The notes under the pieces: model-generated
What the model was told of the DNA's origin: nothing
Seen by the model: only the letters and a program-made list of their open reading frames with translations
Databases searched by the model: none
From: OM182 bacterium MED-G28
Lineage (GTDB): Bacteria > Pseudomonadota > Gammaproteobacteria > Pseudomonadales > Pseudohongiellaceae
Direction: 5' to 3'
DNA: 64,000 bases
NCBI GenBank assembly: GCA_002457215.1
Contig: NTJZ01000002.1
Coordinates: 62,001 to 126,000, forward strand
Part shown: piece by piece, positions 1 through 64,000 of the stretch
Position numbering within the stretch: the stretch's first letter is position 1
Layout: every line of letters starts with the position of its first letter
Program-made: the position numbers and the translations under genes

Positions 1-2802
1 ATTCCCAATTTACAGCAAGAGCCAGAGTTATTGGCTTGCCAGGCTGTTTGGTTAAAACGTCAGTTTTCTAACAAACTTTGGATTGCTACTGAGTTGCTGC
101 TGCGTGGCGATGACCGTTTAAAACTAGAGTTTTTACAACAATTAGGAGCACAGTTCGGACTTCCTCTATGCGCAGCTGGTGGTGTCTATATGCATGATGC
201 GAGCCGGCGCATTATGCAGGATACGCTAACAGCAATTCGCCTGATTACACCTATCGAAGACTTGGGTTTCAACGCAGAGAGTAATGGTCAGCGTCATTTA
301 CGTAATCGAGAACAACTCGCAAAACTATTCCCCTCTGAGCTGATGGAGGCTAGTGCCGAGATTGCCAGTCGCTGTGATTTTCAATTGGATGAATTACGCT
401 ATGAATATCCCCGTGAGCTGGTCCCTCCTGATTACACTCCGCATGGATGGTTACGAGAATTAACTGAGGCTGGTGTCCGCCATCGTTGGCCAAAAGGCGC
501 GACACCGAAAGTGCGCAACCTTATCGAGCATGAGTTGGAGTTAATCAAAGAGCTTAATTATGAGCACTACTTCCTAACAGTGCATGACATTGTTGCTTTT
601 GCCCATAGCCAACACATTCTTTGTCAGGGTCGGGGTTCTGCCGCCAACTCTGCGGTTTGTTATTGTCTGGGTATTACCGAGGTGGATCCGGCCAGAGTTG
701 AAGTGTTGTTTGAGCGTTTTATTTCCAAAGAGCGGGACGAACCACCAGATATTGATGTTGATTTTGAAAATGCTCGACGAGAAGAAGTTATTCAGTACAT
801 CTATAAAAAATATGGCCGCAGTCGCGCCGCTATTGCGGCGACGGTTATTACTTATCGTTCTCGTAGTGCTCTTCGTGATGTGGGTAGGGCATTAGGTTTG
901 GATAGAGAACTTCTCGACCATTTAGCAAAGTCTATTTATTCTGGGGATTCGAATCTGAAAGAACAACTGGTGGATGCTAATGTTGATCATGCTGATACGG
1001 CTATTCAGCGCCTATTGTTTCTGACGCAGTTGTTAATAGGGTTTCCCCGTCATTTATCTCAGCATGTGGGTGGATTCATTGTCAGCCAGGGTTTGCTCTC
1101 TCATCTGGTTCCTATCGAAAATGCCAGCATGGCTGATCGTACAGTTATTCAGTGGGAAAAAGATGATCTTGAATCACTAGGTCTGTTAAAGATCGATGTG
1201 TTGGCTCTAGGCATGTTAACCGTAGTGCAGAAGTGCCTGGATATAATTAGTGATTACAGTCGCAAGATCTTAAGCATTCAAAACATTCCATCAGAAGACC
1301 CTAAGGTTTACGACATGATGAGTGATGCTGACACTGTCGGCGTATTCCAGATTGAGTCTCGAGCCCAAATGAGCATGTTGCCCCGATTGCGGCCACGCAG
1401 TTATTACGATTTAGTCATTCAGATAGCAATAGTGAGGCCTGGCCCTATCCAAGGAGACATGGTGCATCCTTATCTGAATCGGCGAAATGGCAAGGAAGAA
1501 GTTATCTATCCTAGTGATGAGGTCAAAAATGTCTTAGAACGCACTTTGGGTGTACCGATTTTTCAAGAGCAGGTCATGCAACTTGCCATGGTGGCAGCGG
1601 GGTTTTCCGGTGGCGAAGCGGATCAATTAAGACGAGCTATGGCTGCCTGGAAACGTAAAGCTGGTTTAGAGTCCTATAGAGAAAAATTGGTTAAGGGCAT
1701 GCTCAAAAGAGGATATGAAGAAGAGTTTGCCGAGCAATTGTTTAAGCAAATTAAGGGTTTTGGTGATTACGGTTTTCCTGAATCCCATGCTGCCAGTTTT
1801 GCCTTGATCGCTTATGTATCTTCCTGGCTTAAGCTTTATCACCCTGCCGCCTTTTGCTGCGCCCTACTCAATAGCCAGCCCATGGGGTTTTACCCTCCTG
1901 CACAACTAATTAATGATGCAAGATATCATGGAGTAAACATACTCCCTGTTGATATCAATAAAAGTTCTTATGAAAGCACTCTAGAATTTGATAGTGGCTT
2001 CGAAAGACTTTATTCCCCTTGTGAACAGACAATGGATCCTATGCTTCGTATTGGATTCAGGCAAGTGAAAGGTATCTCTGGTGTCGGAGCATTGGCGATT
2101 GTTGAAGCAAGGCAGGCAGGTAAATTTCGGACTATTCAAGAGCTGGTGTTTCGTAGCGGTATTAATAAGAAGGACTTGGAGTCATTGGCTGCCGCCGATG
2201 CCTTGCAAGAGTTGAGTGGAGATCGTCATCGAGCTTTCTGGCAGGCATCTGGCGTTGATGCAAGATGCCAGGATAGAAATACTAGTCAAGAAAACGCTGG
2301 GCTAACTACACAAATGAATTTTTACTCTGATCTCCATTTCGCTGATATCGATTTCGGTGTTGATGTATTGTTGCCCGTTGTGAATGAGGGTCAGAATATT
2401 GTTGCTGATTATGGTTCGACTGGCTTTACCCTGCGCCGACATCCAATAGCCCTCTTCCGTAACCATTTGAATTTATATCAGGTTTCTCCAGCCAGCTACT
2501 TAGCTGCTATAGATAACGAAGCCTATGCCAAGGTAATAGGTTTAGTAACCTGTCGACAAAGACCAATGACGGCAGCAGGTGTCACATTTATAACTTTGGA
2601 AGATGAAAGTGGAATTTTTAATGTTGTAGTTTGGCCAAAAATTGAGGAGCGTTTTAGGTCTATTGTACGAAAAGCAATGTTAATGGGTGTGGTAGGTAAA
2701 GTGCAAAAAAGCGATGGAGTTATTCATCTGATTGCACAGGAACTAGTAGATCTAAGTCACTGGTTAGGCTCTATGGAGCTTTCATCACGAAACTTTACCT
2801 AA
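1..2802 (+). CDS. dnaE2: Error-prone DNA polymerase DnaE2 (ImuC), 5'-truncated
   Basis: C-family translesion polymerase that works with ImuA and ImuB in SOS mutagenesis. The reading frame is open to base 1, so the TTG at 31 in the ORF track is not the true start; about 100-150 N-terminal residues (part of the PHP domain) lie outside the window. Visible are the end of the PHP domain, the catalytic aspartates in PDIDVDFE (about residue 240 of the visible part), the palm/fingers motifs RPGPIQGDMVHPY and FQEQVMQLAM, and the DnaE2-like AMAAWKRKAG. A C-terminal OB fold contains ITLEDESGIFNVVVWP. It is transcribed towards imuB, not downstream of it as in the usual imuA-imuB-dnaE2 operon. Its own promoter and any LexA box lie left of the window. 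Family assignment is firm; the E2 rather than E1 subtype rests on the imuAB neighbours, the length and the AAWKRK motif. Confidence 0.95.
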   Translation: MPNLQQEPELLACQAVWLKRQFSNKLWIATELLLRGDDRLKLEFLQQLGAQFGLPLCAAGGVYMHDASRRIMQDTLTAIRLITPIEDLGFNAESNGQRHLRNREQLAKLFPSELMEASAEIASRCDFQLDELRYEYPRELVPPDYTPHGWLRELTEAGVRHRWPKGATPKVRNLIEHELELIKELNYEHYFLTVHDIVAFAHSQHILCQGRGSAANSAVCYCLGITEVDPARVEVLFERFISKERDEPPDIDVDFENARREEVIQYIYKKYGRSRAAIAATVITYRSRSALRDVGRALGLDRELLDHLAKSIYSGDSNLKEQLVDANVDHADTAIQRLLFLTQLLIGFPRHLSQHVGGFIVSQGLLSHLVPIENASMADRTVIQWEKDDLESLGLLKIDVLALGMLTVVQKCLDIISDYSRKILSIQNIPSEDPKVYDMMSDADTVGVFQIESRAQMSMLPRLRPRSYYDLVIQIAIVRPGPIQGDMVHPYLNRRNGKEEVIYPSDEVKNVLERTLGVPIFQEQVMQLAMVAAGFSGGEADQLRRAMAAWKRKAGLESYREKLVKGMLKRGYEEEFAEQLFKQIKGFGDYGFPESHAASFALIAYVSSWLKLYHPAAFCCALLNSQPMGFYPPAQLINDARYHGVNILPVDINKSSYESTLEFDSGFERLYSPCEQTMDPMLRIGFRQVKGISGVGALAIVEARQAGKFRTIQELVFRSGINKKDLESLAAADALQELSGDRHRAFWQASGVDARCQDRNTSQENAGLTTQMNFYSDLHFADIDFGVDVLLPVVNEGQNIVADYGSTGFTLRRHPIALFRNHLNLYQVSPASYLAAIDNEAYAKVIGLVTCRQRPMTAAGVTFITLEDESGIFNVVVWPKIEERFRSIVRKAMLMGVVGKVQKSDGVIHLIAQELVDLSHWLGSMELSSRNFT

Positions 2803-2857
2803 TAATATAATTTGTGCAGTCTTTGCTGCTGGATTTTCTAGAATCGATAGCATGTTT

Positions 2858-4378
2858 TTACGCGAAGTATCCATGTAAATACCAATTTTTTTTGCCACTT
2901 CGTTCTCGATAAATCCACAGGCGACTGCCGTTCTGCTCTAAGGCCACATAATAATCACGGCGAATATCGGCGTCGGACCACCAATAGGTTTCAATCCGCT
3001 CTGGTCCGCTAATAATCTCTATGGATTTTCGATGATAAAGTTTGCCATTTCTAAGAACGAGTTGCTCTGGCTTTTCCAATAAAAAAAGTGGGCGTGGCGA
3101 AATTGGAATTTTTTTTAGCTCCTGCCCTACCCTATATGGTTTTCCAATTTTCTCCATTTTTTCATAAGTCATTTGTTGTGTAGCATATTCTGGACAATGT
3201 TCTGCAATAGTTTTGATACTGTTAATGAAGTGCCCGCCTAATTTCGCCTTTAGCTGTTCCATAAATTGATTGAGATTATTGTCACTATATTGTTTTTTGG
3301 CAGACTTATCTTCAGATAGTAATGATTCACTGTGGGTCATGAAGGCATCAAATTTTTTTACCTTTATCTTCGCCGCAATTACTGGCGCTGGAATTGTAAG
3401 ATTGCTGAAGTGAGTTCCTAATAGCATTAATAAATGTTCACTAGAGCGACTGGGTTGACGCAAGCTCATATTAATAACAGTACTACTGCGCTTCTCATGT
3501 TTTAGTGAGAATAATAAGTGGCTCGTGCATAAGTCGCGACGCTGCAAAAACTCAGAAAGCTGCTCTAACATTTCGTCCGCGACGGGTAAAAGGCGATCAA
3601 GACTATCGATTTCATAGGGTAAATCATATGTAGTAGAGAAGGCAGGCGGGGGCACGTAGTTCCGCGTTGGTTCTGGTGCTAAATTTAAGGCTCTGTTGAG
3701 TAAGTTTATAAAGTCACTGCCGAACCTCTTATATAAATCACTAGTTGGAAGGCGCCAAATATCCCTTAAATGACGTATACCCATATTATAGAGACGTCGG
3801 TTTTGTTCCTTGTTTAGATTTAAAACATCCGTAGACAATTTTCCCAAGGCTGATCGTAAATTATCTTGTTGATAAATCAGCCCATTGTGTCCTGATCGAG
3901 CAAGTAACAAACTGCCGGTAACCGTAGGGCATGCGGCATATAAAAAGTATTCTGGTAGTGCTAACTGTTTGAGTTGCTCAGCAAGGGGTCCTTTGAGTTT
4001 GTTATGAATGGCTTCGATGCCACCAAAGTATTTCAAGCTGCTACGAATTTCGCAGATTAATGCCTGGGGATGAAAGCTGACCGTGTCACTAATATTTTCT
4101 AGTGGTGCGGCTAGAACATTGAGCTGTTCATCCTGTTGCGACTCACTGAGTTCTGCTAATTGTGGGAAGTAAACTGCATACCATAGGCTTGTTGGCTTCT
4201 TGCTATGGGCTTTTCCGACTTTATTTTTGAGTGCAAGGCTGGGTCTGTCTCGTAGAGGTAGTTTAATCACCTCAGCTTTGCCACTGAACGGAGACGGAAG
4301 AGGGAGCTGTGAGGTGCCGTTTGGATCTTTCAATCTGGCCTCAGGCTGTGTGTTGCGAATGGTGCCGGTACAGCTCAA
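2858..4378 (-). CDS. imuB: ImuB, catalytically inactive Y-family polymerase homologue
   Basis: 506-aa adaptor of the ImuABC mutasome. In characterised systems it is a Y-family polymerase relative that binds the sliding clamp and recruits ImuA and DnaE2 but does not itself polymerise. The conserved start of the polymerase fold (LWYAVYFPQLAE) begins near residue 65 and lacks the catalytic DxD aspartate, as expected for ImuB. The thumb/HhH region (MGIRHLRDIWRLP) and the typical C-terminal SGPERIETYWW and RRDYYVALEQNG motifs are present. The ATG at 4378 overlaps the end of imuA by 38 nt, which suggests translational coupling. The first 60 residues are low in conservation, so an internal start is possible. 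It ends 55 nt from the convergent end of dnaE2. Confidence 0.93.
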   Translation of the reverse strand: MSCTGTIRNTQPEARLKDPNGTSQLPLPSPFSGKAEVIKLPLRDRPSLALKNKVGKAHSKKPTSLWYAVYFPQLAELSESQQDEQLNVLAAPLENISDTVSFHPQALICEIRSSLKYFGGIEAIHNKLKGPLAEQLKQLALPEYFLYAACPTVTGSLLLARSGHNGLIYQQDNLRSALGKLSTDVLNLNKEQNRRLYNMGIRHLRDIWRLPTSDLYKRFGSDFINLLNRALNLAPEPTRNYVPPPAFSTTYDLPYEIDSLDRLLPVADEMLEQLSEFLQRRDLCTSHLLFSLKHEKRSSTVINMSLRQPSRSSEHLLMLLGTHFSNLTIPAPVIAAKIKVKKFDAFMTHSESLLSEDKSAKKQYSDNNLNQFMEQLKAKLGGHFINSIKTIAEHCPEYATQQMTYEKMEKIGKPYRVGQELKKIPISPRPLFLLEKPEQLVLRNGKLYHRKSIEIISGPERIETYWWSDADIRRDYYVALEQNGSRLWIYRERSGKKNWYLHGYFA

Positions 4379-5096
4379 GTTGGGTGGTGAGGGGCTGGAA
4401 ATTGCCTCGAGCCTTGATAATGGTGACCTCTGCTTTATTAAAGCTACCAGTTTGAGGTGAAAAGCCCTTTACTTGCAGGCGCATCTTTGATTGTGAGTAC
4501 TTACTATCACGGTTCTTAAAAAGAACACCGAGGGTTTTACCAGTTTCCGCGGCGAGTTGTAAACGACGCAACACTTTACCAGGAAGCCAGGTTTGCCAAG
4601 CCAATACTAGGCCGCAGTTATTAGTTTGTAAGGCTTTTTCCATACTCCATAGAGCGTCTTTACACGAAGTTTCCAAATTCACCACTAATACCTGATCAGT
4701 ACTGATGCCTACCTGTACCAGTGCCGGAGCATAAAGAAGATGAGGGGGGGAGATCCACAGAATCCAATGCCCTTGTTCAATAACTGAACGCATTAAGGGA
4801 ATCAATAGCTGGAGTTCGCCCATACCCCACTGAGGGCTTATGATTTCAATCAAGCCTTTTTGCGGCCAGCCTCTACCAGGCAGAATGCTATCTAATTGAG
4901 GATAACCAGTACTGCGACCATGGATGCCTTGGCCGGCCATATCACATCCACGCCAGAGATTGGCATTGTGATTAAGTAATTCTTCAATGCTGGGAGAGTC
5001 AGCTAGATTATCCTGATTACCGACATCCGCATGGCTGTATGCCTTATTAAACAAGGGTTCTGGGGCCTTCGCTGAACTTTCCGAATAAGGTTTCAC
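4341..5096 (-). CDS. imuA: ImuA, translesion synthesis-associated protein
   Basis: 251-aa RecA/SulA-like protein of the SOS mutagenesis cassette. The core includes STGYPQLDSILPGRGWP and then LIEIISPQWGMGELQLL, where the Walker A position is degenerate (no GKT/S), as in proteobacterial ImuA. WILWISPPHLLYAPAL corresponds to the second core strand. It starts with GTG at 5096, about 30 nt downstream of a LexA box, so it should be damage-inducible and co-transcribed with the overlapping imuB. Its family role is to bind ImuB and modulate the mutasome. Length and gene order fit the family well. Confidence 0.92.
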   Translation of the reverse strand: MKPYSESSAKAPEPLFNKAYSHADVGNQDNLADSPSIEELLNHNANLWRGCDMAGQGIHGRSTGYPQLDSILPGRGWPQKGLIEIISPQWGMGELQLLIPLMRSVIEQGHWILWISPPHLLYAPALVQVGISTDQVLVVNLETSCKDALWSMEKALQTNNCGLVLAWQTWLPGKVLRRLQLAAETGKTLGVLFKNRDSKYSQSKMRLQVKGFSPQTGSFNKAEVTIIKARGNFQPLTTQLELYRHHSQHTA

Positions 5097-5125
5097 TGTT
5101 CTTTTTTTAAAGTATATAAAAATAG

Positions 5126-5145
5126 TACTGTATTTTTATACAGTA
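5126..5145 (-). promoter_or_regulatory. LexA (SOS) box of imuAB
   Basis: The sequence TACTGTATTTTTATACAGTA is a near-perfect palindrome with the CTG-N10-CAG core of the gammaproteobacterial LexA operator. It lies about 30 nt upstream of the imuA GTG and directly abuts the predicted -10 element, so bound LexA should block polymerase. It also sits 94 nt upstream of the divergent 80-aa ORF at 5239, which it might control too. Confidence 0.92.
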
Positions 5146-5172
5146 TTATAGAGAGCAAAATTCGGAAAGCAA
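5145..5172 (-). promoter_or_regulatory. Predicted sigma-70 promoter of imuAB
   Basis: On the minus strand, TTGCTT (5167-5172) and a perfect TATAAT (5145-5150) are separated by 16 nt. Initiation would fall inside the LexA box. The -35 match is weak; the -10 match and its overlap with the operator are persuasive. Confidence 0.6.
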
Positions 5173-5238
5173 TAGTTAATGCTAAAACCAATCACATTAA
5201 GTACACATTAACTAGTTGCACTAGCCTATTGTTTTTTA

Positions 5239-5481
5239 TTGAAAATTAAATCTAAAGCTTTGAAAAATTGGGCCGCTAAGGCACTTGAACATTGGATCAG
5301 CACCGGAGAAGCAGATGAGAAGGAAGCCGGATATGGTTATGGTCGTGATTACATTATTTGTGATCAGTGTATTCGCCAGCAGCGTCGCTCAAAGCGCCCT
5401 AATGTAAGCAAGAGAAGAATTAAGGAAACTTTATTGATTGAGTTCCAAGATAACGAAAAAGGAAAGCTTTACCAAGGATAG
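5239..5481 (+). CDS. Hypothetical 80-aa basic protein, possibly SOS-linked
   Basis: Small basic protein that I do not recognise. It has a CDQC pair followed by a strongly basic stretch (RQQRRSKRPNVSKRR), which would suit nucleic-acid binding. No ATG is available in frame: a TAA lies at 5209-5211, so the TTG at 5239 is the likeliest start, and no good Shine-Dalgarno is visible. It is divergent from imuA and shares its LexA-box intergenic region. Whether it is expressed is uncertain, but no other gene overlaps it and its composition looks coding. Confidence 0.5.
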   Translation: MKIKSKALKNWAAKALEHWISTGEADEKEAGYGYGRDYIICDQCIRQQRRSKRPNVSKRRIKETLLIEFQDNEKGKLYQG

Positions 5482-5504
5482 GTAGTGAAGTGGCTCTAAC
5501 TGCC

Positions 5505-6101
5505 CTATGCAGTATCGGGGCGGTATATTTTCTCAGCGGTGATCACCGCATCCAGTCTTACATCCCAACTTGCTACTGGAAATGTTTCGTTTAACTGACA
5601 TTCATGGGCTAATCCTACGAGTAATGGCCGGCTATGACGATTAGAGATTTTAAAACTAAAAGTACGATCGTAAAAACCTTTACCCATACCGAGACGAAAG
5701 CAATTGGTATTGAACCCGACCAATGGCACAAAGACTACATCAAAACTTGTTGGTAAAATTAATTCATCCGGTGCCGGTGGTTCGCCTATACCCCATTGGT
5801 TCTGAGTGAGCGCAGTGTTGTTGTCATAGGGAGCAAAGGACATCTGATCGACATTTTCTATTGGAATAATCGGCAGGTAACAGGATTTACCTTCCGCTAG
5901 CGCTTTACTGAGCAATAGCTCGAGATCTATTTCACCATCTATGCTTTTGTAGAAAGCAATATGAGAAGCATCGACAAAAAAATCTTGTCCTACGACCAAA
6001 TCGTGAAGGCATTGTGCGGCTTCAGATTGTTGATCGGCATTAAGGTTTCGGCGGGCATGCCGGAGCGAGCCCCGTAATACTTGACGTTCTTCTTCGTTCA
6101 T
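5505..6101 (-). CDS. fau: 5-formyltetrahydrofolate cyclo-ligase
   Basis: Cytosolic enzyme of folate one-carbon metabolism converting 5-formyl-THF to 5,10-methenyl-THF with ATP. The signature GMGKGFYDRT and the N-terminal basic LRGSLRHARRNL helix are diagnostic. The ORF track starts at a GTG (6125) that would lie against the 3' end of the 6S RNA. The ATG at 6101 (MNEEERQ) gives a 198-aa protein of normal length and is preferred, although neither start has a clear ribosome binding site. The order zapA, 6S RNA, cyclo-ligase matches E. coli zapA-ssrS-ygfA, and the gene is probably co-transcribed with the 6S RNA precursor. Confidence 0.93.
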   Translation of the reverse strand: MNEEERQVLRGSLRHARRNLNADQQSEAAQCLHDLVVGQDFFVDASHIAFYKSIDGEIDLELLLSKALAEGKSCYLPIIPIENVDQMSFAPYDNNTALTQNQWGIGEPPAPDELILPTSFDVVFVPLVGFNTNCFRLGMGKGFYDRTFSFKISNRHSRPLLVGLAHECQLNETFPVASWDVRLDAVITAEKIYRPDTA

Positions 6102-6136
6102 AATAAAAGTTAAAGCAGAGGCCACACAGAAAGTAT

Positions 6137-6316
6137 CAAGTCCCCCGGAACACCGCTATCAAACTTGCCCTGAACCGAAAGGTTCAGGTGGTGGCTCTCG
6201 CGATGCATAAGGCTTTCCGACTTGCGGACGTGCACACCAACATCTGGCGAGTTGCCTCCGGATATTACAATATCGGCTCAAGAACACTTTTGACTGGCAA
6301 ATGCTCTAGGGAACTC
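6137..6316 (-). ncRNA. ssrS: 6S RNA
   Basis: Regulatory RNA that binds sigma-70 RNA polymerase holoenzyme in stationary phase. On the minus strand the region carries the conserved TGAGCCGATAT near the 5' side, then GGTGTGCACGTCCGCAAG and GGAAAGCCTTA, and the 3' CCTGAACCTTTCGGTTCAGG hairpin that matches the E. coli TTGAACCAAGGGTTCAA arm. The terminal stem can form between GTTCCC (5' end) and GGGGGAC (3' end), giving a molecule of about 180 nt. The genomic position, between zapA and the cyclo-ligase gene, is canonical. The ends are estimated to within a few bases. Confidence 0.93.
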
Positions 6317-6352
6317 TGTGAGTAGTATATATCGTGCACTGCAAGATAGGAA
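6317..6352 (-). promoter_or_regulatory. Putative 6S RNA promoter
   Basis: On the minus strand TATACT (6324-6329) lies 7 nt before the predicted 6S RNA 5' end, with a weak TTCCTA -35 element 17 nt further upstream. The rest of the gap up to the end of zapA (about 6353-6612) shows no ORF or clear structure. Confidence 0.4.
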
Positions 6353-6612
6353 AGGCTCGGAACCAGTCGCTGGCATTAATGTCACAGTAGGAGAAAAAAC
6401 TAGATTAAACCACTGACCATGAATACACATTATATATATCTAGCAACCTATGTTTCCCATATAAGGTGTGATCGAAAGAGGAAGTTAGTAAAGAACCAAC
6501 GATGACAAAGTAGCTGGGGCGAAAAACCGTGATAGAAGAAATTTATAAGCGAACTAATCGAAGCACGTGAACCGTCGACGCCGTCCCAACTTAGCCACTA
6601 TGACATCACACC

Positions 6613-6927
6613 CTAGATTTCAAGTTGCCGGGAGGTAGCAAGAGCTAGCTCTATTTTCTCTTCTAATCCCTTCACCTGCTGTGAAGTCACATGACGTGTT
6701 TCGTTGATCAGCCTATTCTTTTTTAGCATGTCATGGGTGATATTAAGTGCTGCCATAACGGCGATTTTCTCTCCACCATGAATGTTTCCCCGACCTTTAA
6801 TTTCCCTCATGTTTTCGTCAAGATAACGCGCGGATTTCATCAAAGCTTCTTGGTCTGAAGGTGGGCAGTTTACCTGATACTCTTTGTCCAGGATTTTTAC
6901 TTGTACTGAAGAAGGTTGGTCACTCAT
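6613..6927 (-). CDS. zapA: Cell division protein ZapA
   Basis: 104-aa FtsZ-binding protein that bundles protofilaments at the Z ring. The N-terminal VQVKILDKEYQVNCP beta-hairpin and the ARYLDENMREIK and KIAVMAALNITHDML helices are typical, followed by a C-terminal coiled coil. It lies 18 nt downstream of the ZapB-like coiled-coil gene (probable two-gene operon) and directly upstream of the 6S RNA gene. Length is normal. Confidence 0.95.
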   Translation of the reverse strand: MSDQPSSVQVKILDKEYQVNCPPSDQEALMKSARYLDENMREIKGRGNIHGGEKIAVMAALNITHDMLKKNRLINETRHVTSQQVKGLEEKIELALATSRQLEI

Positions 6928-6945
6928 ATCTTAGTCCATAAATAC

Positions 6946-7161
6946 TTAAGAATTTTCCATGGCCTTCAATCGCGCCAAGATTGATTCCAATTTAGATTTA
7001 GCTTCATGGTTACGGTCCAGAAGTTGTTTGCGCTCAGCTCGCCAACTGCCTTCGTTAGCTTTAAGTGCTTGATTTTCACGCTTCATTTCTGCACAAAGTT
7101 TAATTAAGTCATCAACCTTGTCATTCAAAGTATCGAATCTATTTTCGCTAATTTCGGCCAT
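6946..7161 (-). CDS. ZapB-like coiled-coil protein, TIGR02449 family
   Basis: 71-aa protein that is almost entirely heptad coiled coil (LNDKVDDLIKLCAEMKREN onwards). It is recognised as the TIGR02449 family, regularly found directly upstream of zapA in gammaproteobacteria. A role at the division ring with ZapA is inferred from position and the ZapB-like architecture. It is divergent from pepP across a 250-nt intergenic region. The UPF0149 (ygfB) gene often found between zapA and pepP is not present here. Confidence 0.85.
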   Translation of the reverse strand: MAEISENRFDTLNDKVDDLIKLCAEMKRENQALKANEGSWRAERKQLLDRNHEAKSKLESILARLKAMENS

Positions 7162-7411
7162 TTTTTATCTTCAATCTACTATCTAAAATGCAATAGCTGC
7201 AATGGACTATTAGCATAAGTTTAGGGTTTACATTAAATGTGACGTAACTATAGAGCCGAGTTTAAAGTCGGTCAATAATGGAAATCGAAAAATTGGGGCT
7301 TGGTTCCTTATCCAGTCCTCTATATGCTTGTCCATCTAATTTTAAGTCTTATAAAAGCAAAGACTTACAAGCTGCCGGGTGCAATTATAATTTTTTTCCA
7401 AGAGGAGCAGT

Positions 7412-8734
7412 ATGCGCATAAGTAATCGGGAATTTAGCAAGCGTAGAAAGGATTTGATGGTGCAAATGGAATCTAACAGCATTGCGCTACTGTCTTCTGC
7501 GCCCCCTAGTGTGCGAAATAACGATGCTGAATATCAATATCGCCAAAATAGCGACTTTTTTTATCTAACGGGATTTGCTGAACCTAATGCTTTATTGGCG
7601 TTAATTCCGAGGCGGCGACAGGGTGAAGTTGTACTTTTTTGTCAGGAAAAAGATAAAGAAAAAGAGTTATGGACCGGGTATATCCTAGGACCTGATGCGG
7701 CCATAGAGGAATTGGGCGTCGATGACGCTTATCCTATAGATGACATAGATGACATCATTACTGGCCTGATCGAAGGCAGGGACCGAGTTTACTATTCGAT
7801 GGGCAAAGATGATGATTTCGATAATTGTGTTATGGAATGGGTCAAGGTGATTCGTAGTAAAGCGAAAATAGGATCTCATCCTCCCAGTGAATTTCAGGTT
7901 CTTGATCATTTACTTCACGAATTGCGATTATATAAAAGCCCTACAGAAATTAAATTAATGGAGAAGGCAGCAAATATATCTGCTGAGGGCCATAAAGCAG
8001 CCATGGCTCACTGCAGGCCTGGCGTAATGGAATATGAACTTGAAGCTGAATTACTTTACGCATTTACTCGCAATGGAAGCCGTGCGCCAGCCTATGTTTC
8101 TATTGTAGGTTCTGGTGATAATGCATGTATCCTTCATTACGACAGCAACAATGCCAAAGTTAAAGATGGAGACATGGTGCTCATAGATGCAGGATGCGAG
8201 TATCAACATTATGCTTCTGATATTACTCGCTCATTTCCCGCTAGTGGAAAATTTACTCCAGAGCAGAAAGCAATTTATGAAATCGTCCTGGAATCTCAAA
8301 AGGCTGCAATTGCCGAAGTAAAGCCAGGCGCGCAGTGGGATGCACCCCACAATGCATCGGTTAGAGTCATCACAAAGGGGCTAGTTAAGCTAGGTTTGTT
8401 GAAAGGCCGGCCCGCACAGTTAATAAAAAGTGAAGCTTATAAAGAGTTTTATATGCACCGCGTTGGGCACTGGATAGGAATGGACGTTCATGATGTCGGT
8501 GACTACAAAATCGATGACCATTGGCGATTGCTTGAACCTGGTATGGTAACCACAATTGAGCCAGGAATTTATATCTCACCGAATAATACAAAGGTTGCAA
8601 AAAAGTGGCGGGGTATCGGAATTCGTATTGAAGATGATGTGCTAGTGACAAAATTAGGTAATAAAATTCTTAGCGTAGGCATCCCCAAGACTATCCAAGA
8701 AATAGAATCTTTCATGTCGACCACCGCAGTTTAA
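7412..8734 (+). CDS. pepP: Xaa-Pro aminopeptidase PepP
   Basis: 440-aa cytosolic metallopeptidase (family M24B) that removes N-terminal residues preceding proline. The N-terminal aminopeptidase P domain (QNSDFFYLTGF) precedes the pita-bread catalytic domain. Its dinuclear metal ligands are all present: DAGCEYQHYASDITR (two Asp), HRVGHWIGMDVHD (His), TIEPGIYI (Glu) and GIRIEDDVLVT (Glu). A strong AGAGGAG precedes the ATG at 7412. The ubiH gene follows after 10 nt, so pepP-ubiH forms an operon as in E. coli. Confidence 0.96.
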   Translation: MRISNREFSKRRKDLMVQMESNSIALLSSAPPSVRNNDAEYQYRQNSDFFYLTGFAEPNALLALIPRRRQGEVVLFCQEKDKEKELWTGYILGPDAAIEELGVDDAYPIDDIDDIITGLIEGRDRVYYSMGKDDDFDNCVMEWVKVIRSKAKIGSHPPSEFQVLDHLLHELRLYKSPTEIKLMEKAANISAEGHKAAMAHCRPGVMEYELEAELLYAFTRNGSRAPAYVSIVGSGDNACILHYDSNNAKVKDGDMVLIDAGCEYQHYASDITRSFPASGKFTPEQKAIYEIVLESQKAAIAEVKPGAQWDAPHNASVRVITKGLVKLGLLKGRPAQLIKSEAYKEFYMHRVGHWIGMDVHDVGDYKIDDHWRLLEPGMVTTIEPGIYISPNNTKVAKKWRGIGIRIEDDVLVTKLGNKILSVGIPKTIQEIESFMSTTAV

Positions 8735-8744
8735 GTTTTACACC

Positions 8745-9983
8745 ATGGATATCACTTCTCCTGATAACAGCTACGAGATTGTAATAGTTGGAGGAGGCAT
8801 GGTCGGTGCAAGCTTTGCCTATGCTTTAAGTCAGTCATTCGGTGGAACCTGTCCATCGATACTTGTTGTAGAGGCTTCAGCGCCGTTATCAGACAAATTT
8901 CTACAACCGAGTTTCGATGCGAGGTCTACTGCACTTTCTTTCGGTTCGCGTCAAATTTTTGAGGCATTGAATCTCTGGCAAATTCTTGAACCTCAAGTTT
9001 CAGCAATTCATGAAATCCATGTTTCTGATAAGGGCAGGTTTGGTTCAACGCAGCTAACTCGCGAAGAATTGAGTGTGGAGGCCCTGGGATATGTTGTTGA
9101 AAATGCAGACCTGGGTGCGGTACTAAATGAAAAGCTAAAGGTATCCAATCATATCGATTTCCTAATACCCGCAAGCATTCAGCAGATTTCACCTACACCG
9201 GGTGGGATGGATTTATCAATTTCGACCGAAAGCAAGCGCTTCAATGTGAGTGCAAATTTAGTGGTGCTTGCAGACGGTGGGCGCTCACCGATTTGTAAGC
9301 AATTAGGAATTGAGCAGTCCAAAGAAAGTTACCAACAACATGCAATCATTACCAATATTACATTTGAAGAACCACATAACAACATAGCATTTGAACGCTT
9401 TACTGAAAATGGTCCTTTAGCAGTTCTTCCTTTAAGAGAATTTGAAGGAGAGAATCGTTGCTCTTTGGTATGGACTACAGCAGAAAGGGAAAGCGAAAAC
9501 CTTATGGGGCTTAGTGAAAGTGGGTTAATCTCTAACCTACAAGCTAGTTTTGGCAATCGTTTGGGAAAGCTCACTAGTATTGGCGAAAAATTCTGCTTTC
9601 CGTTAAGTCTTTCTATAGCAAAGGAACAGATAAGACCGGGTCTGGTTTTGTTGGGTAATGTCGCCCACACTTTGCATCCAGTCGCAGGACAGGGCCTGAA
9701 TCTCGCTTTGCGAGACATTGACGCCTTGGTCACAATCCTAAAAACTGCGAGCGAAAATCAGCAGTCTTTTGGTAGCATGCAAACATTGCAGACTTATGTG
9801 AATTCCCAAAAATTCGATCAACAAAAGGTAATCAGTTTTACTGATGTTCTCACCAAATTATTCTCCAGTAAAAAACTTGCAAGAATTGCTACTCGCAAAT
9901 TCGGATTACTGTCTTTGGAGTTGATCCCAGCAGTAAGAAAACGCTTTGCTGAACAGGCGATGGGCTTAAGTAGAAAGTTCTAA
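8745..9983 (+). CDS. ubiH: 2-octaprenyl-6-methoxyphenol hydroxylase UbiH
   Basis: 412-aa FAD-dependent monooxygenase of ubiquinone biosynthesis. It carries the dinucleotide-binding motif IVGGGMVGA at residues 14-22, the second motif near VLADGGRS, and GNVAHTLHPVAGQGLNLAL, where the AHTLHP spelling favours UbiH over UbiI/UbiF. It is probably translated from the pepP-ubiH transcript. The stop codon (9981-9983) overlaps the stop of the convergent DUF1499 gene. In E. coli ubiI follows directly; here two minus-strand genes intervene. Confidence 0.92.
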   Translation: MDITSPDNSYEIVIVGGGMVGASFAYALSQSFGGTCPSILVVEASAPLSDKFLQPSFDARSTALSFGSRQIFEALNLWQILEPQVSAIHEIHVSDKGRFGSTQLTREELSVEALGYVVENADLGAVLNEKLKVSNHIDFLIPASIQQISPTPGGMDLSISTESKRFNVSANLVVLADGGRSPICKQLGIEQSKESYQQHAIITNITFEEPHNNIAFERFTENGPLAVLPLREFEGENRCSLVWTTAERESENLMGLSESGLISNLQASFGNRLGKLTSIGEKFCFPLSLSIAKEQIRPGLVLLGNVAHTLHPVAGQGLNLALRDIDALVTILKTASENQQSFGSMQTLQTYVNSQKFDQQKVISFTDVLTKLFSSKKLARIATRKFGLLSLELIPAVRKRFAEQAMGLSRKF

Positions 9984-10396
9984 CGAACTGATTCGCGGAT
10001 TTTTTCAATTCGATCTCGGTTTACGCCAAAGTCACTTTGGCCTACGCGCGACGCAGATCTGACGTGAGTGATTCTAGCCTCCGCGTCGTAGAGAAATTCG
10101 ACATCGTCAATATAGCGCATTAGACGGCTAGTGAATTCTGCGTAGAGATAATTTTCTGACTCGCCGACGATGTTCGCTTCTTCTAGCTCAACCAAAACCT
10201 GTTCAATTTGATCAAGAGTTGCAGCTATTGGCGCTATGCCATGCTCGTCGTTAGTCTCAAAGCTCGATACGCAATTAGGGGAGTCCGGGCATGCTGCAAG
10301 TCGGCCTTCTTGCACACCGATGTTCCTAGGCCGCTCTCCCATGCAGGCGGTCATTAGGGGAAGAAATGCAAGTAGGGAAAGGAAAATCCGCTTCAT
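9980..10396 (-). CDS. DUF1499 lipoprotein
   Basis: 138-aa protein with a signal peptide ending in a lipobox-like LMTAC, so probably a lipid-anchored envelope protein. The DUF1499 hallmarks CPDSPNCVSS and FGVNRDRIEKIRESVR are present. The molecular function of the family is unknown. Its stop codon shares bases with that of ubiH (tail to tail). It has a separate minus-strand orientation inside the ubi region, 69 nt downstream of the MaoC gene, and may be co-transcribed with it. Confidence 0.85.
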   Translation of the reverse strand: MKRIFLSLLAFLPLMTACMGERPRNIGVQEGRLAACPDSPNCVSSFETNDEHGIAPIAATLDQIEQVLVELEEANIVGESENYLYAEFTSRLMRYIDDVEFLYDAEARITHVRSASRVGQSDFGVNRDRIEKIRESVR

Positions 10397-10465
10397 CAGT
10401 TGTTGCCTTATCTCTTAGTTTTAACGTTTACTATTATTTTTCAATCCGTGACAAAAACATGTGGG

Positions 10466-10930
10466 TTAGGCAATTACACTCATACCTAACCACTCTGCGA
10501 TTAGTGCAGGCTTATCTTCGCCTTCTATTTCAACCGTAACATTGTGCTTAAGCAGATAGTGTTTTGGTTTTTTTTCTTCTGCGCTGACTAATTCAAACCT
10601 GGCGCGAATTTTGTTGTTAACCTTAACCGGGTTTACAAATCGTACTTTATCCAAGCCGTAATTAATGCCCATCACAGAGTCTGCAATTTTTAGTCCGCCG
10701 CCCATGGAACTCAACTTGCTTAATAACGATAGTGTTAAGAAACCGTGTGCAATTGTGGCTCCAAAAGGAGTCTGAGCAGCACGCTCTTCATCAATATGGA
10801 TGTACTGGAAGTCACCTGTCGCCTCAGCAAAGTTATTAATGCGTTCTTGGTCCACTTCAAACCAGTCCGTAAGACCTACTTCTTTGCCAATGTAATCGTT
10901 TAATTGATCTGTGCTGACAACATTGCTCAT
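10466..10930 (-). CDS. MaoC-family (R)-enoyl-CoA hydratase
   Basis: 154-aa hot-dog-fold hydratase. The signature FAEATGDFQYIHIDEERA, with the Asp/His catalytic pair, and FGATIAHGFLTLSL identify the MaoC/PhaJ-NodN type. The ORF track extends to 11005, but the ATG at 10930 (MSNVV) has GGAG 9-10 nt upstream and removes an unconserved arginine-rich extension, so it is chosen. Such enzymes hydrate trans-2-enoyl-CoA in fatty-acid or PHA metabolism; the exact substrate cannot be read from sequence. Divergent from the ubiI-like gene. Confidence 0.88.
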   Translation of the reverse strand: MSNVVSTDQLNDYIGKEVGLTDWFEVDQERINNFAEATGDFQYIHIDEERAAQTPFGATIAHGFLTLSLLSKLSSMGGGLKIADSVMGINYGLDKVRFVNPVKVNNKIRARFELVSAEEKKPKHYLLKHNVTVEIEGEDKPALIAEWLGMSVIA

Positions 10931-11036
10931 AATACATCTTCTCCAGGCGGTGGTTGTTTCAACTGAGCGCAGCAGTCTACCAACAATTCTGTCACCGTGA
11001 AACAATTTGAAGTTAGGGACTTCGAGCTCTGACGCT

Positions 11037-11042
11037 TATAAT
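11037..11042 (+). promoter_or_regulatory. Putative -10 element of the ubiI-like gene
   Basis: A perfect TATAAT ends only 8 nt before the ATG at 11051, so the transcript would begin at or within a base or two of the start codon. The -35 region (TAGGGA at 17 nt) is weak. This hints at a leaderless or nearly leaderless message. Confidence 0.4.
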
Positions 11043-11050
11043 AAGGGCCT

Positions 11051-12283
11051 ATGACATCTCATCAAAATCTTGAGTTTGACATCGTAATAGTAGGCGGCGG
11101 TATGGTCGGTGCCACTATGGCATCCCTGCTGCGCAGCATGTCTTTGCGCATAGCGTTGATAGACCGAGCTAAATTTGATGAAGATCAGTTTAGCCTACAA
11201 TTGGAGACTTCAAAATTCGATCCTCGGGTAAGCGCACTTACTTCCGCTACTAAAAGAATTTTTGAAGAATTGGATTTGTGGAAGGATATTCAAGCAGTTC
11301 GGAGTTGTGATTATCAAAATATGCATGTTTGGGATGCAGATGGAACTGGCAGTATCAGTTTTTCATCTAATGCGCTCGACCAATCAGAATTGGGAACAAT
11401 TGTAGAAAATTCCGTTTTAACGGCTGCTCTTTATAAAAAAATAGTTCACCAAGAAAATCTTACGGTGCTAGCGCCATTTAGTATTGATAAATTAGAAATT
11501 AATGATAGCGGCTCTACTTTAACTACTGAGTGTGGAACCACTATTGTAACAAGGCTGATAATCGCAGCAGATGGAGCAAATTCAAAGGTCCGCGAACTCA
11601 GTGAATTTGATACACGGGAATGGAATTACGATCATCACGCGATTGTTACCACTGTAAAAACTGAAAAAAAACATAAACTAACTGCTCTGCAAAGGTTTAT
11701 CGAGACCGGCCCATTAGCTTTTCTACCTCTGAGCATAAACGCAAATGATAGTGAACAAAATTATTGTTCTATCGTTTGGTCTTCAATTCCAGATCGAGCA
11801 GAAGAACTCATCTCCCTTAACGATGAAGCATTCTGTCTCGAGTTAGGTCGCTCTATAGAGTATCGTTTAGGGACAATAGAATGGTGTGATAAACGTTTTG
11901 CATTCCCCTTAAGGCAGCGCCATGCCATCGATTATGTAAAACCCAATGTCGTTCTAATTGGTGATGCTGCCCATAGCATTCATCCTTTGGCAGGGCAGGG
12001 GGTAAACCTTGGCTTTATGGATGCTGCCGTACTTGCTAACGAACTTTTACATGGCAGTGAGATCGGCAGAGAGTTAAATGATTTAATGGTATTGAAACGA
12101 TATCAACGCAAACGAATCGGCCAAAATTTAGGCATGATGTGGATGATGGAAGGGTTTAAACATTTGTTTGCAGAACAGGCATTGCCAGTTCGGTGGTTAC
12201 GCAACATTGGTATGAACGGTGTGGACAATCTATCTGTAGTGAAAAACCACCTGGTAAGAAGAGCCATGGGGCTGGATTGGTAG
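11051..12283 (+). CDS. ubiI: UbiI-like FAD-dependent 2-octaprenylphenol hydroxylase
   Basis: 410-aa UbiH/UbiF/VisC/COQ6-family monooxygenase, paralogous to UbiH at 8745. It has IVGGGMVGATMASLL, a second FAD motif IIAADGANSKVRE, and GDAAHSIHPLAGQGVNLGF, the form typical of UbiI/VisC. Its role is ring hydroxylation in ubiquinone synthesis. The ATG at 11051 lacks a strong ribosome binding site and lies close to a TATAAT. It ends exactly where the convergent TetR gene ends. The ubiI versus ubiF assignment rests on motif flavour and proximity to ubiH. Confidence 0.85.
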   Translation: MTSHQNLEFDIVIVGGGMVGATMASLLRSMSLRIALIDRAKFDEDQFSLQLETSKFDPRVSALTSATKRIFEELDLWKDIQAVRSCDYQNMHVWDADGTGSISFSSNALDQSELGTIVENSVLTAALYKKIVHQENLTVLAPFSIDKLEINDSGSTLTTECGTTIVTRLIIAADGANSKVRELSEFDTREWNYDHHAIVTTVKTEKKHKLTALQRFIETGPLAFLPLSINANDSEQNYCSIVWSSIPDRAEELISLNDEAFCLELGRSIEYRLGTIEWCDKRFAFPLRQRHAIDYVKPNVVLIGDAAHSIHPLAGQGVNLGFMDAAVLANELLHGSEIGRELNDLMVLKRYQRKRIGQNLGMMWMMEGFKHLFAEQALPVRWLRNIGMNGVDNLSVVKNHLVRRAMGLDW

Positions 12284-12970
12284 TTAGCGGTGGCCCTCAC
12301 CTTGCAGCGTATTCAATATTGCGTTTACGGTCATCCTCAAGTGGTTACGAATAAGTCCCTCCGCCTGTTCATGATTAACTAGTGAGCAGGCCTCCGGCCA
12401 GCCCTGAAAGGCAACAGCGGCTTTAATGGAGCCAGATTTTTTTAGGGCAACCAATCCATGCAATTGGGCCCAAACCAACAAAGAAGTGTTAACTACTTTC
12501 TCATCAGAAACAGGCACATTGTACTTATCATAAATTTCTAGGATTAGCTTTCTTGTTCGCACTAGGGTGCGACAAGAAAGCTCTACCAATTCAGGATTCG
12601 ACCATTCCATGGGAAAGATGTAACTAAATAGGAACTGGAAGCGCGAGGGATAATCCTGAGAGAAATAATAATAAACTATACAAACCTCTAACAAATCTTG
12701 TTCTGGGTCATTAGTACGGTTACATCTGCTTTCGAAAAACTTATTGAACTCATCATAGAGACGAATCTTAATTTCCAACATCAAAGCATCTTTATTTGGA
12801 AAATGGTTGTATACCGCTGATGGAGTTATACCCACTTCTTTGGCTAAGCTTCTCAGCGAAAGCAATTCAACTTCATTAGAATCGATGAGTTTCACTGCTA
12901 CATCGATGAGCGATTCTTTCACATTTCCGTGATGGTAGTGCTGTTGAGGCTTATTTTCGTCTGGCTGCAT
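12284..12970 (-). CDS. TetR-family transcriptional regulator
   Basis: 228-aa repressor-type protein. The N-terminal helix-turn-helix is clear (LRSLAKEVGITPSAVYNHFP, residues about 40-60). The C-terminal ligand domain contains VWAQLHGLVAL, as in the WHG-type TetR subfamily. The start MQPDENKPQQHYHHGNVKESL fits members beginning with YHHGN. Its stop abuts that of the ubiI-like gene. Targets are unknown; the long AT-rich region upstream may contain its own operator. Confidence 0.9.
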   Translation of the reverse strand: MQPDENKPQQHYHHGNVKESLIDVAVKLIDSNEVELLSLRSLAKEVGITPSAVYNHFPNKDALMLEIKIRLYDEFNKFFESRCNRTNDPEQDLLEVCIVYYYFSQDYPSRFQFLFSYIFPMEWSNPELVELSCRTLVRTRKLILEIYDKYNVPVSDEKVVNTSLLVWAQLHGLVALKKSGSIKAAVAFQGWPEACSLVNHEQAEGLIRNHLRMTVNAILNTLQGEGHR

Positions 12971-13213
12971 TGTTATTTTGTTCTTGCTTTTTGTTATAGG
13001 TTGCTCAATGGGAGTTTTTTGGTGTCTTAGGGCTAATCATCCAATCAGGTTTCACTAAATTTTTGGGATAGCGTAATCTGTATATTAACCGCATAAAGTT
13101 TACGATGTTCATATAGATTATTGAATTATAAATATATAAAAAATCCTTATTTTATAATTTCTTATGAAGATTTCTTAAAGTCAGTCGATACTATTCCTTG
13201 CAAACGTTGACTA

Positions 13214-13226
13214 CCCTAAATTAGGG
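13214..13226. promoter_or_regulatory. CCCTAA-A-TTAGGG palindrome, possible operator
   Basis: A perfect 6-1-6 inverted repeat directly follows a TTGACT hexamer (13207-13212) and precedes the 62-aa ORF at 13256. It could be a binding site for the divergent TetR protein or another regulator. No matching second site was found by eye. The surrounding gap 12971-13255 is AT-rich and otherwise empty. Confidence 0.3.
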
Positions 13227-13255
13227 CATTCCAGCAGTATGGAGCGGTATTTGGC

Positions 13256-13444
13256 ATGACTAAGGCAACAAAATTCCCTTTCGATCTGGATCTAAGTACT
13301 CTGGACACAGGAAGTATTACAAATATCCTCAATGATATTGAACAGCATATGCCACTAATGGAAAGCGAGAAAGACAAAACTCAGCTCCTTCAGGTGAAGG
13401 AATTTTTCGAGGAAGAACTTAAACTAGTCAAGCGCCTCCACTAA
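13256..13444 (+). CDS. Hypothetical 62-aa helical protein
   Basis: Small acidic protein, predicted largely helical, with no signal peptide or membrane segment; I do not recognise it. GGAG lies about 12 nt before the ATG, and the gene is followed by a rho-independent terminator at 13544, so it looks like a stand-alone transcription unit. The C-terminal half (LLQVKEFFEEELKLVKRLH) is an amphipathic helix. Function unknown. Confidence 0.6.
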   Translation: MTKATKFPFDLDLSTLDTGSITNILNDIEQHMPLMESEKDKTQLLQVKEFFEEELKLVKRLH

Positions 13445-13543
13445 AACTTTCATAACAGCCCTCTTCATTTCCGAAAACAACTTTGTTTGATTTTAGTCGC
13501 GACTGAGGTGCCGCTTGTTGAAGTTTGAATTAGCTAAAATACT

Positions 13544-13576
13544 AAAACCCGGCCATTCACATGATCGGGTTTTTTG
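13544..13576 (+). terminator. Rho-independent terminator
   Basis: AAAACCCG pairs with CGGGTTTT around a 14-nt loop and is followed by a T run. It lies about 100 nt downstream of the 62-aa ORF and upstream of the ABC exporter gene. Confidence 0.75.
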
Positions 13577-13674
13577 TTGTGTTAGACTTCCCTCCTCTTT
13601 TTTTATGAAGTACTCAGTAGGTTTTTGTCTTTACTTTGCTTCTGTCTTTATGACTACCAACTAATGAGAACGCA

Positions 13675-15516
13675 TTGATCGATCAAGTTAACAATCAAGA
13701 GCCGCCAAGTTCGGTACGAAAGTTTTTTTCTGTTTTTCAATACAGCCGTGTTGCACTTGAAATTGTTTGGAGCACTAGCGCCGCACTTACTATGGCGATG
13801 GCTTTCTCTACGCTTGTTTCTGGAGTTCTACCAGCTGCCATCGCGTCGGTGGGTGGACTATTCGTCGACGCAGTAGCTTCCGCATTTCAGCAAGATAGTG
13901 CAGCCGCTGAACAAGCCCGCGATGATGTTTTATTCTATGTATTTCTAGAATTGGGACTAGTTGTCTTCATGACAGGAGCTCAACGCTTGAATACTATTTG
14001 TCAATCAATTCTTCGGGTGTTGCTCGGAAATAAGATTAACGTAATGATTTTAGAAAAAGCTTTAACGTTGGAGTTAGCACATTTCGAAGATGCCGAGTAC
14101 TATGACAAGCTAGTGCGCGCGAGAAGAGAGGCATCAAGCCGTCCACTTTCTCTGGTGATTAAAACCTTTGATCTTCTCAGGGACTTAATTGCATTAATTA
14201 CTATTGGTATTTTTCTTTTTCAATTTTCAGTTTGGGCAGTTGCTCTGCTCGCTATTGCAGGGATCCCTGCGTTTCTTGCCGAAGCAAAATTTTCAGGTGA
14301 AGCCTTTCGGATTCACCGACGCCGTTCTGCAGAACGGCGGATGCAGATTTATTTGGAAATGGTGTTAACCAGAGAAGATGGTGTTAAAGAAGTAAAGCTC
14401 TTACAGCTGGGCAAGCTTTTCCTAAAACGCTATGTGGATATTTTTCGGAGTATGTATAAAGAAGATAGAAACCTTGTGCTTCGAAGAGGATTCTGGGGTT
14501 ATGTGCTAGGGCTGCTCGCTAGTTCTGCTTTCTACTTTGCTTATGGTTGGGTTGGTTTCGCTACGATTGCGGGCGCTATTACTATTGGACAAATGACGAT
14601 GTACATCGCGCAATTCCGATTAGGGCAGAATGCAGTCACCAACAGTCTTACTGCGATTAATGGCATGTATGAAGATAATCTATATTTATCAAACCTTACT
14701 GAGTATTTAGAACACAAAGTTCCGGAACAAACTGGTACTGAAACTTTAGGATTTGATCGAGATGATGGTATTCGATTTGAAGATGTGAGTTTCTCTTACC
14801 CAGGAAGTGAGATACCTGCATTAAATAAAGTCTCATTACATATTAAGCCCGGGGAATCATTGGCTATTGTTGGAGAAAATGGAAGTGGTAAAACTACTCT
14901 TATAAAGTTGTTAACTCGTCTTTACTCGCCAAGTAAAGGGAGAATATTTCTGGAAGGGCTAGAGCTCAAAGAATGGGACATAGAAACATTAAGACAAAAG
15001 ATCGGCGTGATATTTCAGGACTTTGCGCGTTATCAGTTAATTGTGGGTGAAAATATAGGCATAGGCGATGTCGATGAAATTGAAAAAGACCCTTTAATAG
15101 AAGAGGCGGCAAAGAAAGGGATGGCTGACGTTTTTGTTAGAGACTTGCCAAGATCTTATAAAACTCAGTTGGGTACATGGTTTAAAGATGGCAAAGAACT
15201 TTCAGGCGGACAATGGCAGAAGATAGCTTTGTCTCGAGCCTTCATGCGCAGTAAAGCCGACATCCTCATCTTGGATGAACCAACCGCAGCAATTGATGCT
15301 AAAGCAGAGGCTGAGATTTTTAGCCATTTCGGTGATCTTACTGACAATAAGATTTCAATAATTATCTCTCATCGCTTTTCTACAGTTCGCAGGGCGGATC
15401 ATATAATCGTTTTAGAAAAAGGTGAGATACAGGAAGAAGGAAGCCATAGTGAGCTACTGGATAAAGAAGGTCACTATGCCACACTTTTCCGCCTACAAGC
15501 TCAAGGCTATCAGTAA
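13675..15516 (+). CDS. ABC exporter half-transporter (fused TMD-NBD)
   Basis: 613-aa type IV (MsbA/multidrug-like) exporter subunit, expected to work as a homodimer in the inner membrane. The membrane domain covers about residues 20-330. The ATPase follows with Walker A GENGSGKTTL, Q-loop VIFQDFARYQ, signature LSGGQWQKIALSRAF, Walker B ILILDEPTAAID and H-loop IIISHRFSTV. The start is a TTG at 13675, because TGA at 13651 blocks extension and no in-frame ATG is near. Substrate unknown; no partner half-transporter is adjacent. An 8-bp hairpin follows the stop codon. Confidence 0.92.
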   Translation: MIDQVNNQEPPSSVRKFFSVFQYSRVALEIVWSTSAALTMAMAFSTLVSGVLPAAIASVGGLFVDAVASAFQQDSAAAEQARDDVLFYVFLELGLVVFMTGAQRLNTICQSILRVLLGNKINVMILEKALTLELAHFEDAEYYDKLVRARREASSRPLSLVIKTFDLLRDLIALITIGIFLFQFSVWAVALLAIAGIPAFLAEAKFSGEAFRIHRRRSAERRMQIYLEMVLTREDGVKEVKLLQLGKLFLKRYVDIFRSMYKEDRNLVLRRGFWGYVLGLLASSAFYFAYGWVGFATIAGAITIGQMTMYIAQFRLGQNAVTNSLTAINGMYEDNLYLSNLTEYLEHKVPEQTGTETLGFDRDDGIRFEDVSFSYPGSEIPALNKVSLHIKPGESLAIVGENGSGKTTLIKLLTRLYSPSKGRIFLEGLELKEWDIETLRQKIGVIFQDFARYQLIVGENIGIGDVDEIEKDPLIEEAAKKGMADVFVRDLPRSYKTQLGTWFKDGKELSGGQWQKIALSRAFMRSKADILILDEPTAAIDAKAEAEIFSHFGDLTDNKISIIISHRFSTVRRADHIIVLEKGEIQEEGSHSELLDKEGHYATLFRLQAQGYQ

Positions 15517-15519
15517 CAT

Positions 15520-15538
15520 AATTGAGTGATACTCAATT
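15520..15538 (+). terminator. Hairpin directly after the ABC exporter gene
   Basis: AATTGAGT and ACTCAATT form a perfect 8-bp stem with a 3-nt GAT loop, starting 4 nt after the stop codon. No strong T tract follows, so it may be an mRNA-stabilising hairpin and not a terminator. Confidence 0.35.
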
Positions 15539-15552
15539 TAGCGGGAATAAGA

Positions 15553-15660
15553 ATGAAAAGCCCAACTTTTTATTCTGTTGCAGTGTTTATTACATATTTC
15601 ATTGGTAGAGTTCTATTCGGACCGTTTAATATAATCCCCGCAAAAACCACTTTGGATTAG
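15553..15660 (+). CDS. Possible 35-aa hydrophobic small ORF
   Basis: An ATG-initiated ORF with a hydrophobic centre (SVAVFITYFIGRVLFG) lies between the ABC exporter and the 128-aa membrane protein, with GGGAA about 6 nt before the ATG. It is too short for the ORF track. It could be a small membrane protein or chance; there is no independent support. Confidence 0.2.
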   Translation: MKSPTFYSVAVFITYFIGRVLFGPFNIIPAKTTLD

Positions 15661-15689
15661 AACTAATCAAGAGAAACCGTCGGTCAATT

Positions 15690-16076
15690 ATGAATTCACA
15701 AAAACCGCAGCGGAAAAATGCTGGTGATCCTACAATTACTCCAGATCTTGCTAAAAGGCCCAACTTCAGTATTCCTCTGAAAAAAATTTCTCGAGCACGT
15801 ATTCGGCTCATTGTTTGTCTATGGACGCTGCCGGTGTACATGTTCACCGTCTGGGTTTTACTTAGTAATCGGCAACCTGTAGATCTGTTCATGTTTTTCT
15901 ATTTTAGTTTGTGTGCAGCTTTTTGGTTGGACATGGCGCGGCGAAAATGCCCGGCGTGCTCGCGGCAGTTTTATGTAAAATCCATATTGTTAAATTTGAT
16001 GTCGCGGAAATGCCTACACTGCGGCTTAGATATCCATACCACAACAAGTAATAGTGAAGAGAAACCGATCATCTAG
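15690..16076 (+). CDS. Hypothetical membrane protein with zinc-ribbon-like cysteines
   Basis: 128-aa protein with two predicted membrane helices (about residues 40-60 and 65-83) followed by CPACSRQF and CLHCGLDI. The paired CxxC motifs could form a cytoplasmic zinc ribbon. The N-terminus is basic and polar. I do not recognise a named family. No good ribosome binding site precedes the ATG, but the cysteine pattern and hydrophobic profile argue that it is real. An antisense ORF (15626-15892) is a shadow. Confidence 0.65.
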   Translation: MNSQKPQRKNAGDPTITPDLAKRPNFSIPLKKISRARIRLIVCLWTLPVYMFTVWVLLSNRQPVDLFMFFYFSLCAAFWLDMARRKCPACSRQFYVKSILLNLMSRKCLHCGLDIHTTTSNSEEKPII

Positions 16077-16254
16077 TGCTTAGTTGGAATGAGCCGACGC
16101 AGCTCCTATTGGTTGGCATATATGCCACACTCCTTGCTTCAAGTATTTTAAAGTCTCATGCTTCTCAATAGTTGTAATTCTCAGTTAGTTTGTTGCAGCT
16201 TTTTTTCGAGGGAGCATCTGATACTCTTCTTGTATTAAGAATTAGGAGAAACAA

Positions 16255-18177
16255 ATGTCATCAGATAGCAGCGATGCGTTTAACAAAGACTACGCTTTAT
16301 CTCTTGAAGATCCCGCTGCCTTTTGGGGATCCGCGGCCGAAGAGATTGATTGGACCAAAAAGCCGGGTATGGTTTTAGATACTAGTGAAAGTCCTCACGG
16401 GCGCTGGTTCATCGATGGGGAGTTAAATACTTGCTTTAACGCAGTAGATCGACATGTAAAAGCTGGTCGTGGCGATGTTACAGCTCTTATCTATGACAGC
16501 CCAGTGACTGGTAATACTGTCAAGAAAGTATCTTTTTTTGAACTTCAGGATAAAACCGCGAAGTTTGCAGGAGTGCTTAAATCTCTCGATGTAAAGAAAG
16601 GCGATCGAGTCATTATTTACATGCCTATGATTCCAGAGACTGTAATAGCGATGTTGGCATGTGCTCGGATTGGAGCAATCCATGGTGTTGTTTTCGGAGG
16701 ATTCGCTTCGAATGAATTAGCAGTGCGCATAGATGATGCAAAACCAAAAGTAATCGTAACCGCTTCTTGTGGCGTCGAAGTAAATCGCATTATCCCCTAT
16801 ATGCCACTTTTAAATGGAGCGATAGATCTCGCAACCCATAAGCCAGCATCGGTAATTGTGGCACAACGACCAGAAGAAAAAGCTAAACTTATTGAAGGCA
16901 GAGATATTAGTTGGGAATCGGCGATGACAACCGCATTGCCAGTAGGTTGCGTAGCACTCAAATCAACAGACCCTTTGTACATACTCTACACATCAGGTAC
17001 GACTGGCGTGCCGAAGGGTGTTGTTCGAGATAATGGCGGCCATGCAGTTGCGCTAAATTGGACAATGAAATCCATTTACAATGTCGAAGCAGGTGATGTG
17101 TATTGGGCTGCCTCCGATGTGGGATGGGTAGTAGGTCACTCCTATATTGTCTATGGGCCGCTGCTAAAAGGGTGCACTACGATTTTGTTCGAGGGCAAAC
17201 CCGTTGGCACGCCGGATGCGGGGGTGTTCTGGCGAGTTATTGCGGAGCATAAAGTGAAGGCAATGTTTACCGCGCCTACTGCTTTTCGTGCTATCAAGAA
17301 AGAAGATCCAGATGCCAAACTATTGCAGCAGTATGATTTAAGCAATTTCGAAATTTTGTTTCTTGCGGGTGAACGAACTGATCCTGATACACTGTTCTGG
17401 GCTCAGGAAAAATTGAGCAGGCCGGTCATAGATCATTGGTGGCAAACAGAGACTGGTTGGTCAATTGCAGCAAACTGCATGGGCTATGGAATGATGCCGA
17501 TAAAAGCTGGTTCGCCAACGAAGCCTGTGCCAGGTTGGGAGCTCGATGTTCTAGATGAGCAATGCAATCCACTTCCTGCAGGCGAAGTTGGGGCACTTTG
17601 CGGCAAGTTACCTATGCCTCCAGGCTCTATGCTGACTCTTTGGAAGGCGCCAGACCGATTCATTGAAAGTTACTTTGTAGAGTTTCCAGGCTATTACAAA
17701 ACTGCTGACGCCGGTTTCATTGATGAAGAGGGTTATGTCTTTGTAATGAGTCGTACCGATGACATTATTAATATTGCAGGCCATCGATTATCAACAGGAG
17801 GAATGGAAGAGGTCTTAACCTGCCACCCTGACGTAGCTGAGAGTGCGGTGATTGGTGTGGCAGATCAACTCAAAGGTCAATTGCCCGTTGGTTTTCTCGT
17901 ATTGAAATCAGGCGCACTAAAGGAAGGCGAAGACATCGTTGCGGAATGTGTAAAATTAGTCCGGGACCAGATAGGTCCGGTCGCATCTTTTAAGCAAGCT
18001 GTCATTGTCGACCGCCTGCCTAAAACTCGATCTGGGAAAATTTTGCGTGGGACCATGCAGAAAATCGCAGACAATGAGGAATATCGGATGCCAGCAACTA
18101 TTGAGGACCCATTGATACTCGATGAAATTGATAAGGCTCTCCAATCTATAGGGCTATCCAGTGCCAGGATCTGTTAG
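16255..18177 (+). CDS. prpE: Propionyl-CoA synthetase PrpE / ACSS3-like acyl-CoA synthetase
   Basis: 640-aa AMP-forming acyl-CoA synthetase. The adenylation motif YTSGTTGVPKGVVRDNGGH is the PrpE-type form (acetyl-CoA synthetases differ after PKG). The A8 region and the C-terminal catalytic lysine in KTRSGKILRGTM are present. It activates propionate or another short-chain acid to the CoA ester in the cytosol. AGGAG precedes the ATG at 16255 by 6-7 nt. No methylcitrate-cycle genes (prpBCD) are nearby, so it stands alone here. Length is as expected (about 630). Confidence 0.92.
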   Translation: MSSDSSDAFNKDYALSLEDPAAFWGSAAEEIDWTKKPGMVLDTSESPHGRWFIDGELNTCFNAVDRHVKAGRGDVTALIYDSPVTGNTVKKVSFFELQDKTAKFAGVLKSLDVKKGDRVIIYMPMIPETVIAMLACARIGAIHGVVFGGFASNELAVRIDDAKPKVIVTASCGVEVNRIIPYMPLLNGAIDLATHKPASVIVAQRPEEKAKLIEGRDISWESAMTTALPVGCVALKSTDPLYILYTSGTTGVPKGVVRDNGGHAVALNWTMKSIYNVEAGDVYWAASDVGWVVGHSYIVYGPLLKGCTTILFEGKPVGTPDAGVFWRVIAEHKVKAMFTAPTAFRAIKKEDPDAKLLQQYDLSNFEILFLAGERTDPDTLFWAQEKLSRPVIDHWWQTETGWSIAANCMGYGMMPIKAGSPTKPVPGWELDVLDEQCNPLPAGEVGALCGKLPMPPGSMLTLWKAPDRFIESYFVEFPGYYKTADAGFIDEEGYVFVMSRTDDIINIAGHRLSTGGMEEVLTCHPDVAESAVIGVADQLKGQLPVGFLVLKSGALKEGEDIVAECVKLVRDQIGPVASFKQAVIVDRLPKTRSGKILRGTMQKIADNEEYRMPATIEDPLILDEIDKALQSIGLSSARIC

Positions 18178-18344
18178 GTTTCAGTACCTATATTCAATGT
18201 TGGCTTAGCATTAAGATTTTTGGGTAAATCGCTATCACCCCTATCCCATTGGGCTTCCATAGGGAGCCATCTGGCAAAGAGGGAGAGGAAAATGAACAGC
18301 TGCAGGGAATTTTCTTGTAAGGCTTAGTATTATTTGGTCAGTAT

Positions 18345-19781
18345 TTAGATTTCCAAAAATTTGTTTATGTTGTCAGCAACCAATCGACCTTCATCAATGG
18401 CACGAACAACTAATGATTGCCCACGACGGCAGTCGCCAGCAGCGAAAATTTTCTCGTGAGATGTAAGAAAACTCCCATAGTCAGCTTTGTAATTGGAACG
18501 CCGATCTAGCTCCAGACCAAATGGTTCACTTACATAATGTTCTGGGCCAAGGAATCCCATTGAGAGAAATATTAGATCAGCCTCCCAGAATTTTTCTGTT
18601 CCTTCGACAGGCTGGGATTCAGAATCAACTCCGATTGTGTTAATGCCAAGGAGCTTGCCCGAATCATTCCTAACAAATTCCTTGCCCGAAATCGAATAAA
18701 CTCTCGGGTCCTGGCCATCGCGTGCGGCTGCTTCTTCGTGACCATAGTCCACGCGAAAAATTAAAGGCCAGGTAGGCCATGGATTATTATCGCTTCGATC
18801 TTCCGGCGGTTTCGGCATGATTTCAAAATTTACTAACGACTTGCAACCATGACGCAAAGATGTGCCTATGCAGTCAGTGCCGGTGTCACCGCCCCCGATA
18901 ACAATAACTTTTTTGTCTTTAGCATCAATGTAATCATCATTTTCTAGGTTTGAATCTAAAAGGCTCTTAGTATTCTTAAGCAAGAATTCCATTGCGAAGT
19001 GCACACCGTCGCCTTCACGCCCTGGAATTGGTAAATCACGAGGACTAGTGGCGCCGGTCGCAAGTAGAACTGCATCAAACCCCTTAAGTAGCTGATCAGT
19101 CGCAATTGCATTGTCTCCATTTCCACCCACGTCAGCATTAACGATGAAATTAATGCCTTCATCCTTCAATAGATTAACCCGCCTATCTACTACGCCTTTA
19201 TCCAATTTCATATTTGGAATGCCGTACATCAATAGTCCACCGACGCGATCATCACGCTCATAGACAGTGACTTCATGTCCCGCCAGATTGAGTTGCGCTG
19301 CCGCAGCTAGTCCAGCAGGACCCGACCCCACAACGGCGACTGTTTTTCCCGAGCGGAAATGTGGTGGCTTTGCAACGATCCAACCTTCTTCGAAGCCTTT
19401 GTCGGCGATTGCGCACTCGATGTTTTTAATAGTGACAGCAGGTTCATGAATCCCTAATACGCAGGCGCCTTCACAAGGAGCTGGACAAACTCGACCTGTA
19501 AACTCAGGGAAATTATTAGTTTTGTGTAAACGATCTAAAGCTTCCTGCCAGCGCTTGTTATAAACCAGATCGTTCCATTCGGGGATCAGATTATAAACCG
19601 GGCAACCTTCTGCAGATTGGCAGAAAGGAACACCGCAATCCATGCAGCGCGCGCCTTGATTGGCGAGATGTTCTTCATGATGATCTGTGTAGATTTCTTT
19701 GAAATCAATCAAACGCTCCATCGCATCGCGATAAGGCTCAGTTTTGCGTTCAAATTCCTTAAATCCAGTGGGCTTGCCCAT
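18345..19781 (-). CDS. gltD: Glutamate synthase small subunit GltD
   Basis: 478-aa NADPH-oxidising beta subunit of glutamate synthase, which passes electrons to GltB for 2-oxoglutarate plus glutamine to glutamate. The N-terminal Fe-S region has [15 protein letters not shown] and CPAPCEGAC. The FAD motif is [17 protein letters not shown] and the NADPH motif [13 protein letters not shown]. The ORF track begins at 19823, but ATG 19781 ([10 protein letters not shown]) has AGGA at good spacing and matches the family N-terminus. Located 42 nt downstream of gltB in one operon. Confidence 0.96.
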
Positions 19782-19823
19782 CTTTAATCCTACTTTCCCT
19801 TGCCTACATCTCGACCGATGCAA

Positions 19824-22800
19824 TTATGCAGCTGTATCCGCCGCCTGTTCTTCCAAAACGCGTTTGTAATCCTTAGGCATAACTTTTACAAATTGTCCCA
19901 ATGCTGACTCCCAGTCATCCAATACTGATTTAGCAACTGTTGAACCAGTATAATCAAGATGACTTTTAATCAGCGATTTTAACCGCAATATGTCATTAGC
20001 TGCAGCGACAGATTCCAATTCAAAAGTTTCCTTATTACATTGTTTGGGGAATGCGCCTTCAGGGTCCCATACAAATGCGGTGCCACCACTCATGCCAGCA
20101 CCAAAGTTACGGCCAGTGTTACCCAAAACGACAACAGAGCCACCAGTCATATATTCACATCCGTGATCACCAATTCCTTCTATCACTGCACTTGCGCCAC
20201 TGTTTCGCACAGCAAAACGTTCGGCAGCGATGCCGCGAATATAGGCTTCTCCACTAGTGGCACCATACAAAATAACATTGCCTGCAATGATGTTCTCTTC
20301 TGCCTTAAAAGAACTTTGTTTTGGTGGGTAGATTATAATTTTTCCGCCGGATAAGCCTTTGCCCACATAATCATTGGCGTCGCCTTCGACAGTGAGGGTT
20401 ATGCCCTTAGCTAGCCAGGCGCCTAATGATTGGCCAGCGGATCCAGTGAATTTAATATTGATTGTGTCATCCGGCAGCATTTCTGCTTTCCACTTCTTCG
20501 CTACTTCATTAGAGAGCATGGTGCCCACTACACGATTAGTGTTAATAATCTCATGCTCAATGAAAACTTTTTCGCCGGATTCCAATGCGGGTTGTGCTAA
20601 TCGAATTAATTCATTATCCAATGCTTTGTCTAAACCATGGTCTTGAGCCTTATTGCAAAAAAAACCTGTGTCATTAAAAATTACTTGTGCGGGTTCTAGC
20701 ATCGAACTTAAATCTAAGCCACTAGCTTTCCAGTGCTCTATCGCATCATTGGTATCCAATAAATCAACACGACCTATCATCTCATTGACTGTCTTTACCC
20801 CTAATTCCGCCATGATGTTGCGCATTTCTTCGGCCACCATGAATAAATAGTTGACCACATGTTCAGGCTTGCCTTTAAACTTTTTGCGCAATTCTGGATC
20901 TTGTGTGGCGATGCCTACCGGGCAAGTATTTAAATGGCACTTACGCATCATTATGCAGCCTAGCGTAATTAGAGGGGCAGTTGCAAAACCATATTCTTCA
21001 GCACCTAACAATGTTGCTATGGCGATATCACGGCCAGTTTTCAATTGGCCATCAGTTTGCAACACAACTCGTGATCTTAAGTTATTCATTACTAAAGTCT
21101 GGTGAGTTTCTGCGATACCAAGCTCCCATGGTAGTCCTGCATGTTTTATTGATGTCAAAGGTGAGGCGCCGGTGCCGCCATCATGACCAGAAATCACCAA
21201 GTGATCTGTTTTCGCTTTGGTTACACCTGCCGCAATAGTTCCAACACCAATCTCAGAAACAAGTTTCACGCTTATGCGTGCTTCGCGATTTGCATTCTTT
21301 AGATCATGGATAAGTTGAGCAATATCTTCGATGGAGTAAATATCATGGTGTGGAGGTGGACTAATAAGTCCTACGCCAGGAGTAGAATGGCGAATGCGTG
21401 CAATGTTTTTGTCTACCTTGCCACCCGGAAGCTCGCCGCCTTCACCAGGCTTCGCGCCTTGTGCAATCTTAATCTGTAACTCGTCGGCATTGGTAAGATA
21501 CCAAGCCGTAACTCCAAATCTACCTGACGCCACTTGTTTAATCGCAGAGCGCTTAGAATCCCCATTGGGCAACGGATCAAATCGTGCAGGATCTTCACCG
21601 CCTTCACCAGTGTTTGATTTCCCACCGAGCCGGTTCATTGCGATCGCCAGAGATTCGTGGCTTTCCTCGGAGATTGACCCAAAGCTCATAGCACCTGTTG
21701 CAAAGCGTTTTACAATTTCACTTGCAGGCTCTACGTCATCAATAGAGATGGCTTTATTAATATCTGTACGAAAATTCAGTAACCCTCGAAACGCGCAGTG
21801 ACGGGTCGCCTCTTCATTAGTGTGCTTAGCAAAGGCGTCATAGGCTTCGACATTGTTATTACGCGCTGCTACCTGCAAGTTGAAAATACTGTTCGGATTC
21901 CACATATGCATGTCGCCGCCGATGCGCCAGTGAAAATCGCCGGGGTTATTCAGAACTGGAATGAGCTCACTTTCTTTGGTAGGGAATCCAATACTATGAC
22001 GACGATTCGACTCTTCAATTAGCACATCGAAGTTAACGCCTTGAACACGACTAGCGGTTCCCACAAAACATCTATTGATAATCTCATCTGCCAGACCAAC
22101 CGCTTCGAAAATTTGCGCACCTTTATATGACTGCAAAGTAGAGATGCCCATCTTGGCCATAACTTTGAGCATTCCTTTAGATACGCCTTTTTTGTAGGCT
22201 GCAACTAACATGTCTTCATCAGAGTATTTATCACCTAACAACCCTTCCTTGTTGGCTTGCCATAGGGCTTCAAAGGCTAGATAAGGATTAATTGCGTCTG
22301 CACCATAACCAGTTAGCAAGCAATGATGGTGAACTTCCCTTGCCTCGCCGGTTTCTAAAATAATACCAATCTGTGCGCGTTGTTTCTGCTGAACTAAGTG
22401 GTGATGAACGGCACCACAAGCAATAAGCGCACTGAGCGGAATATGGGCTTTAGAAGTAAGACGATCGGTAAGAACTATGAATGAATAGCCGGCAGCGATC
22501 GCTTGAGTTGCTTCAATGCAGATTCGATCAATGGCATTGGCATAACCATTGTCTTCCGCTGCAGTATAAGTGATATTAATTTCTTGGGAACGCATTCCCT
22601 GGTAATCCATATACTTTATGTCAGCTAATTGTTGGTTAGATAAAATCGGATGTTCTAAGCTTAATCGATGTGCTTGGCCAGGCGTTGATTCTAATAGATT
22701 TCCTTCTGGGCCAATAAAACAACGTAGGCTCATTACTACTTCTTCGCGAATCGAATCGATCGGAGGATTGGTTACTTGCGCAAAGAGTTGTTTGAAATAG

Positions 22801-24383
22801 TCGTAGATCATGCGCGGCTTGTCAGACAAGCAAGCTAGCGCAGAATCATTTCCCATGGAGCCCAGTGGATCTCTCGCTTCTGTAACTAGAGGAATTAGCA
22901 TGAACTGCATAGTTTCACTGGTGTAGCCGAACGCTTGCATTCGACGCAAGGTGTCGCTTGAATCTAATGAATGGGCAATATTGCTAGAGCTTATATTATT
23001 TAAGGAAACTTTTTGATCACTTATCCACTCGCCATAGGGTCGTTTGTTACAAATAATTTGTTTCAGTTCTTCATCAGGAACTAAGCGACCCTGATCGAAA
23101 TCCAGCAGAAACATTCTGCCCGGTTGTAGACGACCTTTTTCTTTCACATTAGCGGGGTCGACCTCGATGACCCCTACTTCAGAAGCCATGATACATTTGT
23201 CATCGTGAGTAATGTAATAACGACTTGGTCTGAGCCCATTGCGATCAAGCACGGCTCCAATATATTGACCATCAGAAAACACAATCGAGGCTGGTCCATC
23301 CCAGGGTTCCATTAGTGCAGAGTGGTATTCATAAAAATCTTTCTTTCCCTGCGCCATATTGACGTCGGATTGCCAAGCTTCAGGAATCATCATCATGGTT
23401 GCTTCCGCGAGGGATCGGCCAGAGAGTAGTAAGAATTCCAAAACTGCATCGAAGCTACCTGAGTCGGAGAGGTCGCCATCAATCACCGGGAAAATATCGC
23501 CGAGTTTATCGCCAAAGACATCAGTTGCGACTTTTCCCTGGCGTGCGACCATGGCGTTAACATTACCTCGCAAAGTATTAATTTCACCGTTATGACTCAT
23601 AAAACGGTTCGGTTGCGCTCGATCCCAGGATGGAAAAGTGTTAGTGCTAAAACGTGAATGCACCATAGCTAGGTGAGTCGCAAAATCTTTGTTGGTTAGG
23701 TCATTATAAAAAGGAAACAACTGCCCTGGTGTAAGCATGCCTTTATAAACAATTACTTTAGTTGAAAGGCTGCAGGCATAAACTTGTTTTCTCTCCGTCA
23801 ATGATTTGTCATTGCGCAGCATGTGGGTAAATCGCTTTCGAATGATATAGATAACTCGTTCAAATTCATCATGCGCGAGGTCATTTGCCGCTGCGATGAA
23901 TAGCTGAGTGATAAATGGTTGAGCCATACGCGCAGCCGGGCCGACATCGGCCGCGTCGGCGTTCATTGGGACTTCACGCCAACCCAGCAAGCGCTGTCCC
24001 TCTTCCTTAATAATCTTGCTTATGACTTCCTGGCATCGGTCTCTTTCTTCCTCTATCTGGGGTAGAAAAATATTGCCCACAGCGTATTGACCAGGGTTAA
24101 TTTCAGCATTGAAGGCTTCTTTCGCAGTTTTCTGGAAAAAGCCGTGGGGTAAGGCCATGAGAATGCCAGCGCCGTCACCGGTATTTGCTTCGAAACCGCA
24201 ACCACCGCGGTGATCCATTCTAGAATTCAAGTGGTAAGCATCCAGCATGATTTGGTGGCTGGGTTGACCCTTAATATTGGCGACGAAGCCTACACCACAG
24301 GAATCTTTCTCCATGGAAGGGTCATAGAGTCCGGTCTTTTCGGGAAAACCAAACTTCAACGGCAATTTTTTCATGTCGTTCAT
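19824..24383 (-). CDS. gltB: Glutamate synthase large subunit GltB
   Basis: 1519-aa alpha subunit of NADPH-dependent glutamate synthase. The glutaminase nucleophile is Cys29 in KDSCGVGF, so the first 28 residues are probably removed as a propeptide. Later come the central domain, the FMN-binding synthase domain with GHDGGTGASPL, the 3Fe-4S cysteines in CIMMRKCHLNTCPVGI, and the C-terminal beta-helix GXGXG domain (GAWLAKGITLTVEG). Length is normal. It is first in the gltB-gltD operon. Many antisense and out-of-frame ORFs in the track across this gene are shadows. Confidence 0.97.
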   Translation of the reverse strand: MNDMKKLPLKFGFPEKTGLYDPSMEKDSCGVGFVANIKGQPSHQIMLDAYHLNSRMDHRGGCGFEANTGDGAGILMALPHGFFQKTAKEAFNAEINPGQYAVGNIFLPQIEEERDRCQEVISKIIKEEGQRLLGWREVPMNADAADVGPAARMAQPFITQLFIAAANDLAHDEFERVIYIIRKRFTHMLRNDKSLTERKQVYACSLSTKVIVYKGMLTPGQLFPFYNDLTNKDFATHLAMVHSRFSTNTFPSWDRAQPNRFMSHNGEINTLRGNVNAMVARQGKVATDVFGDKLGDIFPVIDGDLSDSGSFDAVLEFLLLSGRSLAEATMMMIPEAWQSDVNMAQGKKDFYEYHSALMEPWDGPASIVFSDGQYIGAVLDRNGLRPSRYYITHDDKCIMASEVGVIEVDPANVKEKGRLQPGRMFLLDFDQGRLVPDEELKQIICNKRPYGEWISDQKVSLNNISSSNIAHSLDSSDTLRRMQAFGYTSETMQFMLIPLVTEARDPLGSMGNDSALACLSDKPRMIYDYFKQLFAQVTNPPIDSIREEVVMSLRCFIGPEGNLLESTPGQAHRLSLEHPILSNQQLADIKYMDYQGMRSQEINITYTAAEDNGYANAIDRICIEATQAIAAGYSFIVLTDRLTSKAHIPLSALIACGAVHHHLVQQKQRAQIGIILETGEAREVHHHCLLTGYGADAINPYLAFEALWQANKEGLLGDKYSDEDMLVAAYKKGVSKGMLKVMAKMGISTLQSYKGAQIFEAVGLADEIINRCFVGTASRVQGVNFDVLIEESNRRHSIGFPTKESELIPVLNNPGDFHWRIGGDMHMWNPNSIFNLQVAARNNNVEAYDAFAKHTNEEATRHCAFRGLLNFRTDINKAISIDDVEPASEIVKRFATGAMSFGSISEESHESLAIAMNRLGGKSNTGEGGEDPARFDPLPNGDSKRSAIKQVASGRFGVTAWYLTNADELQIKIAQGAKPGEGGELPGGKVDKNIARIRHSTPGVGLISPPPHHDIYSIEDIAQLIHDLKNANREARISVKLVSEIGVGTIAAGVTKAKTDHLVISGHDGGTGASPLTSIKHAGLPWELGIAETHQTLVMNNLRSRVVLQTDGQLKTGRDIAIATLLGAEEYGFATAPLITLGCIMMRKCHLNTCPVGIATQDPELRKKFKGKPEHVVNYLFMVAEEMRNIMAELGVKTVNEMIGRVDLLDTNDAIEHWKASGLDLSSMLEPAQVIFNDTGFFCNKAQDHGLDKALDNELIRLAQPALESGEKVFIEHEIINTNRVVGTMLSNEVAKKWKAEMLPDDTINIKFTGSAGQSLGAWLAKGITLTVEGDANDYVGKGLSGGKIIIYPPKQSSFKAEENIIAGNVILYGATSGEAYIRGIAAERFAVRNSGASAVIEGIGDHGCEYMTGGSVVVLGNTGRNFGAGMSGGTAFVWDPEGAFPKQCNKETFELESVAAANDILRLKSLIKSHLDYTGSTVAKSVLDDWESALGQFVKVMPKDYKRVLEEQAADTAA

Positions 24384-25151
24384 TATGTTAAGAGTCTCAC
24401 ACTTGTTTCGTGATTCAGTTCTTCTTGTTTAGCCATGCTGCAAACTCGAATTTTCATCCGGTATTTCCCTCCCCGGTAAAGGCAATGCCTCTCGGGTTGG
24501 TAGGCGTAACACTGCTGAATCTTGCCTGATAGGACTTGGTGAATAACTTGTTTCTCACTCCGAATTTTGTGCTTAGCCGAGCTCAAAATAGCGAGCCGGA
24601 CAAAATAACATCACGACAGGATATGTCAAGGTTTACGCGGCTTTCCGCACGACCCTTGACTAACTAAGTAGCTGATTTTTAGTCGCTTATAGATTAATTG
24701 GGACTAAAGAAATTGAAAACAAACTGTCATTTTTAACTTTCATTAGATGAGAATTTTAAGATGTAGACGGCGGCCATTTTGTTCATTAAATATTCTAAAT
24801 TCAGCAATTTTCTAATCAGAATCTGGAAAGATTTTTACCATCGATTACTATTGAATTTGCCAGTAAAAATTGCGCAATTGTAAGTGGATTTAGCGGTCTT
24901 TTTTGTGTTCCCGCGATTGCGCTGAAACGGCCAAAACACGAGCCATCCACGCAAGTTGCTTGCTTGATTAAAAAGGATAGGTGATTTAATCTACATGCAG
25001 ACAGATTCGCCTTAACAGAAAAAAAGGCTAATTGCAAACGATTCTCATTTACATTTGTAGCGAGCAATATTAATAAAAAAGAATTAACAGTCTTTCGAAT
25101 ACTTTTTACAAAAACCGATTTAAAAAGCCTATTAAAGGAGGCGACGAACCC
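24384..25151. other. Long intergenic region between gltB and the molybdenum hydroxylase operon
   Basis: 768 nt between two divergent operons. The 67-aa (24383-24586) and 114-aa (24816-25160) minus-strand ORFs in the track have no recognisable domain, and I treat them as chance. The gltB side should contain the gltBD promoter; no convincing sigma-70 pair was picked. The right end contains a Fur-box-like sequence and a strong ribosome binding site for the 25152 gene. I saw no RNA gene. Confidence 0.5.
25034..25052. promoter_or_regulatory. Fur-box-like site upstream of the Mo hydroxylase operon
   Basis: GCAAACGATTCTCATTTAC matches the 19-bp E. coli Fur consensus at about 12 of 19 positions, including the ATTCTCATT arm common in gammaproteobacterial Fur sites. 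It is 100 nt before the start of an operon whose products need several Fe-S clusters and heme. Candidate only; spacing to a promoter was not established. Confidence 0.35.
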
Positions 25152-25739
25152 GTGAATCAAAAACTAACCCGCAGACGCTTCATCAAAGGGGTAATTGCCT
25201 CTGGTGCGGCTGCCACGAGCACTGCAGCTTGGTACTCGGCAACTGGCCAAGAACGCCCTTCAGGATTTGTTGAACGTCTGGTCCGAATCAATGTAAATGG
25301 TCAAGTTCGCAGTGTTGACGTTGAGCCACAGGAAACTTTGGCATCAACGTTGCGTTATAAGCTTGGCTTAACAGGAACTAAACTCGGATGTAACCGCGGT
25401 GAGTGCGGTGCCTGCACAGTGTTAGTTGATGACGTAACAACTTACGCTTGTTCAGTGCTCACTCATTCTATGAAGAATGGGCGCATTGAGACCGTGGAAG
25501 GTCTTGAAAGTGCTAACGGCGATTTGCATCCAGTGCAGCAGGCCTTTGTGGAAGAGCTTTCCCCACAGTGCGGTTACTGCACACCAGGACAAGTAATGTC
25601 AGCAGTAGGTTTGTTGCGCGCTAATCCTAATCCAAGCCGAGAAGAAGCACGACACGCCATGTCTGGCAATATATGTCGCTGTGGATCTTATGACTCTTAC
25701 CTCGACGGCGTTATGCGCGCTACCGAATTAATAGGATAA
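25152..25739 (+). CDS. Tat-exported 2Fe-2S subunit of a molybdenum hydroxylase (PaoA/XdhC-type)
   Basis: 195-aa electron-transfer subunit of a xanthine-dehydrogenase-family enzyme. A twin-arginine signal (TRRRFIKGVIASGAAA) at residues 6-22 directs export. The plant-type ferredoxin domain has CNRGECGACTVLV plus a later Cys, and the all-helical second domain has CGYCTPGQVM and CRCGSY, giving two 2Fe-2S clusters. AAGGAGG lies 10-11 nt before the GTG start. It is first in an operon with the molybdopterin, FAD and cytochrome b genes. As in E. coli PaoABC, this subunit probably carries the signal for the whole complex. Confidence 0.93.
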   Translation: MNQKLTRRRFIKGVIASGAAATSTAAWYSATGQERPSGFVERLVRINVNGQVRSVDVEPQETLASTLRYKLGLTGTKLGCNRGECGACTVLVDDVTTYACSVLTHSMKNGRIETVEGLESANGDLHPVQQAFVEELSPQCGYCTPGQVMSAVGLLRANPNPSREEARHAMSGNICRCGSYDSYLDGVMRATELIG

Positions 25740-25744
25740 TTATC

Positions 25745-28168
25745 ATGGCATATATGCATATTGGCAAAGATTTTACTCCACCAGATGTGCCGGGTAAGGT
25801 GACTGGTAGGATTAAGTATGCAGAAGATTACACTCGCGAGGGTATGGTCTATGCACGCTTACTAACAAGTCCAATTCCTCACGCACGGGTATTGGACATA
25901 GACGCGTCAGCGGCACTAGCGATGGATGGTGTTATTGGCATACTCACAGCGGATGATGTTTATCCGGATGGAGAGCCGCAAAGCACTGGCTTAAAAATTC
26001 TCACTAACGAACCTACTTTGGTCGGTGAGCCAATTCTTGCCCTGGCAGCGGTGGACGAGAAAACTGCAGAGTCTGCTATCGCGCAAATTTCTGTTACTTT
26101 CGAAAGACTTCCTTTCGTTCTCGATCCGTTAGACAGCTTACAGCCAGGTGGTGCCGACGCTTATAATGGCGGCAACACGTTCGTTTTCCGTCAGGGATTT
26201 GCTGAAGAGAAGTGGACTGCTGACCAAGTAGCGAGTTTTCGCGCTGGTAATGAACCAACAGCGGAACCGCAGCAGACCGTTGAATATGGCGATCTTGACG
26301 CAGCTTTTGGTGAATCTTCTTATGTTTACGAAGGAACCTTCACCAACGCAGGTTACCCACACCATTCGATGGAACCACGTAGTGCATTAGCTTACTGGGA
26401 AGACGGCAAGCTATACCTGCATGGTGGATCGCAGAGTCTAACCGCTTTTGCTGATGGTATTGCCGGTATTATAGGTGTTCCAAAAGAAGACTTAGTCTTC
26501 GTTAACGCGGCAACCGGTGGTGGTTTTGGTCAACGCGCCCGAGCAGGGTCAGTTCCCGTCTATGCTGTTCCAGCGAAACTTTCCCAAAAAATTAATCGTC
26601 CAGTGATGATGCGTGCAACCCGCGAAGAAGAATTCACCTTGGGTGGTGCTCGTCAGGGTCTTACCGGTTGGATCAAGGTGGGATTCAAGCCCGATGGCGT
26701 GATGGCAGCTTGTGATCTTTGGATCGTATCTGACAACGGAGGCAAAGGCGGTGGGGCAGACGCTTACTCAGCAGCTGATTGTATAAGCGTACTTTATCAA
26801 GCCGACGCAGTTCGTTTCCGTGGCACTGCTATCGGAACAAACACTGCACACCGTGGTGCCCAACGTGGTCCTGGTCAAAATCAGATCGCGCCGATCATCT
26901 CTCCGATCTTGGATGTTGCGGCAGACGAACTCGGTGTTAGTCGGCTCGATATTCGCAAAATAAACGCGGCAATGACTGGCGATGTTGGCGGCCCACAGCG
27001 CACGCCATTTACTTCCGCCTACATGCCAGAGGCGTTAGAGCAAGCTGCAACTGAATTTGATTGGGAAGGTCGTCAATCGCGGCGTCGCCAGACCAACGGC
27101 AGCAAAGTAATAGGTCTAGGTATAGGCCAGGGCTATCACAATGCAGGTCGTTCAGGCATGGACGGAATAGTCATGATGGGTGCTGATGGACGACTTAAAA
27201 TCCATAACGGAGTCGGAAATCTCGGCACTTATTCCTACGCATCAACTTCCCGAGCAGCCGCAGAAGTTCTGCAAATGCCTTGGGAGAGTTGCGATATTAT
27301 TACTGGACGCACAGACTTGCATTTGCCAATTACCTCGCCACAGGATGGCAGTAACTCAATCTTCACGAACACCCGAACTTGCTACGGAGCAGCTCAGGAT
27401 ATGTTAACGAAGATGAAAGAGATTGCTGCAACGGACTTAGGTGGCGATCCTGCTGATTACGATATCTCTAATGAGCGCGTCCATCAGATTGCTGACGAGT
27501 CAGTTGGCTACAGCTATGCGCAAGTTGCGCAACGAGCAATTGAGCTAGGTGGTAAATATACTGGCAGTGCAGAACTTCCTGAAGAACTAGCCGAGTGGAC
27601 GCAGATAGCAGTTTCCCGTCTGGAAGGTACTGGTTTTATGGGAATCTTCCATGATCCTCGCCACGAAGGTAACCCTCCAGGGTTTACCGTTACGGCTTGC
27701 GAAATCGAACTGGATAAGGAAACCGGTAAGATTGACATCCTTGAGATGATCAGTATCGGCGAAGCTGGAACTATCATGCACCCTAAAGGCATGGATAACC
27801 AACTGGTTGGTGGAGCTGTTTGGGGTATCGGTTTGTCAGTTTACGAGCGTCATCTGTATGACCCGCAAAATGGATTACCGGCAAGCACCGGTTACTGGCA
27901 GAGCAAGGTGCCAACCTATCTCGATACACCTCTAAAAATAGAAACTGGCTGGGTGGATTTACCTGATCCTGAGAACCCAGTTGGTGCACGTGGTATTGGT
28001 GAGCCTTCCATGGGCTCAGTTTCCGCCGCTCTTACCGCAGCAATCACCGACGCACTAGATGGTCACATCTTTGGTGCTTCGCCAATTACTGCAGACATGA
28101 TCATTAACCACGTAGCAGGAACATCCGAAGAAGCGGTACCTCTTGCTCAGAACAACTTCCGAGGTTGA
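25745..28168 (+). CDS. Molybdopterin-binding catalytic subunit of a xanthine-dehydrogenase-family hydroxylase
   Basis: 807-aa large subunit. The N-terminal aldehyde oxidase/xanthine dehydrogenase a/b hammerhead domain (VTGRIKYAEDY) precedes the molybdopterin domain with GGGFGQRA, the RGAQRGPGQNQ loop and the C-terminal GARGIGEPSMG. The last contains the conserved active-site glutamate. It has no signal peptide of its own, so export would depend on the Tat-bearing partner 5 nt upstream. Substrate is not readable: members oxidise purines, aldehydes or N-heterocycles. The GQRARAG/RGAQRGPG residues that shape the pocket could be compared with known enzymes. Gene order is FeS-Mo-FAD. Confidence 0.93.
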   Translation: MAYMHIGKDFTPPDVPGKVTGRIKYAEDYTREGMVYARLLTSPIPHARVLDIDASAALAMDGVIGILTADDVYPDGEPQSTGLKILTNEPTLVGEPILALAAVDEKTAESAIAQISVTFERLPFVLDPLDSLQPGGADAYNGGNTFVFRQGFAEEKWTADQVASFRAGNEPTAEPQQTVEYGDLDAAFGESSYVYEGTFTNAGYPHHSMEPRSALAYWEDGKLYLHGGSQSLTAFADGIAGIIGVPKEDLVFVNAATGGGFGQRARAGSVPVYAVPAKLSQKINRPVMMRATREEEFTLGGARQGLTGWIKVGFKPDGVMAACDLWIVSDNGGKGGGADAYSAADCISVLYQADAVRFRGTAIGTNTAHRGAQRGPGQNQIAPIISPILDVAADELGVSRLDIRKINAAMTGDVGGPQRTPFTSAYMPEALEQAATEFDWEGRQSRRRQTNGSKVIGLGIGQGYHNAGRSGMDGIVMMGADGRLKIHNGVGNLGTYSYASTSRAAAEVLQMPWESCDIITGRTDLHLPITSPQDGSNSIFTNTRTCYGAAQDMLTKMKEIAATDLGGDPADYDISNERVHQIADESVGYSYAQVAQRAIELGGKYTGSAELPEELAEWTQIAVSRLEGTGFMGIFHDPRHEGNPPGFTVTACEIELDKETGKIDILEMISIGEAGTIMHPKGMDNQLVGGAVWGIGLSVYERHLYDPQNGLPASTGYWQSKVPTYLDTPLKIETGWVDLPDPENPVGARGIGEPSMGSVSAALTAAITDALDGHIFGASPITADMIINHVAGTSEEAVPLAQNNFRG

Positions 28169-28169
28169 T

Positions 28170-29165
28170 ATGGTAGCCACATCACATGACGTAATGCCTG
28201 ATATTGAGCTTTATCAGCCAGCTGATGAAGCAACAGCGTTGGACCTTGCGTCCAGACTAGGTAACGAAGGTTGGCTACTAGGTGGTGGTCAGGATACTTA
28301 TGGCTGGTTGAAAGACCGCAATAAGACGCCTGCAGCCATGATTGAGCTGACACAAATTGACGCTTGGAAAGGCATCAAGGAAATCAGCGATGGAATTGAA
28401 ATCGGTGCAGTCACAACATTGACTGAAATCGCTAACAATCCTCTCGTACAGTCTCGTTATGGTGTTTTAGCAAAAGCAGCCAGCGTAGTAGCAAGTCCTC
28501 AAATTCGTAATGTAGGTACTCTAGGTGGTAACCTGAATCAGGATGCTCGTTGCTGGTACTACCGCCGCGGACTAGATTGTTATCGAGCCGGCGGCAATAT
28601 TTGCTATGCCGATTCACCTGAAGGACTCAATCGCGAGCATGCTTTATTTGGAGCAAGCCGTTGCGTTGCAGTTAGCCCTTCTGACACTGCGCCAGCTTTA
28701 GTCGCACTTGATGCGACAATGGTTGTTTCGAGTTCTAGTGGTGAACGCTTGATTCCAGCAGAAGATTTTTTCGTTGGGCCTGATCGTGACATTTTGAACA
28801 TGACTGTGCTTAACGACGATGAAATCCTGACAGCGGTTAGAATTCCAAACACTTGGGCGAATGCAGAGTTCTATTGGGAAAAGGTAGCCGATAGAAATGT
28901 ATGGGATTTTGCTCTAGTTAATATCGCTGCAGTTTTCAAAGTGTCTGGTGGAACAATCGAAGATTCACGTTTTGCTTGCGGAGCAGTTGAGTGCACACCG
29001 CGTCGGTTGGAAGCAGTTGAAAGCGAAGTTCGCGGTCAACAGCGTTCTGAAGAGCTTGCGGTTAGCGCCGGTGAAATAGCAACAGATGGCGCACGTGCAC
29101 TGAACTACAACAACTTTAAAATACCATTAATGCAAAACCTGGTTAAAAGAGCGATCCGAGGGTAA
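28170..29165 (+). CDS. FAD-binding subunit of the molybdenum hydroxylase, with extra Fe-S cysteines
   Basis: 331-aa FAD subunit (PaoB/HcrB-like). FAD contacts include LLGGGQDTYGWLK and PQIRNVGTLGGNL. An insertion between the FAD motifs has four cysteines: CWYYRRGLDC, then GGNICYAD and ASRCVAVSPSDTAPAL. This spacing resembles the extra 4Fe-4S-cluster loop known in 4-hydroxybenzoyl-CoA reductase beta and PaoB. The ORF track starts at 28143 inside the previous gene; ATG 28170 (MVATSH), with GAGG upstream and directly after the preceding stop, is preferred. Same operon. Confidence 0.92.
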   Translation: MVATSHDVMPDIELYQPADEATALDLASRLGNEGWLLGGGQDTYGWLKDRNKTPAAMIELTQIDAWKGIKEISDGIEIGAVTTLTEIANNPLVQSRYGVLAKAASVVASPQIRNVGTLGGNLNQDARCWYYRRGLDCYRAGGNICYADSPEGLNREHALFGASRCVAVSPSDTAPALVALDATMVVSSSSGERLIPAEDFFVGPDRDILNMTVLNDDEILTAVRIPNTWANAEFYWEKVADRNVWDFALVNIAAVFKVSGGTIEDSRFACGAVECTPRRLEAVESEVRGQQRSEELAVSAGEIATDGARALNYNNFKIPLMQNLVKRAIRG

Positions 29166-29220
29166 ACCTCGGGTCATCTCCGCTAGCTGAAAAAACTAAT
29201 TAGAATAAGAGGGTAGTACA

Positions 29221-29988
29221 GTGGGAGAAATAGTCCGCTATAAACGCGACGTTTGGGGGGAAGAAGTTATCCTCGGTGTTTCTTGGGATTTGCTCTACGT
29301 CGTTTTCATGGCCATTGTAATTCTATTGATTGCACACGCAATTATTATGGCAGCACTGGCTAAGAAAAATTTAGACAGACCGACTGGAGACGGTCGACGC
29401 GTTGTGAGGCATGAGTCAATTGATCGGTTATTTCACTGGTTAATGGCAGCGAGTATTCTGGTATTGATTTTCACTGGTGTAGCGCCCATTCTCGGATTAC
29501 GCGTTGCCTGGCTAGATATTCATTGGATCAGTGGTCTTTTGCTCACATTTTTGGTTGTTGCGCATATTATTCGTGCGTCATTTTGGCAAGATTTTAAATC
29601 CATGCTTCTAATGCCAAAAGATTTTGCTGAACCATTCGATTCGTCAAGAAAGCCTGGCAAATATTACTTTGAGCAGAAAGGCATGCATTGGGCCGTTACA
29701 GTTGTTGCCCTAGCGGTCATCGTGACTGGTGTTTTAATGTTCATGCAGATCGATTCGCCATTTTGGGATCGCACTAACAGCATGGCGGAAGATCAATTAG
29801 GACTAGTATTTTTGTTGCATGGTCTATCAACCCTAGCATTGGTAGCTCTTGCAGCAACGCATATCTATTTTGCGCTTCGTCCTGAAAAGATTTTTTACAC
29901 TCGCTCTATGATTTCCGGATGGATGTCAGAAGACGAGATGGCAGCTAATCACGATACTTCAAAGTGGTCGCCGAAAGAAGCCGAGTAG
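29221..29988 (+). CDS. Membrane cytochrome b subunit (FdnI/cytochrome b561-like)
   Basis: 255-aa integral membrane protein with about five hydrophobic segments, including an extra N-terminal helix before the formate-dehydrogenase-gamma-like core. Candidate heme ligands lie in HESIDRLFHWLMAA, DIHWISGLLL, VVAHIIRA and ATHIYFAL. It starts with GTG after GAGGG, 55 nt downstream of the FAD subunit. It is inferred to dock the periplasmic molybdenum hydroxylase and pass electrons to quinone. Dedicated cytochrome b subunits are common for formate dehydrogenases and hydrogenases but not usual for PaoABC-type enzymes. Confidence 0.88.
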   Translation: MGEIVRYKRDVWGEEVILGVSWDLLYVVFMAIVILLIAHAIIMAALAKKNLDRPTGDGRRVVRHESIDRLFHWLMAASILVLIFTGVAPILGLRVAWLDIHWISGLLLTFLVVAHIIRASFWQDFKSMLLMPKDFAEPFDSSRKPGKYYFEQKGMHWAVTVVALAVIVTGVLMFMQIDSPFWDRTNSMAEDQLGLVFLLHGLSTLALVALAATHIYFALRPEKIFYTRSMISGWMSEDEMAANHDTSKWSPKEAE

Positions 29989-30043
29989 TTGATTAATTAT
30001 CAGAGCGCTTTTTTATAAAGCTGCAGTATTTGGATAGTAGTAT

Positions 30044-30451
30044 ATGGATATAGAAGAAAGCATTGAGGCTATTGAGTCTGGTTATGAGTTTTTATTAGCT
30101 TATGCGGCGCAGGGAAGGCCAGCTTCTGACGAGACAGGTGGACCTGGTCCTCATGCGAGACCAACTATCGAAGGTATGGCGTCTGCAATGAAACATGTTA
30201 CAGAGGTTTTTGCCAACAGTAATGATGATTTCGAGCAACTTATTGCGCAGGACTGCAAGAAAGCCGGAGCGGCAATGGGCTTTATGTTGTCTCAGGAGAA
30301 GCTCGGTTCTGAAGTCGTAGATAATCTAAACGCATCGATTCATTTACGTGCTGTTCTTACCGATCTCTTTTTATACAGTGAAGCGCTAAGGCCATTGGCT
30401 ACTGAAGAAGAGAGTGGAGTCATGGCTCATGATGCGATGAAGAAGCAGTAA
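30044..30451 (+). CDS. Hypothetical 135-aa protein, last gene of the Mo hydroxylase operon
   Basis: Soluble, mostly helical acidic protein without signal peptide or cofactor motif. The region GGPGPHARPTIEGMASAM and the helix DCKKAGAAMGFMLS stand out. It lies 55 nt after the cytochrome b gene and just before a strong terminator, so it belongs to the operon. A role as maturation chaperone or accessory factor is possible by position only; it does not resemble PaoD/XdhC. I do not recognise its family. Confidence 0.72.
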   Translation: MDIEESIEAIESGYEFLLAYAAQGRPASDETGGPGPHARPTIEGMASAMKHVTEVFANSNDDFEQLIAQDCKKAGAAMGFMLSQEKLGSEVVDNLNASIHLRAVLTDLFLYSEALRPLATEEESGVMAHDAMKKQ

Positions 30452-30485
30452 CGTCTCAGTAAAGATTCACTCTAGACAGATTGAT

Positions 30486-30512
30486 AAAAAGGAGTTTGAG
30501 CTCCTTTTTTTT
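30486..30512 (+). terminator. Rho-independent terminator of the Mo hydroxylase operon
   Basis: AAAAAGGAG and CTCCTTTTT form a 9-bp stem with a 6-nt loop, continuing into a T run. It closes the 25152-30451 operon and lies 17 nt before the next gene. Confidence 0.85.
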
Positions 30513-30528
30513 ACGCCGGTATTAATAA

Positions 30529-31527
30529 ATGATCGAGTACCCACCTCGGCTGACACTAGCCAATCTTCCTACTCCATTAAGCGAATTAAAACGATTCGAG
30601 ATTGATGGATTCGACGGCAAAGTCTGGGTTAAGCGCGATGAGCTCACTGGTACTGAAGTGTCAGGTAATAAAATTCGTAAGCTCGAGTTTTCTATCGCGC
30701 ATGCGATGGAAGAAGGTTGCAACGCACTCATAACTTGTGGCGGTGTGCAATCCAATCACTGCCGAGCAACCGCTATTCTGGGCGCTCGCCTGGGATTAAA
30801 GGTTCATTTGATATTGCGTGGTGAAAAACCCGAACATCCTGACGGTAATTTGCTACTGGATCATTTAAGCGGCGCAAAGATTTCCTATCTATCAGAAAAA
30901 GAATGGCGAACTCATGAAGCTGTTGCTATTGAACTACAGAGGCAATATCTCGCTGCTGGTGATAAGGCACTATTTATTCCAACCGGAGCATCAGATGAAA
31001 TCGGGCTATGGGGATATATTGCGGCCTGCGAGGAATTGAAAAATGATTTTAAACTACATGAGATAGAACCGGATTACATTGTTACCGCGACCGGCTCAGG
31101 TGGCACTCAGGGCGGCTTGGTTGTGGGATCACAATTATTTGATCTGCCAGTTAAAATAAGGGCTTTTAACGTTTGTGACGACGCGGCCTACTTTGAGGAG
31201 AAAATCAGAGACGATGTAACTCTCTGGAAACAACGATATGATCAGCAGCTTAATGAGGATCAGCTAGAAATAGCCACTATTGAAGGTTATGTCGGACCAG
31301 GCTATGGAGTCGCGGGCCAAGAAGTTTTTGATATAATCGCGGAATTGGCCCGGAGCGAAGGCCTATTCCTTGACCCGGTATATACAGGAAAAGCCTTTCA
31401 TGGCATGGTGAGTGAAATCCAGAAAGGTGACGCCGGTCAACTGTCAGGGGCACGCAATGTGGTATTTATTCACACTGGAGGCCTATTTGGTGTGTTTCCT
31501 CAGCAACAAAACTTTAGTTTTGATTAA
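30529..31527 (+). CDS. D-cysteine desulfhydrase / ACC deaminase family PLP enzyme
   Basis: 332-aa fold-type II PLP enzyme. The catalytic lysine is in TGTEVSGNKIRKLEF. ITCGGVQSNHCRATA is the conserved substrate/PLP segment, and TGSGGTQGGLV is the phosphate-binding loop. The family cleaves D-cysteine to pyruvate, sulfide and ammonia, or opens 1-aminocyclopropane-1-carboxylate. Which of these applies needs the active-site residues aligned; DcyD-like is more usual in gammaproteobacteria. Cytosolic. The ATG sits close after the terminator of the previous operon, and no strong ribosome binding site is seen. Confidence 0.85.
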   Translation: MIEYPPRLTLANLPTPLSELKRFEIDGFDGKVWVKRDELTGTEVSGNKIRKLEFSIAHAMEEGCNALITCGGVQSNHCRATAILGARLGLKVHLILRGEKPEHPDGNLLLDHLSGAKISYLSEKEWRTHEAVAIELQRQYLAAGDKALFIPTGASDEIGLWGYIAACEELKNDFKLHEIEPDYIVTATGSGGTQGGLVVGSQLFDLPVKIRAFNVCDDAAYFEEKIRDDVTLWKQRYDQQLNEDQLEIATIEGYVGPGYGVAGQEVFDIIAELARSEGLFLDPVYTGKAFHGMVSEIQKGDAGQLSGARNVVFIHTGGLFGVFPQQQNFSFD

Positions 31528-31562
31528 GTTTTCTAAAATTTGGAATGTAGTAGGTGGAAGCA

Positions 31563-32753
31563 ATGAAAGCCTTTGTATTGAAAAGTATTTTTTATACCAG
31601 TATTTTTCTACCAATGTTGATTCATCTGTCAGCGTCTGCACAACCTGATGATGCTGCTGGAGCATATTCGGCGGCTGACGGCGCTGCCGGAGCTAGTAGC
31701 TACGACGAGCCAACCGTTTCCAGTGTATATGATACAGAATACGAGTCGCAGCTACTTAGTGGCACTTATCAATTAATCACTGATAGTTTGCGTTCGGGTG
31801 AAGGCTATTTCTCAGCTGATGGTAATCGGTTTATTTTTCAGAGCGAAGTGCCAAGTGATAATCCCTTCTATCAAATCTTTGTGCGTGACTTGGAGACAGG
31901 CGCAACAAATCGAGTATCCCCTGGCATTGGATTAACTACTTGCGCCTGGATACATCCTACAATGGATAGAGTGATGTTCTCATCGACACATGAAGACCCT
32001 GATGCCCTCGCAAAACAAGCTGAAGAAATGCAGATTCGTAGAAGCGGTATTGAGAGAGCATATGGTTGGGACTATGACCGGCACTATGATATCTATCAAG
32101 CCAATAGTGATGGTAGCGATATCGTTAATCTAACGAGCCAAGATGGTTATGATGCAGAGGGTTCATATTCCACCGATGGATCGAAAATCCTTTTCGCATC
32201 AAATCGCAATGCTTACAATTATACTCTCAGCCAAGCCGAGCAGCAGTTGTTTGACGATGACAGCTCCTACTTTATGGACTTGTACATGATGGATGCTGAT
32301 GGGTCTAATGTTAAACAACTAACCCATTCTCCAGGCTACGACGGTGGACCGTTCTTTAGTCCCGATAACACTAAAGTAGTCTGGCGCCGCTTTAATCCTG
32401 ATGGCAATAGCGCAGAAATATGGACCATGGATATAGACGGCAGTAATCAACGCCAACTTACCGCCGATGTGATGGTATCTTGGGGGCCTTACTTTCACCC
32501 TAGTGGTGATTACATTATTTACTCCAGCAATATACTTGGCCATGCAAATTTTGAATTGTTTATGATTGATCCTGAAGGAGCCAATCCACCTGTGAGGGTA
32601 ACCAACACGGAAGGTACTGATATTCTTCCGGTATTCTCGCCTGCTGGCGACAAATTAGCTTGGAGCACTACTCGTACCCCAGACGGCACTTCCCAGATAC
32701 ATATGTCAGACTGGAACCATGGCCGTGCCTTGGAGATCCTTGGCCTCGATTAA
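31563..32753 (+). CDS. Secreted PD40/TolB-like beta-propeller protein
   Basis: 396-aa exported protein. ATG 31563 (MKAFVLKSIFYTS) begins a clear signal peptide ending near SASAQ and has AGGTGGA upstream; the GTG at 31554 in the ORF track is unlikely. At least five PD40 blades are visible (GYFSADGNRFIFQSE, GSYSTDGSKILFASN, PFFSPDNTKVVWRR and PVFSPAGDKLAWSTT among them). Such propellers usually mediate protein or ligand binding in the periplasm. It lies 15 nt upstream of the M1-M28 protease, so the two are probably co-transcribed and may act together on peptides. Confidence 0.85.
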   Translation: MKAFVLKSIFYTSIFLPMLIHLSASAQPDDAAGAYSAADGAAGASSYDEPTVSSVYDTEYESQLLSGTYQLITDSLRSGEGYFSADGNRFIFQSEVPSDNPFYQIFVRDLETGATNRVSPGIGLTTCAWIHPTMDRVMFSSTHEDPDALAKQAEEMQIRRSGIERAYGWDYDRHYDIYQANSDGSDIVNLTSQDGYDAEGSYSTDGSKILFASNRNAYNYTLSQAEQQLFDDDSSYFMDLYMMDADGSNVKQLTHSPGYDGGPFFSPDNTKVVWRRFNPDGNSAEIWTMDIDGSNQRQLTADVMVSWGPYFHPSGDYIIYSSNILGHANFELFMIDPEGANPPVRVTNTEGTDILPVFSPAGDKLAWSTTRTPDGTSQIHMSDWNHGRALEILGLD

Positions 32754-32768
32754 GTTAACTGAGCCTCG

Positions 32769-35700
32769 ATGAAGCGACTTTCTTTCTTCTTTCTTCTGAC
32801 TATTAGCTTGCCTTTGATTGGGTTCGGGCAGGCTCAGCCTCAATTTGTCCAAATTGCCGAGCCAGAACCAATACCTTCGACTCATCACAGTCTGAAGATA
32901 CTGCTCGACCCGATCGCGCGACGGATTACAGTTGAGGACACCATTAGCTTCCCGGAGAAGTTGCGAGATTCTTCAAAGACCTTTGAATTGAACAATAATC
33001 TAATTATTAGTGAAAATTCCGGTTCGCTGCAGCAACTCTCCAACAATGTGTCCCAAGAAAATATTGGAATTAATGCGACCGGTGGGCTTGCTGCGACTAC
33101 AAATGAATATTCTCTCACTTTACCTGCAAACAATAATGGCCAAGCTTTTTTTGCCTATAGCGGTTCTATTTATGATTTGGCAGAACAATCCAGTCCTGAA
33201 TATGCCCAAAGCTTTTCTGAAACATCAGGCATTATTGGGGAACAAGGTGTTTATCTAAATCACGCCAGTGCTTGGGTGCCTATTTTTGACAACGGACTGG
33301 TCACGTTCGATTTAGAAGTTGAGTTTGCTGATACAGCATCCACTTGGAAAGTTGTAAGTCAAGGGGATCGAAATGGTGAAAACGCTTGGGTAACGCATGA
33401 CCCAATGGAAGAGATCTTTTTAATCGCTGCAAATTTCACTGAATATTCAGCCCAAGCAGATAATGTTGAGGTGCTAGCCTACCTACGAACGCCGGATTCC
33501 AATTTGGCGACCAAATATATGGATGCCACTGAAAGATACTTGAAACTTTATGAGCCTTTATTGGGCGCTTATCCTTATAGCAAGTTTGCATTGGTAGAAA
33601 ATTTTTGGGAGACCGGCTATGGCATGCCGTCATTTACTTTACTTGGAGAACAGGTAATTCGTTTTCCATTTATTCTTGAGTCTTCTTACCCTCATGAGAT
33701 ATTGCATAATTGGTGGGGCAATGGTGTTTACCCTGATTACGAATCTGGTAATTGGAGTGAAGGCTTAACCGCCTATCTCGCCGATCATTTGTTTCAAGAA
33801 ATGAATGGAGTAGGTCACGAGTACCGTAAAGAAATGTTAGCTCGTTATAAAAACTATGTTGCCGAAGGATCAGATTTTCCCTTGGCGCGGTTCGCTTCGC
33901 GAAATTCAGCGGCATCACAGGCAGTGGGCTATGGGAAAACACTTATGCTTTGGCATATGTTGCGGATCGAGTTAGGGGATGACTTGTTTCTTGAAGGTCT
34001 ACGTAAGCTATATTCTGATTACAAATATCAGCGTGCTTCTTTTGCTGATATTGAAAAGTTGTTTACTGAAATCAGTAGTATCGATCTATCAGTTTTTTTT
34101 GATCAGTGGGTTAATAGAATCGGCGCGCCAGAGCTTTCATTGTCTGTTGAAGAAGCGACGGGTAATCGAGCGCGCATTATGTTCGCACAGACTCAGTTTG
34201 GGGATCCTTACCGATTGAGAGTACCAATCGCGCTTTATTACGAAGGTGAACCTGAACCAGAGATCTATGAAATTGCTTTATCACAAAAGCTCGAGGGTTT
34301 TTTTGCTGATGACTTCGAACGCTTGGAGGCAGTGTTAGTTGATCCATATTTCGATGTGTTCCGTCAGTTAGATAGAAAAGAGACACCGCCTACCATCGGT
34401 GAATTGTTTGGTGCAAGTGAGATTGCTTTTGTTCTACCAAGCTCAGAAAGGCAGCACTGGGTACAAATGACCGAAGCCTTTAGTTACGGTGTTGACGCGG
34501 ATATTGTTTATGCTGATGACATCGAATCGATTCCTTCTGACCGTTCCGTCTGGATACTCGGCCGGGATAACCCGTTTATTGAAGTAGCGTACTCTAATAC
34601 TGCACTTTATGGAGTATCCAGTTCTCCAGCCGGAGTAGTGATAGCTGGTAGTGAAGTTGAGTTTGAGAACCGAAGCACTGTTGTCATTGGGCGTCATCCG
34701 CAAGATCAGGATTTAGCCGTCGGTTGGATTCATGTAGAAGACATGATTGCGATGCCCGGCATGATCGAAAAATTACCCCATTATGGTAAATATTCTTATT
34801 TGAGTTTCGTTGGCAGCGAGCCTACGAATGATGTGAAAGGCATATGGACTAGCCCTAATTCCCCTTTGCGATGGAAAAAACCAGGCCTATTAGATGAGAT
34901 AAATTGGGAATCGGTTCCTTCCATAACGCCGTTGACCAAGTTGCCACCAAAATATTTACCTGGACAATTACTTCGTCATGCTAATGAGCTTACTAGCAAA
35001 GCCATGGAAGGGAGAGCTATAAGCAGTAAAGGTATCGACAGAGCTGCTCTCTATATTGCTGATCAGTTTCGAATAGCCGGTTTGCTGCCTGCAGACGGAA
35101 CTTACATTCAGCGCTGGCGGGATTCAATCCCTGGTTATCTTAATTTAGAACTAGCGAACGTGGTGGGGATTATCCCAGGTACGAATCGTGAGTTGAGTGC
35201 CAAGCCTATTGTTATCGGAGCGCACTATGACCATCTCGGCGTTAATGATGAAGGCGAGTTTTATCCGGGAGCAGATGATAATGCTTCAGGCGTTAGTGTG
35301 CTTATAGAAGTTGCTGCGAAATTGGCCAGGGCCTTCACTCCTCAGCGCCCAATACTTTTTGTTGCCTTCAGCGGAGAAGAGCAAGGACTTTTGGGATCTC
35401 AACATTTTGTTGAGAACCCGCCCGGCGGATTTGTCACAGAAGACTTATTTGCCATGATTAATCTCGATGCAGTCGGTAGGTTGAATGGTCGTACTTTACA
35501 AGTGTTTGGAACCGAATCGGCTTATGAGTGGCCCTTCATGGCCCAAGGTATAGGCTTCACTATTGGTGTCGAGTCTGAGTTTCCTGAGGACACAATAGCG
35601 AGCAGTGACCATGTAAGCTTTCTTAATGCTGGCGTGCCTGCAATTCATTTATTCAGTGGTACCCATTTAGACTATCATCAACCGACAGATACCCCGGAAA

Positions 35701-36101
35701 AGCTCGATTCAAATGGAATGTCTAGTATTGCACTGTGGTTAGAAGAAGCTGCTATTTATTTGGGGAATCGTGCCGATCCACTGCGGGTGAATCTTGCAGG
35801 TGCAGAGATTATTGAGATAGCAAGTCCTCAAGGCGAGCGCGCTGCCGGCCTGGGCACCGTGCCCGACTTTGCCTATAGTGGCGAAGGTGTTCGCATCTCG
35901 GGGGTGACCCCAGACGGTGCCGCTGGGGAAGCAGGCCTTCTAGCGGGCGATGTCTTACTTAATTACAACGGAGAACCTATTGTTGACATGCAATCCTATT
36001 CGAATTTTCTAAGGCAATCCGCACCAGGAGATAAAGTAAGTATCGAAGTATTGCGGGTCGACGAACAATTCTCTATCGAAGTTTTTTTAAAGGCGCGCTA
36101 G
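32769..36101 (+). CDS. Secreted M1-M28-PDZ fusion metalloprotease
   Basis: 1110-aa exported protein (signal peptide MKRLSFFFLLTISLPLIGFGQAQ). Residues about 30-550 form an M1 gluzincin region with HEILHNWW at 309-316 and the third ligand glutamate in NWSEGLTAY near 332. The usual GxMEN exopeptidase motif is replaced by GYGMPSFTL. Residues about 720-970 are an M28 aminopeptidase with GAHYDHLG, GADDNASG, FSGEEQGLLGS, INLDAVGR and HLDYHQPTD, so all zinc ligands appear intact. A PDZ domain follows (about 1010-1105). Both peptidase sites look active. It is likely to degrade peptides in the periplasm or at the surface. Confidence 0.9.
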   Translation: MKRLSFFFLLTISLPLIGFGQAQPQFVQIAEPEPIPSTHHSLKILLDPIARRITVEDTISFPEKLRDSSKTFELNNNLIISENSGSLQQLSNNVSQENIGINATGGLAATTNEYSLTLPANNNGQAFFAYSGSIYDLAEQSSPEYAQSFSETSGIIGEQGVYLNHASAWVPIFDNGLVTFDLEVEFADTASTWKVVSQGDRNGENAWVTHDPMEEIFLIAANFTEYSAQADNVEVLAYLRTPDSNLATKYMDATERYLKLYEPLLGAYPYSKFALVENFWETGYGMPSFTLLGEQVIRFPFILESSYPHEILHNWWGNGVYPDYESGNWSEGLTAYLADHLFQEMNGVGHEYRKEMLARYKNYVAEGSDFPLARFASRNSAASQAVGYGKTLMLWHMLRIELGDDLFLEGLRKLYSDYKYQRASFADIEKLFTEISSIDLSVFFDQWVNRIGAPELSLSVEEATGNRARIMFAQTQFGDPYRLRVPIALYYEGEPEPEIYEIALSQKLEGFFADDFERLEAVLVDPYFDVFRQLDRKETPPTIGELFGASEIAFVLPSSERQHWVQMTEAFSYGVDADIVYADDIESIPSDRSVWILGRDNPFIEVAYSNTALYGVSSSPAGVVIAGSEVEFENRSTVVIGRHPQDQDLAVGWIHVEDMIAMPGMIEKLPHYGKYSYLSFVGSEPTNDVKGIWTSPNSPLRWKKPGLLDEINWESVPSITPLTKLPPKYLPGQLLRHANELTSKAMEGRAISSKGIDRAALYIADQFRIAGLLPADGTYIQRWRDSIPGYLNLELANVVGIIPGTNRELSAKPIVIGAHYDHLGVNDEGEFYPGADDNASGVSVLIEVAAKLARAFTPQRPILFVAFSGEEQGLLGSQHFVENPPGGFVTEDLFAMINLDAVGRLNGRTLQVFGTESAYEWPFMAQGIGFTIGVESEFPEDTIASSDHVSFLNAGVPAIHLFSGTHLDYHQPTDTPEKLDSNGMSSIALWLEEAAIYLGNRADPLRVNLAGAEIIEIASPQGERAAGLGTVPDFAYSGEGVRISGVTPDGAAGEAGLLAGDVLLNYNGEPIVDMQSYSNFLRQSAPGDKVSIEVLRVDEQFSIEVFLKAR

Positions 36102-36128
36102 CCTAGTAATAGGATTGAGTAGAATAGC

Positions 36129-36281
36129 TCATCGTAGCGCGCTAAATAATACTGCCACTATCATAAAAAGAATCGACATATAAACCAGGCGTCGGTTTAC
36201 ACTCGTTCTAGCGGAAGCCCAATTATAATTTTGTTCATCTTCAATAAATAAAACATTCTGAGATTTCTTATGCCACTTCAC
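36129..36281 (-). CDS. 50-aa single-pass small membrane protein (not in the ORF track)
   Basis: On the minus strand a GTG-initiated ORF (MKWHKKSQNV onwards) has AGAGGAG 9 nt upstream. It encodes a polar, basic N-terminus followed by a membrane helix (MSILFMIVAVLFSAL) next to the C-terminal end. The strong ribosome binding site and the positive-inside topology argue for a real tail-anchored small protein. It lies in the 425-nt gap between two plus-strand genes and is convergent to the protease gene. Family unknown. The remainder of the gap (36282-36526) shows no other gene. Confidence 0.55.
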   Translation of the reverse strand: MKWHKKSQNVLFIEDEQNYNWASARTSVNRRLVYMSILFMIVAVLFSALR

Positions 36282-36526
36282 GCCCGGTCTCCTCTGACCT
36301 TGATTGATAACATTAATTACAACTCATCAATCGGCTATCAGTGGGTCAGGATAAAGGCAAAATAGAGAAGAATTCTGATGAAACATGGCAATCGTTATCT
36401 GATTAGATTTTGCATTAACTAGCCCTTAAGCAAGAAACAAATGCAACTAATTGTTGCTATTTGACCCAGGCAGCACAGATTCCGTTATATTTCGGCACGT
36501 CACAAATTCACGCACTGAAGGTACTT

Positions 36527-38938
36527 GTGTCAATCATCAAAAATGTTTCGCAATTTTGTAATTTAATGGTGATTAGCGCTGTTTCTTTTTCGAGCGCGCA
36601 ATCTATTGCACAATTGCCTCTTCCGCGCATAACTCAAGTCGAAGAAGGTGATATCAATATTTTGCTTGATGGCTTTGTCGATGAACCCGCGTGGCAAAGT
36701 ATCCCTGTTATCGATGGCATGAAAATTACCGATCCAGACACACTGGAAGACGCGCCATATAGGACAGACATTCGTTTCTTCTATACGGAGCGAGGCATGT
36801 ATTTTTCTATGGTGAACCACCAACCTGCTGACTCTCTCATCGCTCGAATGACAGACCGTGACGCATCCCCACTTTTGCCTGTGAACGATGGGATAGGAGT
36901 GGTGATCGATGCTTCTGGAGATGGCCGTTATGGTTATGGTGTGCGCCTTGGTCTTGGCGACAGCATGACCGATATGTCCTTGCTTCCGGAGCGTCAATTG
37001 AATTTGCAGTGGGACGGGGCTTGGGATGGCCGAACTCAGATTATCGATGAAGGTTGGAGCGCAGAGATTTTCGTACCTTGGTCGATGATGCCGCTACCGC
37101 AAGCAGGAAATACGCGCAGAATAGGCCTCGCGTTTATCCGGAATGTGATGGAGCGAGGGGAGCTTTGGGGTACGCCTGCATTACCCCGAACAGAGAATGT
37201 CTTCTTAAGCGGTTTCCAAAAATACGAATTAAGTGAAATCGAGCCGCGTCGGCAACTGACGATCTACCCTTTCATTTCAACAGATTTTGATGGGGTTAGC
37301 CATGAAGCGGAGAATAAAATTGGCACCGATCTCTACTGGCGACCGACTACCAACACATTGTTATCTGGTACATTAAATCCAGATTTTGGAACGGTAGAGT
37401 CCGATGATGTAGTTGTTAACTTAACGGCTTTCGAGACTTTCTTTCCAGAAAAAAGGACTTTTTTTCTAGAGGGACAAGATGTGTTTAATACCAGCCCACG
37501 GTCGATAGCTCAGAATGTCCGAGGGCCGGGTGGCCCTATTACTCTCTTAAATACAAGAAGGATTGGAGGTGCATCGAGATATTCAGTTCCTGATGGGATA
37601 GGGGTTAGACCTACAGATTTGAGCCAGCCTACGGATTTGCTGGGGGCTGTTAAATTTACCGGCCAAAATGGGAATCTGCGATACGGGACATTAATAGCGT
37701 CGGAAGATGATTCTGAAATTCGCGGTACTTTATCCGATGGTACGAGGGTGAATCTTCAAGCGACTGGAAGCGACTATACAGTGGGAAGATTATTATATGA
37801 AGATACTGGCAGTGGAGGTAGGCGTTCGATTGGATGGATGGGTACAAATGTTTCTCACCCTGATATCGATTCAACGGTAAATGCCATTGATGCACATTAT
37901 TTTTCGGCTGATCAGCGCTGGATAGTGGATGGTCAGTTTATGCACAGTGATGTAAATGGAGAAACTGGTACTGGCTTTTTGGGCGATATTAGTTATATAC
38001 CCAGGCGTGGGGTGCAACATATCCTGACTTCTACTTATATCGATGATGAGTTCGATATGAACGACCTTGGTTTTATTTCGAGAAACTCCCAGATGAACTT
38101 AGATTATAATTTAGTCCTTACCGAATCGAACATACCTGGTCTGACATCACGGATGACGATGCTTACTTCTGTTAACAAATACAATACTGAAGGGGATTCA
38201 GTATTATCAGGCCAATTTGTTGGAAGAACTTGGAACTATTTAAACAACGATAGTTTTGATGTGACGCTGACGTACTTTCCCAAACGGGTCGATGACCGAC
38301 TTGGCAGAGGTACGGGTACTTTTCGTATTCCTGAACGTTTTGGAGTCCGGTCTAACTATAGTACTGATCCGGCTAAAAAAGTTGCTTGGACACTTAATCT
38401 AGAAGCTAGCCAAGAAGACTTGGGCCCGAAAAAAATCACTAGTGGGTTGGGAATTGTGTGGCGCCCGGATGATCGTTTTTCGTTTGATCTTGCGCTGAAT
38501 TATACTGATCAAGAAGCTCTGCTTGTTCACCAGGGGAATGGGAATTACACGAGTTTCGAGGCGCATCAATGGGCCCCAAAACTCCAGTCGAACTTCTTCA
38601 TCTCTGCGAAGCAACAATTTCGAATTAGCATGCAGTGGAATTCTTTGAAAGCATTCGAAGATCGTTTCTGGCAAGTAAATCCAGGGCGCCTAAAGCATCT
38701 GAGTCCGGTAGCTAATCCCGATAATGAGCCTGATGACTTTGTAATTAGTCGACTGACTTTCCAGGCAAGATATCGCTGGGAAATTGCCCCACTATCTGAT
38801 CTTTTTATTGTATATACACGGGGGTCTAATTTGCCAAGCAATAGTTTTTCCACTTTTCAGGACTTGTTCGAGCAATCTTGGAATGACAGTATAGTGGACA
38901 GCTTCGCAATTAAACTCCGTTATCGCTTTGGCAGTTAG
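36527..38938 (+). CDS. DUF5916-type outer-membrane protein with CBM9-like N-terminal domain
   Basis: The chosen GTG start (36527), with GAAGG 5 nt upstream, gives an 803-aa protein with a signal peptide ending near AQSIAQ; the track's TTG at 36461 adds an unlikely 22 residues. A CBM9-like beta-sandwich covers about residues 30-200 (LLDGFVDEPAWQSI, FFYTERGMYFSM, GWSAEIFVPWSM). A DUF5916 beta-rich region with FFPEKRTFFLEG and repeated amphipathic strands continues to the C-terminus (KLRYRFGS), consistent with an outer-membrane barrel. The substrate is unknown; the architecture is common next to secreted proteases and hydrolases. Confidence 0.85.
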   Translation: MSIIKNVSQFCNLMVISAVSFSSAQSIAQLPLPRITQVEEGDINILLDGFVDEPAWQSIPVIDGMKITDPDTLEDAPYRTDIRFFYTERGMYFSMVNHQPADSLIARMTDRDASPLLPVNDGIGVVIDASGDGRYGYGVRLGLGDSMTDMSLLPERQLNLQWDGAWDGRTQIIDEGWSAEIFVPWSMMPLPQAGNTRRIGLAFIRNVMERGELWGTPALPRTENVFLSGFQKYELSEIEPRRQLTIYPFISTDFDGVSHEAENKIGTDLYWRPTTNTLLSGTLNPDFGTVESDDVVVNLTAFETFFPEKRTFFLEGQDVFNTSPRSIAQNVRGPGGPITLLNTRRIGGASRYSVPDGIGVRPTDLSQPTDLLGAVKFTGQNGNLRYGTLIASEDDSEIRGTLSDGTRVNLQATGSDYTVGRLLYEDTGSGGRRSIGWMGTNVSHPDIDSTVNAIDAHYFSADQRWIVDGQFMHSDVNGETGTGFLGDISYIPRRGVQHILTSTYIDDEFDMNDLGFISRNSQMNLDYNLVLTESNIPGLTSRMTMLTSVNKYNTEGDSVLSGQFVGRTWNYLNNDSFDVTLTYFPKRVDDRLGRGTGTFRIPERFGVRSNYSTDPAKKVAWTLNLEASQEDLGPKKITSGLGIVWRPDDRFSFDLALNYTDQEALLVHQGNGNYTSFEAHQWAPKLQSNFFISAKQQFRISMQWNSLKAFEDRFWQVNPGRLKHLSPVANPDNEPDDFVISRLTFQARYRWEIAPLSDLFIVYTRGSNLPSNSFSTFQDLFEQSWNDSIVDSFAIKLRYRFGS

Positions 38939-39043
38939 TCGAGGTAGCTCTAGAGTAAATCCTAATCGCTGTGTAAACTATTAGTCATAAATAGCGATAA
39001 ACACCGACTTCAGACATAATTGTCGAGTGCTATAGGTGAAAGT

Positions 39044-40060
39044 ATGCGTAGAATATTTCTTGCTAGTCTTATGGTTTCCATATTGATTACTTCTTCTTTA
39101 TCAGCTGCAGACAAAATCGTTATTGCTCACCGCGGCGCGAGTGGCTATTTGCCTGAACACACCCTAGAAGCTAAAGCCTTGGCCTATGGTATGGGTGCCG
39201 ACTACATTGAACAAGATCTAGTCCTGACTAGAGATGATCACCTAATCGTTTTACACGACATCACGCTTGATAGAACCACTGATGTAGCAAGTCAGTTTCC
39301 AGAACGCATTCGAGATGATGGTCGATTCTATGCGATTGACTTTAGTCTGGAAGAAATTCGTAAACTGAATGTCAGCGAAAGTTTTCAAATTCGCGATGGT
39401 GAGAAAGTTCAAGGATACGAAAACAGATTTCCCATTGGCTCATCTTCCTTTCGTATACCAACCTTTGAAGAAGAAATTCAGCTTATTCAGGGACTCAATA
39501 AATCTACTGGCGGTGATATCGGTATCTATCCTGAAATAAAGCAACCGGAGTTTCATCGAGAAGCCGGAAGAGATATTAGTACCGCAGTTATAAATATGCT
39601 GAAGCGCTACGGTTACACTACCAAGCAAGACAAAGTTTTCCTCCAGACGTTTAGTTTTTCTGAACTGGAAATCATCAAGCAAGAAATTCTACCCCAAGCA
39701 GGTATCGACATAAAACTTGTTCAATTGATTGGCGGCGGGTCTTCTTATGCTTGGATGCTAGAGGCTGACGGCATGAATAAGCTTGCTATTTTCGCTGATG
39801 GTATTGGGCCAGAGAAAACGCTTGTAATAGGTCGCTCTTCGACGCAATCTGAATTAGAGATTACACCTTTGGTTGAAAGAGCTCATGCTGCAGGCTTGCA
39901 AGTACACCCTTATACTTATCGATTAGACCCCGGCCAAGTGCCTAGCTATGCCAGTGATTTCAGTGATTTATTACAAAAACACTATTTTGAAGCGGGCGTT
40001 GATGGATTGTTTACAGATTTTCCTGACAGAGCGGTAAAGTTTTTAGAATCCACCCGGTAA
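39044..40060 (+). CDS. glpQ: Periplasmic glycerophosphodiester phosphodiesterase
   Basis: 338-aa enzyme hydrolysing glycerophosphodiesters to glycerol-3-phosphate and alcohols. A signal peptide (MRRIFLASLMVSILITSSLSA) precedes the GDPD domain with HRGASGYLPEHT, the metal-binding EQDLVLTRDDHLIVLHD, and PEIKQPEFH. The ATG at 39044 has AGGTGAA 4 nt upstream and starts the signal peptide, so the upstream TTG/ATG in the track is rejected. It matches the GlpQ subgroup in length. It probably scavenges phospholipid-derived phosphate or carbon. A hairpin terminator follows. Confidence 0.92.
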   Translation: MRRIFLASLMVSILITSSLSAADKIVIAHRGASGYLPEHTLEAKALAYGMGADYIEQDLVLTRDDHLIVLHDITLDRTTDVASQFPERIRDDGRFYAIDFSLEEIRKLNVSESFQIRDGEKVQGYENRFPIGSSSFRIPTFEEEIQLIQGLNKSTGGDIGIYPEIKQPEFHREAGRDISTAVINMLKRYGYTTKQDKVFLQTFSFSELEIIKQEILPQAGIDIKLVQLIGGGSSYAWMLEADGMNKLAIFADGIGPEKTLVIGRSSTQSELEITPLVERAHAAGLQVHPYTYRLDPGQVPSYASDFSDLLQKHYFEAGVDGLFTDFPDRAVKFLESTR

Positions 40061-40099
40061 ATAGTATTCTCAGTTCTAGTTACTCCTTTTGTTCGCGCT

Positions 40100-40120
40100 A
40101 ATTAGCTTTGCTAATTTTCT
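40100..40120 (+). terminator. Putative terminator after glpQ
   Basis: AATTAGC-TTT-GCTAATT forms a 7-bp stem followed by a short T-rich stretch (TTCTTAG...TTTTT). Another perfect 7-bp inverted repeat, GTTAGCT-ATAAC-AGCTAAC at 40173-40191, follows in the same convergent gap. That second repeat has no T tract in either direction. Confidence 0.45.
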
Positions 40121-40249
40121 TAGTATTTTTCTGTCTCGACCTAGGCAACTAAATCCGATCAGTCTTCTTGAAGTTAGCTATAACAGCTAACCTTCACTCT
40201 ACCCCGTTCTGTAAAGTCATAATCGAAAGTTTACAAACATTAATAGTGT

Positions 40250-41245
40250 TTAATCCATTCCTGCTTGCAGCCGCACCCAACGAGCTGCCTTTTCATGGGT
40301 GCCAAACCAAACATCACCTTTCGCTTTGATATGCGTTATTAACCCTTCCAATGCAATCATACGTGAACGATGGCCAATGACATGAGGGTGCATTGTGAGT
40401 AAGAACATTGTGCGCTCTTCCCAGGCCATATTAAATTCATCGATCCACACTTCCATGACATCGCGAGGGTTCATATAGCGAGGACCTAAAGGATTAAATA
40501 ATGGTGCATCGTCTAATATCCATTCAACTGGTAATTCAACTATGCCGGTTGCCTCACCATTTTGTAGTAATTCATAGGGTCGATCATCATGCATCAATGA
40601 GCTTTCGTAGAGAAAGCCCAATTCTCGGACTATTCGCAAAGTATTAGGGCTATGGTTCCACGATGGCGCTCGATAACCAACTGGTGTTATTCCGGTAATT
40701 GCTTGTATCGATTCCATCGCTTGCCTTAAAAGCCGCTCTTCAGTTTCGCTATCCAGAACGGTATTTAATTCATGAATCCAGCCATGCACACCAATTTCAT
40801 GAAGCCCGGAGGAAAGAATTAGTTCTGCTTGTTCGGGTGCTATCTTTAAACTCCAAGCAGGAAAGAAAAAAGAAGCAGGAATATTTTCCTTATCCATTAA
40901 GTTTACTATCCGGGGAAGGGCAACCCTTGATCCATATTGTCCTTGTGAAAGCGGACCGATATTGATTTCTCCTGTCCGAAGCCCCTGGGTCGTTTCATTG
41001 TCTACATCAAAGGAAAGCAAAACAGCAACTCGAGCGCCATCAGGCCACGATTCTGGAGTCAGGTCTCTGCCTGCTCGAACCTGATTGACTTGATTAAGCA
41101 CATATTCTTCAGGCCAATTCCAGGGTTCATGTGGGTTAATGGGATTAGTTGGCTGGGCCTGAGATAGTTGCATCGAACTCACCAGGTACAATACAGCGAG
41201 AAAACGAATACTGTATCGCTTGATTTGACGGGAGAGGATGTTCAT
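40250..41245 (-). CDS. Exported NodB-type polysaccharide deacetylase family protein
   Basis: 331-aa protein with a signal peptide (SIRFLAVLYLVSSMQLSQAQ) and a NodB homology domain. It shows SFDVDNET (catalytic/metal Asp), HGWIHE (metal His residues), YRAPSW, and a C-terminal TMHPHVIGH motif. The sequence is of the PuuE/HpPgdA-like kind, whose members act on peptidoglycan, allantoin or related amides; the precise substrate cannot be told. The export signal argues for a cell-wall or extracellular substrate. It is divergent from the PDLQGLW protein at 41331. Confidence 0.85.
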   Translation of the reverse strand: MNILSRQIKRYSIRFLAVLYLVSSMQLSQAQPTNPINPHEPWNWPEEYVLNQVNQVRAGRDLTPESWPDGARVAVLLSFDVDNETTQGLRTGEINIGPLSQGQYGSRVALPRIVNLMDKENIPASFFFPAWSLKIAPEQAELILSSGLHEIGVHGWIHELNTVLDSETEERLLRQAMESIQAITGITPVGYRAPSWNHSPNTLRIVRELGFLYESSLMHDDRPYELLQNGEATGIVELPVEWILDDAPLFNPLGPRYMNPRDVMEVWIDEFNMAWEERTMFLLTMHPHVIGHRSRMIALEGLITHIKAKGDVWFGTHEKAARWVRLQAGMD

Positions 41246-41330
41246 AAGAGCTACCTGAATCGATTGCCAAGATTTGGTCAGTATAATACTGTTAACCTTA
41301 TAATTTCACAGCACCTTAAAAAAACAGCCT

Positions 41331-42404
41331 ATGCAATCTTACTATTCAATTGCGTCACTATCAGCGAGAAATAGGAATTTGTTTTATTCAGTAATCCCTC
41401 TTCGGCTTGTTATCCCTGTGGTTGTTGGTTGTTGGTTCTCAGAATCAAGTTTTGGACAATCAAGCAGTACTTATAATGTTCCTCTAACAGAGCATGGCCA
41501 TCCGGACCTTCAAGGCCTATGGTCCGATCAAACTCGCACACCTTTCGAAAGACCAACCGCACTTGGCACTAAGCGCAATTATACTGAAACAGAAATAGCT
41601 GAACTAATCAGTGCTGCTCAACGTGCAGCGGAACGGACACAACAACCATTGGACGCAGGAAGAGGGGCGCCTCCTGCTGGAGTTACTATTACTAATCAAC
41701 CCGACGTGAATTTTAATGGCTTCGTAACTACCTATGTCCCTGTCAATGGAGAATATCGTACGTCCATCATTATCGAACCAGAAAATGGCCGGTTACCATA
41801 TAAAGATGATCCGCCAATGGATATTTTCGCCAAACGTGCAGCTGAAGGGTTTGGCGAATTCGATGGTCCTGAGAACCGACCGCCTAACGAACGCTGTCTG
41901 GGCATCCCCGGTCAGTTACCGTTAATAATGCCGCTACCTATTGATGGCCCCTGGCGTAATTTGCAGATTGTCCAAAACGAAGATTATGTTTTGATCTATG
42001 GTGAATATCACGTGACGGCTAGAATCGTTCGCTTGAATGGGAGTCATCAAGAACCTGCTTACCCAAAATTTTACGGCGATTCGATTGGGTATTGGGAGGA
42101 GTCGACTTTGGTAATTCATACTAAGTCCTTTAAACCCGATCAGTCAGACCGCCGCTTACGTTCCAGTAGAGCCTTGGAAGTTATTGAACGATTTACGCCC
42201 GTATCTCCAACTGAAATCGTATTCGAGTATCAGATTAAGGACTCTGAGATTTACACTGAGAGAGTTACTGCACAAATGACATTGCAACGCATGCCAGAAG
42301 GCCAGAAACTTTATGAATCTGGTTGTCATGAAGGTAATTACTCACTGCCAAGCATTCTAGCTGGCGCAAGAAGACAAGAAGCTGACGCTCGTCTAGCTCA
42401 ATAG
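41331..42404 (+). CDS. Secreted protein of unknown function with PDLQGLW motif
   Basis: 357-aa exported protein. The N-terminus has a hydrophobic segment ending at SSFGQ, followed by HGHPDLQGLWSD, a motif shared by many uncharacterised secreted proteins of marine gammaproteobacteria and acidobacteria. It also has NERCLGIPGQLP and a C-terminal CHEGNYSLPSIL. The fold looks beta-rich, and the domain GYWEESTLVIHTKSF is conserved in such proteins. Function unknown. It stands alone between a divergent deacetylase and a CoA-transferase gene. Confidence 0.78.
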   Translation: MQSYYSIASLSARNRNLFYSVIPLRLVIPVVVGCWFSESSFGQSSSTYNVPLTEHGHPDLQGLWSDQTRTPFERPTALGTKRNYTETEIAELISAAQRAAERTQQPLDAGRGAPPAGVTITNQPDVNFNGFVTTYVPVNGEYRTSIIIEPENGRLPYKDDPPMDIFAKRAAEGFGEFDGPENRPPNERCLGIPGQLPLIMPLPIDGPWRNLQIVQNEDYVLIYGEYHVTARIVRLNGSHQEPAYPKFYGDSIGYWEESTLVIHTKSFKPDQSDRRLRSSRALEVIERFTPVSPTEIVFEYQIKDSEIYTERVTAQMTLQRMPEGQKLYESGCHEGNYSLPSILAGARRQEADARLAQ

Positions 42405-42520
42405 GCATCGTATAAAGCACTATGAAAACCACTCTATAGTTGCTCATCTCAGAGACTTTCCACGTAGACTTGCCTAATCAGCAGGTTTATTCTTGCTAAA
42501 AAACTCGAACAGCTCTCAAA

Positions 42521-43705
42521 ATGGATCAACAAGCACTCCCCCTTTCGCGTTACACTGTGTTGGACCTGACTATTGCACGAGCTGGCCCAACTGCCGTGCG
42601 ATTGCTTGCAGACTGGGGTGCTAACATCATCCGTATTGAAGCGCCGGTTGAAGGAGATATAGCTGGTAGCAGGCAGGGACCTGATTCACAAAACCTCCAT
42701 CGCAATAAACGCAGCCTCTGTCTTAATCTAAAATCTTCGGAAGGAAACAAGGTATTTGCGGACTTAGTCAAAGAGTCTGATGTTGTGGTCGAAAATTTTA
42801 GAGTCGATGTTAAGCATCGGTTAAAGGTAGATTATGATTCTGTTAAACAGATAAACCCCGCGATAGTCTATGCAAGTATCTCAGGCTTTGGCCAAACTGG
42901 TCCCTATTCCAAACGCCCAGCGGTAGATCAAGTAATTCAAGGTATGAGTGGTCTCATGTCTATAACTGGCGAACCGGGCAAAGGCCCCATGCGTGCTGGT
43001 ATTGCAGTAAGTGATACTTCTGCTGGCATGTTTTTGGGACAGGGTATTTTGTTGGCACTTTTACATCGGGAACACACCGGCGAAGGACAATGGGTTCACA
43101 CTTCCTTATTAGAAGCGATGCTTTGCAAACTAGATTTCCAAGCGGCTCGTTACACCATGAGTGGTGAAATAGCAGGACAGGAAGGTAATAATCATCCGAC
43201 TCTGTCACCTATGGGTGTTTTCCATACTAGCGATGGTTTAGTCAATCTCGCGGCTAGCACCGACAAAATGTGGAAAGCGTTCTGCGAAGTAATGAATGCA
43301 GATGATCTTGCTAACAATGCAGACTATCAATCTGTTACAGGTAGATTGCAAAAACGGGAACAGCTTTGGCAACATGTCAACGGCATTACATCTCAGCATT
43401 CTACTACTTACTTAGTAGAGAAGATGAACTCAGTAGGAATTCCTTGTGGTCCAATTAATTCCGTTGGGCAAGCATTCGAAGATGAGCAAGTTAATTCGCT
43501 AAATATGACGAAGTCGGTGAAGCACCTCGACCTAGGTGACATTGATTTACTGCGTTCACCTATTAATCTCTCAAAATTTGATCATTGCTGCGAGTTTGAG
43601 AGACCGGGTCCTGAGCTAGGAGAACATAGCGCGGAAATACTGCAGGAGCTAAATTATAGTGAAGAAAAAATTGCTGAGCTAGAAAAAAATGGAACGATTA
43701 AATAG
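42521..43705 (+). CDS. CaiB/BaiF family (class III) CoA-transferase
   Basis: 394-aa enzyme that transfers CoA between carboxylic acids. Visible are VLDLTIARAGPTAVRLLADWG, the RNKRSLCLNLKS loop, YASISGFGQTGPYSKRPAVD and MRAGIAVSDTSAGMFLGQG. It is followed after 37 nt by a crotonase gene, so the pair probably activates and hydrates a carboxylic acid. The carnitine, oxalate or mesaconate-type substrate is not determined by the sequence. It starts with ATG at 42521 and lacks a strong ribosome binding site. Confidence 0.9.
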   Translation: MDQQALPLSRYTVLDLTIARAGPTAVRLLADWGANIIRIEAPVEGDIAGSRQGPDSQNLHRNKRSLCLNLKSSEGNKVFADLVKESDVVVENFRVDVKHRLKVDYDSVKQINPAIVYASISGFGQTGPYSKRPAVDQVIQGMSGLMSITGEPGKGPMRAGIAVSDTSAGMFLGQGILLALLHREHTGEGQWVHTSLLEAMLCKLDFQAARYTMSGEIAGQEGNNHPTLSPMGVFHTSDGLVNLAASTDKMWKAFCEVMNADDLANNADYQSVTGRLQKREQLWQHVNGITSQHSTTYLVEKMNSVGIPCGPINSVGQAFEDEQVNSLNMTKSVKHLDLGDIDLLRSPINLSKFDHCCEFERPGPELGEHSAEILQELNYSEEKIAELEKNGTIK

Positions 43706-43742
43706 TTAAGCAATTAATTGCAATCGAAGCTTAAGGAAAATC

Positions 43743-44555
43743 ATGTTATCTAAAATCTCAGTCGAATCATCTACACCCAAAATGCTAGTGGAAGTTGGAA
43801 AGGGAATAGGGTGGATAACTTTTAATTCGCCAGCAAGGCGCAACGCCATGTCTCTCGATATGTGGCAAGGTTTGGCTGACATCCTTAGACAAATGAGCCT
43901 TGACGATTCCTTGCGCGTAGTAGTGCTGAAAGGAGCTGGAGACAAGGCTTTTGTTTCTGGTGCAGACATTTCTGAATTTGAAGAGAAACGCTCAAGCCAG
44001 AAAGATCGAGATGCTTATGAAGACGCATTTGATGACGCCCTTAATACACTAGCTAATTTTTCACGACCTGTAGTTGCCATGATTCAAGGTTTCTGCATAG
44101 GTGGCGGCTTAGCAATAGCACTTAATACGGATATCCGTATTGCGACAGAAGATTCTATGTTCGGTATACCCGCAGCAAAGTTAGGACTAGGATATGGATT
44201 TGAGGCAATTAAAACTTTGGAATCTCTGGTTGGGCCTTCCAGTACCAAGGATATTTTGTTCACAGCCAGATTCCTGGATACAGAGGAAGCCCTGCGCATT
44301 GGACTCATTAATTCCATCGTTAGCCGTGGAGAACTGGAGGGGGCAGTACTAGATTATGTAAATCGCATCGCTTCCAATGCACCCCTCACCATTAAATCAG
44401 TCAAAGCTACGGTTGCCGAAGTGATTAAAGATCCGAGTCAGTCTAGCCCTGAACACATTAACAAATTGGTTAACAATTGTTTCCTGAGCGAAGACTACAA
44501 AGAAGGAAGAGCGGCTTTTATGGAAAAGCGCAGACCTCAGTTCAAAGGAACTTAA
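43743..44555 (+). CDS. Enoyl-CoA hydratase/isomerase (crotonase family)
   Basis: 270-aa crotonase. The first oxyanion-hole segment is DKAFVSGADISEFE and the second is QGFCIGGGLAIALNTDIRIA; the catalytic-region FGIPAAKLGLGYG follows. Its ATG at 43743 has AAGGA 7 nt upstream. Together with the adjacent CoA-transferase it forms a probable two-gene catabolic unit; the substrate is unknown. Confidence 0.92.
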   Translation: MLSKISVESSTPKMLVEVGKGIGWITFNSPARRNAMSLDMWQGLADILRQMSLDDSLRVVVLKGAGDKAFVSGADISEFEEKRSSQKDRDAYEDAFDDALNTLANFSRPVVAMIQGFCIGGGLAIALNTDIRIATEDSMFGIPAAKLGLGYGFEAIKTLESLVGPSSTKDILFTARFLDTEEALRIGLINSIVSRGELEGAVLDYVNRIASNAPLTIKSVKATVAEVIKDPSQSSPEHINKLVNNCFLSEDYKEGRAAFMEKRRPQFKGT

Positions 44556-44675
44556 TAAAACATAACACACTAAATGGGTAGTCAACTCAAGAGCGGTGTT
44601 AACTATCTATGCAGGGTAGATTGGAAAGCCTGGCCAAATGTGAAAAATTCTGTAATTACTAGTGAGAAAAAAGTA

Positions 44676-45275
44676 ATGCGACTAGCAGCCTCCAAACTCT
44701 TAACTGCGCTTTTTCTATTGCTAGTTTCTAATATGGCAATAAGTCAAATTCTTACAAAAGAAGAAATCATTCCATTGCTAAAAAACGGCGGTTACGTGAT
44801 TTTCATGCGCCATGCTCAAGCACCAGCCGAATTGCCGACTACGACAACGGCAAGCCCCGGCAATTTGAACCTGGAAAGACAGCTGGATGAAAAAGGGCGC
44901 AGTGATGCAGTTGCCTTTGGTGAGGCTATTCGCTGGCTAGAAATACCACTCGGGTCTATCGAAAGCAGCCCCAGCTATAGAACGCGTCAAACTGCGCGCC
45001 TTGCGGGGTTTAATAATGTGATAATTCAGGAATTTCTGCTGCAGGAAGTGCGTGAAATTCCAGATCCTGTGCTAATAACATTGAGGGCTGAACTTGAATT
45101 AAAATCAGAATCTGGCAATCGTCTACTTATTAGTCATTCAGGAAATATAAGCGCAATCTTTCCCGATCTTGATCCTGATATTTCTCAGGGTGAAGCGATA
45201 ATAATAGATCCGACTCTATCTATTGCCGCTCCCCTGGCGCGGATACTAATTACTGAATGGCAGAACTTTGAGTAA
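44676..45275 (+). CDS. Exported histidine phosphatase superfamily protein
   Basis: 199-aa protein with a signal peptide (LLTALFLLLVSNMAIS) and a compact histidine phosphatase domain. It has MRHAQAP (nucleophilic His), ESSPSYRTRQTARLAG and LISHSGN (second His). The ORF track start (44574) adds 34 unconserved residues; ATG 44676, which begins the signal peptide, is preferred. It is a likely periplasmic phosphatase; the substrate cannot be inferred. Convergent to the aminotransferase gene. Confidence 0.85.
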   Translation: MRLAASKLLTALFLLLVSNMAISQILTKEEIIPLLKNGGYVIFMRHAQAPAELPTTTTASPGNLNLERQLDEKGRSDAVAFGEAIRWLEIPLGSIESSPSYRTRQTARLAGFNNVIIQEFLLQEVREIPDPVLITLRAELELKSESGNRLLISHSGNISAIFPDLDPDISQGEAIIIDPTLSIAAPLARILITEWQNFE

Positions 45276-45287
45276 GTTTTTGAAGTA

Positions 45288-46481
45288 TTAGCTTTCAAAA
45301 TAAATCTTAAGCTTTGCCATTCCTTCGTTAATGTCTTCAACACTAATACCCGAATAAGCTAACCGGAGATAGTGCTCTGTTTCACCCTCGACTGCCCGGC
45401 CGAAGTGGCTTCGGGTACAAAAAGAAACATTAGTTTCTCGCAAGGCTCCCTCCATTAATTGGTTGACATCGGGAAAGCCTTTGCGCTGAGTTATCTGCGT
45501 TACGTTTGGGAATAAATAGAACGTGCTATTAGGTGCCTGAATCGAAATACCATCAATAGCATTTAGTCCTTCAACTGATGCATCTCGTCGACGTTTTAGT
45601 TCAGCCAGTATTTGAGCTGGGCCTGCAGTGTCACCTTCAATTGCTTCAAGCATACTGCGCTGAATGAAATGCGTGGTACATGATTCAACATTCGTATTGA
45701 ATTTACTAATGATATCGATCACAGATTTAGGGCCTATTGCAGCGCCTAATCGCCAACCGGTCATTGCGAATCTTTTAGAACAGGTATAAAGAATAATTGA
45801 ACGCTCTTGCATTCCAGGCAAGGAAACAATTGATTGCGGCGAGCCACCGTATTGAATTTCAAAATAGGCCTCGTCGCTTAACACCCAAAGATCGTGCTTA
45901 ATACACAGGGCTGCTAACTCTGCCATCTCTTCTGGAGAAGACTCTGCGCTATTTGGGTTCTGAAAGTTGTTATAGATTAGAGCACGGGTTTTCGATGTTA
46001 TGGCATTTTTAATGGCTTCCATGTCTAAACTAAAGCCATTCTTAGTTTCTTTGTAGCCATAAGGTACCGCAATGCCTCCTTGATACTCGATTTGTGACTC
46101 ATAAATTGGATAGCCAGGATTTGGGTAAAGCACCTCATCACCCGGGTTCATGACTGTTGCAATAAATTTGCTGATAACGGGCTTTCCGCCCGGCTGTATC
46201 GCCACATTATCGGCGGTATAAGACAGGCCACGTTTTATACCCACGTCGTGTGCCAATACATCGCGTAGTTCTGGGATGCCAGCCCCAGGGCAGTAGCCAG
46301 TGTAACCATCTACGATGGCTTTTTTCATCGCTTCAACAATATTTTCAGGCGTTGGGAGATTAATATCACCAAGATGGAAAGGATAAACCTTGTTTCCCTT
46401 TGCTTGCCATGCAGCCGCTGATGCAGAAACAGTAAAAGCGGTTTCAGTGCCGAGGTAATCTAATTGATTAGCTAATTTCAA
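45288..46481 (-). CDS. Class I/II PLP aminotransferase (aspartate aminotransferase-like)
   Basis: 397-aa fold-type I aminotransferase. It has FHLGDINLPTPENI, GYCPGAGIPELRD, YPNPGYPIYES, LIYNNFQNPNS, SDEAYFEIQYG, the PLP lysine in YTCSKRFAMTGWRLG, and the C-terminal arginine in YLRLAYSG. The start is a TTG after an AGAGAAAGG. It lies 79 nt downstream of the TonB receptor on the same strand, hinting that the imported compound or its products are amino acids or keto acids. Substrate unknown. Confidence 0.9.
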   Translation of the reverse strand: MKLANQLDYLGTETAFTVSASAAAWQAKGNKVYPFHLGDINLPTPENIVEAMKKAIVDGYTGYCPGAGIPELRDVLAHDVGIKRGLSYTADNVAIQPGGKPVISKFIATVMNPGDEVLYPNPGYPIYESQIEYQGGIAVPYGYKETKNGFSLDMEAIKNAITSKTRALIYNNFQNPNSAESSPEEMAELAALCIKHDLWVLSDEAYFEIQYGGSPQSIVSLPGMQERSIILYTCSKRFAMTGWRLGAAIGPKSVIDIISKFNTNVESCTTHFIQRSMLEAIEGDTAGPAQILAELKRRRDASVEGLNAIDGISIQAPNSTFYLFPNVTQITQRKGFPDVNQLMEGALRETNVSFCTRSHFGRAVEGETEHYLRLAYSGISVEDINEGMAKLKIYFES

Positions 46482-46560
46482 GAGCCTTTCTCTGATTCAT
46501 TCATTGTTAAATAAACTTTAAAAAATCGCCTTCTAGTTTTTAATGCTACCTTTTTACGGA

Positions 46561-49014
46561 TTAAAAACTATAACGTACACCAATAAATGCTGCACGTGGC
46601 GGCCCAGCACCAAGAAATACTGGGATCTCAAAATCTTCGATGATCGGAACTTCCACTTCTCCTGGTTCTTCTCCGAGCAAACCAAAGCTCTCATACTCTT
46701 CATCAAACAAATTTAGTACGTTAGCGAAAATTTCTAGATCTTCACTAATCTGATAGCGAGCCCGCAAATTGACTACTGAATAGCCATCAATTTCATCCAG
46801 TTGATTCGACTCATCGCCTCTAAGATGCTGTTCCGCATTGCTCACAACATCTAAACCAATGTTTAGTCCCTCAAACATTGCATAGTCTGCTGAGAACTTA
46901 AATTGATTCTGTGGAATTCCTGGAATACTGTCACCACGACGGACAAGGATTTCTCCTTCGTCATCGGCAAAATCATGATTTGGGCTGAGTACGCTAAAAC
47001 TATCTTCAAAAGTTGCAGCGATATGGCTGTAAGCTAGCAACCAAGTTACTCTTTGGATTCTTCCACTTAATGAACCTTCAAAACCTTGGCGTCGTGTTTT
47101 GTCCACATTGGCAAATAAGCCAGTTGATCGCCCCGTAGTTTGGAAAAGAATATCATTGTGATTGGTAGTGCTAAACAGTCCTAGGTTGTAACGAATAGCA
47201 TTTATATAACCCCGGCCACCAAGTTCAAAACTTTTTGCGATTACATCATTCAGAGGAGGGTCTGCTAAAAAAGCATTAGGAAGGCGACATTCGAAATCGA
47301 CATCACCAGGATCTTCGCCGTCTTCTATGGCATATTGTACAGCTAGATCGAAAACCCCTTCGTTACAGGCGAGCTCTATAGGGGTAGGTGCGCGGGATGA
47401 TTCCGAATACGAACTGTAGAAATTATGATTTTGATTCATCTGCCAAGTGAGCCCGATGGCTGGGTTAATTCGCGAGAAGCGATGACTGCCATTAAGCTCT
47501 GGTCGTTCACCAGATTTATCTCTTAGATCAACGTTAGTATAGTTTCCGCGGGCAGATAAAGTTAAAGAAAGAGTTTCTGTCAGGTCTAAGATATTAGAAA
47601 TATAGAAGCTCGTGGATTCTGTTTGAGTTGAAATTAGCGTGGCTTGATCATCAACAAAAGTACCTGTCCCCAGACCAGTAGTTAAACGGGTAATAGGATT
47701 AAGGCTCGCAAGTTCCACTACCGAATCAAATGCCGATTCTCCATTGAAATAAGCACCACCGACTACTAACTGTCCATTGTAACCAAAAAAGTTTCCGAGA
47801 AAGGTCCATTGAAAATCAGCGCCTGTACTTTCTTGGCTTCGATTACTTAGGTTATTGATCGCTTCATCAGAAAGGAGGCCTGCTCCCGAAAGCTCATCAT
47901 TTTCAAAACCTTCGATATTAAAAGATTCATTCACCCCCATCGCCATCGCTGTGGTGTTCAGAAAATCTTCTAAACCCTCAGCGCCTGTAAATTGAGATTC
48001 ACAGACATCGTCATCATCAAGCCCTAGCTCTTCTAGATCGTCGTCTTCCAGCCCCTCTATTAAGGAATCTATGCCACCAAACTCACAGATACCGAATTCT
48101 GACCCATCGCCATTAAAAGAAACGGTGTCGTTCTGGCGATAGAATAAATTACCACTGAAGCTAATTGACGAACTTACTTCATGCGAAAAATCGAAACTAA
48201 ACATATCCATGTCATTCTCGGTAATGTCAGGTCCAGTGAAAATAGCCGCGCGATCGAAGTCAAGAAGTTCGACAGGTGAGGAGCCAAATCCGATTAGGTC
48301 TGATTCACCGTGTTGGTAATTTAAATTGATTTGCGTGAAGTCTGAACGATAGCTGAGACTACTATAAAAATTGATTGCTTCAGAATTAGAGTGATCACGC
48401 CAACCATCTTCTTCAAAATATTCAATATTAGTGTAGTAGGCCAGCTTTCCGTTGTTGCCACCAAATTCCAGATTTGCTGTATGTCTACCAAATGAGCCCG
48501 CACTAATTTCAGCATTCGCACCCTCAAAATCGAACCCATTTTTCATATCAATAACTATGGAGCCGCCGAGGCTATTCAGTCCATATAGTGGATTAGCCCC
48601 TCCACCAAGGGATAGTTCTTGAATCGCCGATTGAGGCAACAGATCCCAATTCACTGCATCTCCCAAAGGCTCATTAATACGGATTCCGTTTTGATATACG
48701 GCAAGGCCTTGAGCCAAACCTAGAAGTGGTGAGGCAGTGAAGCCACGATACTGGAGGTCTGGTTGCAGCGGATTATTCTGCGCTTCATTTAGCGAGACGC
48801 TCGAGAAGCTCTGTTTGAGAAAATCAGCAATGCTGACAGCAGAAATATTTTTTAAGTCGGCATTCGTCGCAGTTTGAACAGGATAGGCAAGTTTGTCGGT
48901 ATCTATGCTTGAGCCTGCAGGAACGACGCCAACAACGACTATTTCCTCTAGCTCCTGGGCTGCTGCGCCAAACGATATAAAAAGGGCAAGCATTGAAACA
49001 GAGGAAGCTTTCAT
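46561..49014 (-). CDS. TonB-dependent outer-membrane receptor
   Basis: 817-aa receptor with a cleavable signal (SMLALFISFGAAAQ), an EEIVVVG TonB-box-like segment, and a plug domain (SIADFLKQSFSSVSLN, LQYRGFTASP, LGGGANPLYG). A 22-stranded barrel ends in GVRYSF. An extracellular loop near residues 315-345 is extremely acidic (EGLEDDDLEELGLDDDDV) and contains cysteines on both sides. Substrate unknown. No Fur box was noticed upstream, and it is possibly co-expressed with the following aminotransferase. Family assignment is firm. Confidence 0.95.
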   Translation of the reverse strand: MKASSVSMLALFISFGAAAQELEEIVVVGVVPAGSSIDTDKLAYPVQTATNADLKNISAVSIADFLKQSFSSVSLNEAQNNPLQPDLQYRGFTASPLLGLAQGLAVYQNGIRINEPLGDAVNWDLLPQSAIQELSLGGGANPLYGLNSLGGSIVIDMKNGFDFEGANAEISAGSFGRHTANLEFGGNNGKLAYYTNIEYFEEDGWRDHSNSEAINFYSSLSYRSDFTQINLNYQHGESDLIGFGSSPVELLDFDRAAIFTGPDITENDMDMFSFDFSHEVSSSISFSGNLFYRQNDTVSFNGDGSEFGICEFGGIDSLIEGLEDDDLEELGLDDDDVCESQFTGAEGLEDFLNTTAMAMGVNESFNIEGFENDELSGAGLLSDEAINNLSNRSQESTGADFQWTFLGNFFGYNGQLVVGGAYFNGESAFDSVVELASLNPITRLTTGLGTGTFVDDQATLISTQTESTSFYISNILDLTETLSLTLSARGNYTNVDLRDKSGERPELNGSHRFSRINPAIGLTWQMNQNHNFYSSYSESSRAPTPIELACNEGVFDLAVQYAIEDGEDPGDVDFECRLPNAFLADPPLNDVIAKSFELGGRGYINAIRYNLGLFSTTNHNDILFQTTGRSTGLFANVDKTRRQGFEGSLSGRIQRVTWLLAYSHIAATFEDSFSVLSPNHDFADDEGEILVRRGDSIPGIPQNQFKFSADYAMFEGLNIGLDVVSNAEQHLRGDESNQLDEIDGYSVVNLRARYQISEDLEIFANVLNLFDEEYESFGLLGEEPGEVEVPIIEDFEIPVFLGAGPPRAAFIGVRYSF

Positions 49015-49311
49015 AAAGATTTGTTAAACCTAGTCAATTAATTAGGAGATCCAGTTAGTCTAGGAGCGCCGCAGTATAGCAAAGAGGCCCATTATTCATA
49101 AGCCCCTATGTAACTAAAGGCCTAGGTTATAAAAAGCTACAATTGAATTTCGAAGTTCAAGTTATTCAGGCTTTGACCTCGGGGTTCGAGGCAGGTAGAT
49201 TAACCACCTCTTGGAAACCTCGACAGGTCTATTAGAATGAGATTAGTTCAAATTAAGCCTTCCGCTGCTTGATGATCTGCTCGAGGTATCTAAAAAAATT
49301 AAGGAGGGATT

Positions 49312-50004
49312 ATGGCTACTGTACTCATCACAGGTGCTAACCGCGGTATTGGCTTGGAATTTGTAAAACAATATTTAGCACGCGGCGAAAAGGTGATTGG
49401 CACTTGTCGTGATATTGAAGCTGCAGAGGCGCTGGCGCAATTAAGCGCAAACAATGAGAACCTACAATTGCTCACGCTTGACGTTGCCAGTGATGAATCT
49501 CTAATGGCATTCCCTGCGCAACTCGCAAATATTCCTATAGATATCTTTATTAATAATGCGGGAGTTTATGGACCAAGAAATTCTGTATTTAACAACGTTG
49601 ATGCAGAAAACTGGCTGCCAGTGCTTCGCGTAAACACAATAGCACCGATGTTGCTAACCCAGCACATTATCGAGAATTTGAAACAGGGTGAAGGTAAAAA
49701 ACTGTTGTACGTTACGTCGAAGATGGGTTCCATAGACGATAACAATGGCGGTGGTTCCTATGTCTATCGTAGTTCCAAAGCGGCTCTAAATGCCGTTGTC
49801 AAAAGCATTGCCGTGGATTTGGGAGGTACAGGGTTTGATGTCGCAGTACTCCATCCAGGTTGGGTGCGAACCGATATGGGGGGACCTAACGGGCTAATCG
49901 ACACTGAAACGAGTGTTATAGGTATGATTTCTGTTATCGATAATCTAAACAGTGATAATACAGGTAGTTTTTTTAATTATGATGGAACGATTATTCCTTG
50001 GTGA
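49312..50004 (+). CDS. Short-chain dehydrogenase/reductase
   Basis: 230-aa SDR. The cofactor motif TGANRGIGLEF lies at residues 7-17, NNAGVYG follows, and the catalytic Ser/Tyr-x3-Lys is in GGGSYVYRSSKAALN. C-factor-like members share this length and the AVLHPGWVRTDMGG motif. A strong AAGGAGGG precedes the ATG. It is probably in the same operon as the following exported protein (24-nt gap). The substrate is not known. The 297 nt upstream (49015-49311) holds no gene. Confidence 0.92.
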   Translation: MATVLITGANRGIGLEFVKQYLARGEKVIGTCRDIEAAEALAQLSANNENLQLLTLDVASDESLMAFPAQLANIPIDIFINNAGVYGPRNSVFNNVDAENWLPVLRVNTIAPMLLTQHIIENLKQGEGKKLLYVTSKMGSIDDNNGGGSYVYRSSKAALNAVVKSIAVDLGGTGFDVAVLHPGWVRTDMGGPNGLIDTETSVIGMISVIDNLNSDNTGSFFNYDGTIIPW

Positions 50005-50028
50005 GCATTACTCAGCATTCATTTCCAG

Positions 50029-50700
50029 ATGAGGTCAACCTACAACAATATGATTTTTTCCTTAAAATCTAAACTAGTTTCAGCACGAAAACTGATGTTA
50101 GTTTTTTCTTGTACTTTCGCGCTATTGAATTCAAATTCTAGCTTTTCTCATGGTGGTGTTGCTTTCGAAGAAGATCTTTGCGTAATCACTATTAATTTTA
50201 TGCAGGCCCACTTTACAGTATTTCAACCGGAAGTAAGCCAAAATGAAGAATTCTGCGAAGACATTCCCAACGCAACGACTTCAGTATTTGTAATGGAATA
50301 CCTGCATAATTTACTCCAGGAAATGTATATTGATTTTCGTATTGTGCGCGATATAAACAATGTCGGTCAATACGCCAGTTGGGAAGATATCGAAGAATTA
50401 GACGACCTGGAAGCGGCAACTGTTTTCTACCAGCCACCTACTATTGAAGATGGCGGTTACTATCGAGCTAGCTATGCTTTTGAAGAAGGAGGCACCTACA
50501 TAGGTGTTGTTACTGCAGAACATCCAACTGAAGATCGCAACTATAATGCTGTGTTTTACTTTCAAGTTGGAGGCCGTGACTGGGGCACTATTCCTTATTT
50601 CGTTGCATTATTATTGATAGTGCAAGGAGGATATTGGTATAGCAGTGGAGGTTATAAGAAGTATAAAGAAAAGGAGCAGGCTCAAAATCTTGAAGTATAG
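50029..50700 (+). CDS. Exported protein of unknown function with C-terminal membrane anchor
   Basis: 223-aa protein with a signal peptide ending before SHGGVAFEED, a periplasmic domain, and a C-terminal membrane helix (TIPYFVALLLIVQGGYWY) followed by a basic tail. The domain has two cysteines (EEDLCVI and NEEFCEDIP) that could be a disulfide, and a YRASYAFEEGGTYIGVV segment suggesting an immunoglobulin-like sandwich. The first histidine after cleavage (SHGG) is reminiscent of copper-binding N-termini, but that is speculative. The family is not one I can name. Confidence 0.72.
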   Translation: MRSTYNNMIFSLKSKLVSARKLMLVFSCTFALLNSNSSFSHGGVAFEEDLCVITINFMQAHFTVFQPEVSQNEEFCEDIPNATTSVFVMEYLHNLLQEMYIDFRIVRDINNVGQYASWEDIEELDDLEAATVFYQPPTIEDGGYYRASYAFEEGGTYIGVVTAEHPTEDRNYNAVFYFQVGGRDWGTIPYFVALLLIVQGGYWYSSGGYKKYKEKEQAQNLEV

Positions 50701-50712
50701 TTTGACATTTTT

Positions 50713-50788
50713 TGGTTGGTTTTTTCACATGCCGAAAAATTTAAAGAGAAGCTCTTCTCTTAAAAAGAAAGTAAAAATTAACCAACCA
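50713..50788. repeat. Nested inverted repeats between two genes
   Basis: An outer pair TGGTTGGTT (50713-50721) and AACCAACCA (50780-50788) encloses an inner perfect palindrome AAGAGAAG-CT-CTTCTCTT (50744-50761). Both are perfect, and the outer repeat is flanked by T- and A-rich runs. It lies in the gap between the exported protein and the HNH gene. It could be a bidirectional transcription terminator, a regulator site or a structured RNA. Confidence 0.5.
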
Positions 50789-50884
50789 GTTTAAAATGAG
50801 TCGCAAGTCCCAATTATTAATATTTGCACTGAAAGAAATAGTATATAGAATCTATATCATGATTGCTGTGAAAGGTTATTGTGT

Positions 50885-51436
50885 ATGAGCGCAAAAATTC
50901 TGCGATTAAACAAGGCTGGCATTCCAGTTAGCTGGCTTACTCGGGAAGAAACCGCCACGTTGCTAGTTAAGAATCAGATTATCTGGACCCTTGGCAACAC
51001 AGTAATGGAAATTCGTGGTGGCTATAATCGCAGTGGTATTCAATCTATACTTAAACTTCCCAGCATAGTTGCCTGTGAAGGCAAACTGCACCAAGAAAAC
51101 TTCGACCCCCCTTTAGAGAATAAATTTCTTTTCCGCCGCGACAAAAATATCTGTCTTTATTGTGGTGTGAAGTTTTCGGTTCTTGATTTATCCAGAGACC
51201 ATGTAAAACCTCTATCAAAGGGTGGCTATGATGTTTGGACTAATGTTGTAACTTCCTGTCGCCGTTGCAATAATCGCAAAGCAGACAGGATGCCGGAAGA
51301 CGCGAGAATGGAATTGCTAGCTATCCCATTCGTACCGAATCAGTATGAATTTCTTTACCTCTCTAATCGCAACGTGCTTGCAGACCAAATGGAATTTTTA
51401 AGCGCTCGCTTCTCCCGGCATATTAAATTATCGTGA
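50885..51436 (+). CDS. HNH endonuclease family protein
   Basis: 183-aa protein with a C-terminal HNH nuclease domain of the McrA-like zinc type: CLYCGVKF, then RDHVKPLSKGG (catalytic His), then SCRRCNNRKADR. The N-terminal 75 residues lack a familiar domain. ATG 50885 (MSAKIL), with AAAGG upstream, is preferred over TTG 50879. Such stand-alone HNH proteins are widespread and usually uncharacterised, with possible roles in DNA processing. No toxin-immunity or restriction partners adjoin it. Confidence 0.88.
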   Translation: MSAKILRLNKAGIPVSWLTREETATLLVKNQIIWTLGNTVMEIRGGYNRSGIQSILKLPSIVACEGKLHQENFDPPLENKFLFRRDKNICLYCGVKFSVLDLSRDHVKPLSKGGYDVWTNVVTSCRRCNNRKADRMPEDARMELLAIPFVPNQYEFLYLSNRNVLADQMEFLSARFSRHIKLS

Positions 51437-51525
51437 TTTAGCCGGTTAACGCGGAGGAATCACAAAAAATATATTACCTTGTATGCTAGCATGCAGTTCC
51501 TTTCTAGAAAGCCTTGTATTTTTAA

Positions 51526-52491
51526 ATGGGTAAGCCTGGTCAAAATCATTTCTCTGGATTTTTTCTATCCCTCATAGCAGCAGCTATGTGGGGAATGCTG
51601 CCTGTTGCTTTGAAAGAATTGCTCTCTGGCATGGATGCCTCAACAATAGTTTGGTTCCGCTTCTTGAGTGCCGGAGTCGTATTGCTTTCTTGGCTAAGTT
51701 TTAGGCAAGAAATCCCCAAATTGAAAGCGGTAAGTGCGAGGACTCGATTATTTCTTCTGGTTGCCGCGGCAGGACTGTGCAGCAATTATTACTTATTCTC
51801 GAATTCTCTAAATTATGTGAACGGAGAAACAAGCGAAGCTGTTATTCAACTTACTACACTTCTCTTAATTTTTGGTGGAGTCATTTTTTATAAAGAATCA
51901 TTTGTGGGAATTCAAAAAATCGGAACGCTGCTAATTGTAATTGGGCTTCTACTATTTTTTAATGACCGACTTACAGAATTTACCAGCTTGGAGAATAGTC
52001 AGACTATTGGTGTATTGATTGTAGTCGCTGCAGCTATAACCTGGACCGCCTATGCTCTTTTGCAAAAACAATTACTTCAATCATATACCTCGCCGCAAAT
52101 TCTTCTTCTTATATACTTATTTTCTGTTGTGGTGTTGCTGCCGTTTATCTCCCCGATGAGTCTTTTCGCGCTTAGCAAATTTCAACTCGCATTATTACTA
52201 TTTTGTTGTATCAATACCCTTGTTGCCTACGGTTGCTTTGCAGAAGCCCTAAACCTTTGGGATGCCTCAAAAGTGAGCGCAGTTTTAGCCCTGGCTCCGC
52301 TGTTTACAATTGGTTCCTTGAAGCTTACGGTCTTCTTTTATCCTGACTATGCCTTTTCAGATCGGCTCTCGTGGATTTCCATTATCGGTGCCCTGTTGTT
52401 AGTGGTGGGCTCAATTCTTACGGCTTTAATGCCCGTTCTCTCTCAGCGAGCCAAAGGCGCTGACCCTGACTCGCGTGGTACGGCGAACTAG
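51526..52491 (+). CDS. EamA-family (DMT) transporter
   Basis: 321-aa inner-membrane protein with about ten hydrophobic helices in two EamA repeats; it begins FFLSLIAAAMWGMLPVAL, the usual EamA start. The second repeat begins near VVAAAITWTAYALLQKQL. It is likely an exporter or uptake carrier for small metabolites; the substrate is unknown. It starts at ATG 51526, 89 nt after the HNH gene. Confidence 0.9.
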   Translation: MGKPGQNHFSGFFLSLIAAAMWGMLPVALKELLSGMDASTIVWFRFLSAGVVLLSWLSFRQEIPKLKAVSARTRLFLLVAAAGLCSNYYLFSNSLNYVNGETSEAVIQLTTLLLIFGGVIFYKESFVGIQKIGTLLIVIGLLLFFNDRLTEFTSLENSQTIGVLIVVAAAITWTAYALLQKQLLQSYTSPQILLLIYLFSVVVLLPFISPMSLFALSKFQLALLLFCCINTLVAYGCFAEALNLWDASKVSAVLALAPLFTIGSLKLTVFFYPDYAFSDRLSWISIIGALLLVVGSILTALMPVLSQRAKGADPDSRGTAN

Positions 52492-52651
52492 GCTGCTTAG
52501 CCTAACTTTCAACTCCATTGACTAACTGCTTGAAATGCGGAAAACTCGACTTTTAACGAATTGCCAGTTGCGTGTAGGCAAATTGCCTGTATTTAAAATC
52601 CTTTTAAAAAACGTATCTCCCGATATAAGAGTAAGACGAGTGGATCAGATT

Positions 52652-54658
52652 ATGTTGAAAATAAAACCCCATGTCCTTTTGCTTGTTGCTATCTATGCTG
52701 TCCTCAGCCCAGCTGCTGTTGCGGAAGTCACTCGTATTGAGGTGATTAATGAGGAAACGTTATCTGATAGTGCTGTAGATTTTAGTTATAGAGCTATTCA
52801 TGGGGTTGTCTACTTCACCTTGGACCCTGTGGACCCATCCAATGTGGCTATTACGGATATTGCGTATGCGCCGACTAATGAACGAGGACTGGTGGAGTAT
52901 TCAGCGGATTTCAAGCTTGTAGTGCCGTCCGATTCCATTGCTAATGGCGGATTGATGTACATGGTAAATAATCGTGGCGGTGGTTCGACGCCGCCCGAAA
53001 ATTCTTTGCTACATCCACTGTCCAAACACGGATTTACCTACTTGTTAACCGGTTGGATTAATGAGATTGATGAGCGGCCTGGACGTCTTCGTTTGCATGC
53101 GCCAATCGTTGGCTCAGCGCAAGAAAGAATTACGGGAGACGTGCGCTATGAAGTAATTGTCTCTCGACCGGCCTTAGAGTCCAATATTGCGGGTGGTGGA
53201 CACCTTGCCTATGAACCTACCGCGGTAGGTTTGGAAAATGCTAGTTTAAGCGAGCGACTTTATCCAACCGATCCTCGCGTGCCGATAGAGCGGTCTCAAT
53301 TTTCGCTTGATGTAGCTGATTCTCAAAACAGCAATCAAAAGCATATTACATTGAATCTGGAGAGTGGATTTAAGCCAGGCTACATCTATGAACTAATTTA
53401 TGAGGCTATGAATCCCGTGCTAGCAGGAGCAGGTATGTCAGGGATTAGAGACCTTGTATCACTAATTCGTTATGGCGGCGAAGGAAGTGGAGAGTTACAG
53501 AATCTTGATCTTCCTACAATCGAGCATAGTGTTGCCTATGGATTTTCTCAAAGTGGCCGCTTGTTGCGCCAGTTCATGTACGATGGGTTTAATGCAGACC
53601 TAGAACAGCGACAGGTATTCGATGGTGTAGTTCCGTTTATAGCCGGTGGTGGATATGGAATGTTTAATAACCGCTTCGCTATGCCGACTCGAACTAATGG
53701 ACACCATTCAAATTACCTTTATCCCAATGATTTATTTCCTTTTACCTACGGAGACAGTACCAACCCTTTTACTGGCAATACTGACGGTGTGTTAAAGAAA
53801 GCGAGAGAAACAAACACAGTTCCGAAGGTTATGCATATCCAAACATCTAATGAATACTGGGGACGAGCCGGGTCGCTACCACACACTAACCCGCAGGGAA
53901 CTGCCGATGCGCCACTTCCTGAAGAAGTGCGCTTTTACACCATCGGTGGCTCACAGCATGGGTCCGGCAATGGTATTCCGAGTGCGGCCTCAAGTAGTCA
54001 ACTACCACGAAATCCCAGCATGTGGAACCCGATTGGGATGTCCTTAATAGTTAGCATGTATGCCTGGGTATCAGAGGGTATTGAGCCTCCAGCGTCTCGT
54101 TACCCTCGCATCGAAGATGGTTCACTAGTCACCTCCCACGTGGACGGCAGAATAAATAGTACTGCCTGGAATCGACTAAACTCTGTCATCCACCCAACTG
54201 CCATCTATCAACCGAGTCATAATAATTACGGTAGTCGCTGGGAAGAAGAGCGCATAATCGATGAGCATCCAATTTCATCGGATCACTACTACAATTCTCT
54301 CGTACCCGCAGTAGATTCTGATAATAATGACTTGAGTCATAGTACAATTTTACCGCCCACCGCAGAAGTACCACTTGCCACATTTACTTCATGGAACTTG
54401 CGTGCCATTGAAACGGGGGCAGAAAAATCACTGGCGAGATTGTCAGGCGGTTATATTCCTTATGCGAGAGATGCAGTGACTGCGTTAGCGGACAGAGATC
54501 GGCGCAGTTCTATCGAAGGGCTCTACCGCTCATTCGATGACTACTTGAAAAAATATGAAGCAGCAACAGATCTATTGATTGATTCTGGATATCTACTGCC
54601 AGGTTTTAAAGCTGTGTACATGGATATTGCAAACCATATGGAAAGTGTATTTGACTAG
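52652..54658 (+). CDS. Secreted alpha/beta-hydrolase domain protein (Abhydrolase_10-like)
   Basis: 668-aa exported protein. The ORF in the track starts at 52535, but the signal peptide (KPHVLLLVAIYAVLSPAAVA) begins at ATG 52652. Motifs such as YMVNNRGGG, LTGWINEIDERPG, the nucleophile elbow YGFSQSGRLLRQF and GGSQHGSG match the large secreted alpha/beta-hydrolase-domain proteins of oligotrophic marine gammaproteobacteria. GFSQSG contains the likely serine nucleophile and HGSG is a candidate for the catalytic histidine. Substrate unknown. Confidence 0.82.
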   Translation: MLKIKPHVLLLVAIYAVLSPAAVAEVTRIEVINEETLSDSAVDFSYRAIHGVVYFTLDPVDPSNVAITDIAYAPTNERGLVEYSADFKLVVPSDSIANGGLMYMVNNRGGGSTPPENSLLHPLSKHGFTYLLTGWINEIDERPGRLRLHAPIVGSAQERITGDVRYEVIVSRPALESNIAGGGHLAYEPTAVGLENASLSERLYPTDPRVPIERSQFSLDVADSQNSNQKHITLNLESGFKPGYIYELIYEAMNPVLAGAGMSGIRDLVSLIRYGGEGSGELQNLDLPTIEHSVAYGFSQSGRLLRQFMYDGFNADLEQRQVFDGVVPFIAGGGYGMFNNRFAMPTRTNGHHSNYLYPNDLFPFTYGDSTNPFTGNTDGVLKKARETNTVPKVMHIQTSNEYWGRAGSLPHTNPQGTADAPLPEEVRFYTIGGSQHGSGNGIPSAASSSQLPRNPSMWNPIGMSLIVSMYAWVSEGIEPPASRYPRIEDGSLVTSHVDGRINSTAWNRLNSVIHPTAIYQPSHNNYGSRWEEERIIDEHPISSDHYYNSLVPAVDSDNNDLSHSTILPPTAEVPLATFTSWNLRAIETGAEKSLARLSGGYIPYARDAVTALADRDRRSSIEGLYRSFDDYLKKYEAATDLLIDSGYLLPGFKAVYMDIANHMESVFD

Positions 54659-54825
54659 TTGTACTTAGCTGCCCCATATGTTTGGCTTTAACTTCTGCGA
54701 TATTCGGCAAACTCACTCGTTTGGACCTTACAATAACGTTGGGGTTATTAGGGCTTAGGATTAATCGAAGTCCGAAGCGATGTTTTCTAGCCGTTTACGT
54801 TACAATTTCGAAGTAACTGTCTGGT

Positions 54826-56040
54826 CTAGTCGTCGCCCGGGAAATCGAATTCCACTTTCTGTAGGTGAGGTATAGTGCAGCTGTGAGGCTCTGGATCATA
54901 GCTAACATCTGCTGGGTCTTCGCCACCTTTTAAGTTGAGAAAACTGGCACTGGTATTCGGGCCGAGACAGATAATATTAGAAACCTCCTCACTGTCTTTT
55001 ACTAATCCATCCCAGACAATGTTGGGGGTATTTACTTGCGAGATTTCATGCCAAGCCATTAGATTGCGATGTCTGGGAACAGTGCCACCGCCGCGATACT
55101 CATTGTCGTATATATAAATCTGTTCAGGGAAAGGATCGTAGTTAGGATCATCGATGGTGCGGCCACCCAACGTAAAACTGTAAACCATAATGTTTACATT
55201 GTTGTTGTCCCAAAACTCATTTTCAAATACTTCGATGTTGTCGTTAGCTAAAACTAATAAGCCAGTTCCTGGTGGGACATTGCGGACAATTGCGCCTTCT
55301 GGTGCAAAATTCTCTGTATTATTCAGATAGATTTGATTATTAAAAACACGGGTAGCTTGGCCCCCTTGCACCTCAAGGTTTGGTAAGTCGAAAACCAGAA
55401 CACCTCCTGTATTGTTGGTTGCGACATTGCCATACACATCAGCAAAGGTTGAGTTTTCAATCTCAATACCTGCAACGTTATACTCTGCCCTTGAATTGCG
55501 CACAATAATTTGACTGGATTGCCCAACATAGATGCCGGCATCTGCCGCGCCAATAGCGACAGAGCCCTCGATTAATATATTGCGCGACTGAACCGGATAA
55601 ATTCCGTAAGCCCCATTCTCTGGATCGGGCCCGTTGGTCCATTCTGTGCGTACCCTTCTGATTGTGACGTTTGTGCTTTCATTTATTTTAAGTGCGTCGC
55701 CAACAGTGTTTTCAATGGCAAGATCTTCAATAATGAAATCATCCGCGGTGACCAATAGACCTTCAGCACCTTGAGCCTGATTCGAAAACGATAGAATGGA
55801 CTCGTCCATGCCCGCACCACGAATAGTAATACCGGGAACAGTTAGAGAAAGGCTTCGGACAAAATTATGAGTGCCGGCTGGAACTTCGATTATATCACCG
55901 GGCCGGGCTTCGATAAGTTGGATTTGCAAGGTTTCCTCAAAACTAAGTTCGAGCGCTGGAGCAGGTGGCTCAGCCTCACCACAGCTTGCAAGTATACTTA
56001 TGCTCAGAAAGGCGATTAGATGCTTTGCTGATACATTCAT
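54826..56040 (-). CDS. Parallel beta-helix repeat lipoprotein (TIGR03805-like)
   Basis: 404-aa predicted lipoprotein (lipobox ILASC) with a right-handed parallel beta-helix. The N-terminal PGDIIEVPAGTHNFVRSLSL and RGAGMDESILSF are typical of TIGR03805, and repeated turns follow (for example NTVGDALKINESTNVTIRRV, NVAGIEIENSTFADVYGN). In other genomes this family is usually paired with a second uncharacterised secreted family (TIGR03806); no such partner is next to it here. Presumably it is surface-exposed or periplasmic and binds or cleaves polysaccharide; function unproven. Confidence 0.85.
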   Translation of the reverse strand: MNVSAKHLIAFLSISILASCGEAEPPAPALELSFEETLQIQLIEARPGDIIEVPAGTHNFVRSLSLTVPGITIRGAGMDESILSFSNQAQGAEGLLVTADDFIIEDLAIENTVGDALKINESTNVTIRRVRTEWTNGPDPENGAYGIYPVQSRNILIEGSVAIGAADAGIYVGQSSQIIVRNSRAEYNVAGIEIENSTFADVYGNVATNNTGGVLVFDLPNLEVQGGQATRVFNNQIYLNNTENFAPEGAIVRNVPPGTGLLVLANDNIEVFENEFWDNNNVNIMVYSFTLGGRTIDDPNYDPFPEQIYIYDNEYRGGGTVPRHRNLMAWHEISQVNTPNIVWDGLVKDSEEVSNIICLGPNTSASFLNLKGGEDPADVSYDPEPHSCTIPHLQKVEFDFPGDD

Positions 56041-56180
56041 AGTTATTCTCTCTTTGCCTATATCTTGATTCGCTTAGTCTAGCGTCAATAATGACATGAA
56101 AAGTTATAGCGCTAAATTGTTAGTTAGATAATAAAACATTTTTTGGCCTGACTTTCTGAATGAAGGTTTTTGGCAATGTT

Positions 56181-56684
56181 TCATCTGGACACAACTTCAT
56201 ACATCCATGTGTCGCCATTGGTCACTGATTCTGAGGAGCCCAACCCTTCGTTGCCATTGAAGTACTTTCTTGCCAGTTCATTCAGTACTGGAACGATTTC
56301 TGTCCCTTCCGTTATTCTCTCAAGGCGTTGTTCGTAGAGATTGCCATCAATCCGCAAAATGATGCGGTCATCATTTTCCAGATAATGTGGCCATTGTTTC
56401 CAGATTCTGCCTTGGGCGGTATTCATGTAGCCGCTAACAACGAATAAACGCTCCTCATGAACTGCGAGCCAGACTGTACGAGAACGGTTTGGATCAAGAG
56501 TCTGGAACTCGATGAGATCTCGATCAGTTAAATAACTCCAATCACTTGGAGCCTCGGTTAGTTCGCCAGTTGAAAAGGGACCTCCTGTGAATATTTCTAT
56601 TGGGCCATCGGTAAAGCGCATACTGAATAGAAATACCCCAACCATGAAAGCCGTAATGCCCAGCCATTTAAGAACTTTTTTCAT
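56181..56684 (-). CDS. Membrane-anchored small protein, PNPOx-like split barrel suspected (member 1)
   Basis: 167-aa protein with one N-terminal membrane helix (WLGITAFMVGVFLFSM), then a soluble beta-rich domain with APSDWSYLTD, RTVWLAVHEERLFVVSG, IWKQWPHYLENDD and VVSR at the end. The pattern resembles deazaflavin/FMN-binding split-barrel proteins, but that is only a fold impression. It is divergent from member 2 (56855) and shares motifs with member 3 (62218). The domain probably faces the periplasm. Cofactor residues cannot be identified with confidence. Confidence 0.6.
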   Translation of the reverse strand: MKKVLKWLGITAFMVGVFLFSMRFTDGPIEIFTGGPFSTGELTEAPSDWSYLTDRDLIEFQTLDPNRSRTVWLAVHEERLFVVSGYMNTAQGRIWKQWPHYLENDDRIILRIDGNLYEQRLERITEGTEIVPVLNELARKYFNGNEGLGSSESVTNGDTWMYEVVSR

Positions 56685-56854
56685 TAGAAACCCCCTGTAT
56701 GTATGATTGGAAACTTACGCGGTATTGAGCGGATTGGCTAGGCCCAATGAGAGTAATATTGATGTTTAATCCGGCGAACCTTCACTATCAATAGAGACTT
56801 TAATTGATTAGAGTAATATCAATAGGCTGGCGGCGGGAAAAGGGAAGCAAATCA

Positions 56855-57265
56855 ATGATGAAAAGATTCAAATGGTTCTTAGGTTCAATAATGGGATTAG
56901 TCGCGCTATTACTCGTACTGCAAACCATTGCCTCTGAACGGATAGAAGTAGTTGAGTTGCATACCCTTGATGAATTAGGAGAAGAGGTGACCACGAGATT
57001 GTGGGTAGTCGATGACGATGGTTATCAATATTTGCGCGTCGGCGCAACTGGATCAGATTGGTTTACCCGTTTACAGGTAAACAATGAATTTGACGTCACG
57101 CGTAATGGTCGCCGTTACACTTACACAGCTAAATTAAGAGGAGAGAAGAGCTTAGGAATAAATGCCTTGATGCAAGAGAAGTATACTTGGGGCGATACAT
57201 TCTTTGCGATCATGACTGGGAGTCGAGAGGGTTCTATTCCAGTTGAACTGCACTTGGCTAACTAA
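56855..57265 (+). CDS. Membrane-anchored small protein, PNPOx-like split barrel suspected (member 2)
   Basis: 136-aa protein with a membrane anchor (GSIMGLVALLLVLQTI) followed by VVELHTLDELGEEVTTRLWVV, YQYLRVGATGSDWFTRLQVN and a basic strand RNGRRYTYTAKL. The WVV...G...W spacing parallels member 1. The ATG at 56855 has AGGGAA upstream; the TTG-initiated extension in the track is rejected. It is divergent from member 1 over a 170-nt gap. The trio may represent one domain family; see findings. Confidence 0.6.
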   Translation: MMKRFKWFLGSIMGLVALLLVLQTIASERIEVVELHTLDELGEEVTTRLWVVDDDGYQYLRVGATGSDWFTRLQVNNEFDVTRNGRRYTYTAKLRGEKSLGINALMQEKYTWGDTFFAIMTGSREGSIPVELHLAN

Positions 57266-57540
57266 AATGCTTGTAAAGGACTCATAATCCTACTAGCTTG
57301 TTAACTGAAAGGTTAGGCGCTTTATGACATCCTCCTAGACAGATGAATTATGCTTGCTGATTCAAATGGTTCTTGAAAGATTTGTAAATTGGGCATGCAA
57401 TAAAAAAAGTGGCACGATTAGGCAGCTTAATAAATAATGGAAAAAAGAGTTCCGGAGGGTATGGGCCGGGCTTCCGAGAAGTTCAAACCAGAAGCCTAAG
57501 ACAAAATGGCAGTACAGCATTGAAGAAACTACGGAGAATA

Positions 57541-58350
57541 ATGGTGAAAAAAATACTATTTACAGCGATCGCTCTATTAATTGTATCCAATGCCAACGCA
57601 GATCTAAAACTTTATGTGTTTGATTGTGGCCACTTAAGCTTTTCCGACGTCAGCAACTTTGGTATCACAAATGAAGAAACAGAAGTAAGGGAATTATTTG
57701 TACCGTGTTATTTGATAGATCATCCGGATGGAAAAATGATTTGGGATGCAGGACTTCCACTCGACATTGTTGGTCCTAGGCAACAAGACGCCACTAGTTG
57801 GTACGAAAATTCAATAATTGACCAGCTTGATGCCATCGGTGTTTCTCCACAGGACATTGGTTACACTGCTTACTCTCATTTTCATTATGATCATGTTGGT
57901 GCGGCGAATGAGTTTAGTGCTGCAACGTTGCTGATACAAGAAACAGAATATATGGCGGCTTTTCACGATGCAGAATCTAATCCTGTTTTTCGTCCACCGT
58001 TGTACAGTGAATTAATAAATTCTACTAAAGTTTTATTGCAAGGAGATCACGATGTTTTTGGGGACGGTAGTGTCATAATAATATCCGCTCCTGGCCATAC
58101 TCCAGGTCATCAGGTACTCAAATTAGAACTAGAAAATTTTGGTCCTCTTGTGCTTTCTGGAGATCTCTACCATTTCGAAATTAGTCGTCAATTACGTAGA
58201 ACGCCTGTTTTTAATACCGATGCTGAAGAAACATTGCGCTCTATGAACAGAGTAGAAGTGCTGACTCAAGAAGCCGGTGCGACTTTCTGGATGGAGCATA
58301 GTTTGGAACTGGCAAATTCGCTAAATTTGGCGCCTTACTATTACGATTAG
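57541..58350 (+). CDS. Secreted MBL-fold hydrolase (AHL-lactonase-like)
   Basis: 269-aa metallo-beta-lactamase-fold enzyme with a signal peptide (MVKKILFTAIALLIVSNANA). The metal-binding motif SHFHYDHVGAANEF, with HxHxDH, and APGHTPGHQ, LSGDLYHF and WMEHS provide the usual dinuclear zinc ligands. Family members include N-acyl-homoserine lactonases and other lactone or ester hydrolases. ATG 57541 has GGAGA 5 nt upstream; the 44-residue extension in the track is unlikely. It is exported, so it would act on periplasmic or external lactones. Confidence 0.87.
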   Translation: MVKKILFTAIALLIVSNANADLKLYVFDCGHLSFSDVSNFGITNEETEVRELFVPCYLIDHPDGKMIWDAGLPLDIVGPRQQDATSWYENSIIDQLDAIGVSPQDIGYTAYSHFHYDHVGAANEFSAATLLIQETEYMAAFHDAESNPVFRPPLYSELINSTKVLLQGDHDVFGDGSVIIISAPGHTPGHQVLKLELENFGPLVLSGDLYHFEISRQLRRTPVFNTDAEETLRSMNRVEVLTQEAGATFWMEHSLELANSLNLAPYYYD

Positions 58351-58392
58351 GATTTAAAACTAATTAGTACTAACCCCGAATGGGAGAATTCT

Positions 58393-58662
58393 TTGTTTAC
58401 TTACTCACTCTGGTTTAAGTCCTTATTTTGTGGATTTTTAGTGGGTATTATATTCTTAACAATTGCGCCACTTGGTCTTGCCATATCGTTTATAGAAAGT
58501 TTGAAACCTATTCTTGCTCCAGGCACTTATTTGTCTGAGCTAATTCTTGGTGGATCAAGTGGTCTGCTGTATTTTATTATCACCATTGTGGCTAATGGGC
58601 TAATCTATACATCGGCTTTTTTTATTCTATTTCTTGCGCGTAAAAAAAATAAGAATTCTTAG
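58393..58662 (+). CDS. Hypothetical 89-aa membrane protein
   Basis: Small protein with two predicted membrane helices (LFCGFLVGIIFLTIAPLGLA and LYFIITIVANGLIYTSAFF) and a basic C-terminus (RKKNKNS). The start is TTG with GGGAG 9 nt upstream. It lies 42 nt after the lactonase-like gene, so it is probably co-transcribed. I do not recognise its family. Confidence 0.55.
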   Translation: MFTYSLWFKSLFCGFLVGIIFLTIAPLGLAISFIESLKPILAPGTYLSELILGGSSGLLYFIITIVANGLIYTSAFFILFLARKKNKNS

Positions 58663-58727
58663 TTTTTCGATATCGTGCGATTGTTCGACCAGTCTTATCG
58701 CTCATACGTGATGAGCGGCAGGCTTGT

Positions 58728-59855
58728 CTAGATAAGCCCGGAAATGGCACGAACACGGTGACTTTCGCTGTCGGTGACATATACGAGACCGTCGTGAACA
58801 CAAACACCATGAGGACGGTTCGTCATGCAGTTTAGTGGATCGCCATCGGGTCCATCACCTCGTTCACCATTGCCAAGCACGGTATCTATGAGTCCGGTAG
58901 CCAAAGACATGCGGCGGATTACATGATTCTCGGTGTCTACAATGTACAAGGAATGATCCTGGCGTGAGTACGCGATTCCCTTAGGCCCATTAAAAGTACA
59001 GTTGATTGCAGGGCCGCCGTCCCCGGTGTATCCCTGCTCTCCAGTTCCAGCAATTCGCTGCAGTTGGTTGCCCGCTATGTCAATCTGAAAAATCGCGTTG
59101 CCTTCTCTTAATACCAAATAGGCGTTGCCATCAGGGTCAGTATCTATAGATCGCGGCCCTAATAATGGTGTTCCTTCTAGAGGGCCGGTATCTGGTGTTT
59201 GAACGCGCTCGCCAGTGCCAGACAAGGTGCTAATAATTCCAGTCTCGCGGCTTACAATCCGGAGGCGGTGATTACCGATATCGCATATGAGTAAGTTGCC
59301 ACTAGAATCAAAAGCGATACTATGAGGACGATTGAGCTGCGACAAGACTGCTGATCTACCATCACCACTGTCACCCGGTTCACCATTACCGGCCAGGGTT
59401 GTGACTAAACCAGATTGGGCAGCGATGCGTCTTACGCTATGTGAGTCCCGTTCAACAATATAGAGATTGCCCTGCTCATCCCAGCGAATTTCATGGGGTG
59501 CATTGAAGGATGTCTCTCTAGGCCTGCGGGATTCGGCTATAAATCCTTTTTCACCATTACCAGCGATAGTACTTAACCTATTGGTTTCCAAATTTAAGCG
59601 GCGGGTTCTTCCCGTATCGACTTCACAGAAGTAAAGGTCATCGCCAGGACCGATGACTACTCCATAGGGATTATTTACAGGCGTTTCAGTTGCGATGATC
59701 CCGCCACGACCTTCCTCTTCGTAGCCCGCAACTCCAGTTCCAGCAACAGTAGACACTCGCCAGCTTTGTTGTGCGATACTTATTCGCGGAATAGCAAAAG
59801 CAGTGGAAGCGACTGCTACCGCTTGTAAAAAAGAACGCCTGGTTGAATTAGTCAT
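58728..59855 (-). CDS. Tat-exported NHL-repeat beta-propeller protein
   Basis: 375-aa protein with a twin-arginine signal (TRRSFLQAVAVAS, cut near SIAQQ) and six NHL blades visible as a repeated turn. The blades include VAGTGVAGYEEEG, IAGNGEKGFIAES, LAGNGEPGDSGDG, IAGTGEQGYTGDG and VLGNGERGDGPDG. Such propellers bind ligands or partners, and some have lyase or gluconolactonase-like activity; no catalytic signature is seen. It shares the genomic neighbourhood with the secreted lactonase-like and dienelactone-hydrolase-like enzymes. Confidence 0.85.
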   Translation of the reverse strand: MTNSTRRSFLQAVAVASTAFAIPRISIAQQSWRVSTVAGTGVAGYEEEGRGGIIATETPVNNPYGVVIGPGDDLYFCEVDTGRTRRLNLETNRLSTIAGNGEKGFIAESRRPRETSFNAPHEIRWDEQGNLYIVERDSHSVRRIAAQSGLVTTLAGNGEPGDSGDGRSAVLSQLNRPHSIAFDSSGNLLICDIGNHRLRIVSRETGIISTLSGTGERVQTPDTGPLEGTPLLGPRSIDTDPDGNAYLVLREGNAIFQIDIAGNQLQRIAGTGEQGYTGDGGPAINCTFNGPKGIAYSRQDHSLYIVDTENHVIRRMSLATGLIDTVLGNGERGDGPDGDPLNCMTNRPHGVCVHDGLVYVTDSESHRVRAISGLI

Positions 59856-60315
59856 AATTTCACCTTTCTAGGTTAGCGTTAGTCCAGGAGTGAATTTATT
59901 GAATCTCTTAAGTTTGCCTTCTATTTGTCGTTAGTCAAGTCTCCGGTAATGGTATCAAACTTGGAATTAAAACTTGTAATTAGTGGGGTTACTTTTACTC
60001 TCCCGCTAAAACACTGTTCTACTTCTGCTGTTATCATCTAGACTGTTTTTTCGCCGCGACTACGTAAGACATTTGCTAACAATACCGCTGTGAGCACTAT
60101 TCTGCTCGGCAAAGGAAATGATAAGGCCACAGTAACGCTGAAAACAGGGCTTGTGTTTTAAGTCTGTCCCAAATATTCTCCTGTTACTGCTATTGTAAGA
60201 ACCGATGAGGGCACTAACGCTAGAACAAACACAAGAACAGCTCCCGTGCATTTACTGTTTGAAGTAGGCAAGCAAATGCGAATGAGAGCGAAAGAAAGAT
60301 TGAAGGAGAAGCTCA
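59856..60315. other. Intergenic region, no gene seen
   Basis: 460 nt between divergent NHL and dienelactone hydrolase genes. The 63-aa minus-strand ORF at 60060 has no signature and is not supported. A 9-bp inverted repeat CTTGTGTTT (60150-60158) / AAACACAAG (60227-60235) is the only structure noted. Confidence 0.5.
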
Positions 60316-61194
60316 ATGTGCGATAACGATACACAAAAAGATGTAGACGAGTATTTAAGCCGCCACCCCGAAATGACGCGCCGGGATTTCACTAAATTAG
60401 CAACAGGTGCTGGTCTGGCGATGATGTTCCCACCAATGGCTAACGCCCAATCGGTGACGGAACGTGATGTGGAAATTCGAACACCCGATGGCGTTGCAGA
60501 TTGTTATTTTGTGACTCCTTCAAGAGGAGCCCATGCGGCTGTCTTGGTGTGGCCCGATATTCTTGCCTTGCGACCAGCCTTCCGAGAAATGGGTAAGCGC
60601 TTGGCGCGTTCTGGTTATGCGGTTTTAACGGTTAATCCTTTTTATCGTGATTCTCGTGCGCCAGTTGTGGGTCGAGGTGCAAGTTTTGGACAACCTGAAA
60701 TTCGAGAGATTGTATTGCCAATGGCGGGCAACCTGAACGCAGATACTCATGTTACTGATGCTCGGGCTTTTGTTAGTTGGTTAGATGATCAGCCTGAAGT
60801 CGACACCAACAAAGGCATAGGCACAACAGGCTATTGCATGGGTGGCCCAATGGTTATGCGAACTGTAGCTGCAGTTCCTGACAGATTGGCCGCAGGTGCA
60901 ACCTTTCATGGCGGTGGATTGGCGACAGGGAATCCGGACAGCCCGCATTTGCTCATTCCAGATACTCGAGCATCAATGCTGCATTGTGTTGCCCAGAATG
61001 ACGATGATAATAATCCGCAAGCAAAAGAAACGCTTCGCGAAGCTTATGCGGCATCGAGCATTAACGCAGAAATCGAAGTGTACGACGACGCGATGCATGG
61101 TTGGTGCGCCATCGATTCACAGGTTTACCACCAAGCCCAGGCAGAGCGAGCTTGGAGTCGGTTATTGAATTTGTTTGAAAACAATCTAGGCTAG
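60316..61194 (+). CDS. Tat-exported dienelactone hydrolase family protein
   Basis: 292-aa protein with a twin-arginine signal (MTRRDFTKLATGAGLAMMF) that begins unusually late, after 19 residues of acidic N-terminus. The alpha/beta-hydrolase domain has the cysteine nucleophile elbow GYCMGGPMV, as in dienelactone hydrolase. QNDDDNN offers the acid and MHGWC the histidine of the Cys-Asp-His triad. AAGGAG precedes the ATG. The role is probably ester or lactone cleavage in the periplasm; substrate unknown. A bidirectional terminator follows. Confidence 0.88.
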   Translation: MCDNDTQKDVDEYLSRHPEMTRRDFTKLATGAGLAMMFPPMANAQSVTERDVEIRTPDGVADCYFVTPSRGAHAAVLVWPDILALRPAFREMGKRLARSGYAVLTVNPFYRDSRAPVVGRGASFGQPEIREIVLPMAGNLNADTHVTDARAFVSWLDDQPEVDTNKGIGTTGYCMGGPMVMRTVAAVPDRLAAGATFHGGGLATGNPDSPHLLIPDTRASMLHCVAQNDDDNNPQAKETLREAYAASSINAEIEVYDDAMHGWCAIDSQVYHQAQAERAWSRLLNLFENNLG

Positions 61195-61221
61195 TTATAG
61201 CTGTACAGAGAAGGCTAGTAT

Positions 61222-61252
61222 AAAAGGCGGTGAGAATTCATCGCCTTTTTTG
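61222..61252 (+). terminator. Bidirectional rho-independent terminator
   Basis: AAAAGGCG-GTGA-gaat-TCA(T)-CGCCTTTT forms a 12-bp stem (one G-U) with a T run on the plus strand and, read in reverse, a shorter T run. It is shared by the convergent genes ending at 61194 and 61259. Confidence 0.85.
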
Positions 61253-61258
61253 TATGAA

Positions 61259-62206
61259 TTACCGATTTTCTATATTGGCTTTCTTTGTCCAGTAAATATC
61301 AAAACTTCCTAAATTATTATCGGAACGTGAAGAGAACCAAGAAAAAGAGTCAGCACCAGGCGGCAATGCAGGGCACATATCCTCGGCTGAGGTATTTACC
61401 GTTGGCCCCAGGTTAAAGGAAGTATCCCAGCTGTTAGGCCCCATTTGCATTGCACCATAAATGTCTCTTCCTCCAAAACCACCTGGACGCGTTGAAGTGA
61501 AATACACCATACCGTCGGTGTCCTGGGTGAAGTGAAATTCTTCTGCAGCTGTGTTTATGTTCGGGCCTTGGTTTATAGGGTCCATCCAGTTGCCGGCCTC
61601 ATCTTTTTGGCTACAATAAATGTCAGAACCACCATAGCCTCCAGTTCGCATCGAAGCGAAACATAGTGTCACGCCATCCTGGAGAATCGCTGGACAGTGC
61701 TCGTTACCTTCGTCAGTACTAATGGGATAGGGGAGTAATTCAGGTTCCGTCCATGCGCCGTTTACTTTGTTGGTAACAAAGAGGTCAATTGCATTGCCAT
61801 CTGAGGCCAATCGATCCGACCTAAAATAGATGGTATTGCCGTCTGCCGTAATCCATGGTTCGCGATCATCCCCGGCGCGCAGGGGGTGGACATCTGTCGC
61901 AGGCGCCGCGTTGATGGGAATTCCCATGTTAATTGGGGTATCCCAGCTTCCTTTTTCTTCGTTAAAGCTTGCTAAATAGAGATCTTTTGGGTCACCGGGT
62001 GCTACTGCCATGTCTTGACGAGCGCTGCAATAAACCATGGTGCCGTCATCGGCAAAAGATAATTCTCCCTCTGCCCACATGGTGTTAATAGGTGCACCAA
62101 AATTATGGACGGCCAGATCGATCCAACTGCGTTCTTGAGCTTGAGCAGAGAAACTAATAAAACTAAGCATAATGATTAGGCTTGGGTAAGAAAACATTGC
62201 TTTCAT
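61259..62206 (-). CDS. Secreted PD40-repeat beta-propeller protein
   Basis: 315-aa protein. ATG 62206 (MKAMFSYPS), with AGAGGAA upstream, starts a signal peptide ending near FSAQAQ; the track's extension to 62251 overlaps the preceding gene and is rejected. Repeated PD40 blades are visible, such as GGSDIYCSQKDEAGNW, YFTSTRPGGFGGRDIYG and WFSSRSDNNLGSFDIYW. The latter resemble OmpA/Pal-associated TolB-like propellers. Function is unknown. It lies 12 nt downstream of the small anchored protein (member 3), so probably in the same operon. Confidence 0.85.
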   Translation of the reverse strand: MKAMFSYPSLIIMLSFISFSAQAQERSWIDLAVHNFGAPINTMWAEGELSFADDGTMVYCSARQDMAVAPGDPKDLYLASFNEEKGSWDTPINMGIPINAAPATDVHPLRAGDDREPWITADGNTIYFRSDRLASDGNAIDLFVTNKVNGAWTEPELLPYPISTDEGNEHCPAILQDGVTLCFASMRTGGYGGSDIYCSQKDEAGNWMDPINQGPNINTAAEEFHFTQDTDGMVYFTSTRPGGFGGRDIYGAMQMGPNSWDTSFNLGPTVNTSAEDMCPALPPGADSFSWFSSRSDNNLGSFDIYWTKKANIENR

Positions 62207-62217
62207 AATGTTCCTCT

Positions 62218-62760
62218 TTAGCTGCGAGAAGTAATTTGGAATGTCCACCATCGGTCTGGACGTTCTGCATTGGGATCTGGCGCTGGATTATCCAGTGCTT
62301 GATATATTTGTAGTTTTGCGACTCGCGCACGCCATGCTTGATCCATACGGGCGGGGTCAGTTATACGATTTACATAAACCGGATAGGTAACACCATTTAA
62401 GCGCATTACCCCGACTTCATCTGCATCCACTTTGCTAGCCCAGTATTTGGTATCACAAACAGAACAGCTTAAATACATTTCACCTTCAGGCGTTGACATG
62501 CAATTTAAGTTAATCGAGTGTGGCCGAATCCCTGCATAAATCTGTAGCTGGCACAGCGGCACCTGGTTTGCGAATGACCAATCTGAGACCGGTTCATTAT
62601 TACTCTCACCGAAGAGGAAGCCTCCCGGTGTTCTCACACAAGGACAAGTCGCGGAATAAATGATAAATCCAACAATGCCAATAGCAAGCAGGGCAGCAAG
62701 AGAGCCACCTACTAGTACCTTAACTTTTGAGTTTCTTGGTACAACTTGTTCTTCCGACAT
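62218..62760 (-). CDS. Membrane-anchored small protein (member 3, related to 56181)
   Basis: 180-aa protein with an N-terminal membrane helix (LVGGSLAALLAIGIVGFIIYSA), then a domain with SDWSFANQVPLCQLQIY, KYWASKVDADEVGVMRLNGVTYPVYVNRI and a C-terminal WWTFQITSRS. The SDWS motif, the strand spacing and the SR end match member 1 (56181), with additional cysteines (TCPCVRTPGG and LSCSVCDTK) that could bind metal or form disulfides. It lies between the PD40 gene and the enolase-family gene in one probable operon. The function is not known. Confidence 0.65.
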   Translation of the reverse strand: MSEEQVVPRNSKVKVLVGGSLAALLAIGIVGFIIYSATCPCVRTPGGFLFGESNNEPVSDWSFANQVPLCQLQIYAGIRPHSINLNCMSTPEGEMYLSCSVCDTKYWASKVDADEVGVMRLNGVTYPVYVNRITDPARMDQAWRARVAKLQIYQALDNPAPDPNAERPDRWWTFQITSRS

Positions 62761-62782
62761 AGCGCTTCCTCTCTTTTAAAGT

Positions 62783-64000
62783 TTATTGTCTAAGAGTTAA
62801 CTGAAAATCTAAAACCATTTCTTCACTGAGCGAATGACCAAAGCCTGGTTCGCTCGGGGCAAAAACATAGCCGTTTTCTACCCGGCAGGACATGGCATCA
62901 AGTATGGCTGATCCTTCGGGAAAGCTTTCAGCCATAGTACAACTCGGGGAGGTTAAAGCAATAGGGAAGCCCCAAGAGCTAGCGCCGCGGTGGGGAATTA
63001 TTTCCAAACCAGCCGCTTCTACCAAGGCTGAAATACGGCGACCAGCGGTAGTACCTCCGCACCAAGTAATATCAGGCTGTAAAATTTCTGCTGAACCAAT
63101 TCCCACCAGTACTTTAAACCCATGTTCGGTGTATTCGTGCTCACCACATGCTATACGCGTCCAACCTTCTCCTTTTCCGCCAATGCGATTTACGAGTTCT
63201 GCATAACCGAATACATCATCTGGAGATAATAGCTCCTCCATGAAGTACAACTTCGCTTCGCGTAGCCTTTCACAAAAAGGAATTGCCCATTCCACAGTTC
63301 CATCACGAGATACGCAATCGGTCATTATTCTTACATCAGGTCCGAGCACATCTCTCGCTTCAAGCACGGAATCCACAAAATTATCGAGTACGGCAGAAGG
63401 TGTGCGCGGGCCACCATATGTAGTCCGTTTAAAGTTTTTAACTCCTCTCGATCGCGCTTCAACGAAATCGCCATTAGTTTGATAGATTTCAATGCGATCG
63501 CGATTGGCCCTCCCGAGCAATTGGTGTACCGGCAAACCTGCGTGCTTGCCAGCTATATCCCAAAGAGCATTGTCTACAGAACTAAGAGCCATGGCAAAAA
63601 GGCCACGTCGCCCATAAAAAATACTGGAGGTGTACATCTGATCCCAGAGTTGTTCAACATTGAGCGGGTTTGCATTTAGTAACAAATGCTGGAGATGTCC
63701 TTCAATTATTTCCACTGAAGCACTGCCTCCAGCGCCCATTCCGAAACCGGTAATGCCTTCATTGGTTTTAATGATGGTAATTATTGCTGAGGGAAGCTGT
63801 TCAAACGGACCGCCGAAGCGCCATCGACGGGGATCATCATCACCATCGAAGCTGGGGGCATCAAGCAATCCTTCGGATCGCTGATTTATATAGATTGGAT
63901 AAGCCTTAACTTCGCGAATACGAAGGCTTGAAGATTGAGCCAGCAAGTTAGTTGGAGACACTGCGCCAACAGCAGCAGCTGATAACGCTGCAAAAGCGCT
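62783..64000 (-). CDS. Exported mandelate-racemase/enolase-superfamily dehydratase, 5'-truncated
   Basis: Rhamnonate-dehydratase-like member of the mandelate racemase subgroup. The frame is open to the window's right edge; the GTG at 63961 in the track is internal to a signal-like segment (FAALSAAAVGAVSPTNLLAQ), so the real start is outside. Visible are ALWDIAGKHAGLPVHQLLG, the metal ligands in IMTDCVSRDG, FMEELLSPDD and CGEHEY, and the His-Asp dyad in LQPDITWCGG and IIPHRGASS. The C-terminal EPGFGHSL also fits RhmD. It should dehydrate an acid sugar. The apparent export signal is unusual for this family. Confidence 0.85.
   Translation of the reverse strand, partial: SAFAALSAAAVGAVSPTNLLAQSSSLRIREVKAYPIYINQRSEGLLDAPSFDGDDDPRRWRFGGPFEQLPSAIITIIKTNEGITGFGMGAGGSASVEIIEGHLQHLLLNANPLNVEQLWDQMYTSSIFYGRRGLFAMALSSVDNALWDIAGKHAGLPVHQLLGRANRDRIEIYQTNGDFVEARSRGVKNFKRTTYGGPRTPSAVLDNFVDSVLEARDVLGPDVRIMTDCVSRDGTVEWAIPFCERLREAKLYFMEELLSPDDVFGYAELVNRIGGKGEGWTRIACGEHEYTEHGFKVLVGIGSAEILQPDITWCGGTTAGRRISALVEAAGLEIIPHRGASSWGFPIALTSPSCTMAESFPEGSAILDAMSCRVENGYVFAPSEPGFGHSLSEEMVLDFQLTLRQ

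Follow-up and report, generated by a model that had tools for sequence, protein, structure and literature searches.

Two adjacent genes on the forward strand of the window (the whole 64,000-nucleotide stretch of DNA analysed) are the subject of this work. The first encodes a PD40 protein; the second, which begins 3′ of it after a gap of 15 nt, is an open reading frame (32769–36101) for a peptidase of 1110 amino acids with, in order, a Sec-type N-terminus, an M1-like gluzincin, an alpha/beta domain, an M28 domain and a PDZ domain. The features are as follows.

31554..32753, +: PD40 beta-propeller protein, exported, candidate partner (PF07676; AlphaFold2; Foldseek; linkage and co-occurrence)
32769..36101, +: M1-like/M28/PDZ double peptidase, 1110 aa (Pfam and PDB profile matches; AlphaFold2 model)
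32769..32834, +: Sec-type signal peptide, residues ~1–22, without a lipobox (from sequence, by simple regular expression and not a trained predictor)
32880..33488, +: M1 domain I-like beta domain, residues 38–240 (AlphaFold2 secondary structure, Foldseek; boundaries approximate)
33489..34118, +: thermolysin-like catalytic domain II, residues 241–450 (Pfam Peptidase_M1 at 309–447, AlphaFold2, Foldseek)
33615..33647, +: GYGMPSFTLLG, residues 283–293, in the place of GxMEN (95/95 fusions; hhalign)
33693..33707, +: HEILH zinc motif, residues 309–313 (95/95 fusions)
33759..33761, +: third zinc ligand Glu331, X17 spacing (95/95 fusions; aligned to PepN KEG)
33930..33932, +: Tyr388, counterpart of the M1 catalytic Tyr, PepN YEKG (95/95 fusions; hhalign)
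34131..34343, +: M1 domain III-like beta-sandwich, residues 455–525 (AlphaFold2 model, Foldseek)
34386..34913, +: alpha/beta domain, residues 540–715, where the helical M1 domain IV is expected (DSSP of model)
34974..35777, +: M28 peptidase domain, residues 736–1003 (PF04389; PDB profile match)
35223..35225, +: M28 ligand His819 (95/95 fusions)
35277..35279, +: M28 bridging ligand Asp837 (95/95 fusions)
35376..35381, +: M28 catalytic base Glu870 and ligand Glu871 (95/95 fusions)
35466..35468, +: M28 ligand Asp900 (95/95 fusions)
35676..35678, +: M28 ligand His970 (95/95 fusions)
35841..36098, +: C-terminal PDZ domain, residues 1025–1110, HtrA/DegQ-like (PF17820; DegQ/DegP PDZ match)

The two proteins and their predicted structures

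The PD40 reading frame encodes 399 aa from a GTG at 31554, with an alternative ATG start at 31563, and its product has a plain Sec-type N-terminus. It matches PF07676 (E = 1.6e-27) and was modelled by AlphaFold2 as a predicted propeller (pLDDT 86) that in Foldseek resembles the propellers of TolB and of S9 peptidases; S9 propellers, however, are fused to their peptidases, whereas PD40 is encoded apart from its neighbour. Identity with TolB was excluded, the score against the TolB equivalog (107 bits, best stretch confined to the propeller repeats) lying far under the cut-off of 343, and identity with tricorn was excluded likewise, there being only a weak 26-bit match.

For the peptidase, Pfam placed Peptidase_M1 (PF01433) at residues 309–447 (37.0 bits against a curated cut-off of 27.7), Peptidase_M28 (PF04389) at 797–988 (E = 5e-40; 137.7 bits against 21.3) and PDZ_6 (PF17820) at 1043–1096 (E = 2e-11), the last bearing out the C-terminal PDZ domain of an earlier note on this DNA. 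In PDB profile searches the M28 half matched M28 aminopeptidases (E = 3e-30) and the C-terminus the PDZ domain of DegQ/DegP; each half led to its own family, and none of the listed matches was a structure spanning both. The earlier note had also called the protein secreted, of which the Sec-type signal peptide upholds putative export, without implying passage beyond the periplasm. A chance or frameshift artefact is excluded by the presence of the gene, mostly as one open reading frame, in 35/37 genomes of the genus.

An AlphaFold2 model of the peptidase, built with 65 family members (mean pLDDT 88.5, pTM 0.82), contains M1 domains I–III and lacks the helical HEAT-repeat domain IV. Residues 540–715, at the start of the expected domain IV, are alpha/beta by DSSP of the model and are followed by M28; the alpha/beta domain is also part of standalone M1-like relatives. 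Best Foldseek matches in the PDB were the M1 aminopeptidases PfA-M1, PepN and ERAP1 (E ~1e-22, 13–18% identity). In canonical M1 enzymes domain IV forms one side of the pocket (PMC10343166).

Molybdenum-hydroxylase-like genes (xanthine dehydrogenase type, judged by eye) and then a cytochrome b561 gene lie 5′ of the pair genus-wide (window 25152–29988), and in most members of the genus a DUF5916 gene (window 36461–38938) comes after the peptidase gene, as a tandem duplicate in some (L024, L039).

Two intact zinc sites and a replaced GxMEN

Homologues were drawn from the genus, from GTDB genomes and from a phylum sample, and 107 relatives were aligned with the window protein. Across the 95 full-length fusions in the alignment, from many phyla, both sites were invariant: H309, E310, H313, E331 and Y388 on the M1-like side, and H819, D837, E870, E871, D900 and H970 on the M28 side, the latter comprising the complete family M28 metal and catalytic set of His, Asp, Glu (base), Glu, Asp and His. 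The GTDB loci, most of those aligned, had been picked by the M1-side peptides ENFWETG and LHNWWGN, so that the choice of loci accounts for part of the conservation around HExxH but leaves that of the M28 residues unbiased. Two complete zinc sites had been claimed from the window sequence, and neither site proved incomplete on alignment. The M1-like ligands are all present, but their spacing, HEILH-X17-E, falls one residue short of the M1 consensus HEXXH-X18-E, which makes the ‘M1’ part an M1-like variant.

GxMEN is an exopeptidase motif found 22–38 residues upstream of the zinc motif (PMC2241622). The earlier reading of GYGMPSFTL in its stead was correct, and the replacement is fixed family-wide: G[YF]GMPS[FY]TLLG occupied this place in 95/95 full-length fusions, and the window's GYGMPSFTLLG aligned by hhalign with the GAMEN of PepN from its own genome. 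That PepN is an ordinary one, with GAMEN and HEYFH; its presence, together with the loss of GxMEN from the fusion, excludes the fusion as the housekeeping M1 enzyme.

Compared with M1 aminopeptidases (PepN, ERAP1, PSA, tricorn factor F3), then, the fusion shares domains I–III, HExxH, the glutamate ligand and the catalytic Tyr, but is without GxMEN and helical domain IV, has X17 for X18, and is joined to M28-PDZ. With M28 aminopeptidases (Bacillus YwaD, PDB 2EK8; the leucyl aminopeptidases 1AMP/1RTQ) it shares the co-catalytic dizinc ligands and the catalytic Glu, to which it adds the C-terminal PDZ domain and the N-terminal M1-like module.

Loss of GxMEN suggests a change from exo- to endopeptidase. 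Ap-O, however, is an M1 member with a degenerate GxMEN of which only the Met is kept (PMC2241622), so that loss of the motif is no proof of endopeptidase action, and this counts against the endopeptidase reading. Such members leave room for two complementary exopeptidases, in which the M1-like site would act as an aminopeptidase or dipeptidyl-type enzyme that uses different residues to bind the amino terminus, with the remaining specificities left to M28. Invariance of all the catalytic residues is in keeping with this, but the GxMEN glutamate is missing from every fusion and so is domain IV with its side of the pocket; we consider such an arrangement somewhat unlikely.

Distribution and origin of the fusion

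A scan of GTDB yielded at least 561 confirmed relatives, among them at least 78 near-full-length fusions from about ten phyla (Pseudomonadota, Planctomycetota, Acidobacteriota, Calditrichota, KSB1, Bacteroidota, Ignavibacteriota, Nitrospirota, Neomarinimicrobiota and others); a named strain, Nitrosomonas eutropha Nm 57, is among the carriers. The architecture, which had been thought unusual, is thus widespread, and that description is ruled out. The full fusion was found in 2/399 Pseudomonadota genomes and in 11/198 genomes of the phylum that includes the Ignavibacteriales genome G453.

Both modules also occur as separate proteins, M1-like ones of 664–891 aa and M28-PDZ ones of 410–460 aa, which identifies the 1110-aa chain as two modules fused at about residue 720. 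In a quick tree of the M28 domain, a single branch (SH-aLRT 99) set 34/34 fusions apart from the rest, with the standalone M28-PDZ proteins adjoining; by this tree the fusion looks to have had a single origin. Standalone M28-PDZ proteins (Bacteroidota, some Gammaproteobacteria) are the group nearest to the M28-PDZ half and are likewise paired or fused with PD40, but lack the M1-like module; no named family was found for them. The fusion is real and conserved, a common arrangement of known parts, and apparently unstudied: no publication on M1+M28, M28+PDZ or PD40+M28 was found in a literature search whose reach left most subscription journals outside.

That the modules exist apart bears on a further possibility, namely that independent nutrient-scavenging enzymes were joined by chance, with uncoupled sites, and that PDZ and PD40 merely tether them to the envelope. 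PD40 would suit a tether in being lipoprotein-like in many species, lipobox-like N-termini having been found by regular expression in 25/64 adjacent PD40 proteins. Both sites, however, are intact in every full-length fusion across some ten phyla after an apparent single origin, which suggests that co-location matters, and a chance joining is in our judgement improbable.

Two further observations concern neighbours of these genes. In G619 an immediate neighbour of the M1-M28-PDZ fusion encodes a ChaN/Tiki-superfamily protein (L185:6687-8036) that also has a PDZ domain at its C-terminus. At several of five loci, standalone M1-like genes (L206, L207, L209, Pseudomonadota) adjoin GGDEF/EAL or other signalling genes, and the M1-like module may be connected with c-di-GMP control.

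PD40 as a very likely partner, and a possible exported peptide-degrading unit

PD40 lay directly 5′ of the fusion in 46/46 loci from the genus and its closest relatives (some of them duplicate records of one genome). Among 54 distant loci, 15 carried a member of this PD40 subfamily no more than 350 nt from the fusion, on either side of it and in either orientation (four arrangements), against a crude chance expectation for such adjacency of <1% per genome, and in most of these linked distant genomes the copy at the fusion was the only or best PD40 match. Where PD40 did not directly adjoin, 18/21 fusion genomes still encoded a strong PD40 (7/7 in the Pseudomonadota subset), one 2.4 kb away and the rest unlinked. 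Among 399 Pseudomonadota genomes, full-length PD40 matches occurred only in the two with a full fusion, with one weak partial match elsewhere, while in a Bacteroidota-type sample PD40 was found in 10/11 fusion genomes and also in about half of the others; these co-occurrence tests ignore shared ancestry. A clear PD40 partner was not found in the fusion genomes G474, G476 and G488, nor in G497, and either the partner is not strictly needed or the assemblies are incomplete.

Linkage extends to M28-PDZ proteins that carry no M1-like module. PD40 adjoined a standalone M28-PDZ gene in 10/40 Bacteroidota-type loci and made up a tandem operon with such a gene in two Gammaproteobacteria (L195, L197), and three single-chain PD40-M28-PDZ proteins (L176, 743 aa; L177, 1004 aa; L180, 1013 aa) fell at three places on the M28-domain tree, as independent genes. 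No PD40 gene was seen beside standalone M1-like genes within the short flanks looked at. The frequency of PD40 in Bacteroidota without the fusion ties it to M28-PDZ generally. PD40 is very likely a partner of the M28-PDZ module, the common denominator of these linkages, and the propeller is probably a dedicated helper of the peptidase; the evidence bears on the M28-PDZ half and is not specific to the double peptidase. The earlier proposal that the PD40 neighbour is a partner is borne out by linkage in several arrangements, co-occurrence and natural fusions, and what is gained over that first reading is the evidence for PD40 as a dedicated partner of M28-PDZ.

The same data could mean that PD40 partners M28-PDZ only, its linkage to the fusion being a relic and the role of the M1-like module unrelated. 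Its pairing and fusion with standalone M28-PDZ, and its absence beside the M1-like genes, agree with this. A relic, however, would not be expected to stay immediately 5′ of the fusion throughout the genus and to turn up at other positions in distant phyla, as PD40 does, and we think this explanation unlikely.

Other PD40 and M28-PDZ genes show variation of their own. Some PD40 proteins carry N-terminal extensions of 320–400 aa (L178:1130-3316, L179:2485-4614, L181:1157-3091), and one M28-PDZ protein (L182:810-3176) has an N-terminal region of ~410 aa without a Pfam match. The PD40 of Nitrosomonas eutropha (L097:4627-5676) is 51–53% identical to that of the window, far above other distant copies, against ~40% for the peptidases of the two, which suggests that the histories of the two genes differ.

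The function of the pair is most likely periplasmic peptide degradation. Our preferred reading, held tentatively and at a little short of even, is that the two genes specify an exported peptide-degrading unit, with the M1-like site as internal cutter, M28 as trimmer, and PDZ and PD40 to gate or present. In M1 enzymes the GxMEN glutamate anchors the free amino terminus; a site with neither this amine-anchoring residue nor the capping domain would be expected to cut internally or to remove larger units. Its products would then feed the M28 site of the same chain, which would trim N-terminal residues, while the PDZ domain and the propeller may bind one another or the substrate and so limit or present the molecules that gain access to the M28 site, the propeller playing a part like that of S9 oligopeptidases but supplied in trans. 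Against this reading count not only Ap-O but also the four genomes without a clear PD40 and the abundance of PD40 in Bacteroidota that lack the fusion. In our view coupled endo- and exo-action is somewhat more likely than independent enzymes or complementary exopeptidases.

In the tricorn system propeller, PDZ and M1-type factors act together on peptides. The PD40/peptidase pair has parts of the same three kinds, but this is analogy only: the tricorn core is a serine peptidase and cytosolic, with a different order and different families, and its core domain, which carries propellers in one chain, was absent from both genes by Pfam. On this analogy the pair might be a two-gene periplasmic degradation machine of some ten phyla, in which an M1-like endopeptidase hands over to M28 and PD40, docked via M28-PDZ, gates entry, a separately evolved envelope counterpart of tricorn-type degradation; so full a version is speculative and, in our view, doubtful.

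Such genes are carried by many uncultured marine and sediment bacteria as well as by Nitrosomonas, and would usually be annotated by domain only. An M1-fold zinc peptidase that has neither the amine anchor nor domain IV would show what sets exo- against endo-action in this fold. If PD40 is a dedicated partner of M28-PDZ, a common propeller family now labelled ‘unknown’ would acquire a role that can be tested, and the pair would serve as a model for gating or substrate supply of exported peptidases.
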